DNA of 64,000 nt from Necropsobacter rosorum (GTDB taxonomy: Bacteria; Pseudomonadota; Gammaproteobacteria; Enterobacterales; Pasteurellaceae). Under the pieces are notes generated by a model. That model worked only from the letters and a program-made list of their open reading frames with translations. It had not been told where the DNA came from and made no database searches. The DNA is taken from contig CCMQ01000005.1 of assembly GCA_000751835.1 (NCBI GenBank), positions 1 through 64,000 of the forward strand, written 5' to 3'. The first letter of the stretch is position 1; the number at the start of each line of letters is the position of its first letter. A program made the position numbers and the translations under genes. Below are positions 1 to 64,000 of the stretch, piece by piece.

Positions 1-42
1 ATTTAAGTACGATGTGATTGAGTGTAACAGTGAGACTGTCTC

Positions 43-540
43 TTGTACACTGGTAGTTATGTATTAAAGAAGGCAGTCAGTCAGTCAGTCAGTCAGTCAG
101 TCAGTCAGTCAGTCAGTCAGTCAGTCAGTCAGTCAGTCAGTCAGTCAGTCAGTCAGTCAAGGGTAATTATATTTAATTTATTAAGTATATTAATTTCTAT
201 ATTAATTATATTTTTGGGGTATGAGTATTGGAAAGTAGAAAGTATGGTTTTTTTATGCCCGTTATTTGTTTTATTGATAAAAAATATTTATTTCTTTTCA
301 CCTGTTTTAGTTAGAAAAGTAATAGAGGAAATAGGAAGAAAAAGCTTATTCATTTGGTTGACCCATTCTTACTATTGTTATCATATAGCTAAGAACTTTG
401 TTTTTTCTCCTCAGATAACAATATTAATATTTTTAAATTTATTAATAATATCTTATGTGACAGCAATTATTTTAGAATATTTTATTAATCTGATGGATAA
501 GTTTTTTTATACGTTAGTAAGATTAAAGACAATCTCATAA
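43..540 (+). CDS. C-terminal remnant of a membrane acyltransferase (acyltransferase-3 type) fused to an SQSV repeat
   Basis: The frame opens at a TTG, runs through the tetranucleotide tract as repeated Ser-Gln-Ser-Val, then encodes about 125 hydrophobic residues with three to four membrane segments. The stretch IGRKSLFIWLTHSYY resembles the last conserved block of OafA/acyltransferase-3 proteins, integral membrane enzymes that acylate surface sugars. A full enzyme is about 330-350 residues, so most of the N-terminal part is missing. All three frames carry stops between base 4 and base 67 upstream of the repeat, so no longer upstream frame can read into it whatever the copy number. It is therefore either a remnant or a short product started at TTG. 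The segment is strikingly AT-rich compared with ilvA, which begins 13 bases downstream. Family assignment is moderate; function as it stands is doubtful. Confidence 0.55.
   Translation: MYTGSYVLKKAVSQSVSQSVSQSVSQSVSQSVSQSVSQSRVIIFNLLSILISILIIFLGYEYWKVESMVFLCPLFVLLIKNIYFFSPVLVRKVIEEIGRKSLFIWLTHSYYCYHIAKNFVFSPQITILIFLNLLIISYVTAIILEYFINLMDKFFYTLVRLKTIS
74..159. repeat. Perfect tetranucleotide tract, (CAGT)21.5 = AGTC repeat
   Basis: Eighty-six bases have perfect period 4, giving 21 full units plus two bases with no interruption. Such tracts in Pasteurellaceae are contingency repeats: slipped-strand mispairing changes the copy number and shifts the reading frame. AGTC is one of the units known from Haemophilus phase-variable genes such as mod. 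All three frames are open inside the tract because the unit contains no stop codon. Confidence 0.97.
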
Positions 541-553
541 TAGTGGTAATAAA

Positions 554-2089
554 ATGGTGCATAGTTTAACAAGTCAGCCCAGCGGGGCGGAATATCTCAG
601 AGCGGTGTTAAGTTCAAAAGTATATGAACTGGCACAGGTGACGCCGTTGCAGGCGATGGAAAAACTGTCAGCCCGTTTGGGCAATCAGGTGCTGGTAAAA
701 CGGGAAGACCGTCAGCCGGTGCATAGTTTTAAATTACGCGGCGCTTATGCGATGATTTCCGGTTTAACGCCGGCGCAGCAAGCGGCGGGCGTTATCGCCG
801 CCTCGGCGGGCAATCATGCGCAGGGCGTGGCGCTGTCGGCAAAACATCTCGGGTTGCGGGCGCTGATTGTGATGCCGCAGAATACGCCGAGCATTAAAGT
901 GGATGCGGTGCGCGGCTTCGGCGGCGAAGTGTTGCTGTACGGGGCGAATTTTGATGAGGCCAAAGCCAAGGCGATCGAATTGGCGCAGCAGCGCAACATG
1001 ACCTTTATTCCGCCTTTTGATCACCCGGCGGTGATTGCGGGACAAGGCTCGCTGGCGATGGAACTGCTACAGCAGAATACCCATATCGATCGCATTTTCG
1101 TGCCGGTGGGTGGCGGCGGTCTGGCAGCCGGTGTGGCGGTATTGATTAAGCAGCTGATGCCGGAAATTAAAGTCATCGGCGTGGAAAGCAAAGATTCCGC
1201 CTGCCTGTATGCCGCGCTGAAAGCGGAACATCCGGTGGAACTGGAACGGGTGGGCTTGTTTGCCGATGGCGTGGCGGTGAAACGGATCGGCGATGAGACC
1301 TTCCGGGTATGCCGGCAATATCTGGACGATGTGGTGTTGGTGGACGGCGATGAAATCTGCGCGGCGATGAAAGACATGTTTGAAAACGTGCGCGCGGTTT
1401 CCGAGCCTTCCGGCGCGTTATCTCTGGCGGGATTGAAAAAATATGTCAAACAACATGACATTCAGGGCGAAACGCTGGTGAATGTGCTGTCCGGTGCCAA
1501 TCTGAATTTTCACACCTTGCGTTATGTGTCCGAGCGTTGTGAAATCGGGGAAAAACATGAAGCCATGCTGGCGGTGACCATTCCGGAAGAAAAAGGCAGT
1601 TTCCTGCGTTTTTGTCATTTACTCGGCGATCGGGCGGTGACGGAATTTAATTATCGCTATGCGGATCACAAACAGGCCTGTATTTTCGTCGGGGTGCGCA
1701 TCAGCGGGGAGAAGGAAAAAGCGGAAATTATCCAACAATTGCAGCACAACGGGTATGCGGTGATGGATTTGTCCGACGATGATGTGGCAAAAACCCATAT
1801 TCGCTATATGATCGGCGGGCGTTCTTCCAGTCCGGCCAAAGAGCGGTTGTATAGTTTCGAGTTTCCGGAACAGAAAGGCGCGCTGCTGAAATTTCTGGAA
1901 ATGCTGGGTACTCACTGGAATATTTCCCTGTTCCATTATCGCGCCCACGGTGCGGATTACGGCAATGTGCTGGCCGGATTTCAATTGAATCAGGATGATG
2001 AAATCCGTTTTAACGGGCATTTGGAAGAATTGGCGTATCGCTATCAGGATGTCACGGACAGCCCCGCCTATCAGTATTTTCTGGGCTGA
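554..2089 (+). CDS. ilvA: Threonine dehydratase, biosynthetic (IlvA)
   Basis: Pyridoxal-phosphate enzyme that deaminates L-threonine to 2-oxobutanoate, the first committed step to isoleucine, in the cytoplasm. The 511 residues match the usual E. coli length of 514. The PLP lysine lies in HSFKLRGAY (K60), a glycine-rich phosphate loop is seen as VGGGGLAAG near residue 186, and the C-terminal third has the two ACT-like regulatory domains that bind isoleucine and valine (starting around residues 335 and 430). The start at 554 gives the expected N-terminus with GAEYLRAVL. In related genomes ilvA usually ends an ilvGMDA operon; here no ilv gene precedes it and the upstream neighbour is the AT-rich acyltransferase remnant only 13 bases away. 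A strong terminator follows. Confidence 0.97.
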   Translation: MVHSLTSQPSGAEYLRAVLSSKVYELAQVTPLQAMEKLSARLGNQVLVKREDRQPVHSFKLRGAYAMISGLTPAQQAAGVIAASAGNHAQGVALSAKHLGLRALIVMPQNTPSIKVDAVRGFGGEVLLYGANFDEAKAKAIELAQQRNMTFIPPFDHPAVIAGQGSLAMELLQQNTHIDRIFVPVGGGGLAAGVAVLIKQLMPEIKVIGVESKDSACLYAALKAEHPVELERVGLFADGVAVKRIGDETFRVCRQYLDDVVLVDGDEICAAMKDMFENVRAVSEPSGALSLAGLKKYVKQHDIQGETLVNVLSGANLNFHTLRYVSERCEIGEKHEAMLAVTIPEEKGSFLRFCHLLGDRAVTEFNYRYADHKQACIFVGVRISGEKEKAEIIQQLQHNGYAVMDLSDDDVAKTHIRYMIGGRSSSPAKERLYSFEFPEQKGALLKFLEMLGTHWNISLFHYRAHGADYGNVLAGFQLNQDDEIRFNGHLEELAYRYQDVTDSPAYQYFLG

Positions 2090-2090
2090 T

Positions 2091-2125
2091 AAAAAGCCGG
2101 CGGATAATTTTCCTGCCGGCTTTTT
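2091..2125. terminator. Rho-independent terminator after ilvA, probably bidirectional
   Basis: An 11-base perfect inverted repeat (AAAAAGCCGGC with GCCGGCTTTTT) encloses a 13-base loop and has A and T runs on its two flanks. It sits between the convergent ilvA and the gene ending at 2142, so it can serve both. Confidence 0.93.
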
Positions 2126-2141
2126 AATCTCAATCAATCGG

Positions 2142-2771
2142 TTATTTGACGAATTCGCTGAAGGTCAGCTCGTAGTGATCGCCGTCTTTATCATAGGAAA
2201 TATAGCGCGGAAACTGCTCGCCGGCGTGTTTTTTCACGATAAAGGCTTTTTCACCGGTATGGAACTGGTAGGTGATTTCGGTGACGGTCTGGTTGTTAGA
2301 TTTCACCTGACGTTCGGTTTTTTTCACGAACACATTGGTCATCGGGTACAGTTTTTTACCGTTGGTGATCTGAAAATTCACCGGTAATTTATCGTAATAA
2401 CTCAGCTGAAAGGCCACCGTAAACAAATCGAAGGTCGGCATGGCCATCGTTTCTGTTTTCAGCCCGTCTTTGACTTTACCGTATTCGATGGTATTGCCGT
2501 GAATATTGGCTTTGGCATAGACTTTGTCGTTGCGGGTGTCCTGATAGCTGAGCATATTGAACTGGCGGTTGCTTTGCGTCCCGTTGGATTTAAATTTGAT
2601 GTTATACAGCGGTACGTTAATCTGGGCGTTGACGTAATATTGTTTGCCGTCCGCGTTGAAGTGCACATAGGCGGGCATTAAATAATTGGAACTGTATTTA
2701 ATATTGGTATTCAGATTCGCCCAAGCGGGTACGGCGAAGAGCGCGATAAGTAATACTTTGATCAGTTTCAT
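2142..2771 (-). CDS. Secreted protein of unknown function (DUF3108-like)
   Basis: The 209-residue product begins with a typical Sec signal peptide (MKLIKVLLIALFAVPAWA, cut after residue 18), so it should be periplasmic. The mature part is rich in beta-type alternation, with many tyrosines and asparagines and the pattern of the DUF3108 family of periplasmic proteins; that assignment is from general resemblance only. There is a good ribosome site (GAGGGAAG, read on the minus strand) before the ATG at 2771. It is transcribed alone, convergent with ilvA, and lies downstream of the trpS operon on the same strand with about 105 bases between. No catalytic motif was recognised. Confidence 0.75.
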   Translation of the reverse strand: MKLIKVLLIALFAVPAWANLNTNIKYSSNYLMPAYVHFNADGKQYYVNAQINVPLYNIKFKSNGTQSNRQFNMLSYQDTRNDKVYAKANIHGNTIEYGKVKDGLKTETMAMPTFDLFTVAFQLSYYDKLPVNFQITNGKKLYPMTNVFVKKTERQVKSNNQTVTEITYQFHTGEKAFIVKKHAGEQFPRYISYDKDGDHYELTFSEFVK

Positions 2772-2876
2772 TCTACTTCCCTCAAAATAAGATAAAAAGT
2801 ATATACTTAGAGTTTATTTATGCGGATTAGTTCAGGCAAAGGGCAAACTTCGGCGCGCCGCCCCTTGCCGGTGAGA

Positions 2877-3878
2877 TTAACGCGCCACAAAGCCCACTGC
2901 GTTATAAACCGCTTCCAGTGTGGCTTTGGCACGTTGCTGGGCTTTTCCCGCTCCCTGTGCCGCAATGTCTTTCAGCAGCGCTTCGTTGCTGCGGAAATGA
3001 TGATAACGTTCCTGCAGCGCGCTGAGCATCGCCGAGACTTCATCCGCCACCGCACTTTTCAGATGACCGTACATTTTGCCGGCAAATTCCGCTTCCAGCT
3101 CGGCGACGGATTTGCCGCTGACACCGGCGAGAATATCCAGCAGGTTGGATACGCCGGCTTTATTCTGCAGATCATAACGGATGACCGGCGGCTCATCGGA
3201 ATCGGTGACCGCGCGTTTGATTTTTTTCGCCACCGCTTTCGGATCTTCCAGTAAGCCGATGACGTTATTACGGTTTTCGTCGGATTTGGACATTTTCTTT
3301 TCCGGCTCCAGCAGGGACATCACGCGCGCGCCGGATTTCGGAATAAACACTTCCGGAATGGCGAAGTGCGGCCCGTACAGCGCATTAAAACGCTGTGCGA
3401 TGTCGCGTGTGATTTCCAGATGTTGTTTCTGATCTTCGCCCACCGGCACTTGATTAGCCTGATAGAGTAAAATGTCCGCCGCCATCAGCACCGGGTAGGT
3501 AAACAGGCCGACGTTGACGTTTTCGGCATGGCGCGCCGATTTGTCTTTAAACTGGGTCATGCGTCCCATTTCGCCGAAATAGGTATAACAGTTCAGAATC
3601 CATGCCAGCTGGGCGTGTTCCGGCACATGAGACTGAATAAAAATGGTACTTTTCTGCGGGTCGATACCGCAGGCCAGATATAACGCCAGCACATCCAGCG
3701 TGGCTTTGCGCAGCGTGGCCGGATCCTGACGCACGGTGATGGCGTGCTGATCCACGATACAGAACAGGCATTCGTAATCGTCCTGCATGGCCACCCATTG
3801 ACGCAGCGCGCCCAGATAGTTACCGATAGTCAGTTCGCCGGAAGGCTGAACACCGCTGAATACAACTGGTTTTGTCAT
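2877..3878 (-). CDS. trpS: Tryptophanyl-tRNA synthetase
   Basis: Class I aminoacyl-tRNA synthetase that charges tRNA-Trp with tryptophan in the cytoplasm. The 333 residues match the family (334 in E. coli). The HIGH-type motif appears as TIGN at residues 17-20 after SGVQPSG, and the KMSKS loop is exact ([10 protein letters not shown]) near residue 195. It is the last gene of an rpe-gph-trpS operon, 24 bases after gph, with AAGGAAAATAAC as its ribosome site before the ATG. The same gene order occurs in E. coli, where dam precedes rpe. Confidence 0.98.
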
Positions 3879-3902
3879 GTTATTTTCCTTATTTTATTCT
3901 GT

Positions 3903-4586
3903 TTAAACAATGTGCAAAATTTGCGCGAAATCATCAAATACCCAATCCGGTTTTGATTCGGCGATAGGAATATTGTAGTTATAGCCGTAAGTCAGACCGA
4001 CTACGGCGCAACCTGCCGCATGGGCGGCTAAAATATCGTTTCTGGAATCACCCACGAACAGTACCTGTTTCGGGTATAAGCCGAATTTGCCGCACAGATA
4101 ATACAGCGGCGCCGGATGCGGTTTGATGGCGGGCAGCGACTGACCGCCGAGGGTTTCGCTGAATAGATGATCGATCCCGAAGGCTTTTAACACCGGCTGA
4201 ACGTGTCGGGTCGGTTTATTGGTAATCACCGCCAGAATAAAGCCGCGCGCTTTCAACTGTTCCAGCGTTTCTTTGACATGCGGATAAAGGCGGCTGATAT
4301 TGCACAGGTTTTCGCCGTAATGCACGCTGAAACGGGCTTTGACCTGCTCGAATTCTTCGTCTTTCAGTTGGCGGCCGCTGTGCTGTGCCGCCCATTCCAA
4401 GGCGCGGCCGATAAGAATATCCGCGCCGTTGCCGATCCAGGTTAACACTAATTGTTCCGAGGCTTGCGGCAAGCCGGATTCCGCCAGTGCGGCGTTTACC
4501 GACAGCGCCAGATCCGGCAGACTGTTAACCAGTGTACCGTCCAGATCGAAGCCGATAAGTTTAAATTGTGAAGTCTGTGATGTCAT
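3903..4586 (-). CDS. gph: Phosphoglycolate phosphatase
   Basis: HAD-superfamily hydrolase that dephosphorylates 2-phosphoglycolate, a by-product of DNA 3'-end repair. At 227 residues it is slightly shorter than the E. coli enzyme (252). HAD motif I is [10 protein letters not shown] with the nucleophile Asp14, motif II is the TNKPT segment in the middle, and motif III/IV is [11 protein letters not shown] towards the C-terminus. The start codon overlaps the stop of rpe by four bases, showing translational coupling in the rpe-gph-trpS operon. Confidence 0.95.
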
Positions 4587-5260
4587 GGTTGCGTTACCGT
4601 TGCGAGTTGTTGGCGCATATCGTCGATGACCTTCCGATAATCCGCCTGATCAAAAATGGCCGAGCCCGCCACGAACATATCCGCGCCGGCACGGGCGATT
4701 TGTGCAATGTTATCGATTTTCACCCCGCCGTCCACTTCCAGATGAATATCGAAACCGCTTTCGTCAATGCGCCGGCGCGCCTGTTTTAATTTATCCAGCG
4801 TCGCCGGAATGAAAGACTGTCCGCCGAAGCCCGGATTGACCGACATCAGCAGAATAATATCCACTTTATCCATCACATAATCCAGATAGCTTAACGGGGT
4901 TGCCGGATTAAACACCAGACCGGCCTGGCAGCCGTTGTCGCGAATCAACTGTAGCGAACGGTCGATATGTTCGCTGGCTTCGGGATGAAAGGTGATATAG
5001 CTGGCGCCGGCTTTGGCAAAATCGGGAATCAGCCGATCCACCGGTTTGACCATTAAATGCACGTCGATCGGCGCACGGATCCCGTAATCGCGCAGGGCTT
5101 TGCAGACGGCGGGGCCGAAAGTGAGATTAGGTACATAATGATTATCCATTACATCGAAATGGATCAGATCCGCACCGCACTTCAGCACATTTTCGACATC
5201 GTCGCCCAGGCGGGCGAGATCCGCCGACAGAATAGATGGAGCGATTAAATAAGGTTTCAT
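4583..5260 (-). CDS. rpe: Ribulose-phosphate 3-epimerase
   Basis: Interconverts ribulose-5-phosphate and xylulose-5-phosphate in the pentose phosphate pathway. The 225 residues have the family's TIM-barrel signatures: [12 protein letters not shown] at the N-terminus, [16 protein letters not shown] carrying metal-ligand His and Asp, SVNPGFGGQ in the middle and VDGGV plus the GSAIF phosphate-binding end. It is the first gene of the rpe-gph-trpS operon on this strand, with AGAGGAATAAC before the ATG. The divergent exporter gene starts about 125 bases away, so the promoter lies between. Confidence 0.97.
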
Positions 5261-5384
5261 GTTATTCCTCTGAACTGGCGAAAATAAACAGGCTTTAGTG
5301 TACTACTTAACGGCGCAAAATTTAAGGAAATTATACAGTGAAATCATTATAATAACGCCATCGTCGGCTTTATTCGGATGGGTT

Positions 5385-6014
5385 ATGGAACATTTCATTC
5401 AGGGATTTCTGATTTGCGCCGGTTTAATTGTCACTATCGGCGCACAAAATGCGTTTATTTTGAAACAGGGCTTACTCAGACAACATGTCTTTCTGGTGTG
5501 CGGACTGTGTTTTCTGTGCGATTGCCTGCTGTTTAGCATCGGTGTGTTCGGATTAGGCACATTTATCCGCCGGTTGCCCGCGGCGACGATAGGGCTTGCC
5601 GCGATCGGCGCGTTGTTTCTGACGCTGTACGGCGCGCGCGCATTTCTTTCCGCTTATCGCGGCAACACCGCGCTGGTGGTGGCGCAGGGCGGCAATACGC
5701 AAAGCCTGTGGAAAACCTTGTGGTTTACCTTGGCCATCACCTTATTAAATCCGCATGTTTATCTGGATTCGATCGTGATTATCGGCGGCATCGCCGGTAC
5801 ATTAGCGGAGGCAGCAAAAATCGGCTTTCTGCTCGGGGCGATCAGCGCCTCGGGACTGTGGTTTTTCGGCATCGGTTACAGCTCCAAACTGCTGATTCCG
5901 TTTTTTAGACGGCCGATAACCTGGCGACTGCTGGATGCGATAACGGGGATTATTATGTGGGGTATTGCCTTCGGGCTGATACGCTACGGCATCGAAACTT
6001 ATCAGGGCGTTTGA
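5385..6014 (+). CDS. argO: LysE/ArgO-family amino acid exporter
   Basis: Inner-membrane protein of 209 residues with about six membrane segments. The N-terminus, GLIVTIGAQNAFILKQG, is the conserved LysE/ArgO signature, and NPHVYLDSIVIIGG in the second half is the matching conserved block. ArgO exports arginine in E. coli (211 residues); the basic amino acid carried here is inferred. A frame upstream is open from 5298, but the start at 5385 gives the normal N-terminus MEHFIQGF and length. The gene is divergent from rpe. The symbol rests on family resemblance, so another LysE-type substrate is possible. Confidence 0.85.
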   Translation: MEHFIQGFLICAGLIVTIGAQNAFILKQGLLRQHVFLVCGLCFLCDCLLFSIGVFGLGTFIRRLPAATIGLAAIGALFLTLYGARAFLSAYRGNTALVVAQGGNTQSLWKTLWFTLAITLLNPHVYLDSIVIIGGIAGTLAEAAKIGFLLGAISASGLWFFGIGYSSKLLIPFFRRPITWRLLDAITGIIMWGIAFGLIRYGIETYQGV

Positions 6015-6035
6015 CACGCCCTTCCGTGGTGCGGC

Positions 6036-6425
6036 TTATCGGCGAACCGCAATGGCTTCGATTTCAACGCCCACATCTTTCGGCAGACGCGCCACTTCCA
6101 CACAGGAACGGGCAGGAAAATTCGGATGCCCGTGTTGGCTGAAGAAACGTTCGTATTCCGCGTTGAGCGCCGCAAAGTCATTTAAATCTTTCACAAACAC
6201 GGTGGTTTTCACAATATCGGCCACCGTCAGCCCCGCCTGTTCGATAATCGCTTTGATATTTTCCAGCGATTGACGCGCCTGGGCGGTAATATCGGCGGCG
6301 ATTTCGCCGTTGACCGGATTAACCGGAATTTGTCCGGAGGTGAAGACCAGATTGCCCAAATCGACCGCCTGAACATAAGGGCCGATAGCGGCAGGCGCGT
6401 TTTCCGTATGAATAATTTTGCTCAT
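6036..6425 (-). CDS. ridA: RidA family 2-iminobutanoate/2-iminopropanoate deaminase
   Basis: Small trimeric enzyme that hydrolyses reactive enamine/imine intermediates released by PLP enzymes such as IlvA, which lies nearby at 554. The 129 residues are full length. Family motifs are FTSGQIPVNPVNG near residue 30, the RSCVEVARLP segment near residue 106 that contains the conserved arginine and cysteine, and VEIEAIAV at the end. The ribosome site AAGGAAATAACC precedes the ATG. It is convergent with the exporter gene, 21 bases away. Confidence 0.97.
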   Translation of the reverse strand: MSKIIHTENAPAAIGPYVQAVDLGNLVFTSGQIPVNPVNGEIAADITAQARQSLENIKAIIEQAGLTVADIVKTTVFVKDLNDFAALNAEYERFFSQHGHPNFPARSCVEVARLPKDVGVEIEAIAVRR

Positions 6426-6483
6426 GGTTATTTCCTTATTGTTGTGAGGTAAGCCGGCTTATTGTACTCCGTTATGCCGAAAC

Positions 6484-7062
6484 TTACAGCCCGTTTAACG
6501 CATTGATGAGGCGAATTTCCTCGAATTGCGGCAAATCCGATAAAAAAATCGACCGCACTTTAATCTTATTTTCCGCCAGTAATTTTGCCCGTTGCGTGCC
6601 GGCCAGCAGCGGGCTGTCGGGGGTGAACCATTGACCGTGGCGGCGGAACACCAGATTGCCGATGGAGCAATCCGTCACTTTACCCCGTTTAATAATGATG
6701 ATTTCATCGCAGCCGCCTTTTTGCCGCAGCAGTTCGTCGAATATCCGCCGGTCGCTGTATTTCAGCCCGTAATCGATATGGTCGCAAATCACCGGCTGAA
6801 AAGTGCGGTAGATTTTCCGCCGGTAAGGCAGGCAGCGGATTTGATAGGTTTCCCGGTTGTAATCCACCCGACAGCGTAGCAACGGTTCGCTATGCAGGGA
6901 CAAAAGTGCGGTGGATTTTTGAATAATTTCTTTCAGATCGAACACCTTTGCCGGTTTGTCGCGGTAAAATGCCGCCAGCGAGCGGGCATAACGTTGTTGG
7001 TGTAAGGCGAGATTGCGAATTTCGCCTCGTTCGATGCAAAGGGTTTCAAATAACGGGTACAT
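6484..7062 (-). CDS. pabC: Class IV aminotransferase-like protein, probable aminodeoxychorismate lyase (PabC)
   Basis: A 192-residue fold-type IV PLP protein. It keeps the order of the class: an N-terminal FETLCIERGE block, the PLP lysine in LKYSDR (K101), a conserved Gly-Cys-Asp-Glu region (GGCDEIIIIKRG) and GNLVFRRHGQWFTP near the end. It starts two bases after the pabB stop codon, so the two are translated together. With PabB and PabA it would convert chorismate plus glutamine to 4-aminobenzoate for folate. It is shorter than E. coli PabC (269), as in other Pasteurellaceae, so the exact reaction is inferred from the neighbour. Confidence 0.85.
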   Translation of the reverse strand: MYPLFETLCIERGEIRNLALHQQRYARSLAAFYRDKPAKVFDLKEIIQKSTALLSLHSEPLLRCRVDYNRETYQIRCLPYRRKIYRTFQPVICDHIDYGLKYSDRRIFDELLRQKGGCDEIIIIKRGKVTDCSIGNLVFRRHGQWFTPDSPLLAGTQRAKLLAENKIKVRSIFLSDLPQFEEIRLINALNGL

Positions 7063-7064
7063 GC

Positions 7065-8057
7065 TTAAATCCTGCGTTGATTTGGGCTTAGGGGAACATA
7101 CACTTTCTCGATTAACTCGCGGTATTCATCATCGACATTGCTTTGGATGGTAATGCCGCCGCCGCTGCGGAAATACAGCCGCTTGTCCCGCTGTTCAATA
7201 AAGCGGATCGCCACCGCACTTTGTAATCCGTCGCCGCTGAAAACACCGAAAATTCCGCTGTAATAGCCCCGCTTCTGCTGTTCCGCGCGGCGGATGATTT
7301 GCACCGTTTTTTCTTTCGGCGCACCGCTGATGGAACCGGCGGGCAGCAGAGTGGCCAGTAGCGAACCGATACGCGCCTGCCAGTTGTGCGCCAGTTCACC
7401 GCAGATTTCCGAACTGGTCTGCAAAATCGCACCGTTTTGCGTGTTGATCTTCTCCACATAACGAAAACGGGTCACGCGGATATTATGCGCCACCATGGCG
7501 AGATCGTTGCGCATAAGATCGACAATGGTGTAATGCTCGCGCTGTTCTTTCTGCGAATCCAGCAACTGCCGTTCGGCCTGCGCCGCGTCGGCATTAATGG
7601 TGCCTTTCATCGGATAGGTATAAATTCTGTTGTGCGCGATACTGACGAAAGGTTCCGGCGAGAAACAGACGAATTGGTCTTTAAACAGCAGTTTATATTT
7701 GGCCTCCGAATGTAAAAACAGCTGGGCCAAATTGTAGTTGGTCTGAATTTCGGTCGGATAAGTGAGATTCAGCAGGTAAGAATTGCCGTTTTGTAATTCC
7801 TGCTGAACCAAGCGAAAACCCCGTTGATATGCGGCAAAGGGCATCGGCTGCCGAATGAAGAGAAAATCTTCCGGCGGGCGTTCGGCGTGCCGCGGCGCAT
7901 TGTGCATGCCGGGCAGGCAGAAAAACACATCCTGTTCCGGCGCCTGTTGCAGCGGGCAGATAAACGGTTTTTGCTGTTCAAAATCGATCAGAAAGAAAAA
8001 AGGCTGTTGTTGTCTGCCGAATTGATCGGCCTGACGGATAAAGCGATTAAATGGCAT
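7065..8057 (-). CDS. pabB: Aminodeoxychorismate synthase component I (PabB)
   Basis: Chorismate-binding enzyme that uses ammonia from PabA to make 4-amino-4-deoxychorismate. About 330 residues, shorter than E. coli PabB (453), lacking much of the N-terminal domain. The chorismate-binding core is clear: YPMKGTINAD, DLMRNDL, LLPAGSISGAPKEKT and YYSGIFGVFSGDG. The frame is open to a TTG at 8087, but I prefer the ATG at 8057 (MPFNRF); neither has a strong ribosome site. It lies just upstream of pabC and head-to-head with pabA, an arrangement that can keep the two subunits balanced. Confidence 0.88.
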   Translation of the reverse strand: MPFNRFIRQADQFGRQQQPFFFLIDFEQQKPFICPLQQAPEQDVFFCLPGMHNAPRHAERPPEDFLFIRQPMPFAAYQRGFRLVQQELQNGNSYLLNLTYPTEIQTNYNLAQLFLHSEAKYKLLFKDQFVCFSPEPFVSIAHNRIYTYPMKGTINADAAQAERQLLDSQKEQREHYTIVDLMRNDLAMVAHNIRVTRFRYVEKINTQNGAILQTSSEICGELAHNWQARIGSLLATLLPAGSISGAPKEKTVQIIRRAEQQKRGYYSGIFGVFSGDGLQSAVAIRFIEQRDKRLYFRSGGGITIQSNVDDEYRELIEKVYVPLSPNQRRI

Positions 8058-8119
8058 AACGTCGGTGAATTTAGTAAGATAGCGCAATGTTAAATAGCGA
8101 TTTTATCTCAGTAGCCAAG

Positions 8120-8689
8120 ATGAATACAAATTTATTGGTAGTCAATAATCACGATTCGTTTACTTATAATCTGGTGGAATTGATCCGCCGGCTGGGCGTG
8201 CCGTTCACGTTGGTGAATACGGAGGCGCTGGAGACGACAAAGTGCGCGCCGTTCAGTCATATTCTGATTTCACCCGGCCCCGATGTGCCGGAGGCTTATC
8301 CGCAGCTGTTTGCCATGTTGGCGGGTTGTTATCAGGAAAAATCCGTGCTGGGCGTGTGCCTCGGTCATCAGACGCTGTGTGGTTTTTTCGGCGCCGGTTT
8401 GTATAATCTGCCGCAGGTTCGCCACGGGCAGAGAAAAACCCTGCAAGTGCGGTCGGATTGCGCGCTGTTTCGCGGCTTGCCGCAACGGTTTCAGGTGGGG
8501 CTGTATCATTCCTGGGCGGTGGCGGCGGAAAATTTCCCGCCGGCGCTACAGGTCACGGCGGTTTGCGAGGATAATGTGATTATGGCGGTGCAACACCGCA
8601 GCCTGCCGCTTTACGGCGTGCAGTTTCATCCGGAATCCTATATGTCCGAATTCGGTTATCAGTTGTTAGCCAACTGGATAAATAGTTAA
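8120..8689 (+). CDS. pabA: Glutamine amidotransferase subunit of 4-aminobenzoate synthase (PabA)
   Basis: Class I glutamine amidotransferase, 189 residues, supplying ammonia to PabB. The triad is visible: nucleophile Cys80 in GVCLGHQTL and the His-Glu pair in HPESYMSEFG near the end; the N-terminus VVNNHDSFTYN is diagnostic of the TrpG/PabA group. PabA is preferred over TrpG because the gene is divergent from pabB and no trp gene is present. An earlier ATG at 8087 is in frame, but it adds residues not found in relatives and would abut pabB. Confidence 0.88.
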   Translation: MNTNLLVVNNHDSFTYNLVELIRRLGVPFTLVNTEALETTKCAPFSHILISPGPDVPEAYPQLFAMLAGCYQEKSVLGVCLGHQTLCGFFGAGLYNLPQVRHGQRKTLQVRSDCALFRGLPQRFQVGLYHSWAVAAENFPPALQVTAVCEDNVIMAVQHRSLPLYGVQFHPESYMSEFGYQLLANWINS

Positions 8690-8711
8690 AACTATCGATT
8701 TTTATAAATTG

Positions 8712-8748
8712 ATAGAATAATGCTATTAAATCTATTATTCATACCCAT
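8712..8748. promoter_or_regulatory. OxyR-type operator upstream of dps
   Basis: Four tetranucleotides occur with exact 7-base spacing: ATAG at 8712, CTAT at 8723, ATTA at 8734 and CCAT at 8745. The OxyR consensus is ATAG-N7-CTAT-N7-ATAG-N7-CTAT, so 14 of 16 defined bases match. The site ends one base before the expected -35 position of a -10-like TATGAT at 8772-8777, the usual geometry of OxyR activation. E. coli dps is a known OxyR target. Confidence 0.72.
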
Positions 8749-8810
8749 TTTATTTGTAGGTGATTTTTGCCTATGATGTTCTCCGACAAAACACATAAGG
8801 AGAGCATACT

Positions 8811-9296
8811 ATGACAACTAATACCATCGGATTAAATCGCAATGCGGCGCAAAAACTGGCCGCCGAATTAAATAACCTGTTAGCCACTTATCAGGTTTTC
8901 TATATGAATGTACGCGGTTACCACTGGAATATCAAAGGGGTGAATTTCTTTGAACTGCATGCCAAATTTGAAGAAATTTACGATGATCTGATCGTGAAAG
9001 TGGACGAAATCGCCGAACGTATTCTGACCTTGGGCTATACGCCGAGCAACGCATTCAGCGATTATCTGACCAAATCCCTGATCAAAGAACATGTCGGGGC
9101 AAGCAGTGCGCAAGCCTGTTTAAGCGGTACGCTGGCGGGCTTTCAAACCCTGTTGAAACAGCAGCGCGAGATTCTGGCCATTGCCGGCGAAGCCGATGAT
9201 GAAGGTACCGCATCGCAAATGAGCGATTACATCAAAGAACAGGAAAAACTGGTCTGGATGTTTACCGCCGCCTGCGCAAGCTGCCATAACGCATAA
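8811..9296 (+). CDS. dps: Dps family DNA-protecting ferritin-like protein
   Basis: Forms a 12-subunit shell that oxidises and stores iron with hydrogen peroxide and protects DNA in stress. The 161 residues are full length. The ferroxidase segment GYHWNIKGVNFFELHAKFEEIYDD is split across residues 37-60 and contains the conserved His and acidic ligands; DEIAERI follows. The ribosome site TAAGGAGAGC lies just before the ATG. An OxyR-like operator upstream fits peroxide induction. It is convergent with adhE, and the two share an uptake-signal terminator. Confidence 0.97.
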   Translation: MTTNTIGLNRNAAQKLAAELNNLLATYQVFYMNVRGYHWNIKGVNFFELHAKFEEIYDDLIVKVDEIAERILTLGYTPSNAFSDYLTKSLIKEHVGASSAQACLSGTLAGFQTLLKQQREILAIAGEADDEGTASQMSDYIKEQEKLVWMFTAACASCHNA

Positions 9297-9314
9297 TAAA
9301 AAATTCAGCAAAAA

Positions 9315-9355
9315 AGCACCGCACTTCAGGTATCGCCCGAAAGTGCGGTGTGTTT
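9315..9355. terminator. Uptake-signal inverted pair acting as dps/adhE terminator
   Basis: CACCGCACTT and AAGTGCGGTG face each other across a 14-base loop, followed by TGTTTTTAG. The two copies of the DNA uptake signal thus form a 10-bp stem with a T run between convergent genes. Confidence 0.88.
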
Positions 9356-9374
9356 TTAGTCAGTTTTGTGCAAA

Positions 9375-11999
9375 TTAATATTTGCTGGCGTCGTAACCGT
9401 AGTAAGCGTTGGTCAGAATCACTTCCATATCTTCCACTAACGGTAAGCGTGGATTGGCCGGTGAGCATTGGTCTTCAAAGGCAAGCAGCGCGACGTCGCG
9501 ACGGGCGTCCATCCAGACCTGTTCGTCCAGTCCCTGTTCTTTAAAGGACATTTTCAAACCGACTTTGACGGCCAGATCATAGCAGGCCTGCGCGAAGGAT
9601 TTCACCCCTTCCGCCGGTGTGGCGCAAGGCAGCCCCAGCATGCGTGCGATTTCCTGATATTTCACATCCGCTTTGTAGTAATTGTATTTCGGCCAGGTCG
9701 CGGTTTTTTGCGGGCGTGTGCCGTTATAGCGGATGACGTGCGGCATTAAAATCGCATTGGTACGTCCGTGCGGCGTATGGAAACGGCCGCCGATTTTGTG
9801 CGCCAGCGAGTGATTCATGCCCAAGAACGCATTGGCGAACGCCATCCCCGCCATGGTAGAGGCGTTGTGCATTTTTTCACGCGCCTGCTCGTCTTTTTCT
9901 TTGACCGAACGTTCCAGATTTTCAAATACCAGTTTAATCGCTTGTAGCGCCAGACCGTCGGTGAAATCGTTCGCCAGTACGGACACATAGGCTTCGGTGG
10001 CGTGGGTTAACACGTCTAAACCGGTATCCGCCGCCACATGTGCCGGCACGGTCATCACCAGCGCCGGGTCAACGATGGCGACGGTCGGGGTTAAGGAATA
10101 GTCGGCAATCGGGTATTTTTTATCCCCTTCGGTAATCACCGCAAACGGTGTCACTTCAGAACCGGTGCCGGAGGTGGTCGGAATACCGACAAAGCGGGCT
10201 TTACGGCCTAATTGCGGGAATTTGAACGCGCGTTTGCGGATATCCATAAATTTCTGCACCAAATCGCGGAAATCCACTTCCGGTTGTTCATAGAACAGCC
10301 ACATAACTTTCGCCGCATCCATGGACGAACCGCCGCCCAGTGCGATAATGGTATCCGGTTTATAGCTGCGGATTAATTCCACCCCGCGGCGTACGGTTTC
10401 GATGCTCGGATCCGGTTCCACATCGGCGAATAACTGGTAGGTGACGTGATTGCCGCGGGCGGTAATCTGTTTGGCGATTTTTTCCACAAAGCCTAAATCC
10501 ACCATGGTACGGTCGGTTACGATCACCACGCGTTCCATTCCTTTCATGGATTGTAAATATTGAATTGAGTCGCGCTCAAAGTAGATTTTTGAAGGCACTT
10601 TAAACCATTGCATATTATTTCTCCGTCTTCCCACCCGTTTGATATTTAATAAATTGACCGCACTAACGTTGTTGCCGACCGAGTTTTTACCGTAAGAGCC
10701 GCAACCTAACGTCAGGGAAGGGAGGAAGGAGTTATAAACGTCACCGATACCGCCGAAAGTGGACGGCGAATTCCAGATCACGCGAATGGCTTTTACCCGT
10801 TCGCCGAAGGCTTTTGCCAGCTGCGCATCCTTGGTGTGAATGGCGGCGGAGTGACCCAAGCCGTTAAATTCCACCATCGCTTCCGCCAGATTGACCCCTT
10901 CATCGGTGGAACGGGATTTCAGCAATGCCAGCACCGGCGAGAGTTTTTCGCGGGTTAACGGTTCTTTCGGGCCGACTTCTTTACATTCCGCCAGCAGAAT
11001 GTTGGTCTGTTCCGGCACGCTGAAGCCGGCCTGTTGGGCAATCCAGTGCGCCGGTTTGCCCACCACATTGGCATTCAGCTTGGCGCCCGCGCAGTTAGCG
11101 CTGTTGGCTTTGGCACCGAACATAAATTCTTCCAGCAGGGCTTTTTCTTTTTTATTGACCAGATACACGCCGTAGGATTTCATTTCCTGCACGAATTCGT
11201 CGTACACTTCCTGATCCACGATAGCCGCCTGCTCGGAAGCACACACCATACCGTTATCAAAGGCTTTCGACATCACGATATCATGTACCGCCTGTTTGAT
11301 ATCCGCCGATTTTTCCACATAAGCCGGCACGTTACCCGCCCCGACGCCGAGCGCCGGTTTACCGCAGGAATAAGCGGCTTCCACCATTGCGTTACCGCCG
11401 GTGGCGAGAATTGTCGCAATGCCCGGATGTTTCATTAGGGCGCCGGTGCCTTCCATGGACGGGGTTTCGATCCATTGGATACAGTTTTTCGGTGCGCCCG
11501 CCGCAACCGCCGCATCATAGACAATACGCGCCGCATGAGCGGAAGATTGCTGAGCGGAAGGGTGGAAGGCAAAGACAATCGGGTTACGGGTTTTTAAGGC
11601 GATTAAAGATTTGAAAATGGCGGTGGAGGTCGGGTTGGTGGTCGGGGTAATACCGCAGATAACGCCGACCGGGTCTGCGATTTCGGTGATTCCCGTCACA
11701 TCGTCTTCGCTGATGATACCGACGGTTTTCAGATTGCGCATATTGTTGACCACATATTCGCAGGCAAACAGGTTTTTGGTCGCCTTGTCTTCAAATACCC
11801 CGCGGCCGGTTTCTTCATAAGCGTGCATGGCGAGAATGCCGTGCTGATCGAGCGCCGCCACGGAGGCTTTGGCCACGATGTAATCCACTTGCTTCTGATC
11901 CAGCAGGCGGAATTGCTCCAGCGCTACCAAACCTTTTTCCACCAGCGCATTGACTTCCGCCTGAGCCGGGCTAACTGCGTTTTCGACAGTGTTACTCAT
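9375..11999 (-). CDS. adhE: Bifunctional acetaldehyde-CoA/alcohol dehydrogenase (AdhE)
   Basis: Reduces acetyl-CoA to acetaldehyde and then ethanol, regenerating two NAD+ during anaerobic fermentation; family members assemble into spirosomes. The 874 residues contain an N-terminal aldehyde dehydrogenase (to about 440, catalytic Cys in NGMVCASEQ), a linker around VGRRRNNMQWFKVP, and a C-terminal iron alcohol dehydrogenase with PTTSGTGSE and the iron-binding histidines in MNHSLAHKIGG and FHTPHGRTNA. The ATG at 11999 follows TAGGAGAAATCATT. The upstream region has an FNR/CRP-like palindrome, consistent with anaerobic control. Confidence 0.98.
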   Translation of the reverse strand: MSNTVENAVSPAQAEVNALVEKGLVALEQFRLLDQKQVDYIVAKASVAALDQHGILAMHAYEETGRGVFEDKATKNLFACEYVVNNMRNLKTVGIISEDDVTGITEIADPVGVICGITPTTNPTSTAIFKSLIALKTRNPIVFAFHPSAQQSSAHAARIVYDAAVAAGAPKNCIQWIETPSMEGTGALMKHPGIATILATGGNAMVEAAYSCGKPALGVGAGNVPAYVEKSADIKQAVHDIVMSKAFDNGMVCASEQAAIVDQEVYDEFVQEMKSYGVYLVNKKEKALLEEFMFGAKANSANCAGAKLNANVVGKPAHWIAQQAGFSVPEQTNILLAECKEVGPKEPLTREKLSPVLALLKSRSTDEGVNLAEAMVEFNGLGHSAAIHTKDAQLAKAFGERVKAIRVIWNSPSTFGGIGDVYNSFLPSLTLGCGSYGKNSVGNNVSAVNLLNIKRVGRRRNNMQWFKVPSKIYFERDSIQYLQSMKGMERVVIVTDRTMVDLGFVEKIAKQITARGNHVTYQLFADVEPDPSIETVRRGVELIRSYKPDTIIALGGGSSMDAAKVMWLFYEQPEVDFRDLVQKFMDIRKRAFKFPQLGRKARFVGIPTTSGTGSEVTPFAVITEGDKKYPIADYSLTPTVAIVDPALVMTVPAHVAADTGLDVLTHATEAYVSVLANDFTDGLALQAIKLVFENLERSVKEKDEQAREKMHNASTMAGMAFANAFLGMNHSLAHKIGGRFHTPHGRTNAILMPHVIRYNGTRPQKTATWPKYNYYKADVKYQEIARMLGLPCATPAEGVKSFAQACYDLAVKVGLKMSFKEQGLDEQVWMDARRDVALLAFEDQCSPANPRLPLVEDMEVILTNAYYGYDASKY

Positions 12000-12103
12000 A
12001 ATGATTTCTCCTAAAGTTTACAAATATAAAAAATTTTCCTGAGCAAAATTATACTCAGTCGGAGGAAGGGATAGCCAATAATTTAACGAGAAAAAGGCTA
12101 AAC

Positions 12104-12119
12104 TGTGATCTAGATCAAA
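12104..12119. promoter_or_regulatory. FNR/CRP-like palindrome upstream of adhE
   Basis: GTGAT-CTAG-ATCAA (12105-12118) matches the FNR consensus TTGAT-N4-ATCAA at nine of ten positions, and the overlapping TGTGA-N6-TCAAA matches CRP at eight of ten. It lies about 105 bases upstream of the adhE start codon. Control by FNR fits a fermentation gene; binding itself is inferred. Confidence 0.55.
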
Positions 12120-12345
12120 TTGGATAAAATTTCTTATTTAACAACTAATTAACATAAAATAAACAATGAATTTTTCCTTCATAAAACGGATTTTTCGTGC
12201 CGTCGCGATGACACATTCATTGCGCGTTATCGGCTGACGTTTGCGCTATTCTGCCCGCGTTATAAGCAAAAAATCAACAATAGGAAAGGGCAAAGCCGGT
12301 ATTCATTTGAAGCGTTATTTCATGTCATAAAATTGATGTTCGCCG
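12120..12345. other. Non-coding stretch between adhE promoter and greB terminator
   Basis: This region has no gene longer than a few codons. The part nearest adhE is AT-rich and presumably promoter DNA; from about 12195 to 12260 there is a GC-richer patch without recognisable coding sense. I see no RNA family I can name. Confidence 0.4.
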
Positions 12346-12351
12346 ACAAAA

Positions 12352-12381
12352 AACACTCACCGCGGCTTATCAAGTGCGGTG
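12352..12381 (-). terminator. Probable greB terminator containing an uptake signal
   Basis: CACCGC (12358-12363) pairs with GCGGTG (12376-12381). Read on the minus strand, the hairpin is followed by AGTG and then a run of six T. It begins 11 bases past the greB stop. Confidence 0.6.
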
Positions 12382-12391
12382 GTTTTTCGGC

Positions 12392-12868
12392 TTATTTTTC
12401 ATACCAAATCTCATTGATATACAGCATCACCCGGCCTGCTGGCGTGGCGACGCTGACTTCGTCGTCAACCTGTTTGCCGATAAGCGCACGGGCGACGGGG
12501 CTGTCGATGGAAATCCAGTTTTTAGTCGGATCGAATTCGTCGCAGCCGACGATGCGGTAGCGGTTTTGTTCGCCGTCTTCATTTTCCAGCGTCACCCACG
12601 CGCCGAAAAAGACTTTGCCCTCCTGCCGCGGGTGATAATCGACAATTTGCAGCACTTCCAGCCGTTTAGTCAGAAAACGTACGCGCCGGTCGATTTCACG
12701 CAGGCGGCGTTTTCCGTAAATATATTCGGCATTTTCGCTGCGATCGCCGAGTGCCGCGGCGTCGGAAACCGCTTGGGTGACTCGCGGACGCTCCTCTTTC
12801 CAGAGGTATTTTAATTCCTGATCTAAGGCATTCCAGCCGGCACGGGTAATATAATTTGATTTCGCCAT
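12392..12868 (-). CDS. greB: Transcription elongation factor GreB
   Basis: Binds the RNA polymerase secondary channel and stimulates cleavage of backtracked transcripts. The 158 residues show the N-terminal coiled coil with the acidic tip DRSENAEY (near residue 42) and the basic patch YGKRRLREIDRRVRFL, which separates GreB from GreA; the C-terminal domain carries the DPTKNWIS and SPVARAL motifs. It is divergent from tex, as in several gamma-proteobacteria; the 124 bases between hold both promoters. Confidence 0.97.
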   Translation of the reverse strand: MAKSNYITRAGWNALDQELKYLWKEERPRVTQAVSDAAALGDRSENAEYIYGKRRLREIDRRVRFLTKRLEVLQIVDYHPRQEGKVFFGAWVTLENEDGEQNRYRIVGCDEFDPTKNWISIDSPVARALIGKQVDDEVSVATPAGRVMLYINEIWYEK

Positions 12869-12992
12869 AGTGAATATTGCATAAATTGCTCAATTTATTA
12901 CGCGAATTTAACGAATTTTCGAATAACTGTTTGAGCGTGATGTATAAAAACAGTATCCTATACAAATTTCACTTTAATAATCAACAATTATA

Positions 12993-15317
12993 ATGATGTT
13001 AAATCAACAAATCTCACATATTATCGCCGACGAACTTGCGGTACAGCCTCAACAGATTCTGGCCGCGATTCAGTTGCTGGATGACGGTAACACCATTCCT
13101 TTTATTGCCCGCTACCGCAAAGAAGTCACCGGCGGGCTGGACGATACGCAGCTGCGTCATTTTGAAACCCGCCTGATTTACCTGCGCGAGCTGGAAGAGC
13201 GTCGCCAGAGTATTTTGAAATCCATCGGCGAACAGGGCAAGCTGACGACGGCGCTACGCGAGCAAATCGAGCGCACGCAAAGCAAAACCGAGCTGGAAGA
13301 TCTGTATCTGCCGTATAAACCGAAACGCCGCACCAAAGGTCAGATCGCCATTGAAGCGGGGCTCGAACCGCTGGCGGATTTATTGTGGAACCAGCCGGAT
13401 AATGATCCGGAACAGGCGGCCGCGGCCTATATCGATGCGGACAAAGGCTTTGCCGATGCTAAAGCAGTGCTGGACGGTGCGCGCTATATTCTGATGGAAC
13501 GTTTTGCCGAAGATGCGCAATTACTGGCGAAAGTCCGTCGCTATCTACAGCAAAGTGCGGTCATTATTTCGCACGTTTTGGCGGGCAAAGAGCAGGACGG
13601 CGAAAAATTCCGCGATTATTTCGCCCATCAGGAATTGCTGCGCACTGTGCCGTCTCACCGGGCGCTGGCGATGTTCCGCGGGCGTAATGAAGGCGTGCTA
13701 CAGTTAAGTTTAAACGCCGATCCCGAGCAGGAAGAAGGCGTGCGCCACAGCTATTGCGAAGAGATTATCCGTGAACATCTGGGCGTGCATTTTACCCATC
13801 AGGCGGCGGATAAATGGCGCGAGCAGGTAATCAGCTGGACTTGGCGGATTAAAATTTCCCTGCATCTGGAAACGGAATTGATGGGAACGCTGCGCGAGCG
13901 GGCGGAAGAGGAAGCGATCAACGTTTTTGCCCGCAATCTGACCGCACTTTTAATGGCGGCGCCGGCGGGGGCGAAAAATACCATGGGGCTGGATCCGGGG
14001 CTGCGTACCGGGGTGAAAGTGGCGGTAGTGGACAACACCGGTAAATTGCTGGCAACAGACACGGTTTATCCGCACACCGGGCAGACGGAACGCGCTATGC
14101 TTGCGCTGTCTCAGCTGATTAAACGGCACCAAGTGGAATTAATCGCCATCGGCAACGGCACGGCGTCGCGTGAAACCGAGCGCTTTGCCAAAGCGGTGAT
14201 CAAACAGCTGGAGGGCAACAAACCGCAAACCGTAGTGGTGAGCGAAGCGGGCGCTTCGGTGTATTCCGCTTCCGAATTGGCGGCGCAGGAATTCCCTGCG
14301 CTTGACGTGTCGTTGCGCGGTGCGGTATCCATTGCGCGCCGGTTGCAGGATCCGCTGGCGGAACTGGTGAAAATCGAGCCGAAAGCCATCGGCGTCGGAC
14401 AATATCAGCATGATGTCAATCAAAGTCAGCTGGCGCGTAAACTGGACGCGGTGGTGGAAGACTGCGTTAACGCGGTGGGCGTCGATCTGAATACCGCCTC
14501 GGCGCCGTTGCTGGCGCGGGTGGCCGGTATGACCAAAACGCTGGCGCAGAATATTGTTGCCTATCGTGATGAAAACGGACGCTTTCACAGCCGTCAACAA
14601 CTGAAAAACGTGCCGCGTTTAGGGCCGAAGGCGTTTGAACAATGCGCCGGCTTTATGCGTATCGCGCAGGGAGAAAATCCGCTGGATGCCTCCGGCGTGC
14701 ATCCGGAAGCCTATCCGGTGGTAGAAAAAATACTGCGCGCCACCGAACAGTCCATTCAGGATCTCATGGGTAATGCCGGTGCGGTACGCCGGCTTGATGC
14801 CAAACAGTTTATTGACGCGCAATTCGGCTTGCCGACGGTGCAGGATATTTTTAAAGAGCTGGAAAAACCGGGGCGCGATCCGCGCGGCGAGTTTAAAACC
14901 GCCAGTTTTATGGACGGGGTGGAAGACATCAGCGATCTGAAAGCGGGCATGATACTGGAAGGCACGGTTACGAATGTGACCAATTTCGGCGCCTTTGTGG
15001 ATATCGGCGTACATCAGGACGGGCTGGTGCATATTTCTTCTCTGTCGGATAAATTTGTGGAAGACCCGCATCAGGTGGTGAAAACCGGTGATATTATCAA
15101 AGTCAAAGTGCTGGAGGTGGATGCAGCGCGTAAACGTATTGCGCTGACTATGCGCTTAGCGGAAAGTGCGGTTAAAAATTCATCAAAAACCGACCGCACT
15201 TTAGCCGCCAAAGGACGCGCTGAGCCGCGTGAACCACGCCACAGCCGCGCCAATCACGGCGGCAATAATGCGATGGGCAATGCCTTTGCCGATGCGTTAA
15301 AAAACTGGAAAAAATAA
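12993..15317 (+). CDS. tex: Tex family RNA-binding transcription accessory protein
   Basis: Cytoplasmic S1-domain protein linked to transcription fidelity and toxin-gene expression. The 774 residues have the N-terminal helix-turn-helix region with [17 protein letters not shown], a YqgF/RNase H-like core ([16 protein letters not shown] near residue 333), helix-hairpin-helix units ([16 protein letters not shown] near 490) and a C-terminal S1 domain ([19 protein letters not shown] near 655). An ATG three bases downstream is an equally possible start. Uptake signals sit in frame near 13551, 13939, 15163 and 15193. brnQ follows after 12 bases, so the two may be cotranscribed. Confidence 0.96.
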
Positions 15318-15329
15318 AAGGATAACGGA

Positions 15330-16643
15330 ATGACAAAAAATACGTTTGTAGTCGGCTTTATGCTGTTTGCCATTTTTTTTGGCGCGGGCAATTTGATTTT
15401 TCCGCCGAAACTGGGGTTTGAAAGCGGGACTGAATTCTGGCCGTCGATTACCGGCTTTGTGCTGACCGGTATCGGCTTGCCGCTGCTCGGCATTGTGGTC
15501 AGCGCCTTTTATAAAGGCGGTTATAAAGAAGCGCTGAAACAGATCCATCCGCTGTTTTCGCTGGTGCTGTTGGTGGCGATTTACCTTTCGATCGGGCCTT
15601 TTTTTGCCGGCCCGCGTACCGGTGCCACCGCCTATGAAATCGCGATTGTGCCTTTTGTCGGCGAGCCGGGCGCGTTGTCAAAATTCTTATTTTGTCTGGT
15701 GTATTTCGCCCTCACGCTGTGGCTGAGCCTGAATCCGTCCAAAATGGTGGATCGCATCGGGGCGGTGCTGACGCCGGTATTACTGCTTTCTATTATTGCG
15801 CTGGTGATTAAAGCCTATTTTATGTTGAGCGGCAGCGATGTTGTGCATGTGCCGCAAGCGGATAAATCGCCGTTTTTTAACGGCATTATCAACGGCTATT
15901 TTACCATGGACGCACTGGCTTCAATTGCCTATTCCGTGATTGTGATCAATGCGATTAAGGCAAAAAGCGCCGATCATACTTCATTGCAGAAACAAACCAT
16001 TCAGGCGGGCATTATCGCGGCAGTGGCGTTAGGCGTGATTTATGTTTCGCTCGGCTGGATCGGTAATCATTTAGCTTTGGGGCCGGCGGAACTGGCGGCG
16101 TTGACGGCGAAAAATCAGGATCTGGGCACTTATATTTTAAATGATGCCACCGCCATGGCATTCGGTGAGCTGGGGCGTACCTTACTGGGCGTGATCGTAT
16201 CGCTGGCCTGTTTAACCACGGCGGTCGGGCTGGCGGTGTCAGTCAGCGAATATTTCAATGAAATCTATCCTAAAATTTCTTACCGCACTTATGTGATTTT
16301 ATTTTGTCTGATCAGTTTTGCGATTGCCAATTTAGGCCTGAAAGAAGTGATCAGTAAGTCTTTACCGGTGCTGCTGGTGTTATATCCGATTTCCATGACG
16401 GTGATTTTATTGCTGTTGATTAACCTGTTCGTTCCGCTGCCGTTACTGGCGCATCGCCTTTCTTTGGGGCTGGTGTCGGTGATTTCAATTTTATCGGTAA
16501 TCGGTATCGAACACATTGAATTTATCGAACAGCTGCCGTTGAAATCTTACTCGATGGAATGGCTGCCGTTTGCCGCAATCGGTCTGGTTATCGGCTATTT
16601 ATTGCAGGGCATGCGTAAGAAAAGCAAACGGGTCGTGCGTTAA
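15330..16643 (+). CDS. brnQ: Branched-chain amino acid transporter, BrnQ/LivII family
   Basis: Inner-membrane sodium-coupled carrier for leucine, isoleucine and valine. The 437 residues match the family and contain about 12 membrane segments. The N-terminus GFMLFAIFFGAGNLIFPP is the family signature, and FFAGPRTGATAYE and YFTMDALASIAY are further conserved blocks. The ribosome site AAAAGGATAACGG precedes the ATG. It follows tex closely and ends at a strong terminator shared with the convergent pga operon. Confidence 0.96.
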   Translation: MTKNTFVVGFMLFAIFFGAGNLIFPPKLGFESGTEFWPSITGFVLTGIGLPLLGIVVSAFYKGGYKEALKQIHPLFSLVLLVAIYLSIGPFFAGPRTGATAYEIAIVPFVGEPGALSKFLFCLVYFALTLWLSLNPSKMVDRIGAVLTPVLLLSIIALVIKAYFMLSGSDVVHVPQADKSPFFNGIINGYFTMDALASIAYSVIVINAIKAKSADHTSLQKQTIQAGIIAAVALGVIYVSLGWIGNHLALGPAELAALTAKNQDLGTYILNDATAMAFGELGRTLLGVIVSLACLTTAVGLAVSVSEYFNEIYPKISYRTYVILFCLISFAIANLGLKEVISKSLPVLLVLYPISMTVILLLLINLFVPLPLLAHRLSLGLVSVISILSVIGIEHIEFIEQLPLKSYSMEWLPFAAIGLVIGYLLQGMRKKSKRVVR

Positions 16644-16653
16644 TCATCAAAAA

Positions 16654-16693
16654 AATAGCTTAATGTATTTAACATTAAGCTATTGATTTTTTT
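16654..16693. terminator. Bidirectional terminator between brnQ and pgaD
   Basis: AATAGCTTAATG and CATTAAGCTATT form a perfect 12-base inverted repeat around a 7-base loop, flanked by an A run on one side and a T run on the other. Confidence 0.9.
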
Positions 16694-16976
16694 ATGGTGC
16701 GGTTAATTTCGTTTTAGTCATCCCCGACCACATTATCGTCAGCAGCACGAGCGCGGCGGCGACGGATAACATGGCGCCGATGATTTCAACAAATAACAGT
16801 CCTTCAAATATGGGTTTGGAGATAATATTATCAAACTGCGTCAGAATGAAGCCGCTGATATAAATCCAAAGTCCCCAGGTCACTAAATCCATTAGCAGTG
16901 TTTTCGTCTTTACTTTCCAGTGTAATTGACGGCTTTTATTAATGATCATTAAGTTCTGTAATTGAAGTGGTGACAT
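16692..16976 (-). CDS. pgaD: PNAG synthesis accessory protein PgaD
   Basis: Small inner-membrane partner of the PgaC synthase. The 94 residues include two membrane segments (about 29-47 and 61-84) separated by a short loop, as in PgaD (137 residues in E. coli, so this copy is short). Identity rests on topology and on position: it begins immediately after the pgaC stop, as the last gene of pgaABCD. In E. coli PgaC and PgaD together respond to cyclic-di-GMP; no such binding motif can be assigned here. Confidence 0.82.
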   Translation of the reverse strand: MSPLQLQNLMIINKSRQLHWKVKTKTLLMDLVTWGLWIYISGFILTQFDNIISKPIFEGLLFVEIIGAMLSVAAALVLLTIMWSGMTKTKLTAP

Positions 16977-18227
16977 TTAAACTCCTCTGTCAGGACTAAT
17001 CCAAACGGCAAGTTTGGATTTATTTCTAAAAATCGCTTTCGGTATGCCCAAAAGCAGCGTAACTGTATTCAGCAACCAATAAGCCCATGGATACCAAATA
17101 CAGGAAATCGCATAACGGATTAATCCTTTCTCATAACGGCTATCAATATAAATGCTGCAAATACATTGCATGATGAAGGTTAAAAACAACACCGAAATAT
17201 TGGTTTTCAGAAATGTCATATCGGTTTGCGGCGGATTTCCCACGGCGAACTTATACAGCGTCACCAGCGTGATGCCCAACAGCAACATCGCCCAGGCGGC
17301 GGTAATGAAATATTCGATATACATCGGCCATAAGCGACGGTTTCTTAAGCGCCAGACGCGCGGAAAATATTTGATAATCACTTCCGCCCCGCCTTGCGCC
17401 CAACGTAAACGCTGTTTGAACAAACCGCGTAGGCTTTCGGGCATCAATACCCAGCACAATGCGCGCGGTTCGTAATAAATATCATAACCGGCGGTTTGCA
17501 GTTTCCAGCTGACGTCGATGTCTTCGGTAATCATATTGGTGCTCCAGCCGCCGATTTTTTGCATCGCATCTTTGCGAAACAGGCAGCACACGCCGGAGAC
17601 GGTAAATATCGTACCCATTAGGCTTTGCGCCCGCTTGATTAAACCGATAATGGAGCTGAATTCCGACACTTGCAGGCGCCCCAGAATGGTACTGCGGTTA
17701 CGGACGCGGGGATTGCCGGTAACCGCGCCGTATTTCGGGTTGTTTTCCAGTGCGTTCACCATATATCCGAGCGCGGAATAATCGAGTATCGCATCACCAT
17801 CGATACAGGCGACGTATTTCCCTCTGGCAATGCTGAGGGCATTATTCAGTGCGCTGGCTTTGCCGGCATTTTCCTGATGCAGCGGCACGATTTTGGCATC
17901 GGTTTGCGCCCATTTGTCGATAATTTTTCCCGTGTTATCTTTGCTGCCGTCATTAATAAAAATTAATTCATAGCTGGGATAATTCAGCTTTAATAAGTGC
18001 GGTATGGATTCATCCAGATTATCCGCTTCGTTGTAGCACGGGATCATCACGCTGACCATGGGAATCTTATCCGGCGTTAAGTTGCGGAAATTCACTTTCT
18101 GCTTTTTCTTTTCGATAAAAAGAAAGTAAATGATGCCGGCGGCAGACCAATAAAACGCCATGACCGCCGGATAGCTGAACACAAATAAGCCGAGAATTTC
18201 GAGTAGCATTGAAGGTTCCTTAGCCAT
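16977..18227 (-). CDS. pgaC: Poly-N-acetylglucosamine synthase PgaC (family 2 glycosyltransferase)
   Basis: Processive inner-membrane enzyme polymerising UDP-N-acetylglucosamine into beta-1,6-linked PNAG, a biofilm matrix polymer. The 416 residues show an N-terminal membrane segment, the GT-A core with the acidic residues in FINDGSKDNT, CIDGDAILD and TEDIDVSWK, the processive signature QRLRWAQGG, and at least three C-terminal membrane segments. It overlaps pgaB by one base and abuts pgaD, as in pgaABCD/hmsHFRS operons. Confidence 0.97.
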   Translation of the reverse strand: MAKEPSMLLEILGLFVFSYPAVMAFYWSAAGIIYFLFIEKKKQKVNFRNLTPDKIPMVSVMIPCYNEADNLDESIPHLLKLNYPSYELIFINDGSKDNTGKIIDKWAQTDAKIVPLHQENAGKASALNNALSIARGKYVACIDGDAILDYSALGYMVNALENNPKYGAVTGNPRVRNRSTILGRLQVSEFSSIIGLIKRAQSLMGTIFTVSGVCCLFRKDAMQKIGGWSTNMITEDIDVSWKLQTAGYDIYYEPRALCWVLMPESLRGLFKQRLRWAQGGAEVIIKYFPRVWRLRNRRLWPMYIEYFITAAWAMLLLGITLVTLYKFAVGNPPQTDMTFLKTNISVLFLTFIMQCICSIYIDSRYEKGLIRYAISCIWYPWAYWLLNTVTLLLGIPKAIFRNKSKLAVWISPDRGV

Positions 18228-20137
18228 TATTTGGAGATATCTTTATTAACTGACATATAAGGTTTCATCAGTTTGATCGCCGGTTGATTCGTGACGAAGT
18301 TATCCGGGTAATAACCAAAATTGTTCACTCCTTGCTGTTGCAGCAATTTAATCCAATCGACCAGCTCTTTGGCATCGATTGGTTTTTGGGTTCGCCAGTT
18401 GACCGCTTGAAATTCAAACAACACTTTATTCGGATTCACATCCAGCGTTTTAACCCGCTGAATTAATTCCTTGAACCAATCGTAAGCCTGAGCTTTGGAA
18501 ATAGGCTGTTCGTTTTCCATATACGGCATCGCCATAATGGCGGTGGTATCGTAGTGTTTGGTGAATTCCACAAAATTCTGCGCAAACCAGGTTTCCGCTT
18601 CCGGTTCGGTAATCAGCGAGGCGTAAATATTCCGCGCGGTTTTCAGGTTTTCTCTGCCGTTCCAGAAATAAGGCACCAAGGCTTCTTTCAGTTCATCGGT
18701 AAATCGGATCAAATCCGCCGTTTTGGAATGACCGTTCAGATCCGCACGGCTGTCGGCCGGTTTGCCTTCAAAGTCGGTCAAAAAGGCGTCATCATGGAAA
18801 AGGATGCCGTTAAATTTGGCATAAAAGGCAAGATCCTGATAAATCGATTTAATCACTTCTTTGTTTTGCCGGTTATAAGGTGACAGTCGCAGATAATGCG
18901 AATCGGACGGGCGATTCGTTCTTGAATCCGTCACATATTGATAGCTGTTATTCGATTGGCGTAAATCGAATGCCAGTACCGGCATCCAGGCATAAACTTT
19001 CACGCCGGTGCGGGTGCTTAGCTGCCAGGCGACGCGGCTGAATAAATCCGCTTTGACCGGCAGGTATTTATTCGGAAAATATAATGCGTCGGCGACTCCG
19101 TTACCGTCCTGATCGGCAAAGGCTTGTAAATAAACGGTGGTGACGCCGTAGTTATGAATGCGTTCGATTAAATCGTCAAAGTTCTTTTGCTGTTGCACCG
19201 GATTCGGATCGTAAAGGTAATCCAGATCAACATGCACCACCCGTTGAATCGGGTTATCCTGTTCTTTGTTTTCCAGATATTCCGCGATCGTCGTGATATC
19301 GGTTTCCGCATCCAGTAATAAACGGCCTACATATCGATCGCCAGCACGGTTGATTTTCTTACTGTTTAACGAAAAGTAATGGGTAAAGCCGTTGCGTGCG
19401 GCGATATTTACCGCCGTTTCGTTAAACTGCCCGTACGGCCAGACCATCACGCGCGGCGCTTTGCCCGCGCCGGTTCGGATTGCATCGGCCGAGCCGGCAA
19501 AGTCATGTTGTAAACGGGATTGGTATTGTGCTTCGGTTTCGTATTTGCCGTTTTGATAAGTGGGCGCGATAACCGCCGGCAAAGAACTGCCCGCCGGATT
19601 CGCTTTAACCCCGTGGTGCAGATCATTAGTGTGCGAGGCGATTTCCACTAAACCGCTACGCTGCATTTCCATAATTTGCCGCCAGTCGGTAAAGGCCGAG
19701 CGGGCGAGTTTGGCATCGCCGTATTGAATGGTCGAATTGGCGGGCGCATTGATCCAACCGGTTACCGGAGCAAAAACCGCTGCGTAATGATAGGCTTGTA
19801 ATAACGGATAAATAACGCTGTACATGGTTTCATAGCCGTCATCAAAACTGAGCAATACCGCTTTGTCCGGTAATTCGCCGCGGCCTTCTTCCGCATCAAT
19901 GATTTGCTGCCAGCTGACGACGTTGTAACCGTTGGTTTTCAACCAGTTAAAATGTTCGATCAGCATGGTGGCGGGAATGGTTTGCGGCAAATAATATTTG
20001 TCTTTTTGAGCCGCACTTTCGTCTATCACGGAATGATAAGCCAGTACGCCGTATTCGTTATTTTTGGCCTGTACGCCGAAAGTGATAAACGACAGGCAGA
20101 TGATGATAGTTGCTTGATAAAGTTTTTGTAAAAACAT
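18227..20137 (-). CDS. pgaB: PNAG deacetylase/hydrolase PgaB
   Basis: Periplasmic enzyme that partly de-N-acetylates PNAG so that it can be exported. The 636 residues have an N-terminal family 4 carbohydrate esterase domain with the catalytic pair in LSFDDGYETM and the metal-binding pattern SHTNDLHHG, and a C-terminal glycoside hydrolase domain beginning near VHVDLDYLYDPNP (about residue 300). E. coli PgaB (672) is a lipoprotein; here the signal sequence has its only cysteine well before the expected cut (ICLSFITFGVQA) and no lipobox, suggesting a soluble periplasmic form. It is the second gene of the pga operon. Confidence 0.96.
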   Translation of the reverse strand: MFLQKLYQATIIICLSFITFGVQAKNNEYGVLAYHSVIDESAAQKDKYYLPQTIPATMLIEHFNWLKTNGYNVVSWQQIIDAEEGRGELPDKAVLLSFDDGYETMYSVIYPLLQAYHYAAVFAPVTGWINAPANSTIQYGDAKLARSAFTDWRQIMEMQRSGLVEIASHTNDLHHGVKANPAGSSLPAVIAPTYQNGKYETEAQYQSRLQHDFAGSADAIRTGAGKAPRVMVWPYGQFNETAVNIAARNGFTHYFSLNSKKINRAGDRYVGRLLLDAETDITTIAEYLENKEQDNPIQRVVHVDLDYLYDPNPVQQQKNFDDLIERIHNYGVTTVYLQAFADQDGNGVADALYFPNKYLPVKADLFSRVAWQLSTRTGVKVYAWMPVLAFDLRQSNNSYQYVTDSRTNRPSDSHYLRLSPYNRQNKEVIKSIYQDLAFYAKFNGILFHDDAFLTDFEGKPADSRADLNGHSKTADLIRFTDELKEALVPYFWNGRENLKTARNIYASLITEPEAETWFAQNFVEFTKHYDTTAIMAMPYMENEQPISKAQAYDWFKELIQRVKTLDVNPNKVLFEFQAVNWRTQKPIDAKELVDWIKLLQQQGVNNFGYYPDNFVTNQPAIKLMKPYMSVNKDISK

Positions 20138-20156
20138 TGTTCTCAGTTCCCGTCAA

Positions 20157-22586
20157 TTAGAAATAAATAGAAAAATTCAGATTGGCAAAATTGTTAAATT
20201 CCGCATCGCCGTCATAAATGTTTTTCTTACGTCCGATTTCGTAAGTTATGCCGGCCTTTTTGCCGATCCGCCATTCGTGCCCGTAGCTCACCGACCAGGA
20301 ATTTTCACTCGCTTCGTCACTTTGATTAAAGTGGCCGACACTGCCTTTGAGATGATGGGTGAGAATCAGCGCGTAATTCATCGGCTGCAAATAACTCAGA
20401 TCCGCACCGAACTCAATGTTGCGGCTGTGAGACGGGTTGTAATAGGCGGCGGAGGAGATGTCGTCGTTTTTTTGATAGTCGAAACGCAGACTGTTATTGA
20501 GTTCCCAGCGATCGTGTTTAAAACTTTCGACATTCGCCCAGAAAAATGCGGAACGACGCAGGTTATCGTCGTCGAATTTCATTACATTAACTCCGCCGCT
20601 CATTTGCAGGCGGTCGCTGTAGGTGTAATTTGCGGCAAAGCCGATATCTTTGCTGTAAACCGCCTGATTAATGGCTTTTAACGGCGTTTCGCTGCCGTTT
20701 GAATTGCCGCTGAGGGTGAAAGCCCAGCTGTCATTCAAGGTATAAGCGATATTGGCGGAAAAATAGGCTTTATCGTTGAGCTTAATGCCTTTACCCGCTT
20801 CCAGATTAAGTGTGAAAGGGTAAAAATTAACGATACCACCGGCGCCGATGCGTTGCTGTTTCAGGTTTTTCTCACGGGTCGGCGAGTTGTTAGCCAGATA
20901 ATGCACATAAGCCTGATGACCGTTTTGGCTTTTGCCGGAATAAAGATAATATTCCTGACTGACTTCGTTGCTCTGACTGTCCTGCGGGAAGGTTTTATGC
21001 TGAATACCGAAAGATGCGGTAAATTTCGGCGCACTTAACAGGGCATAACGTTCAAGCAGACTGGTCGAGTCTTCTTTGTCCTGCGGCGATAATTGCGCGA
21101 TGATTTCACTGGCGCCTTGCCAGTCTCCGCGGTCAAGCAGGATATTGGCGCGTAAGGCTTGGTAACTTTTTTGATCCTGCGGGCGTAAAAAGCGGGAGGC
21201 TTTTTTCGCTAAGATAAGGGCGTCGTCATAGCGGTAACGCGAACGCTCCAGTTCACTTAGTGCCATCATTGTCCAGGGATCGCCCGGCGTTTTTGTGGTC
21301 AGGCGATCGGTGAGCAGCTCGACGGCTTCAGCGGTATTGCCGCGCCAGTGAGTTAAATTCACGCGGGCAAAGAATAACGTGTCGTAGTTATTATTGACAA
21401 TCCGGTATTTACGCGTGTAATCATTGATGAAAAGCGGCTCATTGATTTGATCTAAATAATCCTGCGCCAAGGTAAAATAACCGGCATCGCTTGATGCGTT
21501 GACCAGTTTATATAATAAGTCGCTGCGTACTTTTTGATTATTTTGCCGTTCCTGCTGCGCCAGTTTTTGATAAATCTCCAATGCCTTAAAAGGCGAACCG
21601 GTACGCAGCAGCGCATCGGCGTAGGCCTCATCCACATAGGCCGGCAACGGTTTTCCGGCTGCCGATAACGTCGCATAATCGGCAAATACTTGTTCGGAGT
21701 TATGCAACCGTTGCGCTATCACTAGACGATCCTGTAATGCCTGCTGATAAAGTGCGGTGGTTTTTTCTTGTGTTTCCAGCACTTTCGTTAATTGAGCATA
21801 GGATTGATTCAGCTGGGATTTTGATGCGGCGTTGCCACGGCTTACATTAAGCGCACCGGCATGATCCTGCCAGGCGCGATCCTTATCGCTGAATAAATCG
21901 GGATAGTCGGCAGTGAGCTGGCTTTGCAGCGGATAGATACGGTATTTGGCGGCAAGCCGATAGAGCCTTAAGGCCAGATCTTTGTTATCCGGCTGCGCGG
22001 CCAGCGCTTTTTGCCAGCGCCCCAGTTTGCTGATATCCGCCTCGGTGTGATCGGCAAGGTAATCGGCCGCATCCCGATAGCCGGCATCCTGACCGAATTG
22101 CTTGCTGTATAAGCGCAGATAATGTTGCGCCTCCTGATATTTGCCTGATTCCGTGGCAACCAGCGCACTGCCCAATAAACCGTTCGGATTGGACGGATAT
22201 TGTTGGCGCAGCTGCGAATAAAAGTCATACGATAATTGAAATTGTTTTTCATTTCTTGCCGCACGCGCCAGATTTTCCAGCTCATTGGCGGAAAAGGTAT
22301 TGATATTGCAGTGCGGGCAGACATTCAGCACTTGTTTAAAATCGCCTTTCCGCATGAGCAGCGCGATTAGATCATCGCGCACTTTATTATTCCGCGTGTC
22401 GGTATAAAGCTGTGTCAGCTGCGTGATGGCGCGGTTCAGTTGTTCATCCCCCTGTCGGGATAAAATAACGCTCTCTTCACGCTGTTTATCAATGCGGGAT
22501 AAGGACGCAGCCGGTGCGTCCGGCGCATGAAATAACGTCAGACAGGATAGGGTTAATAAACTGTGTTTAAAATTAAATTTGTTCAT
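20157..22586 (-). CDS. pgaA: PNAG export outer-membrane porin PgaA
   Basis: Outer-membrane protein that guides PNAG out of the periplasm. The 809 residues have a signal peptide (to about residue 26), a long alpha-helical tetratricopeptide-repeat region (about 30-510) and a C-terminal beta-barrel of alternating hydrophobic/tyrosine-rich strands that ends in phenylalanine (NFSIYF), the typical outer-membrane C-terminus. It is the first gene of the pga operon. No clear ribosome site precedes its ATG, and a strong hairpin lies 46 bases upstream in the leader. Confidence 0.95.
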   Translation of the reverse strand: MNKFNFKHSLLTLSCLTLFHAPDAPAASLSRIDKQREESVILSRQGDEQLNRAITQLTQLYTDTRNNKVRDDLIALLMRKGDFKQVLNVCPHCNINTFSANELENLARAARNEKQFQLSYDFYSQLRQQYPSNPNGLLGSALVATESGKYQEAQHYLRLYSKQFGQDAGYRDAADYLADHTEADISKLGRWQKALAAQPDNKDLALRLYRLAAKYRIYPLQSQLTADYPDLFSDKDRAWQDHAGALNVSRGNAASKSQLNQSYAQLTKVLETQEKTTALYQQALQDRLVIAQRLHNSEQVFADYATLSAAGKPLPAYVDEAYADALLRTGSPFKALEIYQKLAQQERQNNQKVRSDLLYKLVNASSDAGYFTLAQDYLDQINEPLFINDYTRKYRIVNNNYDTLFFARVNLTHWRGNTAEAVELLTDRLTTKTPGDPWTMMALSELERSRYRYDDALILAKKASRFLRPQDQKSYQALRANILLDRGDWQGASEIIAQLSPQDKEDSTSLLERYALLSAPKFTASFGIQHKTFPQDSQSNEVSQEYYLYSGKSQNGHQAYVHYLANNSPTREKNLKQQRIGAGGIVNFYPFTLNLEAGKGIKLNDKAYFSANIAYTLNDSWAFTLSGNSNGSETPLKAINQAVYSKDIGFAANYTYSDRLQMSGGVNVMKFDDDNLRRSAFFWANVESFKHDRWELNNSLRFDYQKNDDISSAAYYNPSHSRNIEFGADLSYLQPMNYALILTHHLKGSVGHFNQSDEASENSWSVSYGHEWRIGKKAGITYEIGRKKNIYDGDAEFNNFANLNFSIYF

Positions 22587-23315
22587 AATGTACGAATAAA
22601 TAAAATGGTTATAAAAGCTTATAAGTGTATTAATAAGAATTTGAAATAGAATTCAGATTCTTATTCCCTTAATAAATAAAACCGTTTTATATGACAAAAG
22701 CGTTAAATAGCTTTGTATCGGCGGTCTGATATCAATATAGTTTTAATATGTTAATACTTAATTCTATTAATGACTGACTGGTATCAGCTGTGTTTGATTA
22801 ATTTTGGCTAAGATTTAAATTGAGATTGTTCGATTAAAATATGCTTAAATCGTGTAGTGCTATTTTATCGTCAAGTTTTGGTGATTTTGTAATCATATGT
22901 AAAGCTGTGTAAGATTGCAGAAAAGAACTGTTGGCTAAATGTTTTTATTTTGTTAAAAATATATTGCAAATGGAGTGTATATTTCATATTTTTTGGACAC
23001 AATAACCTTGTTCTGTTTACGGTTTATTTTTAATCTCGCCAATCCAATCAGTTATGACGTTTTGATGGAGTTTTCCTATTATTTTTTAGCGGAGTAGTCA
23101 GAAAGAGGTAGGTGAATAAATTCGGCTGAAAACGGTCTATTATTTTAATTTAACCGCTTTGAATGAGTTAATAATAATGACGTCCGTTTATTTTTGCGTT
23201 TATTGATATTATCAACTTGCTTTCAGATTCAATATTTGTTTTTTATCAGGGCGGTTTTGAGTCTGATGTAATATAATGCTTTAATCATTTGGCTGCAAAT
23301 AAATATGCCGACAGC
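22587..23315. other. AT-rich non-coding region upstream of pgaA
   Basis: More than 700 bases carry no plausible gene on either strand and are visibly much richer in A and T than the surrounding coding DNA. It must hold the pga promoter. I see no transposon ends, tRNA or repeat array. Its composition would suit silencing by an H-NS-type protein, but that is inference. Confidence 0.5.
22632..22665 (-). promoter_or_regulatory. Hairpin in the pgaA leader
   Basis: Two 14-base arms (AATAAGAATTTGAA and TTCAGATTCTTATT) pair with a single G-T/A-C type mismatch around a 6-base loop. It lies 46 bases before the pgaA start. In the pgaA-sense transcript the stem is preceded by AAGGGA, and no T run follows, so it is not a simple terminator. 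In E. coli the pgaA leader is bound by CsrA at GGA motifs; a similar role here is only a suggestion. Confidence 0.5.
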
Positions 23316-23347
23316 AAAAACGGCCGGAATAAATCGACGACCGTTTT
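23316..23347 (-). terminator. glpK terminator
   Basis: AAAACGG and CCGTTTT form an inverted repeat around a 17-base loop; on the minus strand the stem runs into five T. It is 31 bases after the glpK stop. Confidence 0.65.
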
Positions 23348-23377
23348 GTATTTGTGCGTTAAGTTGTTAGGCGGAGG

Positions 23378-24886
23378 TTAGTCCTCGTCTTTTTCCCATT
23401 CCAGCGCACGTTTTACCGCTTTTTTCCAGCCTTTGTAACGGCGTGTCCGTTTTTCTTCGTTACCGTCCGGGATAAAGGTTTTTTCCACTTCCGCTTTATT
23501 GCGCAACTCGTCCAGATCTTTCCAGAATCCGGTTGCCAGACCGGCAAGGTAGGCGGCGCCTAGTGCGGTGACTTCTTTCACGACCGGACGTTCTACCTGA
23601 GTGGCTAAAATATCCGCTTGGAACTGCATAAGGAAATTATTGGCTGTGGCACCGCCGTCAACCCGCAGGGATTGCAGTTTTGCACCGGAATCGGATTGCA
23701 TCGCTTCCAGTACGTCACGGGTTTGGTAAGCGATGGATTCCAGCGTGGCGCGGACAATATGGTTGCGGTTGGCGCCGCGCGATAAGCCTAAAATTGCGCC
23801 GCGCGCATAAGGATCCCAGTAAGGGGCGCCTAAACCGGTGAAAGCCGGCACCACATAAACGCCGTTGCAATCCGGCACTTTCTGGGCAAAGTATTCGCTG
23901 TCATAGCTGTCATGCACGATTTTGAGTTCATCGCGCAGCCACTGAATTGACGCGCCGCCCATAAAGATCGAACCTTCTAAGGCGTAGGCCGGTTCGCCTT
24001 TGGCGTTACAGGCGATGGTGGTTAACAGACCGTTTTTCGATTGTACTGCTTTGTCGCCGGTGTGCATTAACATAAAGCAGCCCGTACCGTAGGTATTTTT
24101 CGCCTGTCCGGCTTTCACGCACAGATGACCGTATAGCGCGGCCTGCTGGTCACCGGCAATCCCCGCCACCGGAATACGCACGCCGCCCTTACCGCCGATA
24201 TTGGTTTGACCGTAGATCTCGGACGAATTACGCACTTCAGGTAACATTGAACGCGGAATATTCAGGATGTCCAGCATTTTGTCATCCCATTGTTTGGTGT
24301 GAATATTAAACAGCATAGTTCGCGATGCGTTGGTGTAATCCGTAACATGTACGCGCCCCTGCGTCAGCTTCCAGACCAGCCAGGTATCCACCGTACCGAA
24401 CAGCAATTCGCCGCGTTCGGCTTTTTCTCTTGCGCCTTCCACATTATCCAGAATCCATTTCACTTTGGTACCGGAGAAATACGGATCCACCACCAGACCG
24501 GTGGTTTTACGGATATAGTCTTCATGGCCGTCGGCTTTCAGTTTATCGGTAATATCCGCGGTGCGCCGGCACTGCCATACGATAGCGTTATACACCGGTT
24601 TGCCGGTTTCTTTTTCCCACACGATAGTGGTTTCGCGCTGATTAGTGATCCCGATGGCGGCAATCGTATCGGACGAAATCCCGGCTTTGGCGACCACTTC
24701 GTTCAGGGTCGAGCTTTGTGTCGCCCAGATTTCCATCGGATTATGCTCCACCCAGCCGGCCTGCGGATAAATTTGAGTGAATTCACGTTGTGCGATTTCG
24801 ACTACGTTGGCGTCATGATCGAGCAATACGGCTCTTGAGCTGGTTGTGCCCTGATCTAACGCGATAATATATTTTTTCTCTGTCAT
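23378..24886 (-). CDS. glpK: Glycerol kinase
   Basis: FGGY-family kinase that phosphorylates glycerol to sn-glycerol-3-phosphate and traps it in the cell. The 502 residues match E. coli. The N-terminus [16 protein letters not shown] holds the ATP phosphate loop, and [13 protein letters not shown] and [21 protein letters not shown] are family signatures; the FGGY lysine/aspartate region is [16 protein letters not shown] near residue 413. Unlike E. coli, where glpF and glpK form one operon, it is divergent from glpF across a 490-base control region with GlpR- and CRP-like sites. Confidence 0.98.
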
Positions 24887-24972
24887 AACGAATTCCTCTG
24901 TGTGATTTTACTGCAATTACGGATAATCTCCCCAAATCGCACCTTAATCCTTCATTTAAGAGTTAATTGAAT

Positions 24973-24992
24973 TTTGAGCTAAAACGAACAAA
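24973..24992. promoter_or_regulatory. GlpR-like operator on the glpK side
   Basis: The 20-base site contains AAAACGAACA, the strong half of the E. coli GlpR consensus (ATGTTC-N6-GAACAT with flanking A/T), while the other half is degenerate. It is about 90 bases before the glpK start. The same half-site recurs before glpF, glpT and glpA, which supports it. Confidence 0.55.
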
Positions 24993-25090
24993 TTACCGGC
25001 ACAATTTAATCAAAAACACTCAATATGAAAATAAGCAAAATTAAAATATTTGAACTCGCTCAAAAAATTTTGTCATTCGGCACGCAATAA

Positions 25091-25106
25091 TTTGATCCGC
25101 TTCACA
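25091..25106. promoter_or_regulatory. CRP-like site between glpK and glpF
   Basis: TTTGA-N6-TCACA matches nine of ten defined bases of the CRP consensus TGTGA-N6-TCACA. It lies mid-way in the divergent glpK/glpF region. Confidence 0.55.
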
Positions 25107-25289
25107 CTATTTTGTGTCGTACGATATAGTTAAGCAGTGTAATTATATCAACGGGTTAATCCGCACAGGCGGCAAAAAAATGTGACTTGTCTAGCAAATT
25201 AATAAAAAACCTTACTAATCCTATTGAATTAATTTTTTTTGCTTCGATAATGCTCATTGCACCGCGAAGAGAGTTAAAAAACATATTAT

Positions 25290-25309
25290 TTTGGATGAAA
25301 ACGAACAAT
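25290..25309. promoter_or_regulatory. GlpR-like operator on the glpF side
   Basis: The site carries AAAACGAACA preceded by TTTGGATG, again one strong and one weak half of the GlpR operator. It is about 70 bases before the glpF start. Confidence 0.55.
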
Positions 25310-25316
25310 TACATTT

Positions 25317-25339
25317 GCTTCATCCCGTTAGGATGAAGC
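25317..25339 (+). promoter_or_regulatory. 9-bp hairpin in the glpF leader
   Basis: GCTTCATCC and GGATGAAGC form a perfect stem around a CGTTA loop, 37 bases before the glpF ATG. No T run follows, so it is not a terminator. It could stabilise the message or be a regulator site. Confidence 0.55.
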
Positions 25340-25376
25340 TATATCTGAACTATATATTAATAAAGGAGATTCTCTT

Positions 25377-26120
25377 ATGAACGCGTATCTTGCCGAATTT
25401 CTGGGCACCGCCTTACTCGTATTAATGGGTAACGGCGTGGTGGCGAATGTTTGTCTGAATAAAACCAAGGGCAACAGTTCGGGCTGGATTGTGATTACCA
25501 CGGCCTGGGCGTTCGCCGTCTATGTGGCGGTGGTGGCGACCGGTCCGTACAGCGGCGCACATTTAAATCCGGCGGTCACGCTCGGCTTGGCGATGCACGG
25601 CAGTTTCGAATGGGCTATGGTGCCGGGCTATATTGCCGCGCAAATTGCAGGCGGCATATTAGGCGGATTTGTGGTTTATGTATTTTATATCGATCATTTC
25701 GCCGCAACAGCGGAGGAAGGGGCTAAACGCGCCTGTTTCTGTACCGAACCGGCCATTCGCCGCTATCCGAGTAACCTGTTCAGCGAAATTGTCGGTACCG
25801 TCGTGCTGGTGTCGGTAATTTTCTATATTACCGCCGGTTCTATCAGCTTACCGGGTACGGAAATGGAAACCCCAATCGGCTTAGGGTCAATCGGCGCGTT
25901 GCCGGTGGCGATTCTGGTGTGGGCGATCGGTTTGAGTCTGGGCGGCACCACCGGTTATGCCATTAACCCTGCCCGTGACCTCGGCCCGCGTATTGCATTG
26001 GCATTGTTAAGCAAAAAATTGAATGCTTCTCCGGATTGGGGCTATGCATGGGTGCCGGTTGTCGGCCCTTGCATTGGTGCCGCTGTTGCCGCGCTCGGTT
26101 ACAGTTTAGTGATGGCATAG
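25377..26120 (+). CDS. glpF: Glycerol uptake facilitator (aquaglyceroporin)
   Basis: Inner-membrane channel for glycerol diffusion. The 247 residues have six full and two half membrane helices with the two NPA boxes, GAHLNPAVTLG (near residue 61) and GYAINPARDLGPRI (near 195). The arginine after the second NPA (NPARD) and the aspartate are the aquaglyceroporin markers. The sequence around the second box and YAWVPVVGP resembles the Firmicute-type GlpF more than the E. coli or H. influenzae type. The strong ribosome site AAAGGAGATTCTCTT precedes the ATG. It is a single-gene unit, divergent from glpK and convergent with glpQ. Confidence 0.95.
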   Translation: MNAYLAEFLGTALLVLMGNGVVANVCLNKTKGNSSGWIVITTAWAFAVYVAVVATGPYSGAHLNPAVTLGLAMHGSFEWAMVPGYIAAQIAGGILGGFVVYVFYIDHFAATAEEGAKRACFCTEPAIRRYPSNLFSEIVGTVVLVSVIFYITAGSISLPGTEMETPIGLGSIGALPVAILVWAIGLSLGGTTGYAINPARDLGPRIALALLSKKLNASPDWGYAWVPVVGPCIGAAVAALGYSLVMA

Positions 26121-26164
26121 GATGAGCTAAAGTGCGGTCATTTTCGGCACGGTTTTCTGCCATA

Positions 26165-26191
26165 AAAAAGGCTTCGTAACGAAGCCTTTTT
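26165..26191. terminator. Bidirectional terminator between glpF and glpQ
   Basis: AAAAAGGCTTCG and CGAAGCCTTTTT form a perfect 12-base stem with a three-base loop, flanked by A and T runs. Confidence 0.95.
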
Positions 26192-26204
26192 GTTATGGGC
26201 GCGA

Positions 26205-27290
26205 TTATTTTTTCGCTCTTAAGAATTGCACGCCGGTATCCGGGAAGTCGGTGAACACACCGCTGGCGCCGGCATGATTGAACAGGGCGTCATACATTTG
26301 ATTGACATCGCTGAAAAACGGCGGCAAGGCGTCTTTGCGTACCGTATAAGGATGCAGCTCCAGTGCCGAGGCGGCCAGTTCGCTCACTAACGGCGTATAT
26401 TTTATCGCCCCGGCTTTGGAGGCTTTTTCGTCGATTAGCATATACCAGCCGGGGCCTACGCCGTCGGCATATTTTGCCACTTCTGCCATGGCGCCGGGTT
26501 TAAACATCCAGTCATAATCATAATTCACCCATTGCCCCTGGGCATTTTTTTCTTCGGTTTCGTGCCAGTCGGTATAGGCGATAAGCTGTACCAGTTTAAT
26601 ATCCATGCCCAATTGCGGCAGCAGCTCGCCTTTGATGCGTTTTAATTCGTTAAAGTCAAAGGTTTGCAGGTACACCGGGGCGGATTTTTGCGTATAACCG
26701 TATTTTTTCAGCACTTTCAGCGCGGCCAGCGCAATATCTTTGCCTTCCTGATGATGCAACCAAGGCGCTTTGATTTCCGGATAGATGCCGATTTTTTTGC
26801 CGCTGGATTTTTCTAAGCCCTGAATAAATTCGATTTCATCTTCAAAGGTATGAATTTTGAAATGGGATTGCCACATCGGGAAGCGGTTCGGATAAATTTG
26901 TACCTGTTTGCCCTGTTCGGTTTTGAAATTTTCCGTCATATTCAGCGACTGAATTTCTTTTAAGGTAAAATCCATCACATAATAACGGCCGTCCGCGCGA
27001 TGACGGTGCGGGAATTTCTGCGCCACATCGGTTAATCCGTCGAGAAAGTGATCATGAATCACCACCAGATGATTATCTTTGGTCATCACCAGATCCTGTT
27101 CCAGATAATCGGCCTGTTGTCCGAACGCCAGCGCTTTGCTTTCCAGCGTATGTTCGGGTAAATACCCGCTGGCACCGCGGTGAGCGATAATTAATTTGTC
27201 CTGATGCGATGCCGTTTGGGCGCTACCTGAGGTGTGGCAGGCGGTCAACAGTGACAGCGCAATCAGGCCGGCGAGCAGTTTTAATTTCAT
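26205..27290 (-). CDS. glpQ: Glycerophosphodiester phosphodiesterase lipoprotein (GlpQ / protein D type)
   Basis: Hydrolyses glycerophosphodiesters to glycerol-3-phosphate plus an alcohol; in H. influenzae the orthologue is the surface lipoprotein protein D, which releases choline for lipopolysaccharide. The 361 residues begin with a lipoprotein signal (MKLKLLAGLIALSLLTAC, lipidated Cys18). The GDPD core has AHRGASGYLPEHT and HDHFLDG with the catalytic histidines, and TDFPD near the end. The frame extends upstream to 27368, but the ATG at 27290 has a GGAGAACACT ribosome site and gives the lipobox in the right place. It lies downstream of glpT, separated by a terminator hairpin. Confidence 0.95.
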   Translation of the reverse strand: MKLKLLAGLIALSLLTACHTSGSAQTASHQDKLIIAHRGASGYLPEHTLESKALAFGQQADYLEQDLVMTKDNHLVVIHDHFLDGLTDVAQKFPHRHRADGRYYVMDFTLKEIQSLNMTENFKTEQGKQVQIYPNRFPMWQSHFKIHTFEDEIEFIQGLEKSSGKKIGIYPEIKAPWLHHQEGKDIALAALKVLKKYGYTQKSAPVYLQTFDFNELKRIKGELLPQLGMDIKLVQLIAYTDWHETEEKNAQGQWVNYDYDWMFKPGAMAEVAKYADGVGPGWYMLIDEKASKAGAIKYTPLVSELAASALELHPYTVRKDALPPFFSDVNQMYDALFNHAGASGVFTDFPDTGVQFLRAKK

Positions 27291-27379
27291 AGTGTTCTCC
27301 TTTATCAATGAGTAGATGATTAGAAAGTGCGGTCGAAAATGGCGGAGTTTTCGGCTGGCTATTTTCAACCGGCTAAAGA

Positions 27380-27409
27380 AAAAGGAAGAACGCTGCCGCT
27401 CTTCCTTTT
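27380..27409 (-). terminator. glpT terminator / attenuator before glpQ
   Basis: AAAAGGAAGA and TCTTCCTTTT form a 10-base perfect stem; on the minus strand it is followed by a T-rich run. It is between glpT and glpQ, which share a strand, so it may reduce read-through to glpQ. Confidence 0.8.
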
Positions 27410-27421
27410 GTCATGCGATGA

Positions 27422-28867
27422 TTATTTGCCGTAGTGATCGCTGAGTCTGGCTTTATGTTTGCTTTCTTCCAGCATGGTGATAAACATCAGCAGAATCGCC
27501 ATTACGCCGCCGGCAATCATGACATAGAAGCCGCCGTCCCAGCCGTAGTATTCCGCCGCCCAGCCGACGACCGCCGAAGCTGAAACCGTACCGCCCAGAT
27601 AACCGAACAGACCGGTGAAGCCGGCGGAAGTACCCGCCGCTTTTTTCGGCGCCAGCTCAAGGGCGTGCAGGCCGATAAGCATCACCGGGCCGTAAATTAA
27701 GAAGCCGATCGTCGTCATTAAAACGAAGTCGGTTAACTGATACGGATTTTCATACCAGGCTTTGCCGGCATATTGTGCCAGTTCCGCTTCCGGTGTGGCC
27801 GGGTTCAGCCATAAGGCGATCACGGCGGCGGTAGTCAGAATCATAAAGATAAAACCGGTTAAGCCGCGTTTGCCTTTAAACAGCTTATCGGAGACCCAAC
27901 CGCATAACAGGGTGCCCGGTACCGCCGCCAGCTCATAAATGGTGTAAGCCCAGGCGGTGCCTTTAATATTAAAGTGCTTCACTTCGCCCAAATACACCGG
28001 TGACCATTTCAGCACGCCGTAACGAATCAGGTAAACGAAAACGTTGGCGATGGCGATATACCATAACAATTTGTTTTTTAACACATAAGTGACAAAAATT
28101 TCTTTTGTGCTCAGATTGTGTTCGTAGGTTTTTTCGTTGTAGTCGTCCGGATAATCGTTGCGCCATTTTTCAATCGGCGGCAGCCCGCAGGATTGCGGCG
28201 TATCTTTCATCACGAAATACACCGGAACGGCACACAGCATCGCCGCAATACCCGGATAATACAGTGCCTGCTGCCATACGTCTTTGGCGGTGGCTTCCAC
28301 GCCGGTATTACCGAAATAAATCGCGCCGGCGAGTAATACCATCAGCCCCGGCATCATACCGCCGACATTATGCGCACAGTTCCAGATAGACACGATAGTA
28401 CCGCGTTCCGATTTTGACCACCAGTGTACCATGGTGCGTCCGCACGGCGGCCAGCCCATGCCCTGAAACCAACCGTTCAGGAAGATCATAATGAACATCA
28501 CGGCAATACCGGAGGTCGCCCAAGGCATTAAGCCCATCATGGTCATACATAAGCCGGACAGCAGCAGACCGCAGGGTAAAAACACTTTCGGGTTGGAACG
28601 GTCGGAAATACTGGCCATCACGAATTTGGACAACCCGTAGGCCAGACCGGCACCGGTACCGATGATACCGAGTTCTGCCTTGTTATACAGACCGGCTTCG
28701 ATTAAGCCTTTTTGCGCCAAATCGAAATTGGCGCGCACAAAATAATAAGCGGCATAGCCGAAAAAGATTCCCATAAATACCTGCCAGCGTAAACGGCGGT
28801 AGGTCGGGTCGATTTTTTCCTTGGGTAACTCCGCAATATAAGGCGCGGGTTTAAATGGGCCAAACAT
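27422..28867 (-). CDS. glpT: Glycerol-3-phosphate transporter (GlpT, MFS antiporter)
   Basis: Inner-membrane antiporter importing glycerol-3-phosphate in exchange for phosphate. The 481 residues have about 12 membrane segments; the N-terminal FKPAPYI and [10 protein letters not shown] block with [17 protein letters not shown] is the organophosphate:phosphate antiporter signature and contains the binding-site arginine. A second signature is [19 protein letters not shown]. The frame opens four codons earlier, but the ATG at 28867 follows a strong TTTGGAGGATTCT ribosome site. It is divergent from glpABC across a control region with GlpR and CRP sites. Confidence 0.97.
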
Positions 28868-28899
28868 AGAATCCTCCAAAATATCGTTTTCTTATAACA

Positions 28900-28919
28900 A
28901 ATGTTCCTTTGCGAACATT
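28900..28919. promoter_or_regulatory. GlpR operator upstream of glpT
   Basis: AATGTTC-N6-GAACATT is a palindrome with seven-base arms and matches the E. coli GlpR operator core (ATGTTC-N6-GAACAT) exactly. It lies 33 bases before the glpT start codon. This is the best GlpR site in the window. Confidence 0.85.
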
Positions 28920-28973
28920 AGGCAGGCAATCATAGCGGAAAACGGAAAAGGAAAAATTTTATTTGCTTTATAT

Positions 28974-28989
28974 TGTGATATACCTCACA
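28974..28989. promoter_or_regulatory. CRP site 1 between glpT and glpA
   Basis: TGTGA-TATACC-TCACA matches the CRP consensus at all ten defined bases. Confidence 0.85.
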
Positions 28990-29025
28990 AAATATTTTTC
29001 TTACGCCGATACACAGAAAAAATAA

Positions 29026-29041
29026 AGTGATCTTTATCACA
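29026..29041. promoter_or_regulatory. CRP site 2 between glpT and glpA
   Basis: AGTGA-TCTTTA-TCACA matches nine of ten defined CRP bases. It is 52 bases, five helical turns, from CRP site 1, so both lie on the same DNA face. Confidence 0.78.
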
Positions 29042-29066
29042 TTATTTTATATAAAATCGCTCATAT

Positions 29067-29086
29067 TATTTTCTAAAACGAACATT
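29067..29086. promoter_or_regulatory. GlpR operator upstream of glpA
   Basis: The site is TATTTTC-TAAAA-CGAACATT, matching most positions of the GlpR operator with one strong half. It lies about 70 bases before the glpA start. Confidence 0.7.
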
Positions 29087-29157
29087 TAGACTATGATATT
29101 GATTATTTAAACGCACAGCGGTTTATTTATTTTTTCAATTCATGTGGGGGAGAAGCG

Positions 29158-30849
29158 ATGCCTATATCACCTCAGATTTATCATCAGTCCACGGATTTTT
29201 CACCGGTCAATACGGACGTTATTATTATCGGCGGCGGCGTGACCGGCGCGGGAATCGCCCGCGACTGCGCACTGCGCGGGCTGAACTGCGTGCTGCTGGA
29301 ACGGCGCGATATCGCCACCGGCGCGACCGGACGCAACCACGGCTTGCTGCACAGCGGCGCGCGCTATGCGGTCAATGATCAGGAATCGGCGCGCGAATGT
29401 ATTCAGGAAAATCTGATCCTGAAACGCATTGCACGCCATTGTATCGAAGATACCAAAGGATTATTCATCACCCTGCCCGAAGACGATATGGCGTTCCAGA
29501 AAACCTTTATCGATGCCTGTACTTCGTCGGGTATTGAAGCCGTCGCCATTGATCCCGCGCTGGCAAGACGGATGGAACCTTCCGTTAATCCCGAACTGGT
29601 CGGGGCGGTGGTGGTGCCGGACGGTTCGGTGGATCCGTTTCGGCTGACCGCCGCGAACATGCTGGATGCCGGCGAACACGGCGCGAAAATTTTTACCTAT
29701 TGCGAAGTCACCGGTTTGATCCGCGAAGGCGGTCGGGTTATCGGTACGCAGGTTTATGATCATAAAAATAAAACGGCGCGACAGTTTTTTGCGCCTATCG
29801 TGGTAAATGCCGGCGGTATCTGGGGACAGGGCATCGCCGAATACGCCGAGCTGAAAATCCGCATGTTCCCGGCGAAAGGGGCGCTGCTGATTATGGGGCA
29901 CCGCATTAATAATCTGGTGATTAACCGCTGCCGCAAGCCGGCGGATGCCGATATTCTGGTGCCGGGCGATACCATTTGTGTGATTGGCACCACCTCCAGC
30001 CGCATTCCTTATGATCAAATCGATAATATGGTGGTGACGCCGGAAGAAGTGGATATTTTATTCCGCGAAGGCGAAAAACTGGCGCCGAGTCTGCGTCATA
30101 CCCGTGTGCTGCGCGCTTATGCCGGCGTGCGGCCGCTGGTTGCGACGGACGATGATCCGTCCGGGCGGAATGTCAGCCGCGGCATTGTATTGCTTGATCA
30201 TGCGGAACGCGACGGACTGGACGGGTTTATCACCATTACCGGCGGGAAGCTGATGACTTACCGGCTGATGGCCGAGTGGGCGACGGATTTAGTGTGTAAA
30301 AAACTGAATAAATCGGCCTCCTGCGTGACGGCGCATCAACCGCTGCCGGGCTCGGACAGCAGCACGGAAGAGGCGCATCGCCAGACGATTTCCCTGCCGG
30401 CGCCGATCCGCATTTCCGCGGTGTACCGCCACGGTCGGCGAGCAACCCGTTTACTGGAAAAAGAGCGGTTGGATTGTTCGCTGGTTTGCGAATGTGAAGC
30501 GGTAACCGCGGGCGAAGTGCGTTATGCGGTGGACGAGCTGAAAGTGAATAATCTGGTGGATTTACGCCGCCGCACCCGTGTCGGTATGGGCACCTGTCAG
30601 GCGGAGTTATGCGCCTGTCGGGCGGCGGGGCTGATGTCGCGTTTTAACGTGGCCACACCGCGTCAATCCACGCTGCAACTGGCTTCTTTTATGGAGGAGC
30701 GCTGGCGCGGTATTGAGCCGATAGCTTGGGGCGATGCCATCCGCGAGGCGGAATTTACCAGCTGGATTTATTATAGCCTGTTAGGGCTGAATGATGTGCA
30801 ACCGCTTGCGGAGCAAGCGCAACAGGGGACGGACAGCAATGAAGTTTGA
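29158..30849 (+). CDS. glpA: Anaerobic glycerol-3-phosphate dehydrogenase subunit A
   Basis: FAD catalytic subunit oxidising glycerol-3-phosphate to dihydroxyacetone phosphate. The 563 residues have the N-terminal FAD-binding [19 protein letters not shown], the [20 protein letters not shown] block typical of GlpA/GlpD, and a C-terminal BFD-type iron-sulphur domain with cysteines in CECEAVT and [11 protein letters not shown] (near residues 440-485). First gene of glpABC; its end overlaps glpB by 11 bases. A GGGGGAGAAGCG ribosome site precedes the ATG. GlpR and two CRP sites upstream. Confidence 0.98.
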
Positions 30850-32131
30850 TGTAGCGATTATCGGCGGCGGACTGGCGGGATTGACTTGCGGCATTGCGCT
30901 GCAACAACAGGGCAAACGTTGTGTGATGATTAATAACGGGCAGGCGGCGATTGATTTTTCTTCCGGCTCAATGGATCTGCTCAGCCGTTTGCCCGACGGT
31001 AAACCGGTCGATGACTTGGCATCCGGTTATGATGGGCTGGCGCAACAATTGCCGCAGCATCCTTACTGTGTGCTGGGAAAAGAAAATGTATTGGCGGCCG
31101 CCCGCCGCTTTGAACAACTGGCGCAATCCGTCGGGCTGGAGCTGGTCGGCTCGAGCGAAAGAAATCATCTGCGCGTCACGCCGCTGGGCGGTTTGCGTGG
31201 GACTTGGCTGTCGTGCGCAAGCGTGCCGTTGTTAAATGAGGAGGAAAGCGTTTTCCCTCATACCCGCATCGCCGTGTTGGGCATTGTCGGTTATCATGAT
31301 TTTCAACCGCGCCTGCTGGCGGATAATCTGGTGCAGAATCCGGCGTTTTCCCATTGCAGCGTGACGACCGCGTATTTGAATATTCCCGAATTGGATCAGT
31401 TGCGCAGCGAGGCGCGGGAGTTTCGCAGCGTGAATATTTCGCAGTTGCTGGAACACGAACTGGCATTCCGGGATCTGGTGCAGGAAATCCGCAATGCAGC
31501 GGGCGACGCGCAGGCGGTGTTCCTGCCGGCCTGTTTCGGCATTGAAAACGCCGCGTTTTTTAACCGCTTAAAACAGGCGACCGGGCTGAATCTGTACGAA
31601 CTGCCGACTTTGCCACCTTCTTTGCTGGGTATTCGCCAGCATAAAGCGCTGCGCTATCATTTTGAACAGGCGGGCGGTTTAATGTTAAACGGCGATAAAG
31701 CGCTGAGCGCCGAATTTGACGGTGAGCGGATAAGCCGGATTTATACCCGTCTGCACCGGGACGATGCGCTGTCGGCCGATCATTTTGTGCTGGCCTCCGG
31801 CAGCTTTTTCAGTAACGGGCTGGTATCCGATTTCGAGCATATTTATGAACCGGTGTTTAACGCGGATATTATCGGCACCGGCGCCTTTGAGCCGGCTGCC
31901 CGCCTGTCCTGGACGCGAAACCGCTTTGCCGCGCCGCAGCCTTATCAATCGGCCGGTGTGGTGATCGATGCGAATTGCCGGGTGAGAAAGTGCGGTCGGT
32001 TTTTGCCGAATTTATACGCGGCGGGCAATGTGATCGGCGGCTATAACGGGCTTGAGCTCGGCTGTGCGTCGGGCGTATCGGTGGTGACTGCGCTGGTCGC
32101 CGCCGAACATATTGCTGCGGCGCAACAGTAG
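30839..32131 (+). CDS. glpB: Anaerobic glycerol-3-phosphate dehydrogenase subunit B
   Basis: Flavoprotein subunit of the GlpABC complex. The 430 residues start with the dinucleotide-binding motif [20 protein letters not shown] and end with a second FAD contact region, [21 protein letters not shown]. The start at 30839 lies inside the end of glpA, eleven bases before its stop is complete, so the two are translationally coupled; an open frame further upstream has no support. glpC follows after nine bases. Confidence 0.95.
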
Positions 32132-32140
32132 GGGGGAGTG

Positions 32141-33412
32141 ATGAATATTCAGGAATTAATTGAAAGCGCCGGACAAAATACCGCGGCACCGCTTTCACAT
32201 CCGGGCATCGACCGCAGTTTCGAAAGCTGTATTAAATGCACCGCCTGTACCGCGGTTTGCCCGGTTTCGCGGCAGAATCCGTTTTATCCGGGGCCGAAAC
32301 AGGCCGGGCCGGACGGCGAGCGTTTGCGCCTGAAAAGCGCCGAGTTATATGATGAAGCGCTGAAATACTGCACCAACTGCAAGCGCTGCGAAGTGGCCTG
32401 TCCGTCCGATGTTAAAATCGGGGATATTATTGTGCGGGCGCGCAACAATCATCTAGATCGGCAGCATAAACCGTTAATGCATAAATTACGCGATGCGGTG
32501 TTGAGCAATACCGATCTGATGGGGATGATGAATACGCCGCTGGCGCCGATAGTCAATGCCGTTACCGGTTTGAAAGCCACCCGTTTTGTGCTGGAAAAAA
32601 CCTTAAATATCAGTCAGCACCGCAGTTTGCCGAAATATTCTTTCGGCTCGTTCCGGCAGTGGTACCGCAAACAGGCGCTGGAACGGCAGCGTTATTACCG
32701 GGAAAAAGTGGTGTATTACCACGGCTGTTACGTCAATTATAATAATCCGCAGCTGGGCAAAGATCTGATCCGGGTGCTGAATGCCATGGACATCGGTGTG
32801 CTATTGCTGGAAAAAGAAAAATGCTGCGGTTTGCCACTGATGGTGAACGGTTTTCCGCAACGGGCGAAAAAGCAGGCCGAATTTAATCTGGCGCAGCTGG
32901 AAAAAGCAGTGATCGAGCGCGAATTGGAGGTTATCGGTACCTCATCCAGCTGTACCATGAATCTGCGTGACGAATATCGTCATATTCTGGGCATGGACAA
33001 TGCGAAAGTCCGTTCCCATGTGAATATCGTGACCCGTTATCTTTACCGCTTATTTAATGCGGGAAAACGACCGCAGTTTAAATCCATGCCGCTGAAAATC
33101 GCTTATCATACCGCCTGCCATGTGGATAAAGCCGGCTGGGCGCCTTATACGCTGGAAGTGCTGAAGCATATTCCGGATCTGGAGATCGTCATGCTGCCGT
33201 CGCAATGTTGCGGCATTGCGGGCACTTACGGGTTCAAAGCGGAAAATTATGAGGTGGCGCAGGCTATCGGCAATACGTTGTTTGAAAATATCGAACGCGG
33301 CGGCTTTGATTATGTGATCTCCGAATGTGAAACCTGCAAATGGCAGATTGATATGTCCACCAACACCACCTGCCTGCATCCGATCACGTTGCTGGCGATG
33401 GCGCTGCAATAA
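32141..33412 (+). CDS. glpC: Anaerobic glycerol-3-phosphate dehydrogenase subunit C
   Basis: Membrane-anchoring iron-sulphur subunit passing electrons to menaquinone. The 423 residues carry two ferredoxin-type 4Fe-4S clusters, CIKCTACTAVCPV and CTNCKRCEVACPS, and two CCG domains (CCGLPLMVNG and CCGIAGTYG), as in HdrB/GlpC proteins. The ATG at 32141 directly follows a GTG; GGGGGGAGTG is the ribosome site. Last gene of glpABC, convergent with glpR. Confidence 0.97.
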   Translation: MNIQELIESAGQNTAAPLSHPGIDRSFESCIKCTACTAVCPVSRQNPFYPGPKQAGPDGERLRLKSAELYDEALKYCTNCKRCEVACPSDVKIGDIIVRARNNHLDRQHKPLMHKLRDAVLSNTDLMGMMNTPLAPIVNAVTGLKATRFVLEKTLNISQHRSLPKYSFGSFRQWYRKQALERQRYYREKVVYYHGCYVNYNNPQLGKDLIRVLNAMDIGVLLLEKEKCCGLPLMVNGFPQRAKKQAEFNLAQLEKAVIERELEVIGTSSSCTMNLRDEYRHILGMDNAKVRSHVNIVTRYLYRLFNAGKRPQFKSMPLKIAYHTACHVDKAGWAPYTLEVLKHIPDLEIVMLPSQCCGIAGTYGFKAENYEVAQAIGNTLFENIERGGFDYVISECETCKWQIDMSTNTTCLHPITLLAMALQ

Positions 33413-33425
33413 AATCCGCGGCGAA

Positions 33426-33457
33426 CAAAGCGCGTAAACCGGCGGTTGCGCGCTTTG
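33426..33457. terminator. Hairpin between convergent glpC and glpR
   Basis: CAAAGCGCG and CGCGCTTTG form a perfect 9-base stem around a 14-base loop. The T run after it is weak, so it may be a terminator or an end-protecting hairpin. Confidence 0.6.
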
Positions 33458-33466
33458 TATCAGCCG

Positions 33467-34225
33467 TTATTGACAGATATGCAGTTTGACATTGCTGCTG
33501 CGGATCAGCTCCTGAATCGATTGCGGCGGCTGGCTGTCGGTAAACAAATACTCCACTTCGCTGATCGAGCCGAGACGCACCATGGCGCGGCGGGAAAATT
33601 TTGAATGATCCGTCACCAACAGCGTATTGCGCGAGCTTTCGATAATCGCCCGTTTAACCTGCACTTCATGATAATCATAATCCAGCAGCGAGCCGTCCGT
33701 ATCAATGCTGCTGATTCCTAAGATACCGAAATCCAGACGGAATTGCGAAATAAACGCCATGGTGGCTTCGCCGATGATTCCGCCGTCCTGACGCAGCGAG
33801 CCGCCCGCCATGGTGATATCAAAGGTTTTGTTCTGCATCAGAATATAGGCGGCGTTCAGATTGTTGGTAACGATCCGCAGATTCTGATGCGCCAGCAGGG
33901 CGCTTGCCACCGCTTCCGGCGTGGTGCCGATGTCAATAAATAATGACGCGTGGTTGGGAATGATTTTCGCCACTTCCTGTGCGATAAGCTGTTTTTCTGA
34001 TGAAAAAAACTGCTTGCGTTCGTTGTAATCGCTGTTTTCTGAGCTGGAAGGCGAAGTGGCGCCGCCGTGGTGCCGGGTGATGACATTATTTTGCGCCAGC
34101 TCGTTTAAATCCCGGCGAATGGTTTGCGGGCTGACACCGAGTAAGTTGACCAGTTCTTCGGTACTTAAATAGCCGCGTTGTTTGACCAATTCAATGATTT
34201 TTTTATGCCGAATAGATTGTTTCAT
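33467..34225 (-). CDS. glpR: Glycerol-3-phosphate regulon repressor GlpR
   Basis: DeoR-family repressor released by glycerol-3-phosphate. The 252 residues have an N-terminal winged helix-turn-helix (IIELVKQRGYLSTEELVNLLG then VSPQTIRRDLNELA, residues 10-45) and a C-terminal sugar-phosphate sensor domain with LFIDIGTTPEAVA and VTNNLNAAYIL. Its likely targets are the operators before glpK, glpF, glpT and glpA in this window. It lies 55 bases after glpG on the same strand, the E. coli glpEGR order. Confidence 0.96.
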   Translation of the reverse strand: MKQSIRHKKIIELVKQRGYLSTEELVNLLGVSPQTIRRDLNELAQNNVITRHHGGATSPSSSENSDYNERKQFFSSEKQLIAQEVAKIIPNHASLFIDIGTTPEAVASALLAHQNLRIVTNNLNAAYILMQNKTFDITMAGGSLRQDGGIIGEATMAFISQFRLDFGILGISSIDTDGSLLDYDYHEVQVKRAIIESSRNTLLVTDHSKFSRRAMVRLGSISEVEYLFTDSQPPQSIQELIRSSNVKLHICQ

Positions 34226-34280
34226 TGCCTGTCCTTAACTGTAAAAATGCCAGATACTTTAGCGCATTTTTAACCTGAAA

Positions 34281-35150
34281 TCATCTGCGGGCGCTGGATT
34301 TTGCCGCAAAAAAACCGAACAGGCAGCCGACCGCCAATCCGCTGATATGCGCCGTATTGCCCATTTGAATACCGATTAACGGCGCCATAAAGCCGACGGC
34401 GATCCCTACCAGCAGCATATTAAAGAAACCCTGCGGAAGGTCAAAGCGCCGGCGGGCGCCGAACTTATCCGCGACAAACACATAGCCCAGCACCGCATAC
34501 ACCACGCCGGATAAACCGAAAAATGCAGGGCCGGACGCCAGGTTTTGCGCTATGCCGCTAAGCAGGGCGGAAACCAGATAAAGCACGATCAGTGTTCGGC
34601 TGCCGCAAACCCGTTCGATGGCGCCGCCGAAAATCCACCACCACACCAGATTAAACAGAATATGCAGCGGAGAAAGATGCACCAGACTGTGCGTAACATA
34701 ACGCCAAAGTTGCACATCTTCATCCGGATAAGCGGGATAATGGGCGAATTCCAGCACCTCATCGTTAAAACCGCTAAGCTGTAGCAGATAAATCAGCAGA
34801 CAAAGTGCGGTCAGAAATACGGTAAATTTGCCGTTGCGCAGCAAGTTCCGTCCTAATCCGGCAAGATTCGGCAGCCTGTTGCCGGTTTGGACGGCGGACG
34901 GGCGAATATCACCGCTTTGCCAGCTTGCCTGCTCGTAGCGCTCGTTGAAGGGCTCGCGCAGAAAGCGTTGTTGTTCCTGTTTGATTTCCGCCATCTGCGG
35001 ATGGTCTTCGGCAATAAACACGCCGTACAGCAGCGTGCCGGTGTCGTCGGTGATTTGCTTTAATTCGAGTTCAACCTGATAACGGCTGCGAATATAATCC
35101 CGAAAACGCAACGCTAAAGACGGGATTTCGCTACCAAATAAATACTGCAT
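34281..35150 (-). CDS. glpG: Rhomboid intramembrane serine protease GlpG
   Basis: Six-helix inner-membrane protease cleaving within or near membrane segments of substrates. The 289 residues have the cytoplasmic N-terminal domain (to about 90), WWWIFGGAIERVCGS in the first loop, the catalytic serine in FFGLSGVVYAVLG and the catalytic histidine in NTAHISGLAVG. An uptake signal lies in frame near 34802. It is upstream of glpR; glpE, its usual third partner, is 1.6 kb away beyond three unrelated genes. Confidence 0.97.
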   Translation of the reverse strand: MQYLFGSEIPSLALRFRDYIRSRYQVELELKQITDDTGTLLYGVFIAEDHPQMAEIKQEQQRFLREPFNERYEQASWQSGDIRPSAVQTGNRLPNLAGLGRNLLRNGKFTVFLTALCLLIYLLQLSGFNDEVLEFAHYPAYPDEDVQLWRYVTHSLVHLSPLHILFNLVWWWIFGGAIERVCGSRTLIVLYLVSALLSGIAQNLASGPAFFGLSGVVYAVLGYVFVADKFGARRRFDLPQGFFNMLLVGIAVGFMAPLIGIQMGNTAHISGLAVGCLFGFFAAKSSARR

Positions 35151-35206
35151 TTGTTATATTCCTGTTTTCCATCATGTGTGCTTATTTTAACTAAACGGAT
35201 ATTAAA

Positions 35207-35521
35207 ATGAAAAAACAAAATATGCCGAACGGATTCAGCGCGTTTTCTTGGGCGCTGGCGGGGTTTTGCCTGCCGATACTGTTATGGCCGCTGGCGTTGC
35301 TGATTTCACCGAATTTATTAAAAAATCCCGCCCTGACCGATTTGCAGGCAGCCGCCATGTCGGTTTTTCTGTGGCTGTATCCTGTTATGCTCGGCGTGGC
35401 GGCAAGAGTGATTTACCGCCTGCACCAGCGTAATCCGTCGCAGGGTAAACGGTGGTTGGCTGTTAGTGCGGCGGTTTTTTATCTGGTTTTATGCTATGTG
35501 GCGCTGACCGGCTTTCATTAA
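35207..35521 (+). CDS. Small inner-membrane protein of unknown function
   Basis: The 104 residues contain three predicted membrane segments (about 12-32, 47-69 and 81-101) with positively charged loops between (RLHQRNPSQGKR). It resembles the DUF5389 group of small Haemophilus membrane proteins, from memory and uncertain. It is divergent from glpG with 56 bases between and is closed by a strong terminator. No function can be given. Confidence 0.7.
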   Translation: MKKQNMPNGFSAFSWALAGFCLPILLWPLALLISPNLLKNPALTDLQAAAMSVFLWLYPVMLGVAARVIYRLHQRNPSQGKRWLAVSAAVFYLVLCYVALTGFH

Positions 35522-35556
35522 AATTAACCGTGGCAAGACGCAAACCGTGAAGCATA

Positions 35557-35595
35557 AAAAAACGCCCCTGTGCAGGTACAGCGGGCGTTTTAAGT
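35557..35595 (+). terminator. Terminator after the small membrane protein
   Basis: AAAACGCCC and GGGCGTTTT pair across a stem-loop of about 18 bases; a T-containing run follows. It separates two convergent genes, so it may serve both. Confidence 0.85.
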
Positions 35596-35636
35596 AGGTT
35601 AAAAGTGCGGTGGTTTTTTTACCCGTTTTTTACCGC

Positions 35637-35993
35637 TTAGCGGTATTTGTGATGCGCCCGCCCAACATGCGGAGCGCGTGCTTCATGGCGCGGGCCGTGG
35701 CCCCGTGCCAGCCCCGGATGAACGTCTCGCGCGGCGCGCGGATGCGGACGAAAATCACGCGGCTTGCGATCTCTGTCGTATTTATTAGCGTTCCACTGGC
35801 TGCCGATAACGCCGCCAAGGGCTGCACCGGCGACGGTGGAAACCACATCGTTACCGATAACGGCGCCGGCCGCACCGCCTAATAATGCGCCGACGGCGGT
35901 ATCTTTCTGCTGGCGCTCCAGCGCCATTGCGCCGGTTGACACAGATGTTGCGACTACCACGATAGCTAAGCTTTTTACAATTAATGATTTCAT
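35637..35993 (-). CDS. Secreted glycine-zipper protein with basic histidine-rich tail
   Basis: The 118-residue product has a signal peptide (cut after GAMA, about residue 22), then two glycine-zipper stretches (AVGALLGGAAGAVIG and TVAGAALGGVIGSQ) typical of YMGG/SlyB-like envelope proteins, and a tail rich in Arg, His and Pro (DRKPRDFRPHPRAA). The zipper suggests membrane insertion or oligomers. The ribosome site AAGGAG lies before the ATG at 35993; a GTG one codon earlier is less likely. It is divergent from the TetR-type gene, with a palindromic operator candidate between them. Confidence 0.78.
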   Translation of the reverse strand: MKSLIVKSLAIVVVATSVSTGAMALERQQKDTAVGALLGGAAGAVIGNDVVSTVAGAALGGVIGSQWNANKYDRDRKPRDFRPHPRAARDVHPGLARGHGPRHEARAPHVGRAHHKYR

Positions 35994-36028
35994 CACTGCG
36001 CTCCTTAATTAGATTTAGCTTCAAACTG

Positions 36029-36044
36029 TGTTACAGTTGTAACA
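36029..36044. promoter_or_regulatory. Palindromic operator candidate TGTTACA-GT-TGTAACA
   Basis: A perfect seven-base-arm palindrome lies between the divergent glycine-zipper and TetR-type genes. A further TGTAACA half-site is at 36122-36128, between the ribosome site and the ATG of the TetR gene. This arrangement is typical of TetR-family autoregulation. Confidence 0.65.
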
Positions 36045-36130
36045 TCAATGGTTCGGTATTGTAATGGGCGAATCAGGCCAGTCAAGATTATCGCTAAAAA
36101 CTGAAACATAAACCGGGAGTCTGTAACAGT

Positions 36131-36697
36131 ATGAAAAAAACATTGAACTTTGTGGTCAAAGAGAGCATCACGGAAGCGCTGCTGCGGTTAATGGGCAAAA
36201 AGGACTTTGATCATATCAGCATCAGCGAGATCACCAAGTTGGCGGGCGTGAGCCGCATTTCCTTTTACCGCAATTTCGATTCCAAAGAAGATATTTTACT
36301 GAAAACCATGTTTGAACGGTCAATGAGCGCCTTCGACAGCCAGAAAACGGAAAGTATTCAGGATAAATTAATAGCCATGTTCGTGAGTATTAACAGCATT
36401 CACGAGATTATTGATCTGCTGTATGCCCAGAACCTGACTCATTTATTTCTGCGTTATTTTCAATGGGCGATTGGCCCGAAAGCGCAAGACGATAATCCCA
36501 CCGCGTACCGCAAATCCATTGCCGCCGGCGTGTGTTTCGGCGCGCTGGACGAATGGATCCGCCGCGGCCGGCAGGAAACGCCGGCGCAAATGGCGCAGCT
36601 GCTGCAAAATGTGATGCGCATGTTTTTTGATGAACAGTATCAATCCATGGCGATGAGCGAAAGCCCCGCCGCTGGCGACGGACAAGATACCGCGTAA
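36131..36697 (+). CDS. TetR/AcrR-family transcriptional regulator
   Basis: The 188-residue protein has an N-terminal helix-turn-helix (ITEALLRLMGKKDFDHISISEITKLAG then VSRISFYRNFDSKEDILL, residues 12-54) and a helical C-terminal ligand domain with no recognised specificity. It is divergent from the glycine-zipper gene, the likely target, and probably controls itself through the TGTTACA-type sites. The ribosome site GGGAG is 11 bases before the ATG with an operator half-site in between, so bound regulator might also block translation initiation indirectly by stopping transcription. Confidence 0.9.
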   Translation: MKKTLNFVVKESITEALLRLMGKKDFDHISISEITKLAGVSRISFYRNFDSKEDILLKTMFERSMSAFDSQKTESIQDKLIAMFVSINSIHEIIDLLYAQNLTHLFLRYFQWAIGPKAQDDNPTAYRKSIAAGVCFGALDEWIRRGRQETPAQMAQLLQNVMRMFFDEQYQSMAMSESPAAGDGQDTA

Positions 36698-36735
36698 TAA
36701 GCGAAAAAATATCCTCCGCGTTTTTCCGCACTTTT

Positions 36736-37059
36736 TCAGTATGCTGTCTCGATCGGCAATTCCGCTCGTGTCCAGCCGGCAAACCCGCCGATAACGCTAT
36801 ATACCTTGTCATATCCCTGTTGGGCTAAAAATGCGGCGACATTGCGGCTGCTGACGCCATGGTAACAGCTGACGATAATCGGCCGCGCGTAATCCGTCTG
36901 TTGCTGAAAGTCGGCGTAAGTTCGCTCGGTTAAATGAAAGGCGCCCTGCGGATGGCTGTACAGAAAACGTCGCTGATCTCGAATATCCACTAACATCGCA
37001 TTGTCTTCGCGCAGCATTTGCCAGGCCTGTTGCGGGGTAATATCGGTAAACTGTGTCAT
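36736..37059 (-). CDS. glpE: Thiosulfate sulfurtransferase GlpE (single-domain rhodanese)
   Basis: Transfers sulphane sulphur from thiosulphate to acceptors such as cyanide or thioredoxin. The 107 residues match E. coli GlpE (108). The catalytic cysteine is in [11 protein letters not shown] (near residue 65); the [22 protein letters not shown] start (read in two parts) is the rhodanese N-terminal block and GGFAGW is the conserved end. In E. coli it heads glpEGR; here three genes separate it from glpG. Confidence 0.93.
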
Positions 37060-37189
37060 CGTTAAAGGTTAAAAAATTGTTAATTTGAATGGCGGCAATA
37101 TAACATTCTTCGCCGGACGGGTAAATATCACAGCGGCTGAGGGCGCGGGTAATTCGTGATTATCTTATTTTTTAATGTAAAATAATTAA

Positions 37190-37204
37190 TGCAATTGTTT
37201 CTCA
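37190..37204. promoter_or_regulatory. Possible Fur-like box before the family-5 ABC operon
   Basis: TGCAATTGTTTCTCA matches 10 of 14 defined bases of the 7-1-7 Fur consensus TGATAAT-N-ATTATCA. It lies 65 bases before the binding-protein start. This is a weak by-eye match. Confidence 0.3.
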
Positions 37205-37268
37205 TTTGTGCTAGATTTTCCCGCTTAACAGGACAGGTTTGTATGGTTTACGGGAGTTTTTAGCCTCT

Positions 37269-38843
37269 ATGAAAAAACTTATTTTATTCGTTTTATTAGC
37301 GGCGCTAGGCGGTCTCGCCTTTCTTTTTGTCGGTGACGACAAGTCTGAGGCCGATAAAAGTGCGGTGAAAAATTCATCGTTTTCTCAGCCGCAGAAAGGG
37401 TTGATCATCGTTACGCCGTGGGAAATTACGGCAACGGATCCGAGCAAATCCGGTTATATTTTTCAGCGTCTGCAACTGGCGGAAACGCTGGTGGAAACCG
37501 ACGGGCAAGGGCGCTTGCAGCCTGCGCTGGCGGAAAGCTGGCAGGCGAACGATAAGGCCGATGAATGGACGTTTAAACTGCGGCCGGCGGTGAAATTTCA
37601 CGACGGCTCATCGCTGAAAGCGGAAAACGTGGTGCAAAGCCTACAGGCGGCGCTTGACAAACCGACGCCGCTGAAAAATACGCTGATTAAAACCATCAGC
37701 GCGCAAGGCGATGATACGGTGCATATTACGCTGGCAAAACCGCTGGCGGCTTTTCCCGCTTATTTAGCCCATTATTCGACGATGATTCTGGCCAAATCGG
37801 CGTTTGACGCGCAAAACAATGTCCAACAAATTGTGGCGACGGGGCCTTACCGAGTGGTGAAGATCGAACCGCCGCAGAAAATCGAGCAGGTTGCCTTTGC
37901 CGATTATTGGGGAGAAAACGCGAAAATCCGTCAGGTGACGTATCTGGCGAACAGCCGCAGCGAAACCCGCACATTGCTGGCGCAAAGCGAACCGAATGCG
38001 TTGGTATTCAATCTTGATCCCGCCAGCGTAAGCCGCCTGCAACAGGATCCGAATTTACAGCTGCAATTCAAATCTATCGCCCGAACCATTCAGTTTAAAG
38101 TCAATGCGGCAAATCCGCTGTTTGCCGATGCGGCGGTGCGCCGGGCGTTAAGCGACGCTATCGACCGTCAGGGCATCGCCCAGTCCGTGCTGCGGATTGA
38201 TAACGGCGCGGCACAGCAGCTTTTCCCGCCGGCATTTGCCGATTGGCGTTTGCCGCTGGACGCCGAACGGCCGGATTATGCGGCGATTAAAGCCCGTTTG
38301 ACGGCATTGGGCTATCAGACCGACGAACAGGGCATGCTGGTTAAAGACGGTAAGCCGTTTAAATTTACGCTGCGGACGTTTTCCAATCGTCCTGAACTGC
38401 CGGTTATCGCCACCGCGCTACAGAATCAATGGCGTCAGATCGGCATTGATGTGGCGGTGTCGGTGGGAAATTTTTCCGACATTCCGGCCGGCCACCAGGA
38501 CGGTTCGCTGGAAATGGGACTGTATGCGCGCAACTATGCCCTGGTGCCGGATCCGATCGGCGCTTTATTGCAGGATTTTGCACCGCAGGGCGGCGATTGG
38601 GGCGTGATGAACTGGCAGGACGAACGCCTGAATCAGGCTTTAGCGCAGCTGGAAAAGCGCGTGGATGCGCAGGAACAGCGGCAGTTGAAACAACAGATTG
38701 CCGAGATTATTTATCAGCAGCGCCCGATAACGCCGGTGGTTTATTATCAGCAGAATGCGGCGGCGCACACAGCGCTTCAGGGGCTGGAAATCGATCCTTT
38801 CGAGCGCAGTTTCGGTCTGAATAAATTATCTTGGCAGGAATAA
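37269..38843 (+). CDS. ABC importer substrate-binding protein, family 5 (nickel/peptide type)
   Basis: Periplasmic binding protein of the SBP_bac_5 fold used for peptides, nickel complexes and opines. About 524 residues, with family blocks LQLAETLVETDGQGRLQPALAESW (read in parts, from near residue 70), WTFKLRPAVKFHDG and ATGPYRVVKIEP. The N-terminus is a hydrophobic signal/anchor (MKKLILFVLLAALGGLAFLF) with no lipobox cysteine, so it may stay membrane-tethered or be cut unusually. The start at 37269 is preferred over a non-ATG start at 37239. An uptake signal is read in frame as part of KSAVKN. It heads a four-gene operon; whether the substrate is nickel or peptide cannot be told from sequence. 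Confidence 0.88.
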   Translation: MKKLILFVLLAALGGLAFLFVGDDKSEADKSAVKNSSFSQPQKGLIIVTPWEITATDPSKSGYIFQRLQLAETLVETDGQGRLQPALAESWQANDKADEWTFKLRPAVKFHDGSSLKAENVVQSLQAALDKPTPLKNTLIKTISAQGDDTVHITLAKPLAAFPAYLAHYSTMILAKSAFDAQNNVQQIVATGPYRVVKIEPPQKIEQVAFADYWGENAKIRQVTYLANSRSETRTLLAQSEPNALVFNLDPASVSRLQQDPNLQLQFKSIARTIQFKVNAANPLFADAAVRRALSDAIDRQGIAQSVLRIDNGAAQQLFPPAFADWRLPLDAERPDYAAIKARLTALGYQTDEQGMLVKDGKPFKFTLRTFSNRPELPVIATALQNQWRQIGIDVAVSVGNFSDIPAGHQDGSLEMGLYARNYALVPDPIGALLQDFAPQGGDWGVMNWQDERLNQALAQLEKRVDAQEQRQLKQQIAEIIYQQRPITPVVYYQQNAAAHTALQGLEIDPFERSFGLNKLSWQE

Positions 38844-38852
38844 GGATCTGTC

Positions 38853-39803
38853 GTGCTGAATATGATTGCGAAACGTGTAGGACAAATTTTACTGGTGATT
38901 TGGTCGGTGGGGACGCTGACCTTTTTACTGACCCGCAGTCTGCCGGGGGATATGGCATACCGCATTGCCGCCAGCCGCTACGGCTATGATCAAACCGACG
39001 GTGCGGCGGCGGAGCTGGTGCGCGCCGAGCTGGGGCTGGATCAAAGCTGGTGGCAGAGTTATGTGCACTGGCTGACCGATCTGGTGCAGCTGAAACTGGG
39101 TAATTCACTGGTCAGCGGGGAGGCGGTATGGCATGAAATCGCCCATCAGTTCGGGCATACGCTGGCATTGGCACTGGTTGCGCTGTTGTTTGCGCTGCTT
39201 ATCGGCCCGCCTTTGGGATTGCTGGCGGCGTGGAAGCCGAACGGTCTGTTTGACCGTTTCACCTTGCTGCTCAGCACCTTACTGCGTTCTGTGCCGGCGT
39301 TTATTATCGGCATCGGCTTAATCACCCTGTTTGCGGTGCGGTTAAAATGGCTGCCCGCCGCGGGTTACGGCAGCGGGCAGTATTTTATTCTGCCGGCGCT
39401 GACACTGGCGCTCGGACTCAGTGCGGTGTCTATTCGGGTCAGCCGGCATGCGTTGGTGGAGGTGATGCATACCGATTATTATCAGTTTTCCCGTCTGAAG
39501 GGCTTAACCGAAATGCGCAGTTTTCTGCGCCACGGCCTGCGCAATGTGGCCATTCCGGTGCTGGCGTATCATTCCGTGCAGTTGGTTTATTTGATTGAAG
39601 GCGTGGTGATTGTGGAAAGCCTGTTTGCCTGGCCGGGCAGCGGTCATGCGTTGGTGCATGCGGTGATTGCGCGCGATGTGCCGATGATTCAGGGCACCTG
39701 TCTGATTATGGGCGGTATTTTTGTGTTGTTGAATATGCTGGTGGATATGTTAAGCGCGGTGATTGATCCGCGGGTGACGGTTCACGGAGGGCGGCGCGGA
39801 TGA
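38853..39803 (+). CDS. ABC importer permease 1 (DppB/NikB type)
   Basis: Inner-membrane permease of 316 residues with about six membrane segments. The N-terminus LLVIWSVGTLTFLLTRSLPGD is the DppB/NikB-type signature, and the cytoplasmic loop that docks to the ATPase is near residue 210 (DYYQFSRLKGLTE). The GTG at 38853 has a ribosome site AAGGATC nearby; an ATG three codons later is possible. Its end overlaps the next permease by four bases. Confidence 0.92.
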   Translation: MLNMIAKRVGQILLVIWSVGTLTFLLTRSLPGDMAYRIAASRYGYDQTDGAAAELVRAELGLDQSWWQSYVHWLTDLVQLKLGNSLVSGEAVWHEIAHQFGHTLALALVALLFALLIGPPLGLLAAWKPNGLFDRFTLLLSTLLRSVPAFIIGIGLITLFAVRLKWLPAAGYGSGQYFILPALTLALGLSAVSIRVSRHALVEVMHTDYYQFSRLKGLTEMRSFLRHGLRNVAIPVLAYHSVQLVYLIEGVVIVESLFAWPGSGHALVHAVIARDVPMIQGTCLIMGGIFVLLNMLVDMLSAVIDPRVTVHGGRRG

Positions 39804-40588
39804 AACAATCCTTTTCCTGCGCGCAAAAGTGCGGTGCATTTTTATTGATTTTATTACTGGCCTTCGCCTATTTACAGCCCTGCTATTATCCGATGGACGA
39901 GGCGTTGCAGAATCTGAACAAAACGTTGCAAAAACCGACCGCACTTTACTGGCTGGGTACCGATCATCTGGGGCGCGATATGCTGGCAAGACTGGCATCG
40001 GCCGTGCGGTTGTCTTTTTCGCTGATCGTGATGTCGGTCGGCGGTTCTCTGTTTTTCGGTTTGTTGTTCGGCGTCATGGCCGGCATGCTGGGCGGCTGGA
40101 CGGATCGCCTGTTCAGCTTTCTGTGCAATATGATTATGGCGCTGCCCGGTTTGCTGTTCGTGTTGCTGTTTGCCGCGCTGGCGCCCGGTTCGTTCTGGTC
40201 GTTGTATCTGGGCATTGCGTTGGTGATGTGGGTCGAATTTTTCCGCGTTATCCGCGCCATGACGCAAACCGTCGCCGGCAGCAATGAAATTCAGTCTTCC
40301 TATCTGATGGATATGGGATTCTGGTATTGTTTCAAACGTCACCTGTTTCCGAAACTGGCGCCGGTGGTGCTGACTTTAAGCGCTTTTTCCGCCGCGAATG
40401 CGGTGCTGGCGCTGGCGACGCTGGGCTTTATTAATGTCGGGCTGCGTCCGCCGATACCGGAACTGGGGCTGATGATGACGGAGCTGTTTCCTTATTATTA
40501 TGAAGCGCCTTATATTTTCATGCTGCCGATTATCGTGGTGTTTTTACTGGTGCTGAGTTTTCAGTTAATGTCGGGGAGAGTGAAATAA
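39800..40588 (+). CDS. ABC importer permease 2 (DppC/NikC type)
   Basis: Second inner-membrane permease, 262 residues, five to six membrane segments. It has the family motif YWLGTDHLGRDMLARLASAVR and the EAA-like docking loop around FFRVIRAMTQTV. It starts four bases before the end of permease 1, and its stop codon overlaps the ATPase start by one base, so the three are tightly coupled. Two uptake signals are in frame near its start (39827 and 39938). Confidence 0.92.
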   Translation: MKQSFSCAQKCGAFLLILLLAFAYLQPCYYPMDEALQNLNKTLQKPTALYWLGTDHLGRDMLARLASAVRLSFSLIVMSVGGSLFFGLLFGVMAGMLGGWTDRLFSFLCNMIMALPGLLFVLLFAALAPGSFWSLYLGIALVMWVEFFRVIRAMTQTVAGSNEIQSSYLMDMGFWYCFKRHLFPKLAPVVLTLSAFSAANAVLALATLGFINVGLRPPIPELGLMMTELFPYYYEAPYIFMLPIIVVFLLVLSFQLMSGRVK

Positions 40589-41994
40589 TGACGTTACTTA
40601 TTCAGACCGAACAGCTCAGCGTGCGCACTAAAAACGGCGTGACTTTAGTCGAACCGATCAGTTTGCAGCTGCCGGCCGGCACCAATCTGACCATTCTGGG
40701 CGAGACCGGATCGGGCAAAAGTTTGCTGGCGCAGGCCATTATGGGCGCTTTGCCGGACGCACTGGTGGCCGAGGGGCAAGTGTTGATTGAAGGCAACGCT
40801 TTAAGCTGCCGTCAGCGCCGCCTATATTGGGGCAAACGGCTGGCAATGCTGGCGCAGGAGCCGAGCCGCTCATTGGATCCGACCATGACGGTGTTTAATC
40901 AGATCTGGGAAAGTCTGTATTTCGTCGCGGCGGACAGCCTTGCCGAGGCGCGGCAAAAAACACGGCAAAAACTGACCGCGCTTGGGCTGGAAAAAGGTGA
41001 AAAATCCTATCCGCACCAATTATCCGGCGGTATGGCGCAGCGCGCCGCCTTTGCGGCCGCCACTGCTGGCGGCGCGTATATGGTGATTGCCGACGAACCG
41101 ACCAAAGGGCTGGATGAAGCCAACAAACAAAGCGTCATCGACTTATTGCGGCACATTGCCCGGCAGGGCGGCGCGCTGCTGACCATCACTCATGATATTG
41201 ACGTGGCAGAGCAGCTGGGCGGGCAGATTATGGTAATGAAAAAAGGGCAGCTGCTGGAACAAGGGGCGGCCGAACAAGTGCTGGGCGCGCCGCGTTCGGA
41301 TTATGCTCGTCAGTTGATTGCCAGCGCACCGCATAACTGGCCGCAGCAGGAAAAAGTGCAATTAATGACGCCGCCGCTGCTGCATGTACAGGATTTGGCG
41401 TTAGCGCGCGGTAAACGGGAATTGTTTGAAGAACTGAGTTTTACCTTGCGCCGCGGTGAAGTGCTTGGGCTGGTGGGCGACAGCGGCATCGGCAAAAGCT
41501 CGCTGGGTGATGCGCTGTGCGGTGTGCTGGCGCCGGAATTCGGGCGCATCCGCTGGCAGGCAAACGTAGCGCGCCGGCAGGTGCTGAAACTCTATCAGGA
41601 TCCGCCGTCGGCATTTGCGCCGCATATTCCGCTACAAGTGTTGCTGGATGATGTGATCGATAAACATCAGTTGGATCGCAGCCGGCTCCCTCACCTGTTG
41701 CGGCAGCTTAAACTTGAGCCGCAATTGTTGCAACGGACGGCGGAAAATGTCTCCGGCGGTGAGCTGCAACGGGTGGCGATTTTACGCGCGCTGTTGTTTG
41801 ACCCGGTGTTGCTGTTTGCCGATGAAGTCACCTCGCGGCTGGATCCCATCACCCAGAAAGACACGCTGGATTTGCTGACCGCACAATGCGCCCGTCTGCA
41901 ATGCGCGTTGGTGATCGTCAGCCACGACCGGCATGTAATTGCGCATTATTGTCATCGGATTATCGATTTAAATCAGTTTGTTAAAGAAATTTAA
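40588..41994 (+). CDS. ABC importer ATPase with two fused nucleotide-binding domains
   Basis: A single 468-residue protein carries both ATPases that are usually separate (DppD/DppF or NikD/NikE). Domain 1 has Walker A GETGSGKS (near residue 36), signature LSGGMAQR and Walker B VIADEPTKGLD; domain 2 has Walker A GDSGIGKSS (near 296), signature VSGGELQR and LLFADEVTSRLD. Fused forms occur in YejF and GsiA but are usually longer (530-620). Neither half is missing a key motif. The gene closes the operon and ubiA follows after 51 bases. Confidence 0.93.
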   Translation: MTLLIQTEQLSVRTKNGVTLVEPISLQLPAGTNLTILGETGSGKSLLAQAIMGALPDALVAEGQVLIEGNALSCRQRRLYWGKRLAMLAQEPSRSLDPTMTVFNQIWESLYFVAADSLAEARQKTRQKLTALGLEKGEKSYPHQLSGGMAQRAAFAAATAGGAYMVIADEPTKGLDEANKQSVIDLLRHIARQGGALLTITHDIDVAEQLGGQIMVMKKGQLLEQGAAEQVLGAPRSDYARQLIASAPHNWPQQEKVQLMTPPLLHVQDLALARGKRELFEELSFTLRRGEVLGLVGDSGIGKSSLGDALCGVLAPEFGRIRWQANVARRQVLKLYQDPPSAFAPHIPLQVLLDDVIDKHQLDRSRLPHLLRQLKLEPQLLQRTAENVSGGELQRVAILRALLFDPVLLFADEVTSRLDPITQKDTLDLLTAQCARLQCALVIVSHDRHVIAHYCHRIIDLNQFVKEI

Positions 41995-42045
41995 CCGAAT
42001 TTACAGTAAAATGGCGGCATTATTTTACACCGAAGCCATCGAATT

Positions 42046-42933
42046 ATGCCGTTATCGAAATCAAAACTGACCGCCTATGCGCAACTGATGCGCCTTGATA
42101 AGCCGATCGGAACCTTGCTGTTACTCTGGCCGACGTTGTGGGCGTTATTTTTAGCTGCCAAGTCGTTGCCGGATTTATCGGTGTTGCTGATTTTTATCCT
42201 CGGCGTGATTTTTATGCGCGCGGCGGGCTGCGTGATCAACGATTATGCCGATCGTCATATCGACGGGCAGGTCAAGCGCACCTCACAACGCCCGCTGGCA
42301 ACCGGCAGCGCAACACCGCAGGAAGCCAAAATGCTGTTTATCCTGTTAGTGTTGTGCGCTTTTGTTTTGGTGCTGTTTCTCAATTATTACGCCATTGCGC
42401 TGTCGGTGATTGCGGTGTTGCTGGCGTTTATCTATCCGTTTATGAAGCGTTATACTCACCTGCCGCAGTTTTTTCTCGGCGCCGCTTTCGGCTGGTCGAT
42501 TCCCATGGCATACGGTGCGGTGCTGGAAAGGTTGCCGGCGGAATGCTGGCTGCTGTTTATCGCCAATCTGGCGTGGACGGTGGCTTACGACACCCAATAT
42601 GCCATGGTGGACAGGGATGACGATTTGCGCATCGGGGTAAAATCCACCGCGATTTTATTCGCCCAATATGATAATAAAATCATCGCATTATTGCAGTTTA
42701 TCGCGCTGTCGGCGCTGATTGCCGTCGGTTATCTCGCCGGTCTTGCGCAGGGGTATTTTATTTTGCTGTTTTTTGCCGCGCTGTTTTTTATTTATCAATG
42801 CAAGCTGACCAAAAACCGCACCCGCGAAGACTGTTTCAAAGCCTTTCTGAATAACAACTATTTCGGCATGACGGTTTTTATCGCCGTTCTGGCGGGCGTT
42901 TTCGGCTCCTCCTCTTTCCCCTTAATCGGCTGA
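42046..42933 (+). CDS. ubiA: 4-Hydroxybenzoate octaprenyltransferase
   Basis: Integral membrane prenyltransferase attaching the polyprenyl chain to 4-hydroxybenzoate in ubiquinone synthesis. The 295 residues have about eight membrane segments and both aspartate-rich motifs: [15 protein letters not shown] (near residue 65) and [16 protein letters not shown] (near 180). Start motif [18 protein letters not shown] is conserved. No ubiC precedes it here. It starts at an ATG at 42046 with a weak ribosome site. Confidence 0.97.
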
Positions 42934-43056
42934 TCGGATTACGGATATTGCGCCCATCAAAACGGCGGGCGGAAAATATTTGCCCGTTCGCCTTGAAACC
43001 GGCGCCCGCCAACCGCATATATCACGGCAAGTCTCAAGTTACAGAAGGAAAACAAT

Positions 43057-43581
43057 ATGACGACAATAGTCAGTGTACGCCGCAACGGTAAAGTGGTGGT
43101 CGGCGGCGACGGTCAGGTTTCGCTCGGCAATACCGTGATGAAGGGCAATGCGCGCAAAGTGCGCCGGCTGTACCATAATAAGGTGCTGGCGGGTTTTGCC
43201 GGCGGTACGGCGGATGCCTTTACCCTGTTTGAACTGTTTGAACGCAAGCTGGAAATGCATCAGGGGCATTTATTAAAAAGTGCGGTGGAATTAGCCAAAG
43301 ATTGGCGCACCGACCGCACGTTGCGCAAACTGGAGGCGATGCTGATTGTCGCCGATGAGAAAGAAAGTCTGATTATTACCGGTATCGGCGATGTGGTACA
43401 GCCGGAAGACGATCAGATTCTGGCTATCGGTTCGGGCGGCAATTATGCCCTGTCCGCCGCCCGTGCGCTGGTGGCGAACACCGATCTGTCGGCACGCGAA
43501 ATCGTGGAAAAATCCTTAACCATCGCCGGCGAGATCTGCGTGTTTACCAATCAGCACCACACCATTGAAGAATTGCCTTAA
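43057..43581 (+). CDS. hslV: ATP-dependent protease proteolytic subunit HslV
   Basis: Threonine protease forming two hexameric rings with HslU. The 174 residues begin [20 protein letters not shown]; the N-terminal threonine exposed after Met removal is the nucleophile. [20 protein letters not shown] is conserved. An uptake signal is in frame near 43279. A CAGAAGGAAAACAAT ribosome site precedes the ATG. hslU follows after 39 bases in the same operon. Confidence 0.98.
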
Positions 43582-43620
43582 GCGCAACGCATCGACAATA
43601 GAGCAACAAAGGAATTGATT

Positions 43621-44952
43621 ATGTCTGAAATGACACCTCGTGAAATCGTATCCGAACTGGATCAACACATTATCGGGCAGGCGGACGCCAAAAGAGCGGT
43701 CGCCATCGCCCTGCGCAACCGCTGGCGCAGAATGCAGCTGGAAGAGCCGCTGCGCCATGAAGTCACCCCGAAAAACATTTTGATGATCGGCCCGACCGGG
43801 GTGGGGAAAACCGAAATCGCGCGCCGTCTGGCAAAACTGGCGAATGCGCCGTTTATTAAAGTGGAAGCCACAAAATTTACCGAAGTGGGCTATGTGGGTA
43901 AAGAAGTGGATTCGATTATCCGCGATTTAACCGACAGTGCCATGAAACTGGTGCGCCAGAGCGAGATCGAAAAAAATCGTTTTCGTGCGGAAGAAGCCGC
44001 GGAAGACCGCATTCTGGATGCGCTGCTGCCACCGGCAAAAAATCAGTGGGGCGAAGTGGAAAACCATGATAATCACAGCAATACCCGTCAGGTTTTCCGT
44101 AAAAAATTACGCGAAGGCCAGCTGGACGAGCGGGAAATCGACGTTGATGTGGCGCTGCCGTCCATGGGCGTCGAGATTATGGCGCCGCCGGGCATGGAAG
44201 ATATGACCAATCAGCTACAGTCCATGTTTCAGAATTTGTCCAGCGGACAAACCAAAAAACGCAAAATGAAGATTAAGGACGCGCTGAAAGTGTTAATCGA
44301 CGATGAAGCGGCGAAACTGATCAATCCGGAAGAGCTGAAACAAAAAGCGATCGACGCGGTGGAACAAAACGGCATCGTGTTTATCGACGAAATTGACAAA
44401 ATCTGTAAAAAAGGCGAATACAGCGGCGCCGATATTTCGCGCGAAGGGGTGCAGCGGGATTTACTGCCGTTGGTGGAAGGTTCGACCATCAACACCAAAC
44501 ACGGTATGGTCAAAACCGATCATATTCTGTTTATTGCCTCCGGTGCCTTTCAGGTGGCGCGCCCGTCGGATTTGATCCCGGAATTACAGGGGCGCTTGCC
44601 GATTCGGGTGGAACTTTCCGCCTTAACCGCGAAAGATTTCGAGCGTATTCTGACCGAGCCGAACGCTTCTTTAACCGAGCAATATAAGGCGTTAATGGCA
44701 ACCGAAGGGGTGCATATCGACTTTACCGAAGATGCGATCAAAACCATTGCCGAAGCGGCGTTCCGGGTGAACGAGAAAACCGAAAATATCGGCGCCCGCC
44801 GGCTGCATACGGTGATGGAACGCTTAATGGATAAAATTTCCTTTAACGCCAGCGATATGACCGGCCAGCAAGTGACGATCGACGCCGCCTATGTAAAAGA
44901 CGCACTGGGCGATGTGGTAGAAAACGAAGATCTCAGCCGGTTTATTCTGTAG
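43621..44952 (+). CDS. hslU: ATP-dependent protease ATPase subunit HslU
   Basis: AAA+ unfoldase feeding HslV, heat-shock induced in E. coli. The 443 residues equal E. coli HslU. Walker A is [10 protein letters not shown] (near residue 60), Walker [10 protein letters not shown], with the I-domain between about 110 and 240, and the C-terminus ends in FIL, the tail that docks into HslV. The frame extends to a TTG at 43615, but the ATG at 43621 gives [10 protein letters not shown] as in relatives and follows AAAGGAATTG. Confidence 0.98.
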
Positions 44953-44970
44953 GATTGAAATCTTTCGTAT

Positions 44971-45017
44971 AAAAAAAGTGCGGTGGAAATTTTTATTTTT
45001 TTCACCGCACTTTTTTA
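44971..45017. terminator. Uptake-signal inverted pair between hslU and the YddA-like gene
   Basis: AAAAAAAGTGCGGTG and CACCGCACTTTTTT form a 14-base stem with a T-rich loop and T tail, made of two opposed uptake signals between convergent genes. Confidence 0.93.
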
Positions 45018-45023
45018 TCCGGC

Positions 45024-46811
45024 TTAGAGGCTGGTCAGCTGCCAGCTTTGATCCGGGTTGAGATGTAAATGCTGTTGGTGATGCTGACGCAAAGTGGTGC
45101 GGTGTCCTACGCTGATAATGGTGGTCTGTGGCAGTTCTGCGGTTAACAGCCGGTACATGGCGTCTTCCAGCCCTTCGTCCAGACTGGCGGTGGCTTCGTC
45201 CAGAAACGCGACGGCAGGTTTATGCAACAGCAAACGGGCAAATGCCAGACGCTGCTGTTCGCCGAGAGACAGCACGCGACTCCAGTCGTTTGGCTGTGTC
45301 AGTTTGTCCGCCAGATGGGCTAAACTGACGCGGCGCAGCAGCTCGGCGGCTTGTCGTATGTCCGCAGATGGCGGCGTCGTATCAGGGTAATAAAGCGCAT
45401 CAATCAGGCGCCCCTGCGGCAGATAAGGTTTCTGCGATAAAAACAAGGCGCTATGCTGCGGGCGACCGACGGTGCCTTGCGAATACGGCCATAACCCCGC
45501 GGCGGTGCGCAATAAGGTGGTTTTTCCCGCGCCGGATTGCCCCTGAATAAGCAGTCTTGTTCCCGCCGCCAGTTGCACATTGAGGGCGCGGATTAAGGTT
45601 TGACCGTTCGGCGTGTTGACATCCAGATCGCTGAAAAATACGCTGCCGTCAGTATCACGCATTGCCACTTTGGACGGTTGATTGGTATCCATAATCGCAG
45701 TGTGAAAACCGGTCAGACGATCCAGCACTGCGCGATAGGCGGTAAAACTGTCATAAGCGTTACGATAAAAAGACAGTGCGCTTTCCACTTTGCCGAACGC
45801 CTGTGCGGTCTGCATCATATCGCCCAGTTTGATTTGTTGGCTGAAATAGCGGACAGCTTGAATCGCCAGGGGGAAAATCACCGATACCTGCGAAACCAGC
45901 AGGTTGAAGCCGGATAATTTCAGACTGCGGTACACGATGTGCCAGACATTGTCGATCACTTTGTCAAACTGACGCAGCAGTGTGCTTTTTTCCATTTTTT
46001 CGCCGCGGTAAAACGCAATGCTTTCGGCATATTCTTTCAGACGAATCAGTGAATAACGGTAGTTGGCGTTGAGCCGTTCGTTAATAAAATTCAGCCGGAT
46101 TAACGGGCGTCCGATTTTAAAGGCGAAGATACTGCCGATCAGAACATAAATAAACACTAAAAACACCATCATATGCGGAATTTCTACGCCGCCGATGGTC
46201 ATCGGGCCGGACAGATTCCATAAAATGACGGTAAATGCCACCAAGGAGACGGATGAGGAAATCACGCCGGTGGCAAAGCCCAGCGATTCGGACACATAGG
46301 ATTGTACATCCTGCTGGATGCGCTGATCGGGGTTATCCAGCTGATTAGACAAAAACTGGGCTTTGTAATAGGCCTGATTGGTCGTCCATTTATCCAGCAT
46401 ATTGGCATTCAGCCAGATACGCCACTGAATGGTAAAGCGCTGGGTCAGATAATAAGTAAACAGAACATTGACCACATGTATGCCGGCCAGAACCGAAAAG
46501 ATGATCATCTGCTGCCAGAATACCTCGGCATTGATTTCCTGCAAGGCGCTGTACATGGCGTTATACCAGCTGGAAAATAAAATATCCAGCCGCACGGACA
46601 GTAAATTAAAGGCGATAATAACGAAAAAATAGCACAACGGCTTTAGGCTGTTTTTCGGTGACAGATAGCCTTGTGCCAGTAACCAGAACTGATGCGCCCA
46701 GCGGGTCGTTCTGGCTAAAATATAAAGTAGAAGTGAAAAAATAATGCCTGTAATAATAAGACTTTTGACGATCCAAAGTAATGAGGTGACGAGTTCTTGC
46801 GACCAGTTCAT
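45024..46811 (-). CDS. SbmA/BacA-like membrane protein fused to ABC ATPase (YddA type)
   Basis: The 595-residue protein combines an SbmA/BacA-like membrane domain (about residues 15-370, six membrane segments; SSWYNAMYSAL and WRIWLNANMLDKW are diagnostic) with a C-terminal ATPase (Walker A GQSGAGKTT, signature LSLGEQQR, Walker B VAFLDEATASLD). Members of this group, such as E. coli YddA and human ABCD4-like proteins, move peptides or cofactors; the substrate here is unknown. It is divergent from the YidE-type gene, the same pairing as in H. influenzae by memory. Confidence 0.9.
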   Translation of the reverse strand: MNWSQELVTSLLWIVKSLIITGIIFSLLLYILARTTRWAHQFWLLAQGYLSPKNSLKPLCYFFVIIAFNLLSVRLDILFSSWYNAMYSALQEINAEVFWQQMIIFSVLAGIHVVNVLFTYYLTQRFTIQWRIWLNANMLDKWTTNQAYYKAQFLSNQLDNPDQRIQQDVQSYVSESLGFATGVISSSVSLVAFTVILWNLSGPMTIGGVEIPHMMVFLVFIYVLIGSIFAFKIGRPLIRLNFINERLNANYRYSLIRLKEYAESIAFYRGEKMEKSTLLRQFDKVIDNVWHIVYRSLKLSGFNLLVSQVSVIFPLAIQAVRYFSQQIKLGDMMQTAQAFGKVESALSFYRNAYDSFTAYRAVLDRLTGFHTAIMDTNQPSKVAMRDTDGSVFFSDLDVNTPNGQTLIRALNVQLAAGTRLLIQGQSGAGKTTLLRTAAGLWPYSQGTVGRPQHSALFLSQKPYLPQGRLIDALYYPDTTPPSADIRQAAELLRRVSLAHLADKLTQPNDWSRVLSLGEQQRLAFARLLLHKPAVAFLDEATASLDEGLEDAMYRLLTAELPQTTIISVGHRTTLRQHHQQHLHLNPDQSWQLTSL

Positions 46812-47017
46812 GTGTTGTTCCGACTAAAAAAGCGATTCATCTGACGATAAATTGCCCGATTTAAAAACTTGTTCAAATATTGTTAAAAAAAACAGCATAT
46901 TAATCAAGAAAAATGTGATAAACGTTCAACTTTTTATAATTCGCTGGTTTTTTAAAAATGGAGATTGCTATAATTTCCGGCAGTCATTTTTTTAAATTTA
47001 AGCTAACAGAGGTAACT

Positions 47018-48679
47018 ATGAGTGATATCGCTATCACCATTAGTATTCTTGCGCTCGTCGCCGTCATCGGACTGTGGATCGGGCACTGGAAAATTCGTGG
47101 TGTGGGACTTGGCATCGGCGGGGTGCTTTTCGGGGGGATAATCGTTGCCCATTTTATGAATCAGTACGGCGTAAAACTGGATGAGCATACTCTGCATTTT
47201 ATTCAGGAATTCGGCCTGATTCTGTTTGTTTATACCATCGGTATTCAGGTGGGACCGGGGTTTTTTGCCTCGCTGCGCGAATCGGGGCTGAAATTAAACG
47301 GACTGGCGGCCTTAATTGTCATACTGGGGGCGGCAAGCGTCGTTGCTTTATATAAAGTGGCGGATATTCCGCTGGATATTATTCTGGGGATCTATTCCGG
47401 TGCGGTGACCAATACGCCGGCATTAGGGGCGGGACAGCAGATTTTAGACGAACTGGGTATGCTGCAGGCGCAGGGCACCATGGGGATGGCGTATGCGGTG
47501 GCTTATCCGTTCGGGATTTGCGGCATTTTGCTGACGATGTGGCTGGTTCGCTTATTCTTTAAAATTAAAGTGGAAGACGAAGCGACGAAATTCCGCAAAG
47601 ACAGCGGGCAGGACAAAGAAAGCCTGCGTTCGATGAATATTAAGGTCACGAACGTTAATCTCGACGGCTTACGTTTGGTCGATATTCCGGGGTTTGATAA
47701 CAAAGATGTGGTTTGCTCCCGTTTGAAACGGGGTGAAAATGTCAGTGTGCCGAAAGCGGATACCGAAATTTTTCTTGATGATCTGCTGCATCTGGTGGGC
47801 GAGGCCGGTGCGCTGAAAAAAATGAAAATTATCATCGGTGAAGAAAGTAATCTGCCGAATTCCACCTTTACCAGCGGCGATTTACGCTCCGAGCGCATTG
47901 TCGTCACCAATGAAAAAGTGCTGGGCAAGAAAATCAAATCGTTGGGCATCCACCAGAAATACGGCGTGGTGATTTCCCGTTTGAACCGTGCCGGGGTGGA
48001 ACTGGTGCCGACGGCCAACACCGCGTTGCAATTCGGTGACGTGCTGCATGTGGTCGGGCGCAGCGATGTGATCGGCAATGCTATTGCGATTATCGGTAAT
48101 GCGCAGCAGAAATTGCAGCATGTACAAATGCTGCCGGTCTTTATCGGTATCGGGCTGGGCGTGTTGCTGGGTTCCGTGCCGTTTTACATTCCGGGATTTC
48201 CGGTGGCGCTCAAACTCGGTTTGGCCGGCGGGCCGTTAGTGGTCGCCCTGATTCTGGCGCGAATCGGTAGCGTAGGTAAACTGTATTGGTTTATGCCGCC
48301 AAGCGCCAACCTGGCTTTGCGCGAAATCGGTATTGTGTTGTTCCTCGCCGTGGTGGGGCTGAAATCCGGTGGCAATTTCGTCGATACCTTAGTCAACGGC
48401 GCCGGTCTGGAATGGATGGGGTACGGCATTCTGATTACCTTTATTCCGCTGATGGCGGTGGCGATTATCGCCCGGCTTTATATGCGTTTAAATTACCTGA
48501 CATTATGCGGTCTATTGGCGGGTTCCATGACCGATCCGCCGGCACTGGCGTTCGCCAATGCAATCAAAGAAGACAGCGGCGCGGCCGCACTTTCCTATGC
48601 GACGGTATATCCGCTGGTGATGTTCCTGCGTATTATTTCACCGCAGCTGCTCGCCATCTTATTGTGGACGTTCCTGTAA
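47018..48679 (+). CDS. yidE: YidE-type putative transporter of the AAE (AspT) family
   Basis: The 553 residues equal E. coli YidE. The order is membrane half (about 5-190, including [12 protein letters not shown]), two central RCK/TrkA-C cytoplasmic domains (about 200-375, [16 protein letters not shown] and [13 protein letters not shown]), then a second membrane half with [12 protein letters not shown]. AspT relatives exchange amino acids, but the substrate of YidE is not known. The start at 47018 follows CAGAGGTAACT and discards a 20-residue upstream extension. A terminator follows. Confidence 0.94.
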
Positions 48680-48704
48680 TCTGACTTTCGTTCGGATTTA
48701 TCCG

Positions 48705-48740
48705 TATTCCCGTACCAATGTGCGGGAATAATTTTTCCTT
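48705..48740 (+). terminator. yidE terminator
   Basis: TATTCCCG and CGGGAATA form a perfect 8-base stem with a 10-base loop, followed by AATTTTTCCTTTTTT. Confidence 0.85.
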
Positions 48741-48744
48741 TTTT

Positions 48745-48760
48745 GGGCAAACGTTTGCTT
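48745..48760. promoter_or_regulatory. Palindromic LacI/PurR-type box upstream of fadL
   Basis: GGGCAAACGTTTGCTT contains the perfect 12-base palindrome GCAAACGTTTGC, the core of the PurR consensus ACGCAAACGTTTGCGT. It sits immediately after the yidE terminator and 135 bases before the fadL start, in fadL promoter territory. Confidence 0.55.
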
Positions 48761-48894
48761 GATTGGGGCCGATATGGTCGGGTCACTGGTCGGATTACTT
48801 TCTTCGGAACTTAAAATTAGTTTGCGCCCTATCAAGGGTTTATTTACAATCGGACGGATTTTTTTTGATAAAAACCCTATTACAAGGCTCTAAA

Positions 48895-50271
48895 ATGACA
48901 AAACCTAGCATTTTTACTCAAACTTTACTCTCTTCTTTATTATTAACTGCCGCCGGCGGGGCATCGGCCGCCGCATTCCAATTGGCAGAAATTTCCTCAG
49001 TGGGACTGGGACGCGCTTATGCCGGGGAAGCCGCCATGGCGGATAATGCGTCCGTGGTTGCCACCAATCCGGCGTTAATGAGCCTGTTCAAAACCAATCA
49101 GTTTTCCGCCGGTGGCGTTTATATCGATTCCAAAATCCGAATGAGCGGCGATGTTGCGGCGAAAAGCGCAAATTTAGGAACGATTGCGAAAGGCAGTGCG
49201 GATAATGGTGATGTGGTATCCGGCTCGTTTATACCTAATCTGTATTTTGTTGCACCGGTAAACGATAAATTTGCGATCGGCGGCGGCATGAACGTCAACT
49301 TCGGCTTAAAAAGCGAATATGACGAAAATTATGATGCCGGTGTATTCGGCGGTAAAACCGAATTAAGTGCGGTGAATTTAAACTTAAGCGGTTCGTACCG
49401 CGTGTCTCAGGGATTCAGCGTCGGTGCCGGAGTGAATGCCGTTTATGCGCGGGCGAAAGTGGAAAGAACCGCCGGTATTTTAGATACCGCACTGGATAAT
49501 GTCGCGATCATTATTCCGGCAAGCAGCCCGTATGCGGGATTGGCCCAACAAGCCTCGTCTATCGGCGTTAATATTGATAAAAGCACGGTCGTGACCCGAC
49601 TAGAAGATAAAAATGCGTGGGCGTTCGGCTGGAATGTGGGCGCGTTATATGAATTTAATGCCGGCAACCGTATCGGTATCGCCTATCACTCCAAATTAGA
49701 TATTGATTTTAAAGACAACACCGCAAGCAGTTACTTACCGCTCGGCACACAGGCCTATGTCGGTGAAGGTGGTTTGATTCTGCATTTACCAAGTTATCTG
49801 GAAATTTCCGGTTTTCATCAGTTGACCGAGCGTTTTGCCATGCATTACAGCTATAAATACAGTAAATGGAGCCGGTTGAAAAATCTGCATGCAACCTACA
49901 ATAACGGCGATTTGGCCTTCCATAAAGACGAAGAATATGATGACAGTTCGCGTATTGCATTAGGGGCGACTTACGAACTTAATGACAACCTGACGCTGCG
50001 TGCGGGGATTGCTTATGATCAGGCGGCGGCTTTAACACCGTATGCCAGCGCGGCGATTCCGGATACCGATCGTACTTGGTACAGCGTCGGTGCGACCTAT
50101 AAATTCACCCCGAATCTTTCGGTTGATTTCGGCTTTGCTCACTTGCGCGGCAAAAAACTTAACTTTACCGAGAAGCAGTCGCTGGCCGGCGGTTTAGTGA
50201 CGGTTGAGGCGAACTATCATTCAAAAGCGACCGCCAATCTGTATGGTTTGAATCTGAATTATAGTTTCTAA
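48895..50271 (+). CDS. fadL: FadL/OmpP1 family outer-membrane long-chain fatty acid transporter
   Basis: Fourteen-strand outer-membrane barrel for uptake of fatty acids and other hydrophobic molecules; H. influenzae calls its homologue OmpP1. The 458 residues have a signal peptide (to about residue 26), then the FadL hatch signature FQLAEISSVGLGRAYAGEAA with NPA in TNPALMS, and a beta-barrel ending in aromatic residues (NLNYSF). The frame opens 44 codons earlier but the ATG at 48895, after AAGGCTCTA, begins the signal peptide. An in-frame uptake signal lies near 49365. Confidence 0.93.
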   Translation: MTKPSIFTQTLLSSLLLTAAGGASAAAFQLAEISSVGLGRAYAGEAAMADNASVVATNPALMSLFKTNQFSAGGVYIDSKIRMSGDVAAKSANLGTIAKGSADNGDVVSGSFIPNLYFVAPVNDKFAIGGGMNVNFGLKSEYDENYDAGVFGGKTELSAVNLNLSGSYRVSQGFSVGAGVNAVYARAKVERTAGILDTALDNVAIIIPASSPYAGLAQQASSIGVNIDKSTVVTRLEDKNAWAFGWNVGALYEFNAGNRIGIAYHSKLDIDFKDNTASSYLPLGTQAYVGEGGLILHLPSYLEISGFHQLTERFAMHYSYKYSKWSRLKNLHATYNNGDLAFHKDEEYDDSSRIALGATYELNDNLTLRAGIAYDQAAALTPYASAAIPDTDRTWYSVGATYKFTPNLSVDFGFAHLRGKKLNFTEKQSLAGGLVTVEANYHSKATANLYGLNLNYSF

Positions 50272-50297
50272 TCAACCACAAAATATACGATAATAGA

Positions 50298-50321
50298 GCC
50301 TGTCTTCGGATAGGCTTTTTT
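50298..50321 (+). terminator. fadL terminator
   Basis: GCCTGTC and GATAGGC pair (one G-T) around a TTCG tetraloop, followed by six T. Confidence 0.93.
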
Positions 50322-50336
50322 ATTGGAGAAAGTGCA

Positions 50337-50876
50337 ATGGACGAACTCTATTATTGCTATTTTGATTCGCCGGTAGGGCGTTTGCTTATGCTCGGGCGGC
50401 AGGATCAACTGACCAATCTGGATTTTGAATGTGAACAAATCGCGCCCAATTCAAAATGGATTCTCAAGCAAAACTTACCGCTCTTTATGCAGGTGAAACA
50501 GGCGTTAAGCCGTTATTTTAACGGTGAAAAGGAAGATTTTTCGCATATTCCGCTGGCGCCGCAAGGCACGGCGTTTCAGCAGCGCATCTGGCAGGCGCTG
50601 CGTCACATTGCTTACGGTCAAACCTCGACTTACGGAGCGCTGGCACAGCAGATCAACAATCCTAATGCGGTGCGCGCGGTCGGCGGTGCGGTGGGCAGCA
50701 ACCCGATCAGTATTATTATTCCCTGCCACCGGGTGTTGGGGAAAGACCGGGCGCTGACCGGGTTCGGCGGCGGCTTACCGGCGAAACGCTTTTTATTGCA
50801 GCTCGAACATATCGACTATAAAGATAAAGGCGTGGAGTATGTGAAGCAGAAATTATTAAAAAAATATAAAATCTGA
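50337..50876 (+). CDS. ogt: Methylated-DNA-protein-cysteine methyltransferase
   Basis: Suicide enzyme that takes the methyl group from O6-methylguanine onto its own cysteine. The 179 residues have the active site [12 protein letters not shown] (near residue 127) and the DNA-binding helix [12 protein letters not shown] with RAVGGAVG. The closing [15 protein letters not shown] is conserved. It lacks the N-terminal Ada regulatory domain, so it corresponds to Ogt. mutH follows after 11 bases, pairing two DNA repair genes; an uptake signal is in the gap. Confidence 0.96.
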
Positions 50877-50887
50877 CCGCACTTTTT

Positions 50888-51553
50888 ATGATCCCGCATA
50901 ACGAACAGGAATTATTACGGCGCGCAAGGGAAATTGCCGGCCTGACTTTCGCTGAACTGGCGGCGGAGTTGCATCTGCCTGTGCCGTGCGATCTGAAACG
51001 GCACAAAGGCTGGGTCGGGATGCTGATCGAAAGCGCGCTGGGCGCCAGTGCCGGCAGCAAAGCCGAACAGGATTTCAGCCATTTAGGAATTGAATTAAAA
51101 ACCATTCCGGTTAATGCTCAGGGCAAGCCGCTGGAAACCACGTTCGTCAGTCTGGCGCCGTTGATCCGCAACAGCGGCATTACCTGGGAACATTCCCATG
51201 TCAGACATAAACTGTCTAAAGTGCTGTGGATCCCGGTTGAGGGCGCGCGGGCGATTCCGCTTGCCCGACGGCATATCGGCAGCCCGATTCTATGGCAGCC
51301 TTCGGCGGAACAGGAACGGCGCCTGCGCCGGGATTGGGAAGAGCTGATGGATTATATCGTGCTGGGCGATATTGCGCGGATCAACGCCCGTTTGGGCGAA
51401 GTGATGCAGCTGCGTCCGAAAGGCGCCAATAGCCGGGCGCTGACCCAAGGCATCGGTAAACACGGAGAAATTATCGATACCCTGCCGCTGGGGTTTTATC
51501 TGCGCAAGGAATTTACCGCGGAGATTTTGCAGCAATTTTTCGTAACAAGCTGA
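50888..51553 (+). CDS. mutH: DNA mismatch repair endonuclease MutH
   Basis: Nicks the unmethylated GATC strand in Dam-directed mismatch repair after activation by MutL. The 221 residues are near E. coli's 229. Catalytic residues are in [15 protein letters not shown] (near residue 40, Glu), [15 protein letters not shown] (Asp, Glu and Lys near 60-75) and the GHEI-like tail [17 protein letters not shown] near the end. It follows ogt closely. A terminator separates it from the terC-family gene, as mutH-ygdQ adjacency occurs in E. coli. Confidence 0.96.
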
Positions 51554-51572
51554 TTTTCAGCTTTTCATTTCG

Positions 51573-51606
51573 GCTGCAAGCGTATAAGATTTGCAGCTTA
51601 TTTTTT
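51573..51606 (+). terminator. mutH terminator
   Basis: GCTGCAA and TTGCAGC pair around an 11-base loop, followed by TTATTTTTT. Confidence 0.82.
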
Positions 51607-51623
51607 CGCATAGGAATTTAATT

Positions 51624-52346
51624 ATGTTTGAATGGATGGCAACGCCGGAAGCTTGGATCGCGTTGTTGACGCTGACTGCGCTTGAGATCGTATTAGGGAT
51701 TGATAATATTATATTTATCAGTATTTTAGTTTCCCGTTTACCGCAGCGTCAACGCCAGTCGGGACGGCTTCTCGGGCTGGCGCTGGCGATGGGAACCCGG
51801 ATTTTGCTGTTGCTGTCGCTTTCCTGGCTGATGAAGCTGACAACGCCGCTGTTTGTGGTGCTGGAGCAGGAAATTTCCGGGCGCGATTTAATTTTATTGC
51901 TCGGCGGGCTGTTTTTGGTGGCGAAAAGCACCCATGAGATTCATCACGCCATGCTGCCGGAAGAGGACGGCGGGCAAACGGTAAAAAAACAGGCGAACTT
52001 TTTCAGTATCTTGGCGCAGATCGCCATTCTGGATATTGTGTTTTCGCTGGATTCTGTGATTACCGCGGTGGGCATGGCCAATCATCTTGAAGTGATGATT
52101 ATTGCCATTGTGCTGGCGGTCGGCGTGATGATGATCGCGGCAAAACCGATTGGGGATTTTGTGGAAAGCCACCCGACACTGAAAGTGCTGGCGCTGTCGT
52201 TTTTGATACTGGTGGGCGTGGCGCTTATCGGCGAAGGTCTGGATTTCCATATTCCGAAAGGTTATATCTACTTTGCCATGGGCTTCTCGGTGGTGGTCGA
52301 GATGATCAACATCAAAATGCGCAAACGCTTGATTGCAAAACCCTGA
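51624..52346 (+). CDS. TerC-family integral membrane protein (YgdQ type)
   Basis: The 240 residues have about seven membrane segments with the TerC signatures EIVLGIDNIIFISIL (near residue 17) and DIVFSLDSVITAVGMA (near 140), each carrying the conserved acidic residues in the membrane. TerC-family proteins are linked to metal-ion (manganese) export. The E. coli neighbour of mutH, ygdQ, is of this type and size (237). The frame opens at 51591 but the ATG at 51624 follows TAGGAATTTAATT. Confidence 0.93.
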   Translation: MFEWMATPEAWIALLTLTALEIVLGIDNIIFISILVSRLPQRQRQSGRLLGLALAMGTRILLLLSLSWLMKLTTPLFVVLEQEISGRDLILLLGGLFLVAKSTHEIHHAMLPEEDGGQTVKKQANFFSILAQIAILDIVFSLDSVITAVGMANHLEVMIIAIVLAVGVMMIAAKPIGDFVESHPTLKVLALSFLILVGVALIGEGLDFHIPKGYIYFAMGFSVVVEMINIKMRKRLIAKP

Positions 52347-52358
52347 TAAGCGAAATAC

Positions 52359-52390
52359 AAAAAAAGTGCGGTGATTTTGACCGCACTTTT
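52359..52390. terminator. Uptake-signal inverted pair after the terC-family gene
   Basis: AAAAAGTGCGGT and ACCGCACTTTT form an 11-base stem around a 7-base loop; two opposed uptake signals between convergent genes. Confidence 0.93.
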
Positions 52391-52419
52391 GCGCCACACC
52401 GGCGCATGCTCACGCCTTG

Positions 52420-52890
52420 TTACCAGCTGCGGTGAATATTGGCGCAGATGACCTGACTGAGTACATAAAGCGATGAGTTCTTTTTCAGCGTGACGGTATA
52501 TTTTTCCTGCCGTTTCGGTGCCGCGCGGATACCGTCGCCCCAGAATTCCGTGTAGTAATCGGTTCTTATTTGTGTCAGGCGATGGGTTTCGCAGTTTAGA
52601 ATTTTATACTGACGGATGGATTTGGCGTAAAGTTCGGGTCTGTCTTTATAAACGAAAAGCCCTTTATCGGAGTTGATCACGGCGTCGAAATGCACCAGCC
52701 GTTTATCTTCGTTATCCACCCAGATTGATGAGGTATCGACGTAATATTCTGCATCCTGCGCCAGTTTCAGGTAGCCCGATTTGACTATATGGGGCGGAAT
52801 CAGTGCGACTTCGGCATGTTGTACGGGCGGAGTCTGAGCGGAACAGGCGGCGAATAAGACAAGACTTAACGCGAGATTTATTTTTTTCAT
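52420..52890 (-). CDS. Surface lipoprotein resembling Haemophilus protein E
   Basis: The 156-residue product has a lipoprotein signal (MKKINLALSLVLFAAC, lipidated Cys16). The mature part matches the pattern I remember for H. influenzae protein E (160 residues): SGYLKLAQDAEYYVDTSSIWVDN, then VHFDAVINSDKGLFVY, QYKILNCETHRLTQIRTDYY and EFWGDGIRAAPK (each a separate block), with two cysteines near residues 110 and 149. Protein E binds host proteins such as vitronectin and laminin; binding here is inference. A strong AAGGAG ribosome site precedes the ATG. It sits where E. coli has ygdR, another small lipoprotein. Confidence 0.85.
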   Translation of the reverse strand: MKKINLALSLVLFAACSAQTPPVQHAEVALIPPHIVKSGYLKLAQDAEYYVDTSSIWVDNEDKRLVHFDAVINSDKGLFVYKDRPELYAKSIRQYKILNCETHRLTQIRTDYYTEFWGDGIRAAPKRQEKYTVTLKKNSSLYVLSQVICANIHRSW

Positions 52891-53044
52891 TTTGAGCTCC
52901 TTAAGCCTTAATACTGACGACTAAGGTTGCTTTATTGTGGCATATTTTGCCGTGAATTTCTAACTGAAAAATGGCCGGCGCATAACGGTCGCGGCGTGTT
53001 TATGCCGGCGGCGGAGAAAAAATCCGGCGCGCGGCACAAAAATA

Positions 53045-53060
53045 TCGCAAACGATTGCGA
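53045..53060. promoter_or_regulatory. PurR operator upstream of purM
   Basis: TCGCAAACGATTGCGA is a near match to the PurR box ACGCAAACGTTTGCGT and lies 58 bases before the purM start. purM is a classic PurR target in E. coli. Confidence 0.75.
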
Positions 53061-53117
53061 TGCCGTGATACAATGCGCGGGTTTATTTACCTCAACAAAT
53101 CAATAGGAAATACAATC

Positions 53118-54155
53118 GTGAGTGAACAATCCTTAAGTTATAAAGATGCCGGTGTGGACATTAATGCGGGAAATGCGTTAGTGGAAAAAATTAAAGCCGA
53201 TGTGAAACGCACGACGCGTCCGGAAGTGATCGGCGGCCTTGGCGGTTTCGGTGCTTTATGCGCATTGCCGAGCAAATACAAGGAGCCGATTCTGGTATCG
53301 GGCACTGACGGGGTAGGAACCAAATTACGCCTTGCCATTGATCTGAACAAACACGACACAATCGGTATCGATCTGGTGGCGATGTGTGTGAACGATTTAG
53401 TGGTGCAGGGCGCCGAGCCGTTGTTTTTCCTGGATTATTACGCCACCGGCAAACTGGAGGTTGATGTGGCGGCAAGTGTCGTCAAAGGCATTGCCGACGG
53501 TTGTGAACAGGCCGGTTGCGCCTTGGTGGGCGGCGAAACGGCGGAAATGCCGGGCATGTATCATGCGGGCGATTATGATTTGGCCGGCTTTTGTGTTGGC
53601 GTGGTGGAAAAAGCGGATATTATCGACGGCACACAGGTGAAAGCCGGCGACGCCTTGGTAGCGCTGGCCTCAAGCGGGCCGCATTCCAACGGTTATTCGC
53701 TGATCCGTAAAGTAATCGAAGTGGCGGGCATTAATCCGGCGCAGGAGCAGCTGGCGGGCAAACCGTTTGCCGAGCAGGTCATGGCGCCGACCCGGATTTA
53801 TGTAAAATCGGTGCTGCAACTGATTAAACATGCCAATGTGCATGCGATTGCGCATCTGACCGGCGGCGGCTTCTGGGAGAACATCCCGCGCGTATTGCCG
53901 GCCTCAATGAAAGTGGTGATCGACGAGCAAAGCTGGCAGTGGCCGCCGATTTTCAACTGGCTGCAGGAGCAAGGCAATATCGACCGTTATGAAATGTATC
54001 GCACCTTTAACTGCGGGGTGGGCATGATTATTGCACTGCCGCAGGAAGATGTGGAAACCGCAATCGCCTTACTTAATCAGGCCGGTGAGCAGGCATGGCA
54101 GATCGGACGGATCGAACATGCCGCCGACGGCGAGGCACAGGTCGTCATCCGCTGA
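53118..54155 (+). CDS. purM: Phosphoribosylformylglycinamidine cyclo-ligase
   Basis: ATP-dependent ring closure making aminoimidazole ribotide in purine synthesis. The 345 residues equal E. coli PurM. Conserved blocks are [13 protein letters not shown] at the start, [13 protein letters not shown] (ATP loop) and [13 protein letters not shown]. The start is a GTG at 53118 with AGGAAATACAATC before it; a longer ATG frame from 53055 would overrun the PurR operator. Its stop overlaps purN by one base. Confidence 0.97.
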
Positions 54156-54793
54156 TGAAAAAAATCGTCGTATTAATTTCCGGACAGGGACTGAATTTAC
54201 AGGCTATGATCGATGCCTGTCAGTCCGGCCGGATCGAAGCGGAAATCTGTGCGGTAATCAGTAATAAAGCCAAGGCGTTCGGTTTAACCCGCGCCGCGCA
54301 GGCCGCAATTCCGACCCGGGTTTTCTTAGCCAAAGACTATGCCGACGGCGGTGCGCAAGATGAGGCGATCGGCGATTATATCGAATCGCTGGGCGCAGAT
54401 TTAATCGTACTGGCCGGTTATATGAAAATTCTGAGCGCATCGTTCACCCGCCGTTTTGCCGGTAAAATTCTGAATATTCACCCCTCGCTGCTGCCGAAAT
54501 ATCCCGGGCTGAATACCTATCGGCAGGCATTGGATGCCGGTGAGTGCGAACACGGCACCACGGTGCATTTTGTCAATGAACAGGTGGACGGCGGCGCGGT
54601 GGTGCTACAGGCAAAAGTGCCGATTTTTCCGGCTGACGGCGTGGCGGAGATCGAGCAACGGGTAAAAAGTCAGGAGCTGCAAATTTATCCCTTGGTGGTG
54701 AAATGGTTTGTTGACGGGCGTTTACAGCTGGTCGGCGACAAGGCTTATCTGGACGGTTGTCCGTTACCCGCCGAAGGTTATGCCGGCGAATAG
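54155..54793 (+). CDS. purN: Phosphoribosylglycinamide formyltransferase 1
   Basis: Transfers a formyl group from 10-formyl-tetrahydrofolate to GAR. The 212 residues match E. coli PurN. Catalytic Asn and His are in ILNIHPSLLPKYPG and the Asp in QVDGGAVVLQAK. The phosphate-binding loop reads SGQGLN where relatives have SGNGSN or SGQGTN, so a small polar residue is replaced by leucine. It is coupled to purM by a TGATG overlap and followed by a terminator. Confidence 0.96.
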   Translation: MKKIVVLISGQGLNLQAMIDACQSGRIEAEICAVISNKAKAFGLTRAAQAAIPTRVFLAKDYADGGAQDEAIGDYIESLGADLIVLAGYMKILSASFTRRFAGKILNIHPSLLPKYPGLNTYRQALDAGECEHGTTVHFVNEQVDGGAVVLQAKVPIFPADGVAEIEQRVKSQELQIYPLVVKWFVDGRLQLVGDKAYLDGCPLPAEGYAGE

Positions 54794-54820
54794 AATCTCA
54801 GTACGACTGAGATTTTTTTT
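54794..54820 (+). terminator. purMN terminator
   Basis: AATCTCAG and CTGAGATT form a perfect 8-base stem around a 5-base loop, followed by eight T. Confidence 0.93.
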
Positions 54821-54897
54821 GCTTAAGTGCGGTCATTTTTTTGATAATTTTTGCTATAGTAGCAGCTGTTTTTTATTGTTTTTGGCAGGATATCGTA

Positions 54898-55440
54898 ATG
54901 GCGGAAAAAATTATTATTGATGAAAACCGGTTTATGCGTACCATCTCGCGCATTGCCCATGAAATTATTGAAAAACATCAGGATTTAAGTGATCTGGTGA
55001 TTGTCGGCGTAAAGCGTCGCGGGGCGGAAATTGCAGAGCTGATTAAACGTAAAATCGCTGATCTGACCGGTGCGCAATTGCCTTCCATTGATCTGGATAT
55101 TACCTTTTACCGCGATGATCTCGAATATGTGGAACCGCAAAGCCAGTCGCCGGTATATAGCGGCGCTTCCGACTATATCAGCATACAGAATAAAACGGTG
55201 ATTTTAATTGATGATGTGCTGTTTACCGGGCGGACAATCCGCGCCGCGCTGGATGCGTTGATCGATTTCGGGCGGGCGGCGAAAGTGGAACTGGTGATCT
55301 TTGTCGATCGCGGTCATCGCGAGCTGCCGATCCGGGCGGATTATGTGGGAAAAAACGTACCGACCAGCCGCAGCGAAAAGGTGCAGGTGCGTACCATGAA
55401 ATTCGATAACTGCTATGAAGTGGCGCTGATTTCTCCGTAA
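54898..55440 (+). CDS. pyrR: PyrR bifunctional pyrimidine regulator / uracil phosphoribosyltransferase
   Basis: A 180-residue type I phosphoribosyltransferase. The PRPP loop is VILIDDVLFTGRTIRAA (near residue 97), preceded by DLVIVGVKRRGAEIAELI and the DLDITFYRDD block that marks PyrR rather than Upp or Hpt. In Gram-positive bacteria PyrR attenuates pyr mRNA; in Pasteurellaceae it is mainly known as a homologue with possible enzyme activity. The ATG at 54898 follows CAGGATATCGTA; an upstream open extension is hydrophobic but not conserved. No pyr gene is adjacent. Confidence 0.93.
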   Translation: MAEKIIIDENRFMRTISRIAHEIIEKHQDLSDLVIVGVKRRGAEIAELIKRKIADLTGAQLPSIDLDITFYRDDLEYVEPQSQSPVYSGASDYISIQNKTVILIDDVLFTGRTIRAALDALIDFGRAAKVELVIFVDRGHRELPIRADYVGKNVPTSRSEKVQVRTMKFDNCYEVALISP

Positions 55441-55508
55441 ATCGGCGGAACCTTTTTAGGAATTAATACTCTAACAATGGTAATTTTTAATTGAAGAATG
55501 GGCTAGAT

Positions 55509-56450
55509 ATGAAAGCATTGAATTTAAGAGCGTTTTTTCTGAGTATCATCGGTTTATTGATGATTTCCTCCGCACAGGCGGCGGAGCGCGTCGTGGCGAC
55601 GGTAAACGGTGCGCCGATTCTGGAAAGCCAGGTAAAACAGGCTTTGGGCAAACGGGCGAATACAGAGACTAATCGCCAAGCGGCGCTTAATTCGATTATC
55701 GACGATATGCTGGTGAATCAGGCGATTAAAGAATCCGGCGTGAAAGTCAGTGATGCCAAGGTGGATCAGATTATTGAAGGCATCGCCGCTCAAAACGGTC
55801 TGACTTTCGGTCAGCTGCTGGATGCGCTGGATTATCAGGGCATCAGCTATCAGCATTATCGCCGCCAGATCGCCAATCAGCTGCTGATGGCGGAAGTGCG
55901 CAATCAGGCGATCGGCAAAAGCGTTGACATCACCCGTGAGGAAGTGCAGGCGCTGGGACAAAAAATGCTGAAACAGGCAAAAGAAACGGGCACCGAAAAG
56001 AAAGTCACCGGTACGGAATATCAAGTGCGCCATATTCTGTTGAAATTAAATCCATTATTAAACGATACGCAGGCAAAAGCGCAGCTTAATCAGATCCGAG
56101 CCGATATTATCGCCGGTAAAATCAGTTTTGCCGATGCGGCGTTAAAGTATTCGAAAGATTATCTGTCCGGCGCCAACGGCGGTAATTTGGGTTTTGCCTT
56201 TCCTGAAGCCTATGTCGGGGCGTTCGGCAAAACCATTCAAACTACCAAACAGGGCACGATTTCCGCGCCGTTTAAAACCGAATTCGGCTGGCATATTCTG
56301 GAAGTGACCGACACCCGTCAGGGCGACCGCACGCAGGATGCCTATATGCAGAAAGCTTACGAACAGCTGGTTAATCAGCAGCTGCAAAGCGCCTCCAAAG
56401 ACTGGGTCAGCGCGCTGCGTAAACATGCGGAAATCAAATATTTCAACTAA
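55509..56450 (+). CDS. surA: Periplasmic chaperone/peptidyl-prolyl isomerase SurA
   Basis: Assists folding of outer-membrane proteins. The 313 residues have a signal peptide ending SSAQAAE (cut near residue 23), an N-terminal chaperone domain (about 25-160) and one parvulin domain (about 165-260; [12 protein letters not shown] and [12 protein letters not shown]). E. coli SurA (428) has two parvulin domains; the single-domain form seems normal for Pasteurellaceae. A TTG six codons earlier is in frame but the ATG starts the signal peptide. In E. coli surA, pdxA, ksgA and apaH are together, and the same order without pdxA is seen here. Confidence 0.94.
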
Positions 56451-56467
56451 TCGGCACGAATTTCTCG

Positions 56468-56496
56468 ATCCCGGCGCAAAGGCCGGGATTTTGTTT
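56468..56496 (+). terminator. surA terminator
   Basis: ATCCCGGC and GCCGGGAT form an 8-base stem around a 6-base loop, followed by TTTGTTTT. Confidence 0.9.
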
Positions 56497-56533
56497 TATA
56501 ATAGACCGCACTTTTTTTACGCAAAACGGCACT

Positions 56534-57400
56534 ATGAATTCAAAAACACATTTAGGACACACCGCCCGCAAACGTTTCGGGCAAAATTTTCTGCACGACA
56601 ATCAGGTGATTGAAAATATCGTCATGGCGATTTATCCGCAACCGGATCAGTTGCTGGTGGAAATCGGCCCGGGGCTGGGCGCATTAACCGAGCCGGTGGC
56701 GGAAAAAGCGGGGCGTTTAACCGTCATTGAGCTGGATCGCGATTTAGCCGAACGGTTGCGTCATCACCCGTTTTTACAGCAGAAGCTGAATGTCATTGAA
56801 AGCGATGTGATGCAGTTTGATTTCGGCAAACTGTACGCGGATGAAAATCCGACACAGCCACAGCGCAAGCTGCGTGTGTTCGGCAATCTGCCGTACAATA
56901 TTTCCACCCCGCTGATGTTTCATCTGTTTAATTATCACGACATCATTCAGGATATGCACTTTATGCTGCAAAAAGAAGTGGTGAAACGCCTGTGCGCGGC
57001 GCCGAACAGCAAAGCATACGGCCGCCTGACCGTGATGACGCAGTATTTCTGTCAGGTGCTGCCGGTGCTTGAAGTGCCGCCGAGTGCGTTTAAACCGGCA
57101 CCGAAAGTGGATTCCGCGGTGGTTCGGCTGGTGCCGCATGAGCAATTGCCGCATCCGGTGAAAGAGTTATATTGGCTGAACCGTGTTTGTACGCAGGCGT
57201 TCAACCAACGGCGCAAAACCTTGCGGAATGCGCTTTCCACTTTATTTTCTGAGGAAAATCTGACCGCACTTGCCATTGATCCGAACGCCCGGGCGGAAAA
57301 TCTCAGCGTTGCCGATTATGCCCGTCTGGCAAATTGGCTGGCGGATAATCCGCCGTCCGAGGCATCAGCTCCGGCACAGTGCCGTGATGCGCAGGCATAA
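56534..57400 (+). CDS. rsmA: 16S rRNA dimethyladenosine transferase
   Basis: Also called KsgA; dimethylates A1518 and A1519 of 16S rRNA late in 30S assembly. The 288 residues begin with [12 protein letters not shown], the SAM motif [10 protein letters not shown] near residue 43, and the catalytic [12 protein letters not shown] (NLPY). An uptake signal is in frame near 57264. Same neighbours as in E. coli (surA before, apaH after). Confidence 0.98.
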
Positions 57401-57451
57401 TCAGGCGGACAAAGGTGAAGGCATCAGCACAGCACAGGAACGGATAAGGCA

Positions 57452-58273
57452 ATGGCAACCTATTTAGTCGGTGATTTACAGGGCTGTTATGACGAATTGC
57501 AGCTGCTGTTGGATAAGGTGAAGTTTGATCCGCAACAGGATCAGTTATATCTGGTCGGCGATCTGGTGGCGCGCGGGGATCAATCCCTTGCCTGTCTGCG
57601 ATTGGTCAAATCGCTGGGCGAGCGGGCGCATACCGTATTGGGCAATCATGATCTGCACCTGATTTCCACCGCTCTGGGGATTAAAAAAGTCAAAGCGCGC
57701 GATCGGGTGGACGCCATTTTTGCTGCGCCGGATTTTCATGAATTAATCCATTGGCTCCGGCAGCAGCCGTTGCTGGTGCATAATGCGCAGGCGGGGTTTG
57801 TGATGGTGCATGCCGGCATTTCGCCGGACTGGGATCTGGCGACGGCAAAGGCCTGCGCCGCGGAGGTGGAACAGGTGCTGCGCCACGGGGATTATGCCGC
57901 CATGATCGCGCAAATGTATGACAATTCGCCGGCGCGCTGGTCGCCGGATTTGCAGGGCATGGAACGCCTGCGCTATAGCATTAACGTGTTTACCCGCATG
58001 CGGTTTTGTTATCGTGATCATCGTCTGGATTTTAACTGCAAAGCACCGCCGCAACAGGCGCCCGACGAGCTGACGCCGTGGTTTCAGCTGGATAACCCGT
58101 TGTATGCGCAGGAAAATATCGTTTTCGGCCATTGGGCGAGCCTGTTGAATACCCCGACCCCGCCGACGATTTACGCGCTGGATACCGGCTGTGTGTGGGG
58201 CAACCAGATGACCATGCTGCGCTGGGAAGATAAGCGCTATTTTGTCCAACCGGCAGTCAAGCGATATGCTTAG
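57452..58273 (+). CDS. apaH: Bis(5'-nucleosyl)-tetraphosphatase, symmetrical
   Basis: Splits diadenosine tetraphosphate to two ADP, limiting an alarmone. The 273 residues match E. coli (280). Metallophosphoesterase motifs are [33 protein letters not shown], and [10 protein letters not shown]. It follows rsmA by 51 bases. Confidence 0.97.
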
Positions 58274-58343
58274 TTGCAGGGGATGAACGGGGTAAAAGTG
58301 CGGTCAAAAATCCGGCTGTTTTTGTGATTTTACAGGAGTGTTT

Positions 58344-58976
58344 ATGCCAACCGATGCGTTGATTTGTTCCGCCAGCTGCGAGCTGTTTACGCTGCCTTTT
58401 TTGCAGTTCGCGCAAATGAAAAAATTCTGTCCCGAGGATATCCCGCGCATCAAGGCGGATTACAAATTCCGCTGGGATAACTGGAAACGCTGTATTTTAC
58501 AGGTTGCGGGCGAGCTCGGCACACCTTTTGCCAAACCGCATATTGAAAGCTGGACGAATGGCTGGCAGGTGCGCGGGCATTTTTTCGCGTATTTTAAATA
58601 TGAATTCAATTTGAATTCGGCGGCGATTTTATCGGTGATTTTAAACAGCCGCCGTCTTTCCGTCAGTCTGGACTGGCATTGTTATCGCGCCGACCGTTCG
58701 CAAATCGGCGTTGCGCAATATAATCGCTGGCTGGATGATCTGGATGTTCAACGCTATGCGGATTTTGATATCTGGCGCGGCGATGAGAGCGAATATGCCG
58801 ATTTTCGTCAGCTCAAACAACTCGGCGCGGCGGATCTGACCTTGCGCGACGAGCAGGATTTCTGGTGCATCGGTAAAAATGTGGAAAAAGCGCAGCTGGA
58901 CGACATCGACGCCGTCGCATTTATCGCCGACAACATACGGGCGCTCGCTCCGCTGTATGAAAAATGCCACCAATAA
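58344..58976 (+). CDS. Conserved protein of unknown function downstream of apaH
   Basis: The 210 residues have no signal peptide or membrane segment and are rich in Trp, Asp and Tyr (WDNWKRCILQ, RWLDDLDVQRYADFDIW), suggesting a soluble cytoplasmic protein. I do not recognise a family or catalytic motif. From memory H. influenzae also has an unassigned gene after apaH. The ATG at 58344 follows the ribosome site ACAGGAGTGTTT; a GTG two codons earlier is less likely. Transcription with apaH is possible: the gap is 70 bases with an uptake signal and no clear terminator. Confidence 0.8.
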   Translation: MPTDALICSASCELFTLPFLQFAQMKKFCPEDIPRIKADYKFRWDNWKRCILQVAGELGTPFAKPHIESWTNGWQVRGHFFAYFKYEFNLNSAAILSVILNSRRLSVSLDWHCYRADRSQIGVAQYNRWLDDLDVQRYADFDIWRGDESEYADFRQLKQLGAADLTLRDEQDFWCIGKNVEKAQLDDIDAVAFIADNIRALAPLYEKCHQ

Positions 58977-59079
58977 ACCGATTCCCTTTTTCGGCGTTTT
59001 CGCTTATGCTTAGCGGGCATTTATGTAAATAAATGCGGGATGTATAACAAGTTTGTTTATTATCTAGCAGGAAATCCTT

Positions 59080-60189
59080 ATGAAAAAATTGTTGCTGGCG
59101 ACCGCACTTTCCTGTGCCGCCGCTGTTGTCTTTGCCGCCGAACGGCAGAATCCGAACACCGTCGAACATACTTACCGCTTAACCGAATCCTTTAATATCG
59201 CCGTGCCACAAGGTTCCGCGGGCGAAACCAAATTATGGGTGCCGCTGCCGTTTAATAGTGATTATCAGGCTGTGAAATCCATTCGTTACGAAGGCAATTA
59301 CCGGCAGGCTTACATCACGGAAAATAATGCCTATGGCGCGAAAACCCTTTATGCCGACTGGGATGACAAGGCGCAGAAACGGGAGCTGAAAGTGGTGCTG
59401 GAGGTGCAAACCAAAGACCGCGAAGTGGGCTTAAGCGGGGCGCTGACGGATTATCAGCCACCGCAAACGATTCATTATTCGGTGGATGTGGCACCGTATC
59501 TGCAGCCGACGGCGCATATAAAAACCGACGGTATCGTGAAAGAATATGCCAATAAAATCATCGGCAAGGAAACCAATCCGCTGAAACAAGCGGCGCTTAT
59601 CCATAATTGGATTGTCGGCCATATGGAACGGGATAATTCGGTGCTCGGCTGCGGGGACGGCGATGTGGAAAAAATACTGACCAGCGGCGTGTTACGCGGT
59701 AAATGTACCGATATTAATTCGGTATTTGTGGCGTTGGCGCGAGCCGCCGGCATTCCCGCCAGAGAAGTGTTCGGCATTCGTTTGGGCGCCGCGCCGAAAA
59801 TGGCCAGATATTCCGCCACCGCATTCGGCAGCTCGAACGAACAAGGCATTGCCGATGTCAGTGGCGCACAGCATTGCCGCGCCGAGTTTTATTTAGCCGG
59901 TTTCGGCTGGGTGCCGGTGGATTCCGCCGATGTGGCGAAGATGCGGCTGGCGGAGAAAAAATCGGTCGCTGATGCCGATACGCAGGCGGTGGCGCAGTAT
60001 CTGTTCGGTAACTGGGAAATGAACTGGATCGGCTTTAATCACGGCCGCGACTTTGAACTCTATCCGGCGGGCGAAATGACGCTGCTGAACAATTTTGGTT
60101 ATCCTTATGCCGAAGTGGGCGGCGATCCGTTGAATTTCTTTGATCCGAAAGAATTTAGCTATGAGTTTAGCGCCGAAAAATTACACTAA
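59080..60189 (+). CDS. Secreted transglutaminase-like cysteine protein
   Basis: The 369 residues begin with a signal peptide (cut after VVFA, near residue 19), so it acts in the periplasm or outside. The N-terminal half is a beta-rich domain; the second half is a transglutaminase-like fold with a full triad: Cys209 in [10 protein letters not shown], His265 in GAQHCRAEF and Asp281 in VPVDSADV. Such proteins are usually proteases or amidases. An uptake signal lies in the signal-peptide codons. It overlaps the next gene, a MerT homologue, and forms a three-gene unit with a MerP homologue. The function is unknown. Confidence 0.88.
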
Positions 60190-60517
60190 CCGTTTTGTCG
60201 CCGTTTGCCTGACGGCGCTTGCCGCCGCGCTGGCCTCAAGCCTGTGTTGTATTGGGCCGCTGATTTATCTGCTTTTCGGTGTTTCGTCGGTATGGCTGAT
60301 CGAACTGAATCAATTCGAGTTTCTGCGCATTCCGATGTTGCTGTGCTCGCTGGCGGCATTCGGCTACGGATTCTGGTTATTGGTGTTTTCCAAACGAATC
60401 ATTTGCAGCCGATACTTATCCCGCCGCAGCTTGATTTTGCTGTATTGGCTGGTATTGGCGTTGATTTTATTTTTCTTATTTTATCCGACTTTGCTACCTT
60501 GGATATTGGAGGAATGA
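60161..60517 (+). CDS. MerT-like membrane transport protein
   Basis: The 118-residue protein has three membrane segments and the paired cysteines [10 protein letters not shown] (Cys29, Cys30) in the first one, exactly the MerT hallmark for moving mercuric ion. The second cysteine pair of classical MerT is reduced to a single cysteine in KRIICSRY. The start at 60161 lies 29 bases inside the preceding gene; a non-ATG start earlier in frame is possible. It is followed at once by the MerP-like gene. No merA or merR is present, so transport of another soft metal is quite possible. Confidence 0.82.
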
Positions 60518-60798
60518 TGATAAAAAAATTCCTGACGGTGATGCTGACAACACTGCTGTTCAGTCTGTCCGTCGCCGCGCAGGCGGAACAGCAGCTGACG
60601 CTGAAAATCCCAGAAATGACCTGCCAGCTGTGCGCGTATTTGGTCAATAAGCAATTACGGGCGGTGGACGGCGTGATTTCCACCAAAGCGAACCTGAAAA
60701 CGCAATCGGTGCGGATTACGGCTCAGCCGCAGGTGAACGTGCAAACCCTGATTCAGGCGGTAGATGAGCTGCATTATCATGCCGAAGTGGTGGAATAG
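60517..60798 (+). CDS. MerP-like periplasmic heavy-metal-binding protein
   Basis: The 93-residue product has a signal peptide (cut after AQA, residue 23) and one HMA domain with the metal site MTCQLC (Cys36, Cys39), the MerP/CopZ-type MTCxxC motif. It would collect a soft metal ion in the periplasm and pass it to the MerT-like protein. The ribosome site GGAGGA sits just upstream, and the ATG overlaps the MerT-like stop codon; an ATG one codon earlier is in frame but touches the ribosome site. Confidence 0.88.
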   Translation: MIKKFLTVMLTTLLFSLSVAAQAEQQLTLKIPEMTCQLCAYLVNKQLRAVDGVISTKANLKTQSVRITAQPQVNVQTLIQAVDELHYHAEVVE

Positions 60799-61125
60799 CG
60801 GTGGAATAAACGGCGTGCGCGGCCGTTTTCTCGCCGTTATGTTTTTTTGCTGGCAGGTCTGCGGCGGCTTTTTTGTCTGCCGGATAATGAAAAAATCGCG
60901 CCAAAACCACCGCACTTTTCTGTTGCGCGCGGCAAGGTTTTTAGCCGGTTTAAGCGGCCGTTTCCACCTGACATTTCAAAGCGGCGGGCAATGGAAATAA
61001 ATGCCTGAGATGCCCTAAAGTTCTGTCAATTTTCCCGGTTTTAGGCTATCCTATACGCCATTTTCCAAGTCAATTTCCACCGCAAAAGTGCGGTCGTTTT
61101 TTTAAGAATTTTTAAAGGTACAACT
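60799..61125. other. Gap between the MerP-like gene and leuS
   Basis: About 330 bases contain two uptake signals (near 60908 and 61085) and the leuS promoter. A 78-codon open frame crosses it, but it lacks a ribosome site and overlaps the MerP-like gene, so I do not call it. Confidence 0.5.
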
Positions 61126-63708
61126 ATGCAAGAACAATACCGTCCCGATCTGATCGAACCGGAAGTGCAGCAATACTGGCGCGATAATAAAACTTTCAAA
61201 GCGGTGAAAGACAACAGCAAAGAAAAATATTATTGTCTTTCCATGTGGCCTTATCCTTCCGGCCGTCTGCATATGGGGCATGTGCGCAATTATACGATCG
61301 GTGATGTGGTGTCCCGTTATCAGCGCATGAACGGTAAAAACGTGTTGCAGCCGATGGGCTGGGATGCTTTCGGTCTGCCGGCGGAAGGCGCGGCGGTTAA
61401 GCATAATACGGCGCCGGCGAAGTGGACGTATGAAAACATCGCTTATATGAAAAATCAGTTGCAGGCTTTGGGTTTCAGCTATGACTGGGATCGCGAGCTG
61501 ACCAGCTGCAAACCGGATTATTACAAATGGGAACAACAGTTTTTCGGCGAGCTTTACCGCAAAGGGCTGGTGTATAAAAAAACCTCCGTGGTGAACTGGT
61601 GCCCGAACGATGAAACCGTGCTGGCTAACGAGCAGGTACACGAAGGCTGCTGCTGGCGCTGCGATACGCCGGTGGAACAGAAAGAAATTCCGCAATGGTT
61701 CTTGAAAATCACCGATTATGCGGATCAATTATTAGGCGGACTGGATAATCTGCCGGAATGGCCGGATATGGTGAAAACCATGCAGCGTAACTGGATCGGG
61801 CGTTCCGAAGGGGTGGAAATCACCTTTAAGATTGAACATTCCGAGCAAACCGTGGCGGTTTATACTACCCGTCCGGATACCTTTTACGGTGTGTCCTATA
61901 TGGCGGTGGCGGCCGGTCATCCGCTGGCGGAACAGGCGGCGCAGCAAAATGCCGAGTTAGCCCGTTTTATTCAGGAATGTAAAAACACCAAAGTGGCGGA
62001 AGCGGAACTTGCCACCATGGAGAAAAAAGGCATGCCGACCGGCATTAACGCCATTCATCCGCTGACCGGTAAAGCAGTGCCGATTTGGGTGGCTAACTTC
62101 GTGCTGATGCACTATGGTACCGGCGCGGTGATGGCGGTGCCGGCGCACGATCAGCGCGACTATGAATTTGCCGCTAAATACGGCTTACCGCTGATTCCGG
62201 TGATTGCGCCGGCGGACGGCAGCGAATTGGATATTTCCGCCCAGGCTTATACGGAATACGGCGTAAACATCAATTCCGGCGAATTTGACGGGCTGGATTT
62301 TCACGCCGCCTTTAACGGCATCGCCGATAAACTGGAAGCCATGGGCGTAGGTAAACGTCAGGTGAATTACCGTCTGCGCGACTGGGGCGTCTCCCGTCAG
62401 CGCTACTGGGGCGCGCCGATTCCGATGCTGACGCTGGAAAACGGCGAAGTCGTGCCGGCGCCGTTGCAGGATTTGCCGATTGTGCTGCCGGAAGATGTGG
62501 TGATGGACGGGGTGAAAAGCCCGATTAAAGCGGATCCGAACTGGGCGAAAACCACTTATAACGGTCAGCCTGCCCTGAAAGAAACCGATACCTTCGACAC
62601 CTTTATGGAATCTTCCTGGTATTATGCGCGCTATACCTGCCCGGATTATCAGCAAGGCATGCTGGACAGCGAGGAAGCCAATTACTGGCTGCCGGTGGAT
62701 CAGTACATCGGCGGCATCGAACATGCGACGATGCACCTGCTGTATTTCCGCTTCTTCCATAAATTGTTGCGCGATGCCGGCTTAGTGGCGTCCGACGAGC
62801 CGACGAAAAAACTGCTGTGTCAGGGTATGGTGTTGGCGGATGCGTTTTATTATACCAGCCCGAGCAATGAACGGATTTGGGTGTCGCCGACTAAAGTCAC
62901 CCTGGAACGTGATGAAAAAGGCCGGATTATCAAAGCGACGGACGACGAAGGTCACGAGCTGGTGCACAGCGGCATGACCAAAATGTCCAAATCGAAAAAC
63001 AACGGTATTGACCCGCAGGAAATGGTGGAAAAATACGGTGCCGATACGGTGCGCCTGTTTATGATGTTCGCCTCGCCGGCGGAAATGACGCTGGAATGGC
63101 AGGAATCGGGCGTGGAAGGCGCGAAGCGTTTTCTGACCCGCTTATGGAATTTAGCCTTTGAGTATTGCAAACATCCGGCGGAAACTGCGCTCAATCCGAC
63201 CGCACTTTCGGGCGCTCAGAAAGCGCTGCGCCGCGACGTACATAAAACCATCGCCAAAGTCAGCGATGATATCGGCCGCCGTCAGACTTTCAACACCGCG
63301 ATTGCGGCGATCATGGAGCTGATGAACAAATTAACCAAAGCCCCGTTACAGGATGCACAGGATCGCGCGGTTATGGCGGAAGCGTTAAACGCCGTCGTGC
63401 GCATGCTGTATCCGATCACGCCGCATATTTGCTTCCGCTTATGGCAGGATCTCGGCAATCAACAGACCATTGACTTCGCCCCTTGGGTGGTGGCCGATGA
63501 GGATGCCATGATTGACGAAGAAAAACTGGTGGTGGTGCAGGTGAACGGTAAAGTCCGCGCCAGAATCACGGTGCCGGCGGCGATGGCGGAAGAGGAAATT
63601 AAACAGCTGGCGCTGGCGGACAGCAATGTGGCAAAATTCCTTGACGGTTTAACCCTCAATAAAGTGATTTATGTGCCGGGTAAATTGTTAAGTTTTGTGG
63701 CTAAATAA
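61126..63708 (+). CDS. leuS: Leucyl-tRNA synthetase
   Basis: Class I synthetase charging tRNA-Leu, with an editing domain. The 860 residues equal E. coli LeuS. The HIGH motif is in [17 protein letters not shown] (near residue 45), the CP1 editing domain spans about 220-420, and the KMSKS loop is exact (KMSKSKNNG near residue 620). The sequence CNWCPND-like metal site is [14 protein letters not shown] with CCWRC downstream. An uptake signal is in frame near 63199. lptE follows, as in E. coli. Confidence 0.98.
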
Positions 63709-63789
63709 TCTTGCGGGGCGGCGCATGTCCGCCTTTGTTGTTACAGCGGATATGCTTATTCGCGGTTTGCTCAAAGTCAGGAAAAAATT

Positions 63790-64000
63790 ATGTTCAAATC
63801 ATGCAAAACAATGTTAATGGCTGCCGCACTGACGGCATTAACCGCCTGCGGGTTTCATTTTCAAAACGGCGAGCTGATTCCGCCGGAATTAAAAACCCTC
63901 CGTCTGGAAAGCAGCGACCAATACGGGCCGATGACCATGGCGGTGCGCCGGCAATTGCAGGCCAATAATGTTCATCTGGCCGACGCCAAGGCGAATGTGC
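63790..64000 (+). CDS. lptE: LPS-assembly lipoprotein LptE, 5' part
   Basis: Partial: the first 70 codons before the window ends. It begins with a lipoprotein signal (lipobox LTAC, Cys20), then GFHFQNGELIPPELKTLRLES, the conserved LptE start. LptE plugs the LptD barrel that inserts lipopolysaccharide in the outer membrane. The ATG at 63790 follows CAGGAAAAAATT. The leuS-lptE order is the same as in E. coli. Confidence 0.93.
   Translation, partial: MFKSCKTMLMAAALTALTACGFHFQNGELIPPELKTLRLESSDQYGPMTMAVRRQLQANNVHLADAKANV

Follow-up and report, generated by a model that had tools for sequence, protein, structure and literature searches.

The window analysed in this work (a whole stretch of 64,000 nucleotides of DNA from Necropsobacter rosorum) harbors an operon of three genes, encoding a secreted transglutaminase-like enzyme, a MerT-like membrane protein and a MerP-like periplasmic protein, and the association of this operon with selenium use is strong. 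In every quantitative sample of genomes the intact enzyme subfamily is confined to selenium-using genomes, and the operon is probably a dedicated system for the acquisition of selenium. With somewhat less assurance, we favour the view that it represents the first dedicated selenium importer, in which a transglutaminase-fold thiol relay, a MerP carrier and a MerT channel, the latter at times fused to a YedF-type TusA domain, deliver selenium to SelD.

According to reviews, a high-affinity system for the transport of selenium is still to be identified in prokaryotes (PMC9312934; PMC13188914); papers of 2022-2026 likewise state that no dedicated selenium transporter is known, and one study in which five candidate loci were deleted found no such transporter. 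The operon described here is a concrete candidate for a selenium transporter, with conserved residues that can be mutated, and it occurs in easily grown hosts (Shewanella and Citrobacter, with the enzyme also in Sinorhizobium). It was not found in E. coli, where a DNA-level search of 5,426 genomes with the Citrobacter operon gave no match, and this species should provide a clean recipient. If the proposed function is correct, then it would explain why MerT and MerP genes labelled as mercuric transport occur where a mercury operon is lacking, and the mercury-type transporter family will have a physiological, non-metal cargo. The first-pass annotation knew of no described system of this kind, and in the literature that was searched, which leaves most subscription journals outside its coverage so that an earlier notice is possible, we also found no account of the enzyme or of MerT as a selenium system.

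Organization of the operon and characteristics of its proteins

The positions of the three genes and of the features preceding them are given in Table 1. The reported overlap of 29 bases between the transglutaminase-like and MerT-like genes is confirmed by the coordinates of the reading frames (60161-60189), as is the further overlap in which the stop of the MerT-like gene is covered, by 4 bases, by the MerP-like reading frame. The N. rosorum genome resembles those of Pasteurellaceae in its uptake-signal-type AAGTGCGGT sequences and in its synteny with Pasteurella multocida, in which the same gene set is found between apaH and leuS.

Table 1. Positions of the operon genes and of the features 5' of them in the window
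Feature	Position	Strand	Remarks
HI_0552-family gene	58338-58976	+	Function-unassigned family PF10786, E 3e-93
Inverted repeat AACAAGTTTGTT, leader of operon	59046..59057	+	Putative; possible regulatory site
Likely ribosome-binding stretch, transglutaminase-like gene	59066..59073	+	Read from sequence
Transglutaminase-like secreted protein gene	59080..60189	+	369 aa; N-terminal signal peptide; core gene
MerT-like membrane protein gene	60161..60517	+	ATG at 60161; Pfam MerT; CC at residues 29-30, C82
MerP-like periplasmic HMA protein gene	60514 (or 60517)..60798	+	Signal peptide; Pfam HMA, MTCxxC

The transglutaminase-like protein matches the Pfam family Transglut_core (PF01841) with an E value of 4e-23 and is a member of this superfamily. 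The Cys209-His265-Asp281 triad ascribed to the secreted enzyme was found at precisely these residues, and all three positions are invariant across 49 diverse homologues. Two more cysteines, which had been overlooked earlier, are as firmly conserved in these homologues as C209, viz. C191 within a GCGxG motif and C266, which directly follows the catalytic histidine. The enzyme is modelled by AlphaFold with high confidence (pLDDT 91.9, pTM 0.89). The solved fold closest to this model is 3isr, a transglutaminase-like putative cysteine protease (TM 0.58/0.72), with the TgpA periplasmic domain (6g49) as a more distant second. The transglutaminase-like cysteine protease fold and the Cys-His-Asp triad are shared with both of these proteins. 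However, the identity to them is only 14-15%, and the two further conserved cysteines as well as the selenium-gene context described below are properties of the operon enzyme subfamily.

The MerT-like protein belongs to the Pfam family MerT (PF02411), with a score of 41.3 bits against a gathering score of 32.9, although some of the Campylobacterota members score under this cut-off, and the MerP-like protein, with the motif MTCQLC, matches the Pfam family HMA (E 1e-11). The MerT-like homologues retain the CC pair of the first helix together with a single later cysteine, and MxCxxC is retained in 84 of 84 HMA proteins. The known MerT and MerP proteins are importers, whose cargo is Hg(SR)2, and the proteins of the operon resemble those of the mer operon in that a membrane protein of three helices, containing a CC pair, is encoded adjacent to a periplasmic HMA protein with CxxC, with thiol-to-thiol transfer being likely in both cases. 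However, against the equivalog models for the mercury proteins, the MerT-like protein of the window scores 37 bits (NF010314; cut-off 150) and the MerP-like protein 44 bits (TIGR02052; cut-off 92.55). The homologues from four other lineages are similarly below these respective cut-offs, with scores of 26-36 bits for full-length MerT homologues from gammaproteobacteria and Campylobacterota and of 26-52 bits for the MerP-like homologues. The operon differs further from the mer operon in its single conserved later cysteine in MerT, its fixed transglutaminase partner and its linkage to selD instead of merA or merR. In agreement with the first-pass annotation, merA, merR and merB are absent among the open reading frames listed around the operon; mer genes also do not form a recurring neighbour cluster in the loci of its relatives. 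Based upon the family scores and the missing mer neighbours, mercury resistance, which had already been considered unlikely, is rejected as the function of this operon.

The MerT and HMA proteins of the operon also show weak matches to the selenoprotein models NF045683 and NF041115. Proteins of the MerT and HMA types are occasionally selenoproteins and have been read as parts of metal resistance (PMC13188914). These matches reflect domain families in common; the selenoproteins contain selenium as one of their own residues, whereas the motifs of the operon proteins contain cysteine, and selenium is the proposed cargo.

Conservation of the gene set and its linkage to selenium use

A search for the enzyme, with one genome per species, confirmed its presence in at least 581 stretches, of which the best 80 named loci, all from other genomes, were analysed. 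These loci span the Pasteurellaceae, Enterobacterales (Citrobacter, Leclercia, Kluyvera, Buttiauxella, Budvicia, Providencia and Serratia), Shewanella, Wohlfahrtiimonas and Campylobacterota (Sulfurospirillum, Campylobacter concisus, Campylobacter showae and Arcobacter), and the order transglutaminase-MerT-HMA is present in 78 of them. In one of the two exceptions (L053) the locus is cut by a contig end and in the other (L067, from Haemophilus aegyptius) the enzyme gene is rearranged. The same order was seen in 11 of 11 further loci from Campylobacterota and in 2 of 2 further gammaproteobacterial loci, and due to this recurrence the gene order cannot be attributed to chance, which upholds the suggestion that the three genes form a functional set. 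A rare adjacency of these genes in other genomes, which according to the first-pass annotation would have refuted its proposal, was thus not observed. The enzyme is, however, found without MerT and HMA in the alpha- and betaproteobacterial loci and in two gammaproteobacterial genomes (G373 and G235), indicating that the enzyme is the core of this set and that the transporter can differ.

Linkage of the enzyme to sel genes was observed in alpha- and betaproteobacteria, in one gammaproteobacterium and in many Campylobacterota. Distant relatives of the enzyme are located with selD, selB, selA and fdhE in Rhizobium, with selD, selA and fdnG in Terrarubrum, and inside a selenium locus on pSymA of Sinorhizobium meliloti; in Phyllobacterium the enzyme is adjacent to selD, and in Cupriavidus it is located between selB and selD. 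The full set of three genes adjoins selD, selA and selB in Arcobacter-type genomes, and in one Campylobacterota locus (L112) the genes selA-selB-enzyme-MerT-HMA-selD follow each other in a row on one strand. Of the 58 enzyme copies from Campylobacterota, 13 are within 10 kb of selD as against 0.6 expected, and all of the 11 that were inspected contain the three genes. The operon as such is away from sel genes in Pasteurellaceae and Enterobacterales, and in the N. rosorum genome selA and selB are on contig C8 and selD on C6. Solitary enzyme copies with no sel gene nearby are present in Salipiger, in Alloyangia and on some Paracoccus plasmids; G373 also has one, as the second of its enzyme copies.

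Some further observations concern these loci. Solitary enzymes from Rhodobacterales plasmids (L009, L010, L108 and L111) and from G373 (L096) keep the same cysteines. On plasmid pFER4 of Paracoccus ferrooxidans (L109, 2724-18381), the stretch from selB to selA includes the enzyme, a cysteine desulfurase-like gene, TusA and DsrE, and from its gene content it looks like a larger selenium-handling cluster. Small secreted proteins, which have the motif GSTGWxGG in common and are otherwise unlike, are encoded in two alphaproteobacterial sel loci (L004, 7373-7768; L005, 9066-9356).

The presence of the enzyme also follows that of the genes for selenium use across genomes. In a sample of 121 Pasteurellaceae genomes, all 77 intact enzyme genes occur together with an intact selA, and none of the nine genomes lacking an intact selA, seven of which also lack selD, has an intact enzyme. 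The remaining two of the nine are caught in the process of losing the selenium trait, with selA and the enzyme decaying together: in one (G105; L100 and L101) selA is absent and the enzyme gene is split in two, with about 29 kb between the parts, and in the other (G037; L102) selA contains 8 stops, selD is broken and the enzyme is in fragments. There are also a few Pasteurellaceae (G031, G072 and G101) in which the enzyme gene is damaged but selA is kept. Among 200 genomes of Campylobacterota (155 with selD and 45 without), the 58 strong enzyme matches are all in genomes with selD, and the 45 genomes without selD gave no strong match but two weak ones, in both of which the gene is interrupted by an internal stop. 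A GTDB order sample of 219 genomes, 80 of them with selD, contains 12 enzyme genomes, ten of which are Pasteurellaceae shared with the family sample; all 12 carry selD, and the enzyme is absent from the 139 genomes without it. The Fisher p values for these three samples, which ignore shared ancestry, are 6e-5, 3e-8 and 3e-6, respectively.

If the enzyme were strictly linked to selenocysteine, then it should not be present where selA is lacking. However, among 309 genomes of Gammaproteobacteria there were two, the above noted G373 and G235, in which the enzyme occurs without selA, and both of these have selD and selU (tRNA selenouridine synthase), with the order enzyme-selD-selU on one strand in G373. 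A strict linkage to selenocysteine is rejected on account of these two genomes, which indicate that the link is to selenium itself, i.e. to its use through selD, rather than to selenocysteine or to formate dehydrogenase. The enzyme is lacking in many selenium users, including E. coli, and hence the operon should be viewed as one of several selenium routes.

TusA-type proteins carry sulfur or selenium on a cysteine, as a persulfide or its selenium analogue. In six loci from Campylobacterota (L112, L113, L114, L115, L117 and L119), an N-terminal domain of this type with a CPxP motif is fused to MerT, a domain pairing of which we know of no earlier description. In the four fused proteins that were scanned, the Pfam TusA matches have E values of 4e-19 to 5e-13, and for three of these four the top NCBIfam match of the domain is selenium_YedF (TIGR03527), with scores of 49-67 bits; these matches cover the N-terminal half of this model and are below its whole-protein cut-off of 110. 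The joining of MerT to a TusA-type carrier, together with the adjoining selD, argues that the membrane cargo is a chalcogen. A set with some resemblance to this is YedE/YedF (FdhT/FdhU in Campylobacter), in which a membrane protein and a TusA-type protein are likewise linked to selD (PMC5322559), and YedF is the best match for the TusA domain of some of the operon MerTs. However, YedE is a ten-helix protein with distant similarity to a sulfur transporter (PMC5322559) and is unlike MerT, neither a transglutaminase nor an HMA partner has been described for it, and its role in transport is unproven; deletion of yedE in Methanococcus caused no clear transport defect (PMC11097638).

Alternative interpretations and the proposed route of selenium

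The first-pass annotation had suggested that a soft metal (Cu, Zn, Ni or Hg) is taken up by MerT/MerP and is released or sensed by a periplasmic protease or amidase. The family membership of the MerT and HMA proteins accords with this, as do the weak matches of the HMA protein to models for CopZ, CopA and MerP, but the scores against these models are all under the curated cut-offs, and no metal genes recur in the neighbour clusters. Further, if a soft metal were taken up, then neither the confinement to genomes with selD nor the fusion of MerT to a YedF-type TusA would be expected, and none of the linkage data are in accord with such uptake. The co-occurrence with selD and selA, the selD, selA, selB and selU neighbours and the TusA fusions point instead to selenium, and a soft metal as the cargo is now quite improbable.

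The same linkage data would also be seen if the operon served selenium homeostasis in some manner other than import, such as periplasmic capture or the detoxification or export of selenium present in excess, where MerT/MerP would act outward or in protection; excess selenium is toxic and the direction of MerT is itself deduced. This possibility is unlikely, as known MerT/MerP proteins import, delivery to SelD accords with the TusA domain joined to MerT and with the gene order leading directly into selD, and the operon is lost along with selenium use even though selenium remains in the environment. The presence of fdnG and fdhE in alpha- and betaproteobacterial loci with the enzyme might likewise be interpreted to mean that it is a maturation or protection factor for the selenocysteine-containing formate dehydrogenase rather than a factor for selenium. 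However, G373 and G235, which have selU and lack selA, keep the enzyme, in G373 within a run with selD and selU; the likelihood left for such a role is very small, and we reject it.

For the acquisition of selenium by this operon, which is the interpretation we prefer, a route can be outlined. Selenium is a chalcogen, whose binding to thiols is much like that of soft metals, and selenite reacts with thiols to form selenotrisulfides. Species of the selenodiglutathione type (S-Se-S) have been seen in selenite-exposed bacteria (PMC8981825). Periplasmic selenium would react with thiols to give selenotrisulfides (R-S-Se-S-R), in which the atom is held by two thiols; a selenium atom held in this way resembles the Hg(SR)2 that MerP and MerT handle. 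The transglutaminase-like protein would then accept or free the thiol-bound selenium by means of C209 (with H265 and D281), C191 and C266, either by cleaving an amide (e.g. in a selenium-bearing peptide) or by acting solely as a selenium relay. From there the selenium would pass to the CxxC of the MerP-like protein and on to the paired cysteines (CC) of the MerT-like channel, moving inward by thiol exchange. On the cytoplasmic side it may be received by a TusA-type carrier, which is fused to MerT in some lineages, or by low-molecular or free thiols, and it would finally reach SelD for the synthesis of selenophosphate; in N. rosorum, the operon would thus feed selenocysteine synthesis. The function of the operon is in all respects deduced from sequence, and this applies to the enzyme chemistry, the selenium species and the role of each cysteine as well as to the import direction, the inward transport being assumed by analogy with MerT.

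Leader of the operon

The HI_0552-family gene directly precedes the operon on the same strand and is outside the conserved set. Upstream of the operon, a single candidate for an FNR-type box was seen, in the H. aegyptius locus L067. Inverted repeats of 12-13 bases are present about 28-45 bases 5' of the start codon in many Pasteurellaceae leaders, including that of the window and loci such as L003, L011, L013, L014, L016-L028 and L031. The arms of these repeats vary by genus (viz. AACAA/TTGTT, AACAT/ATGTT and GTTAA/TTAAC) with their complementarity being kept, and, judging from this pattern, the repeat could possibly be an operator or a small hairpin.
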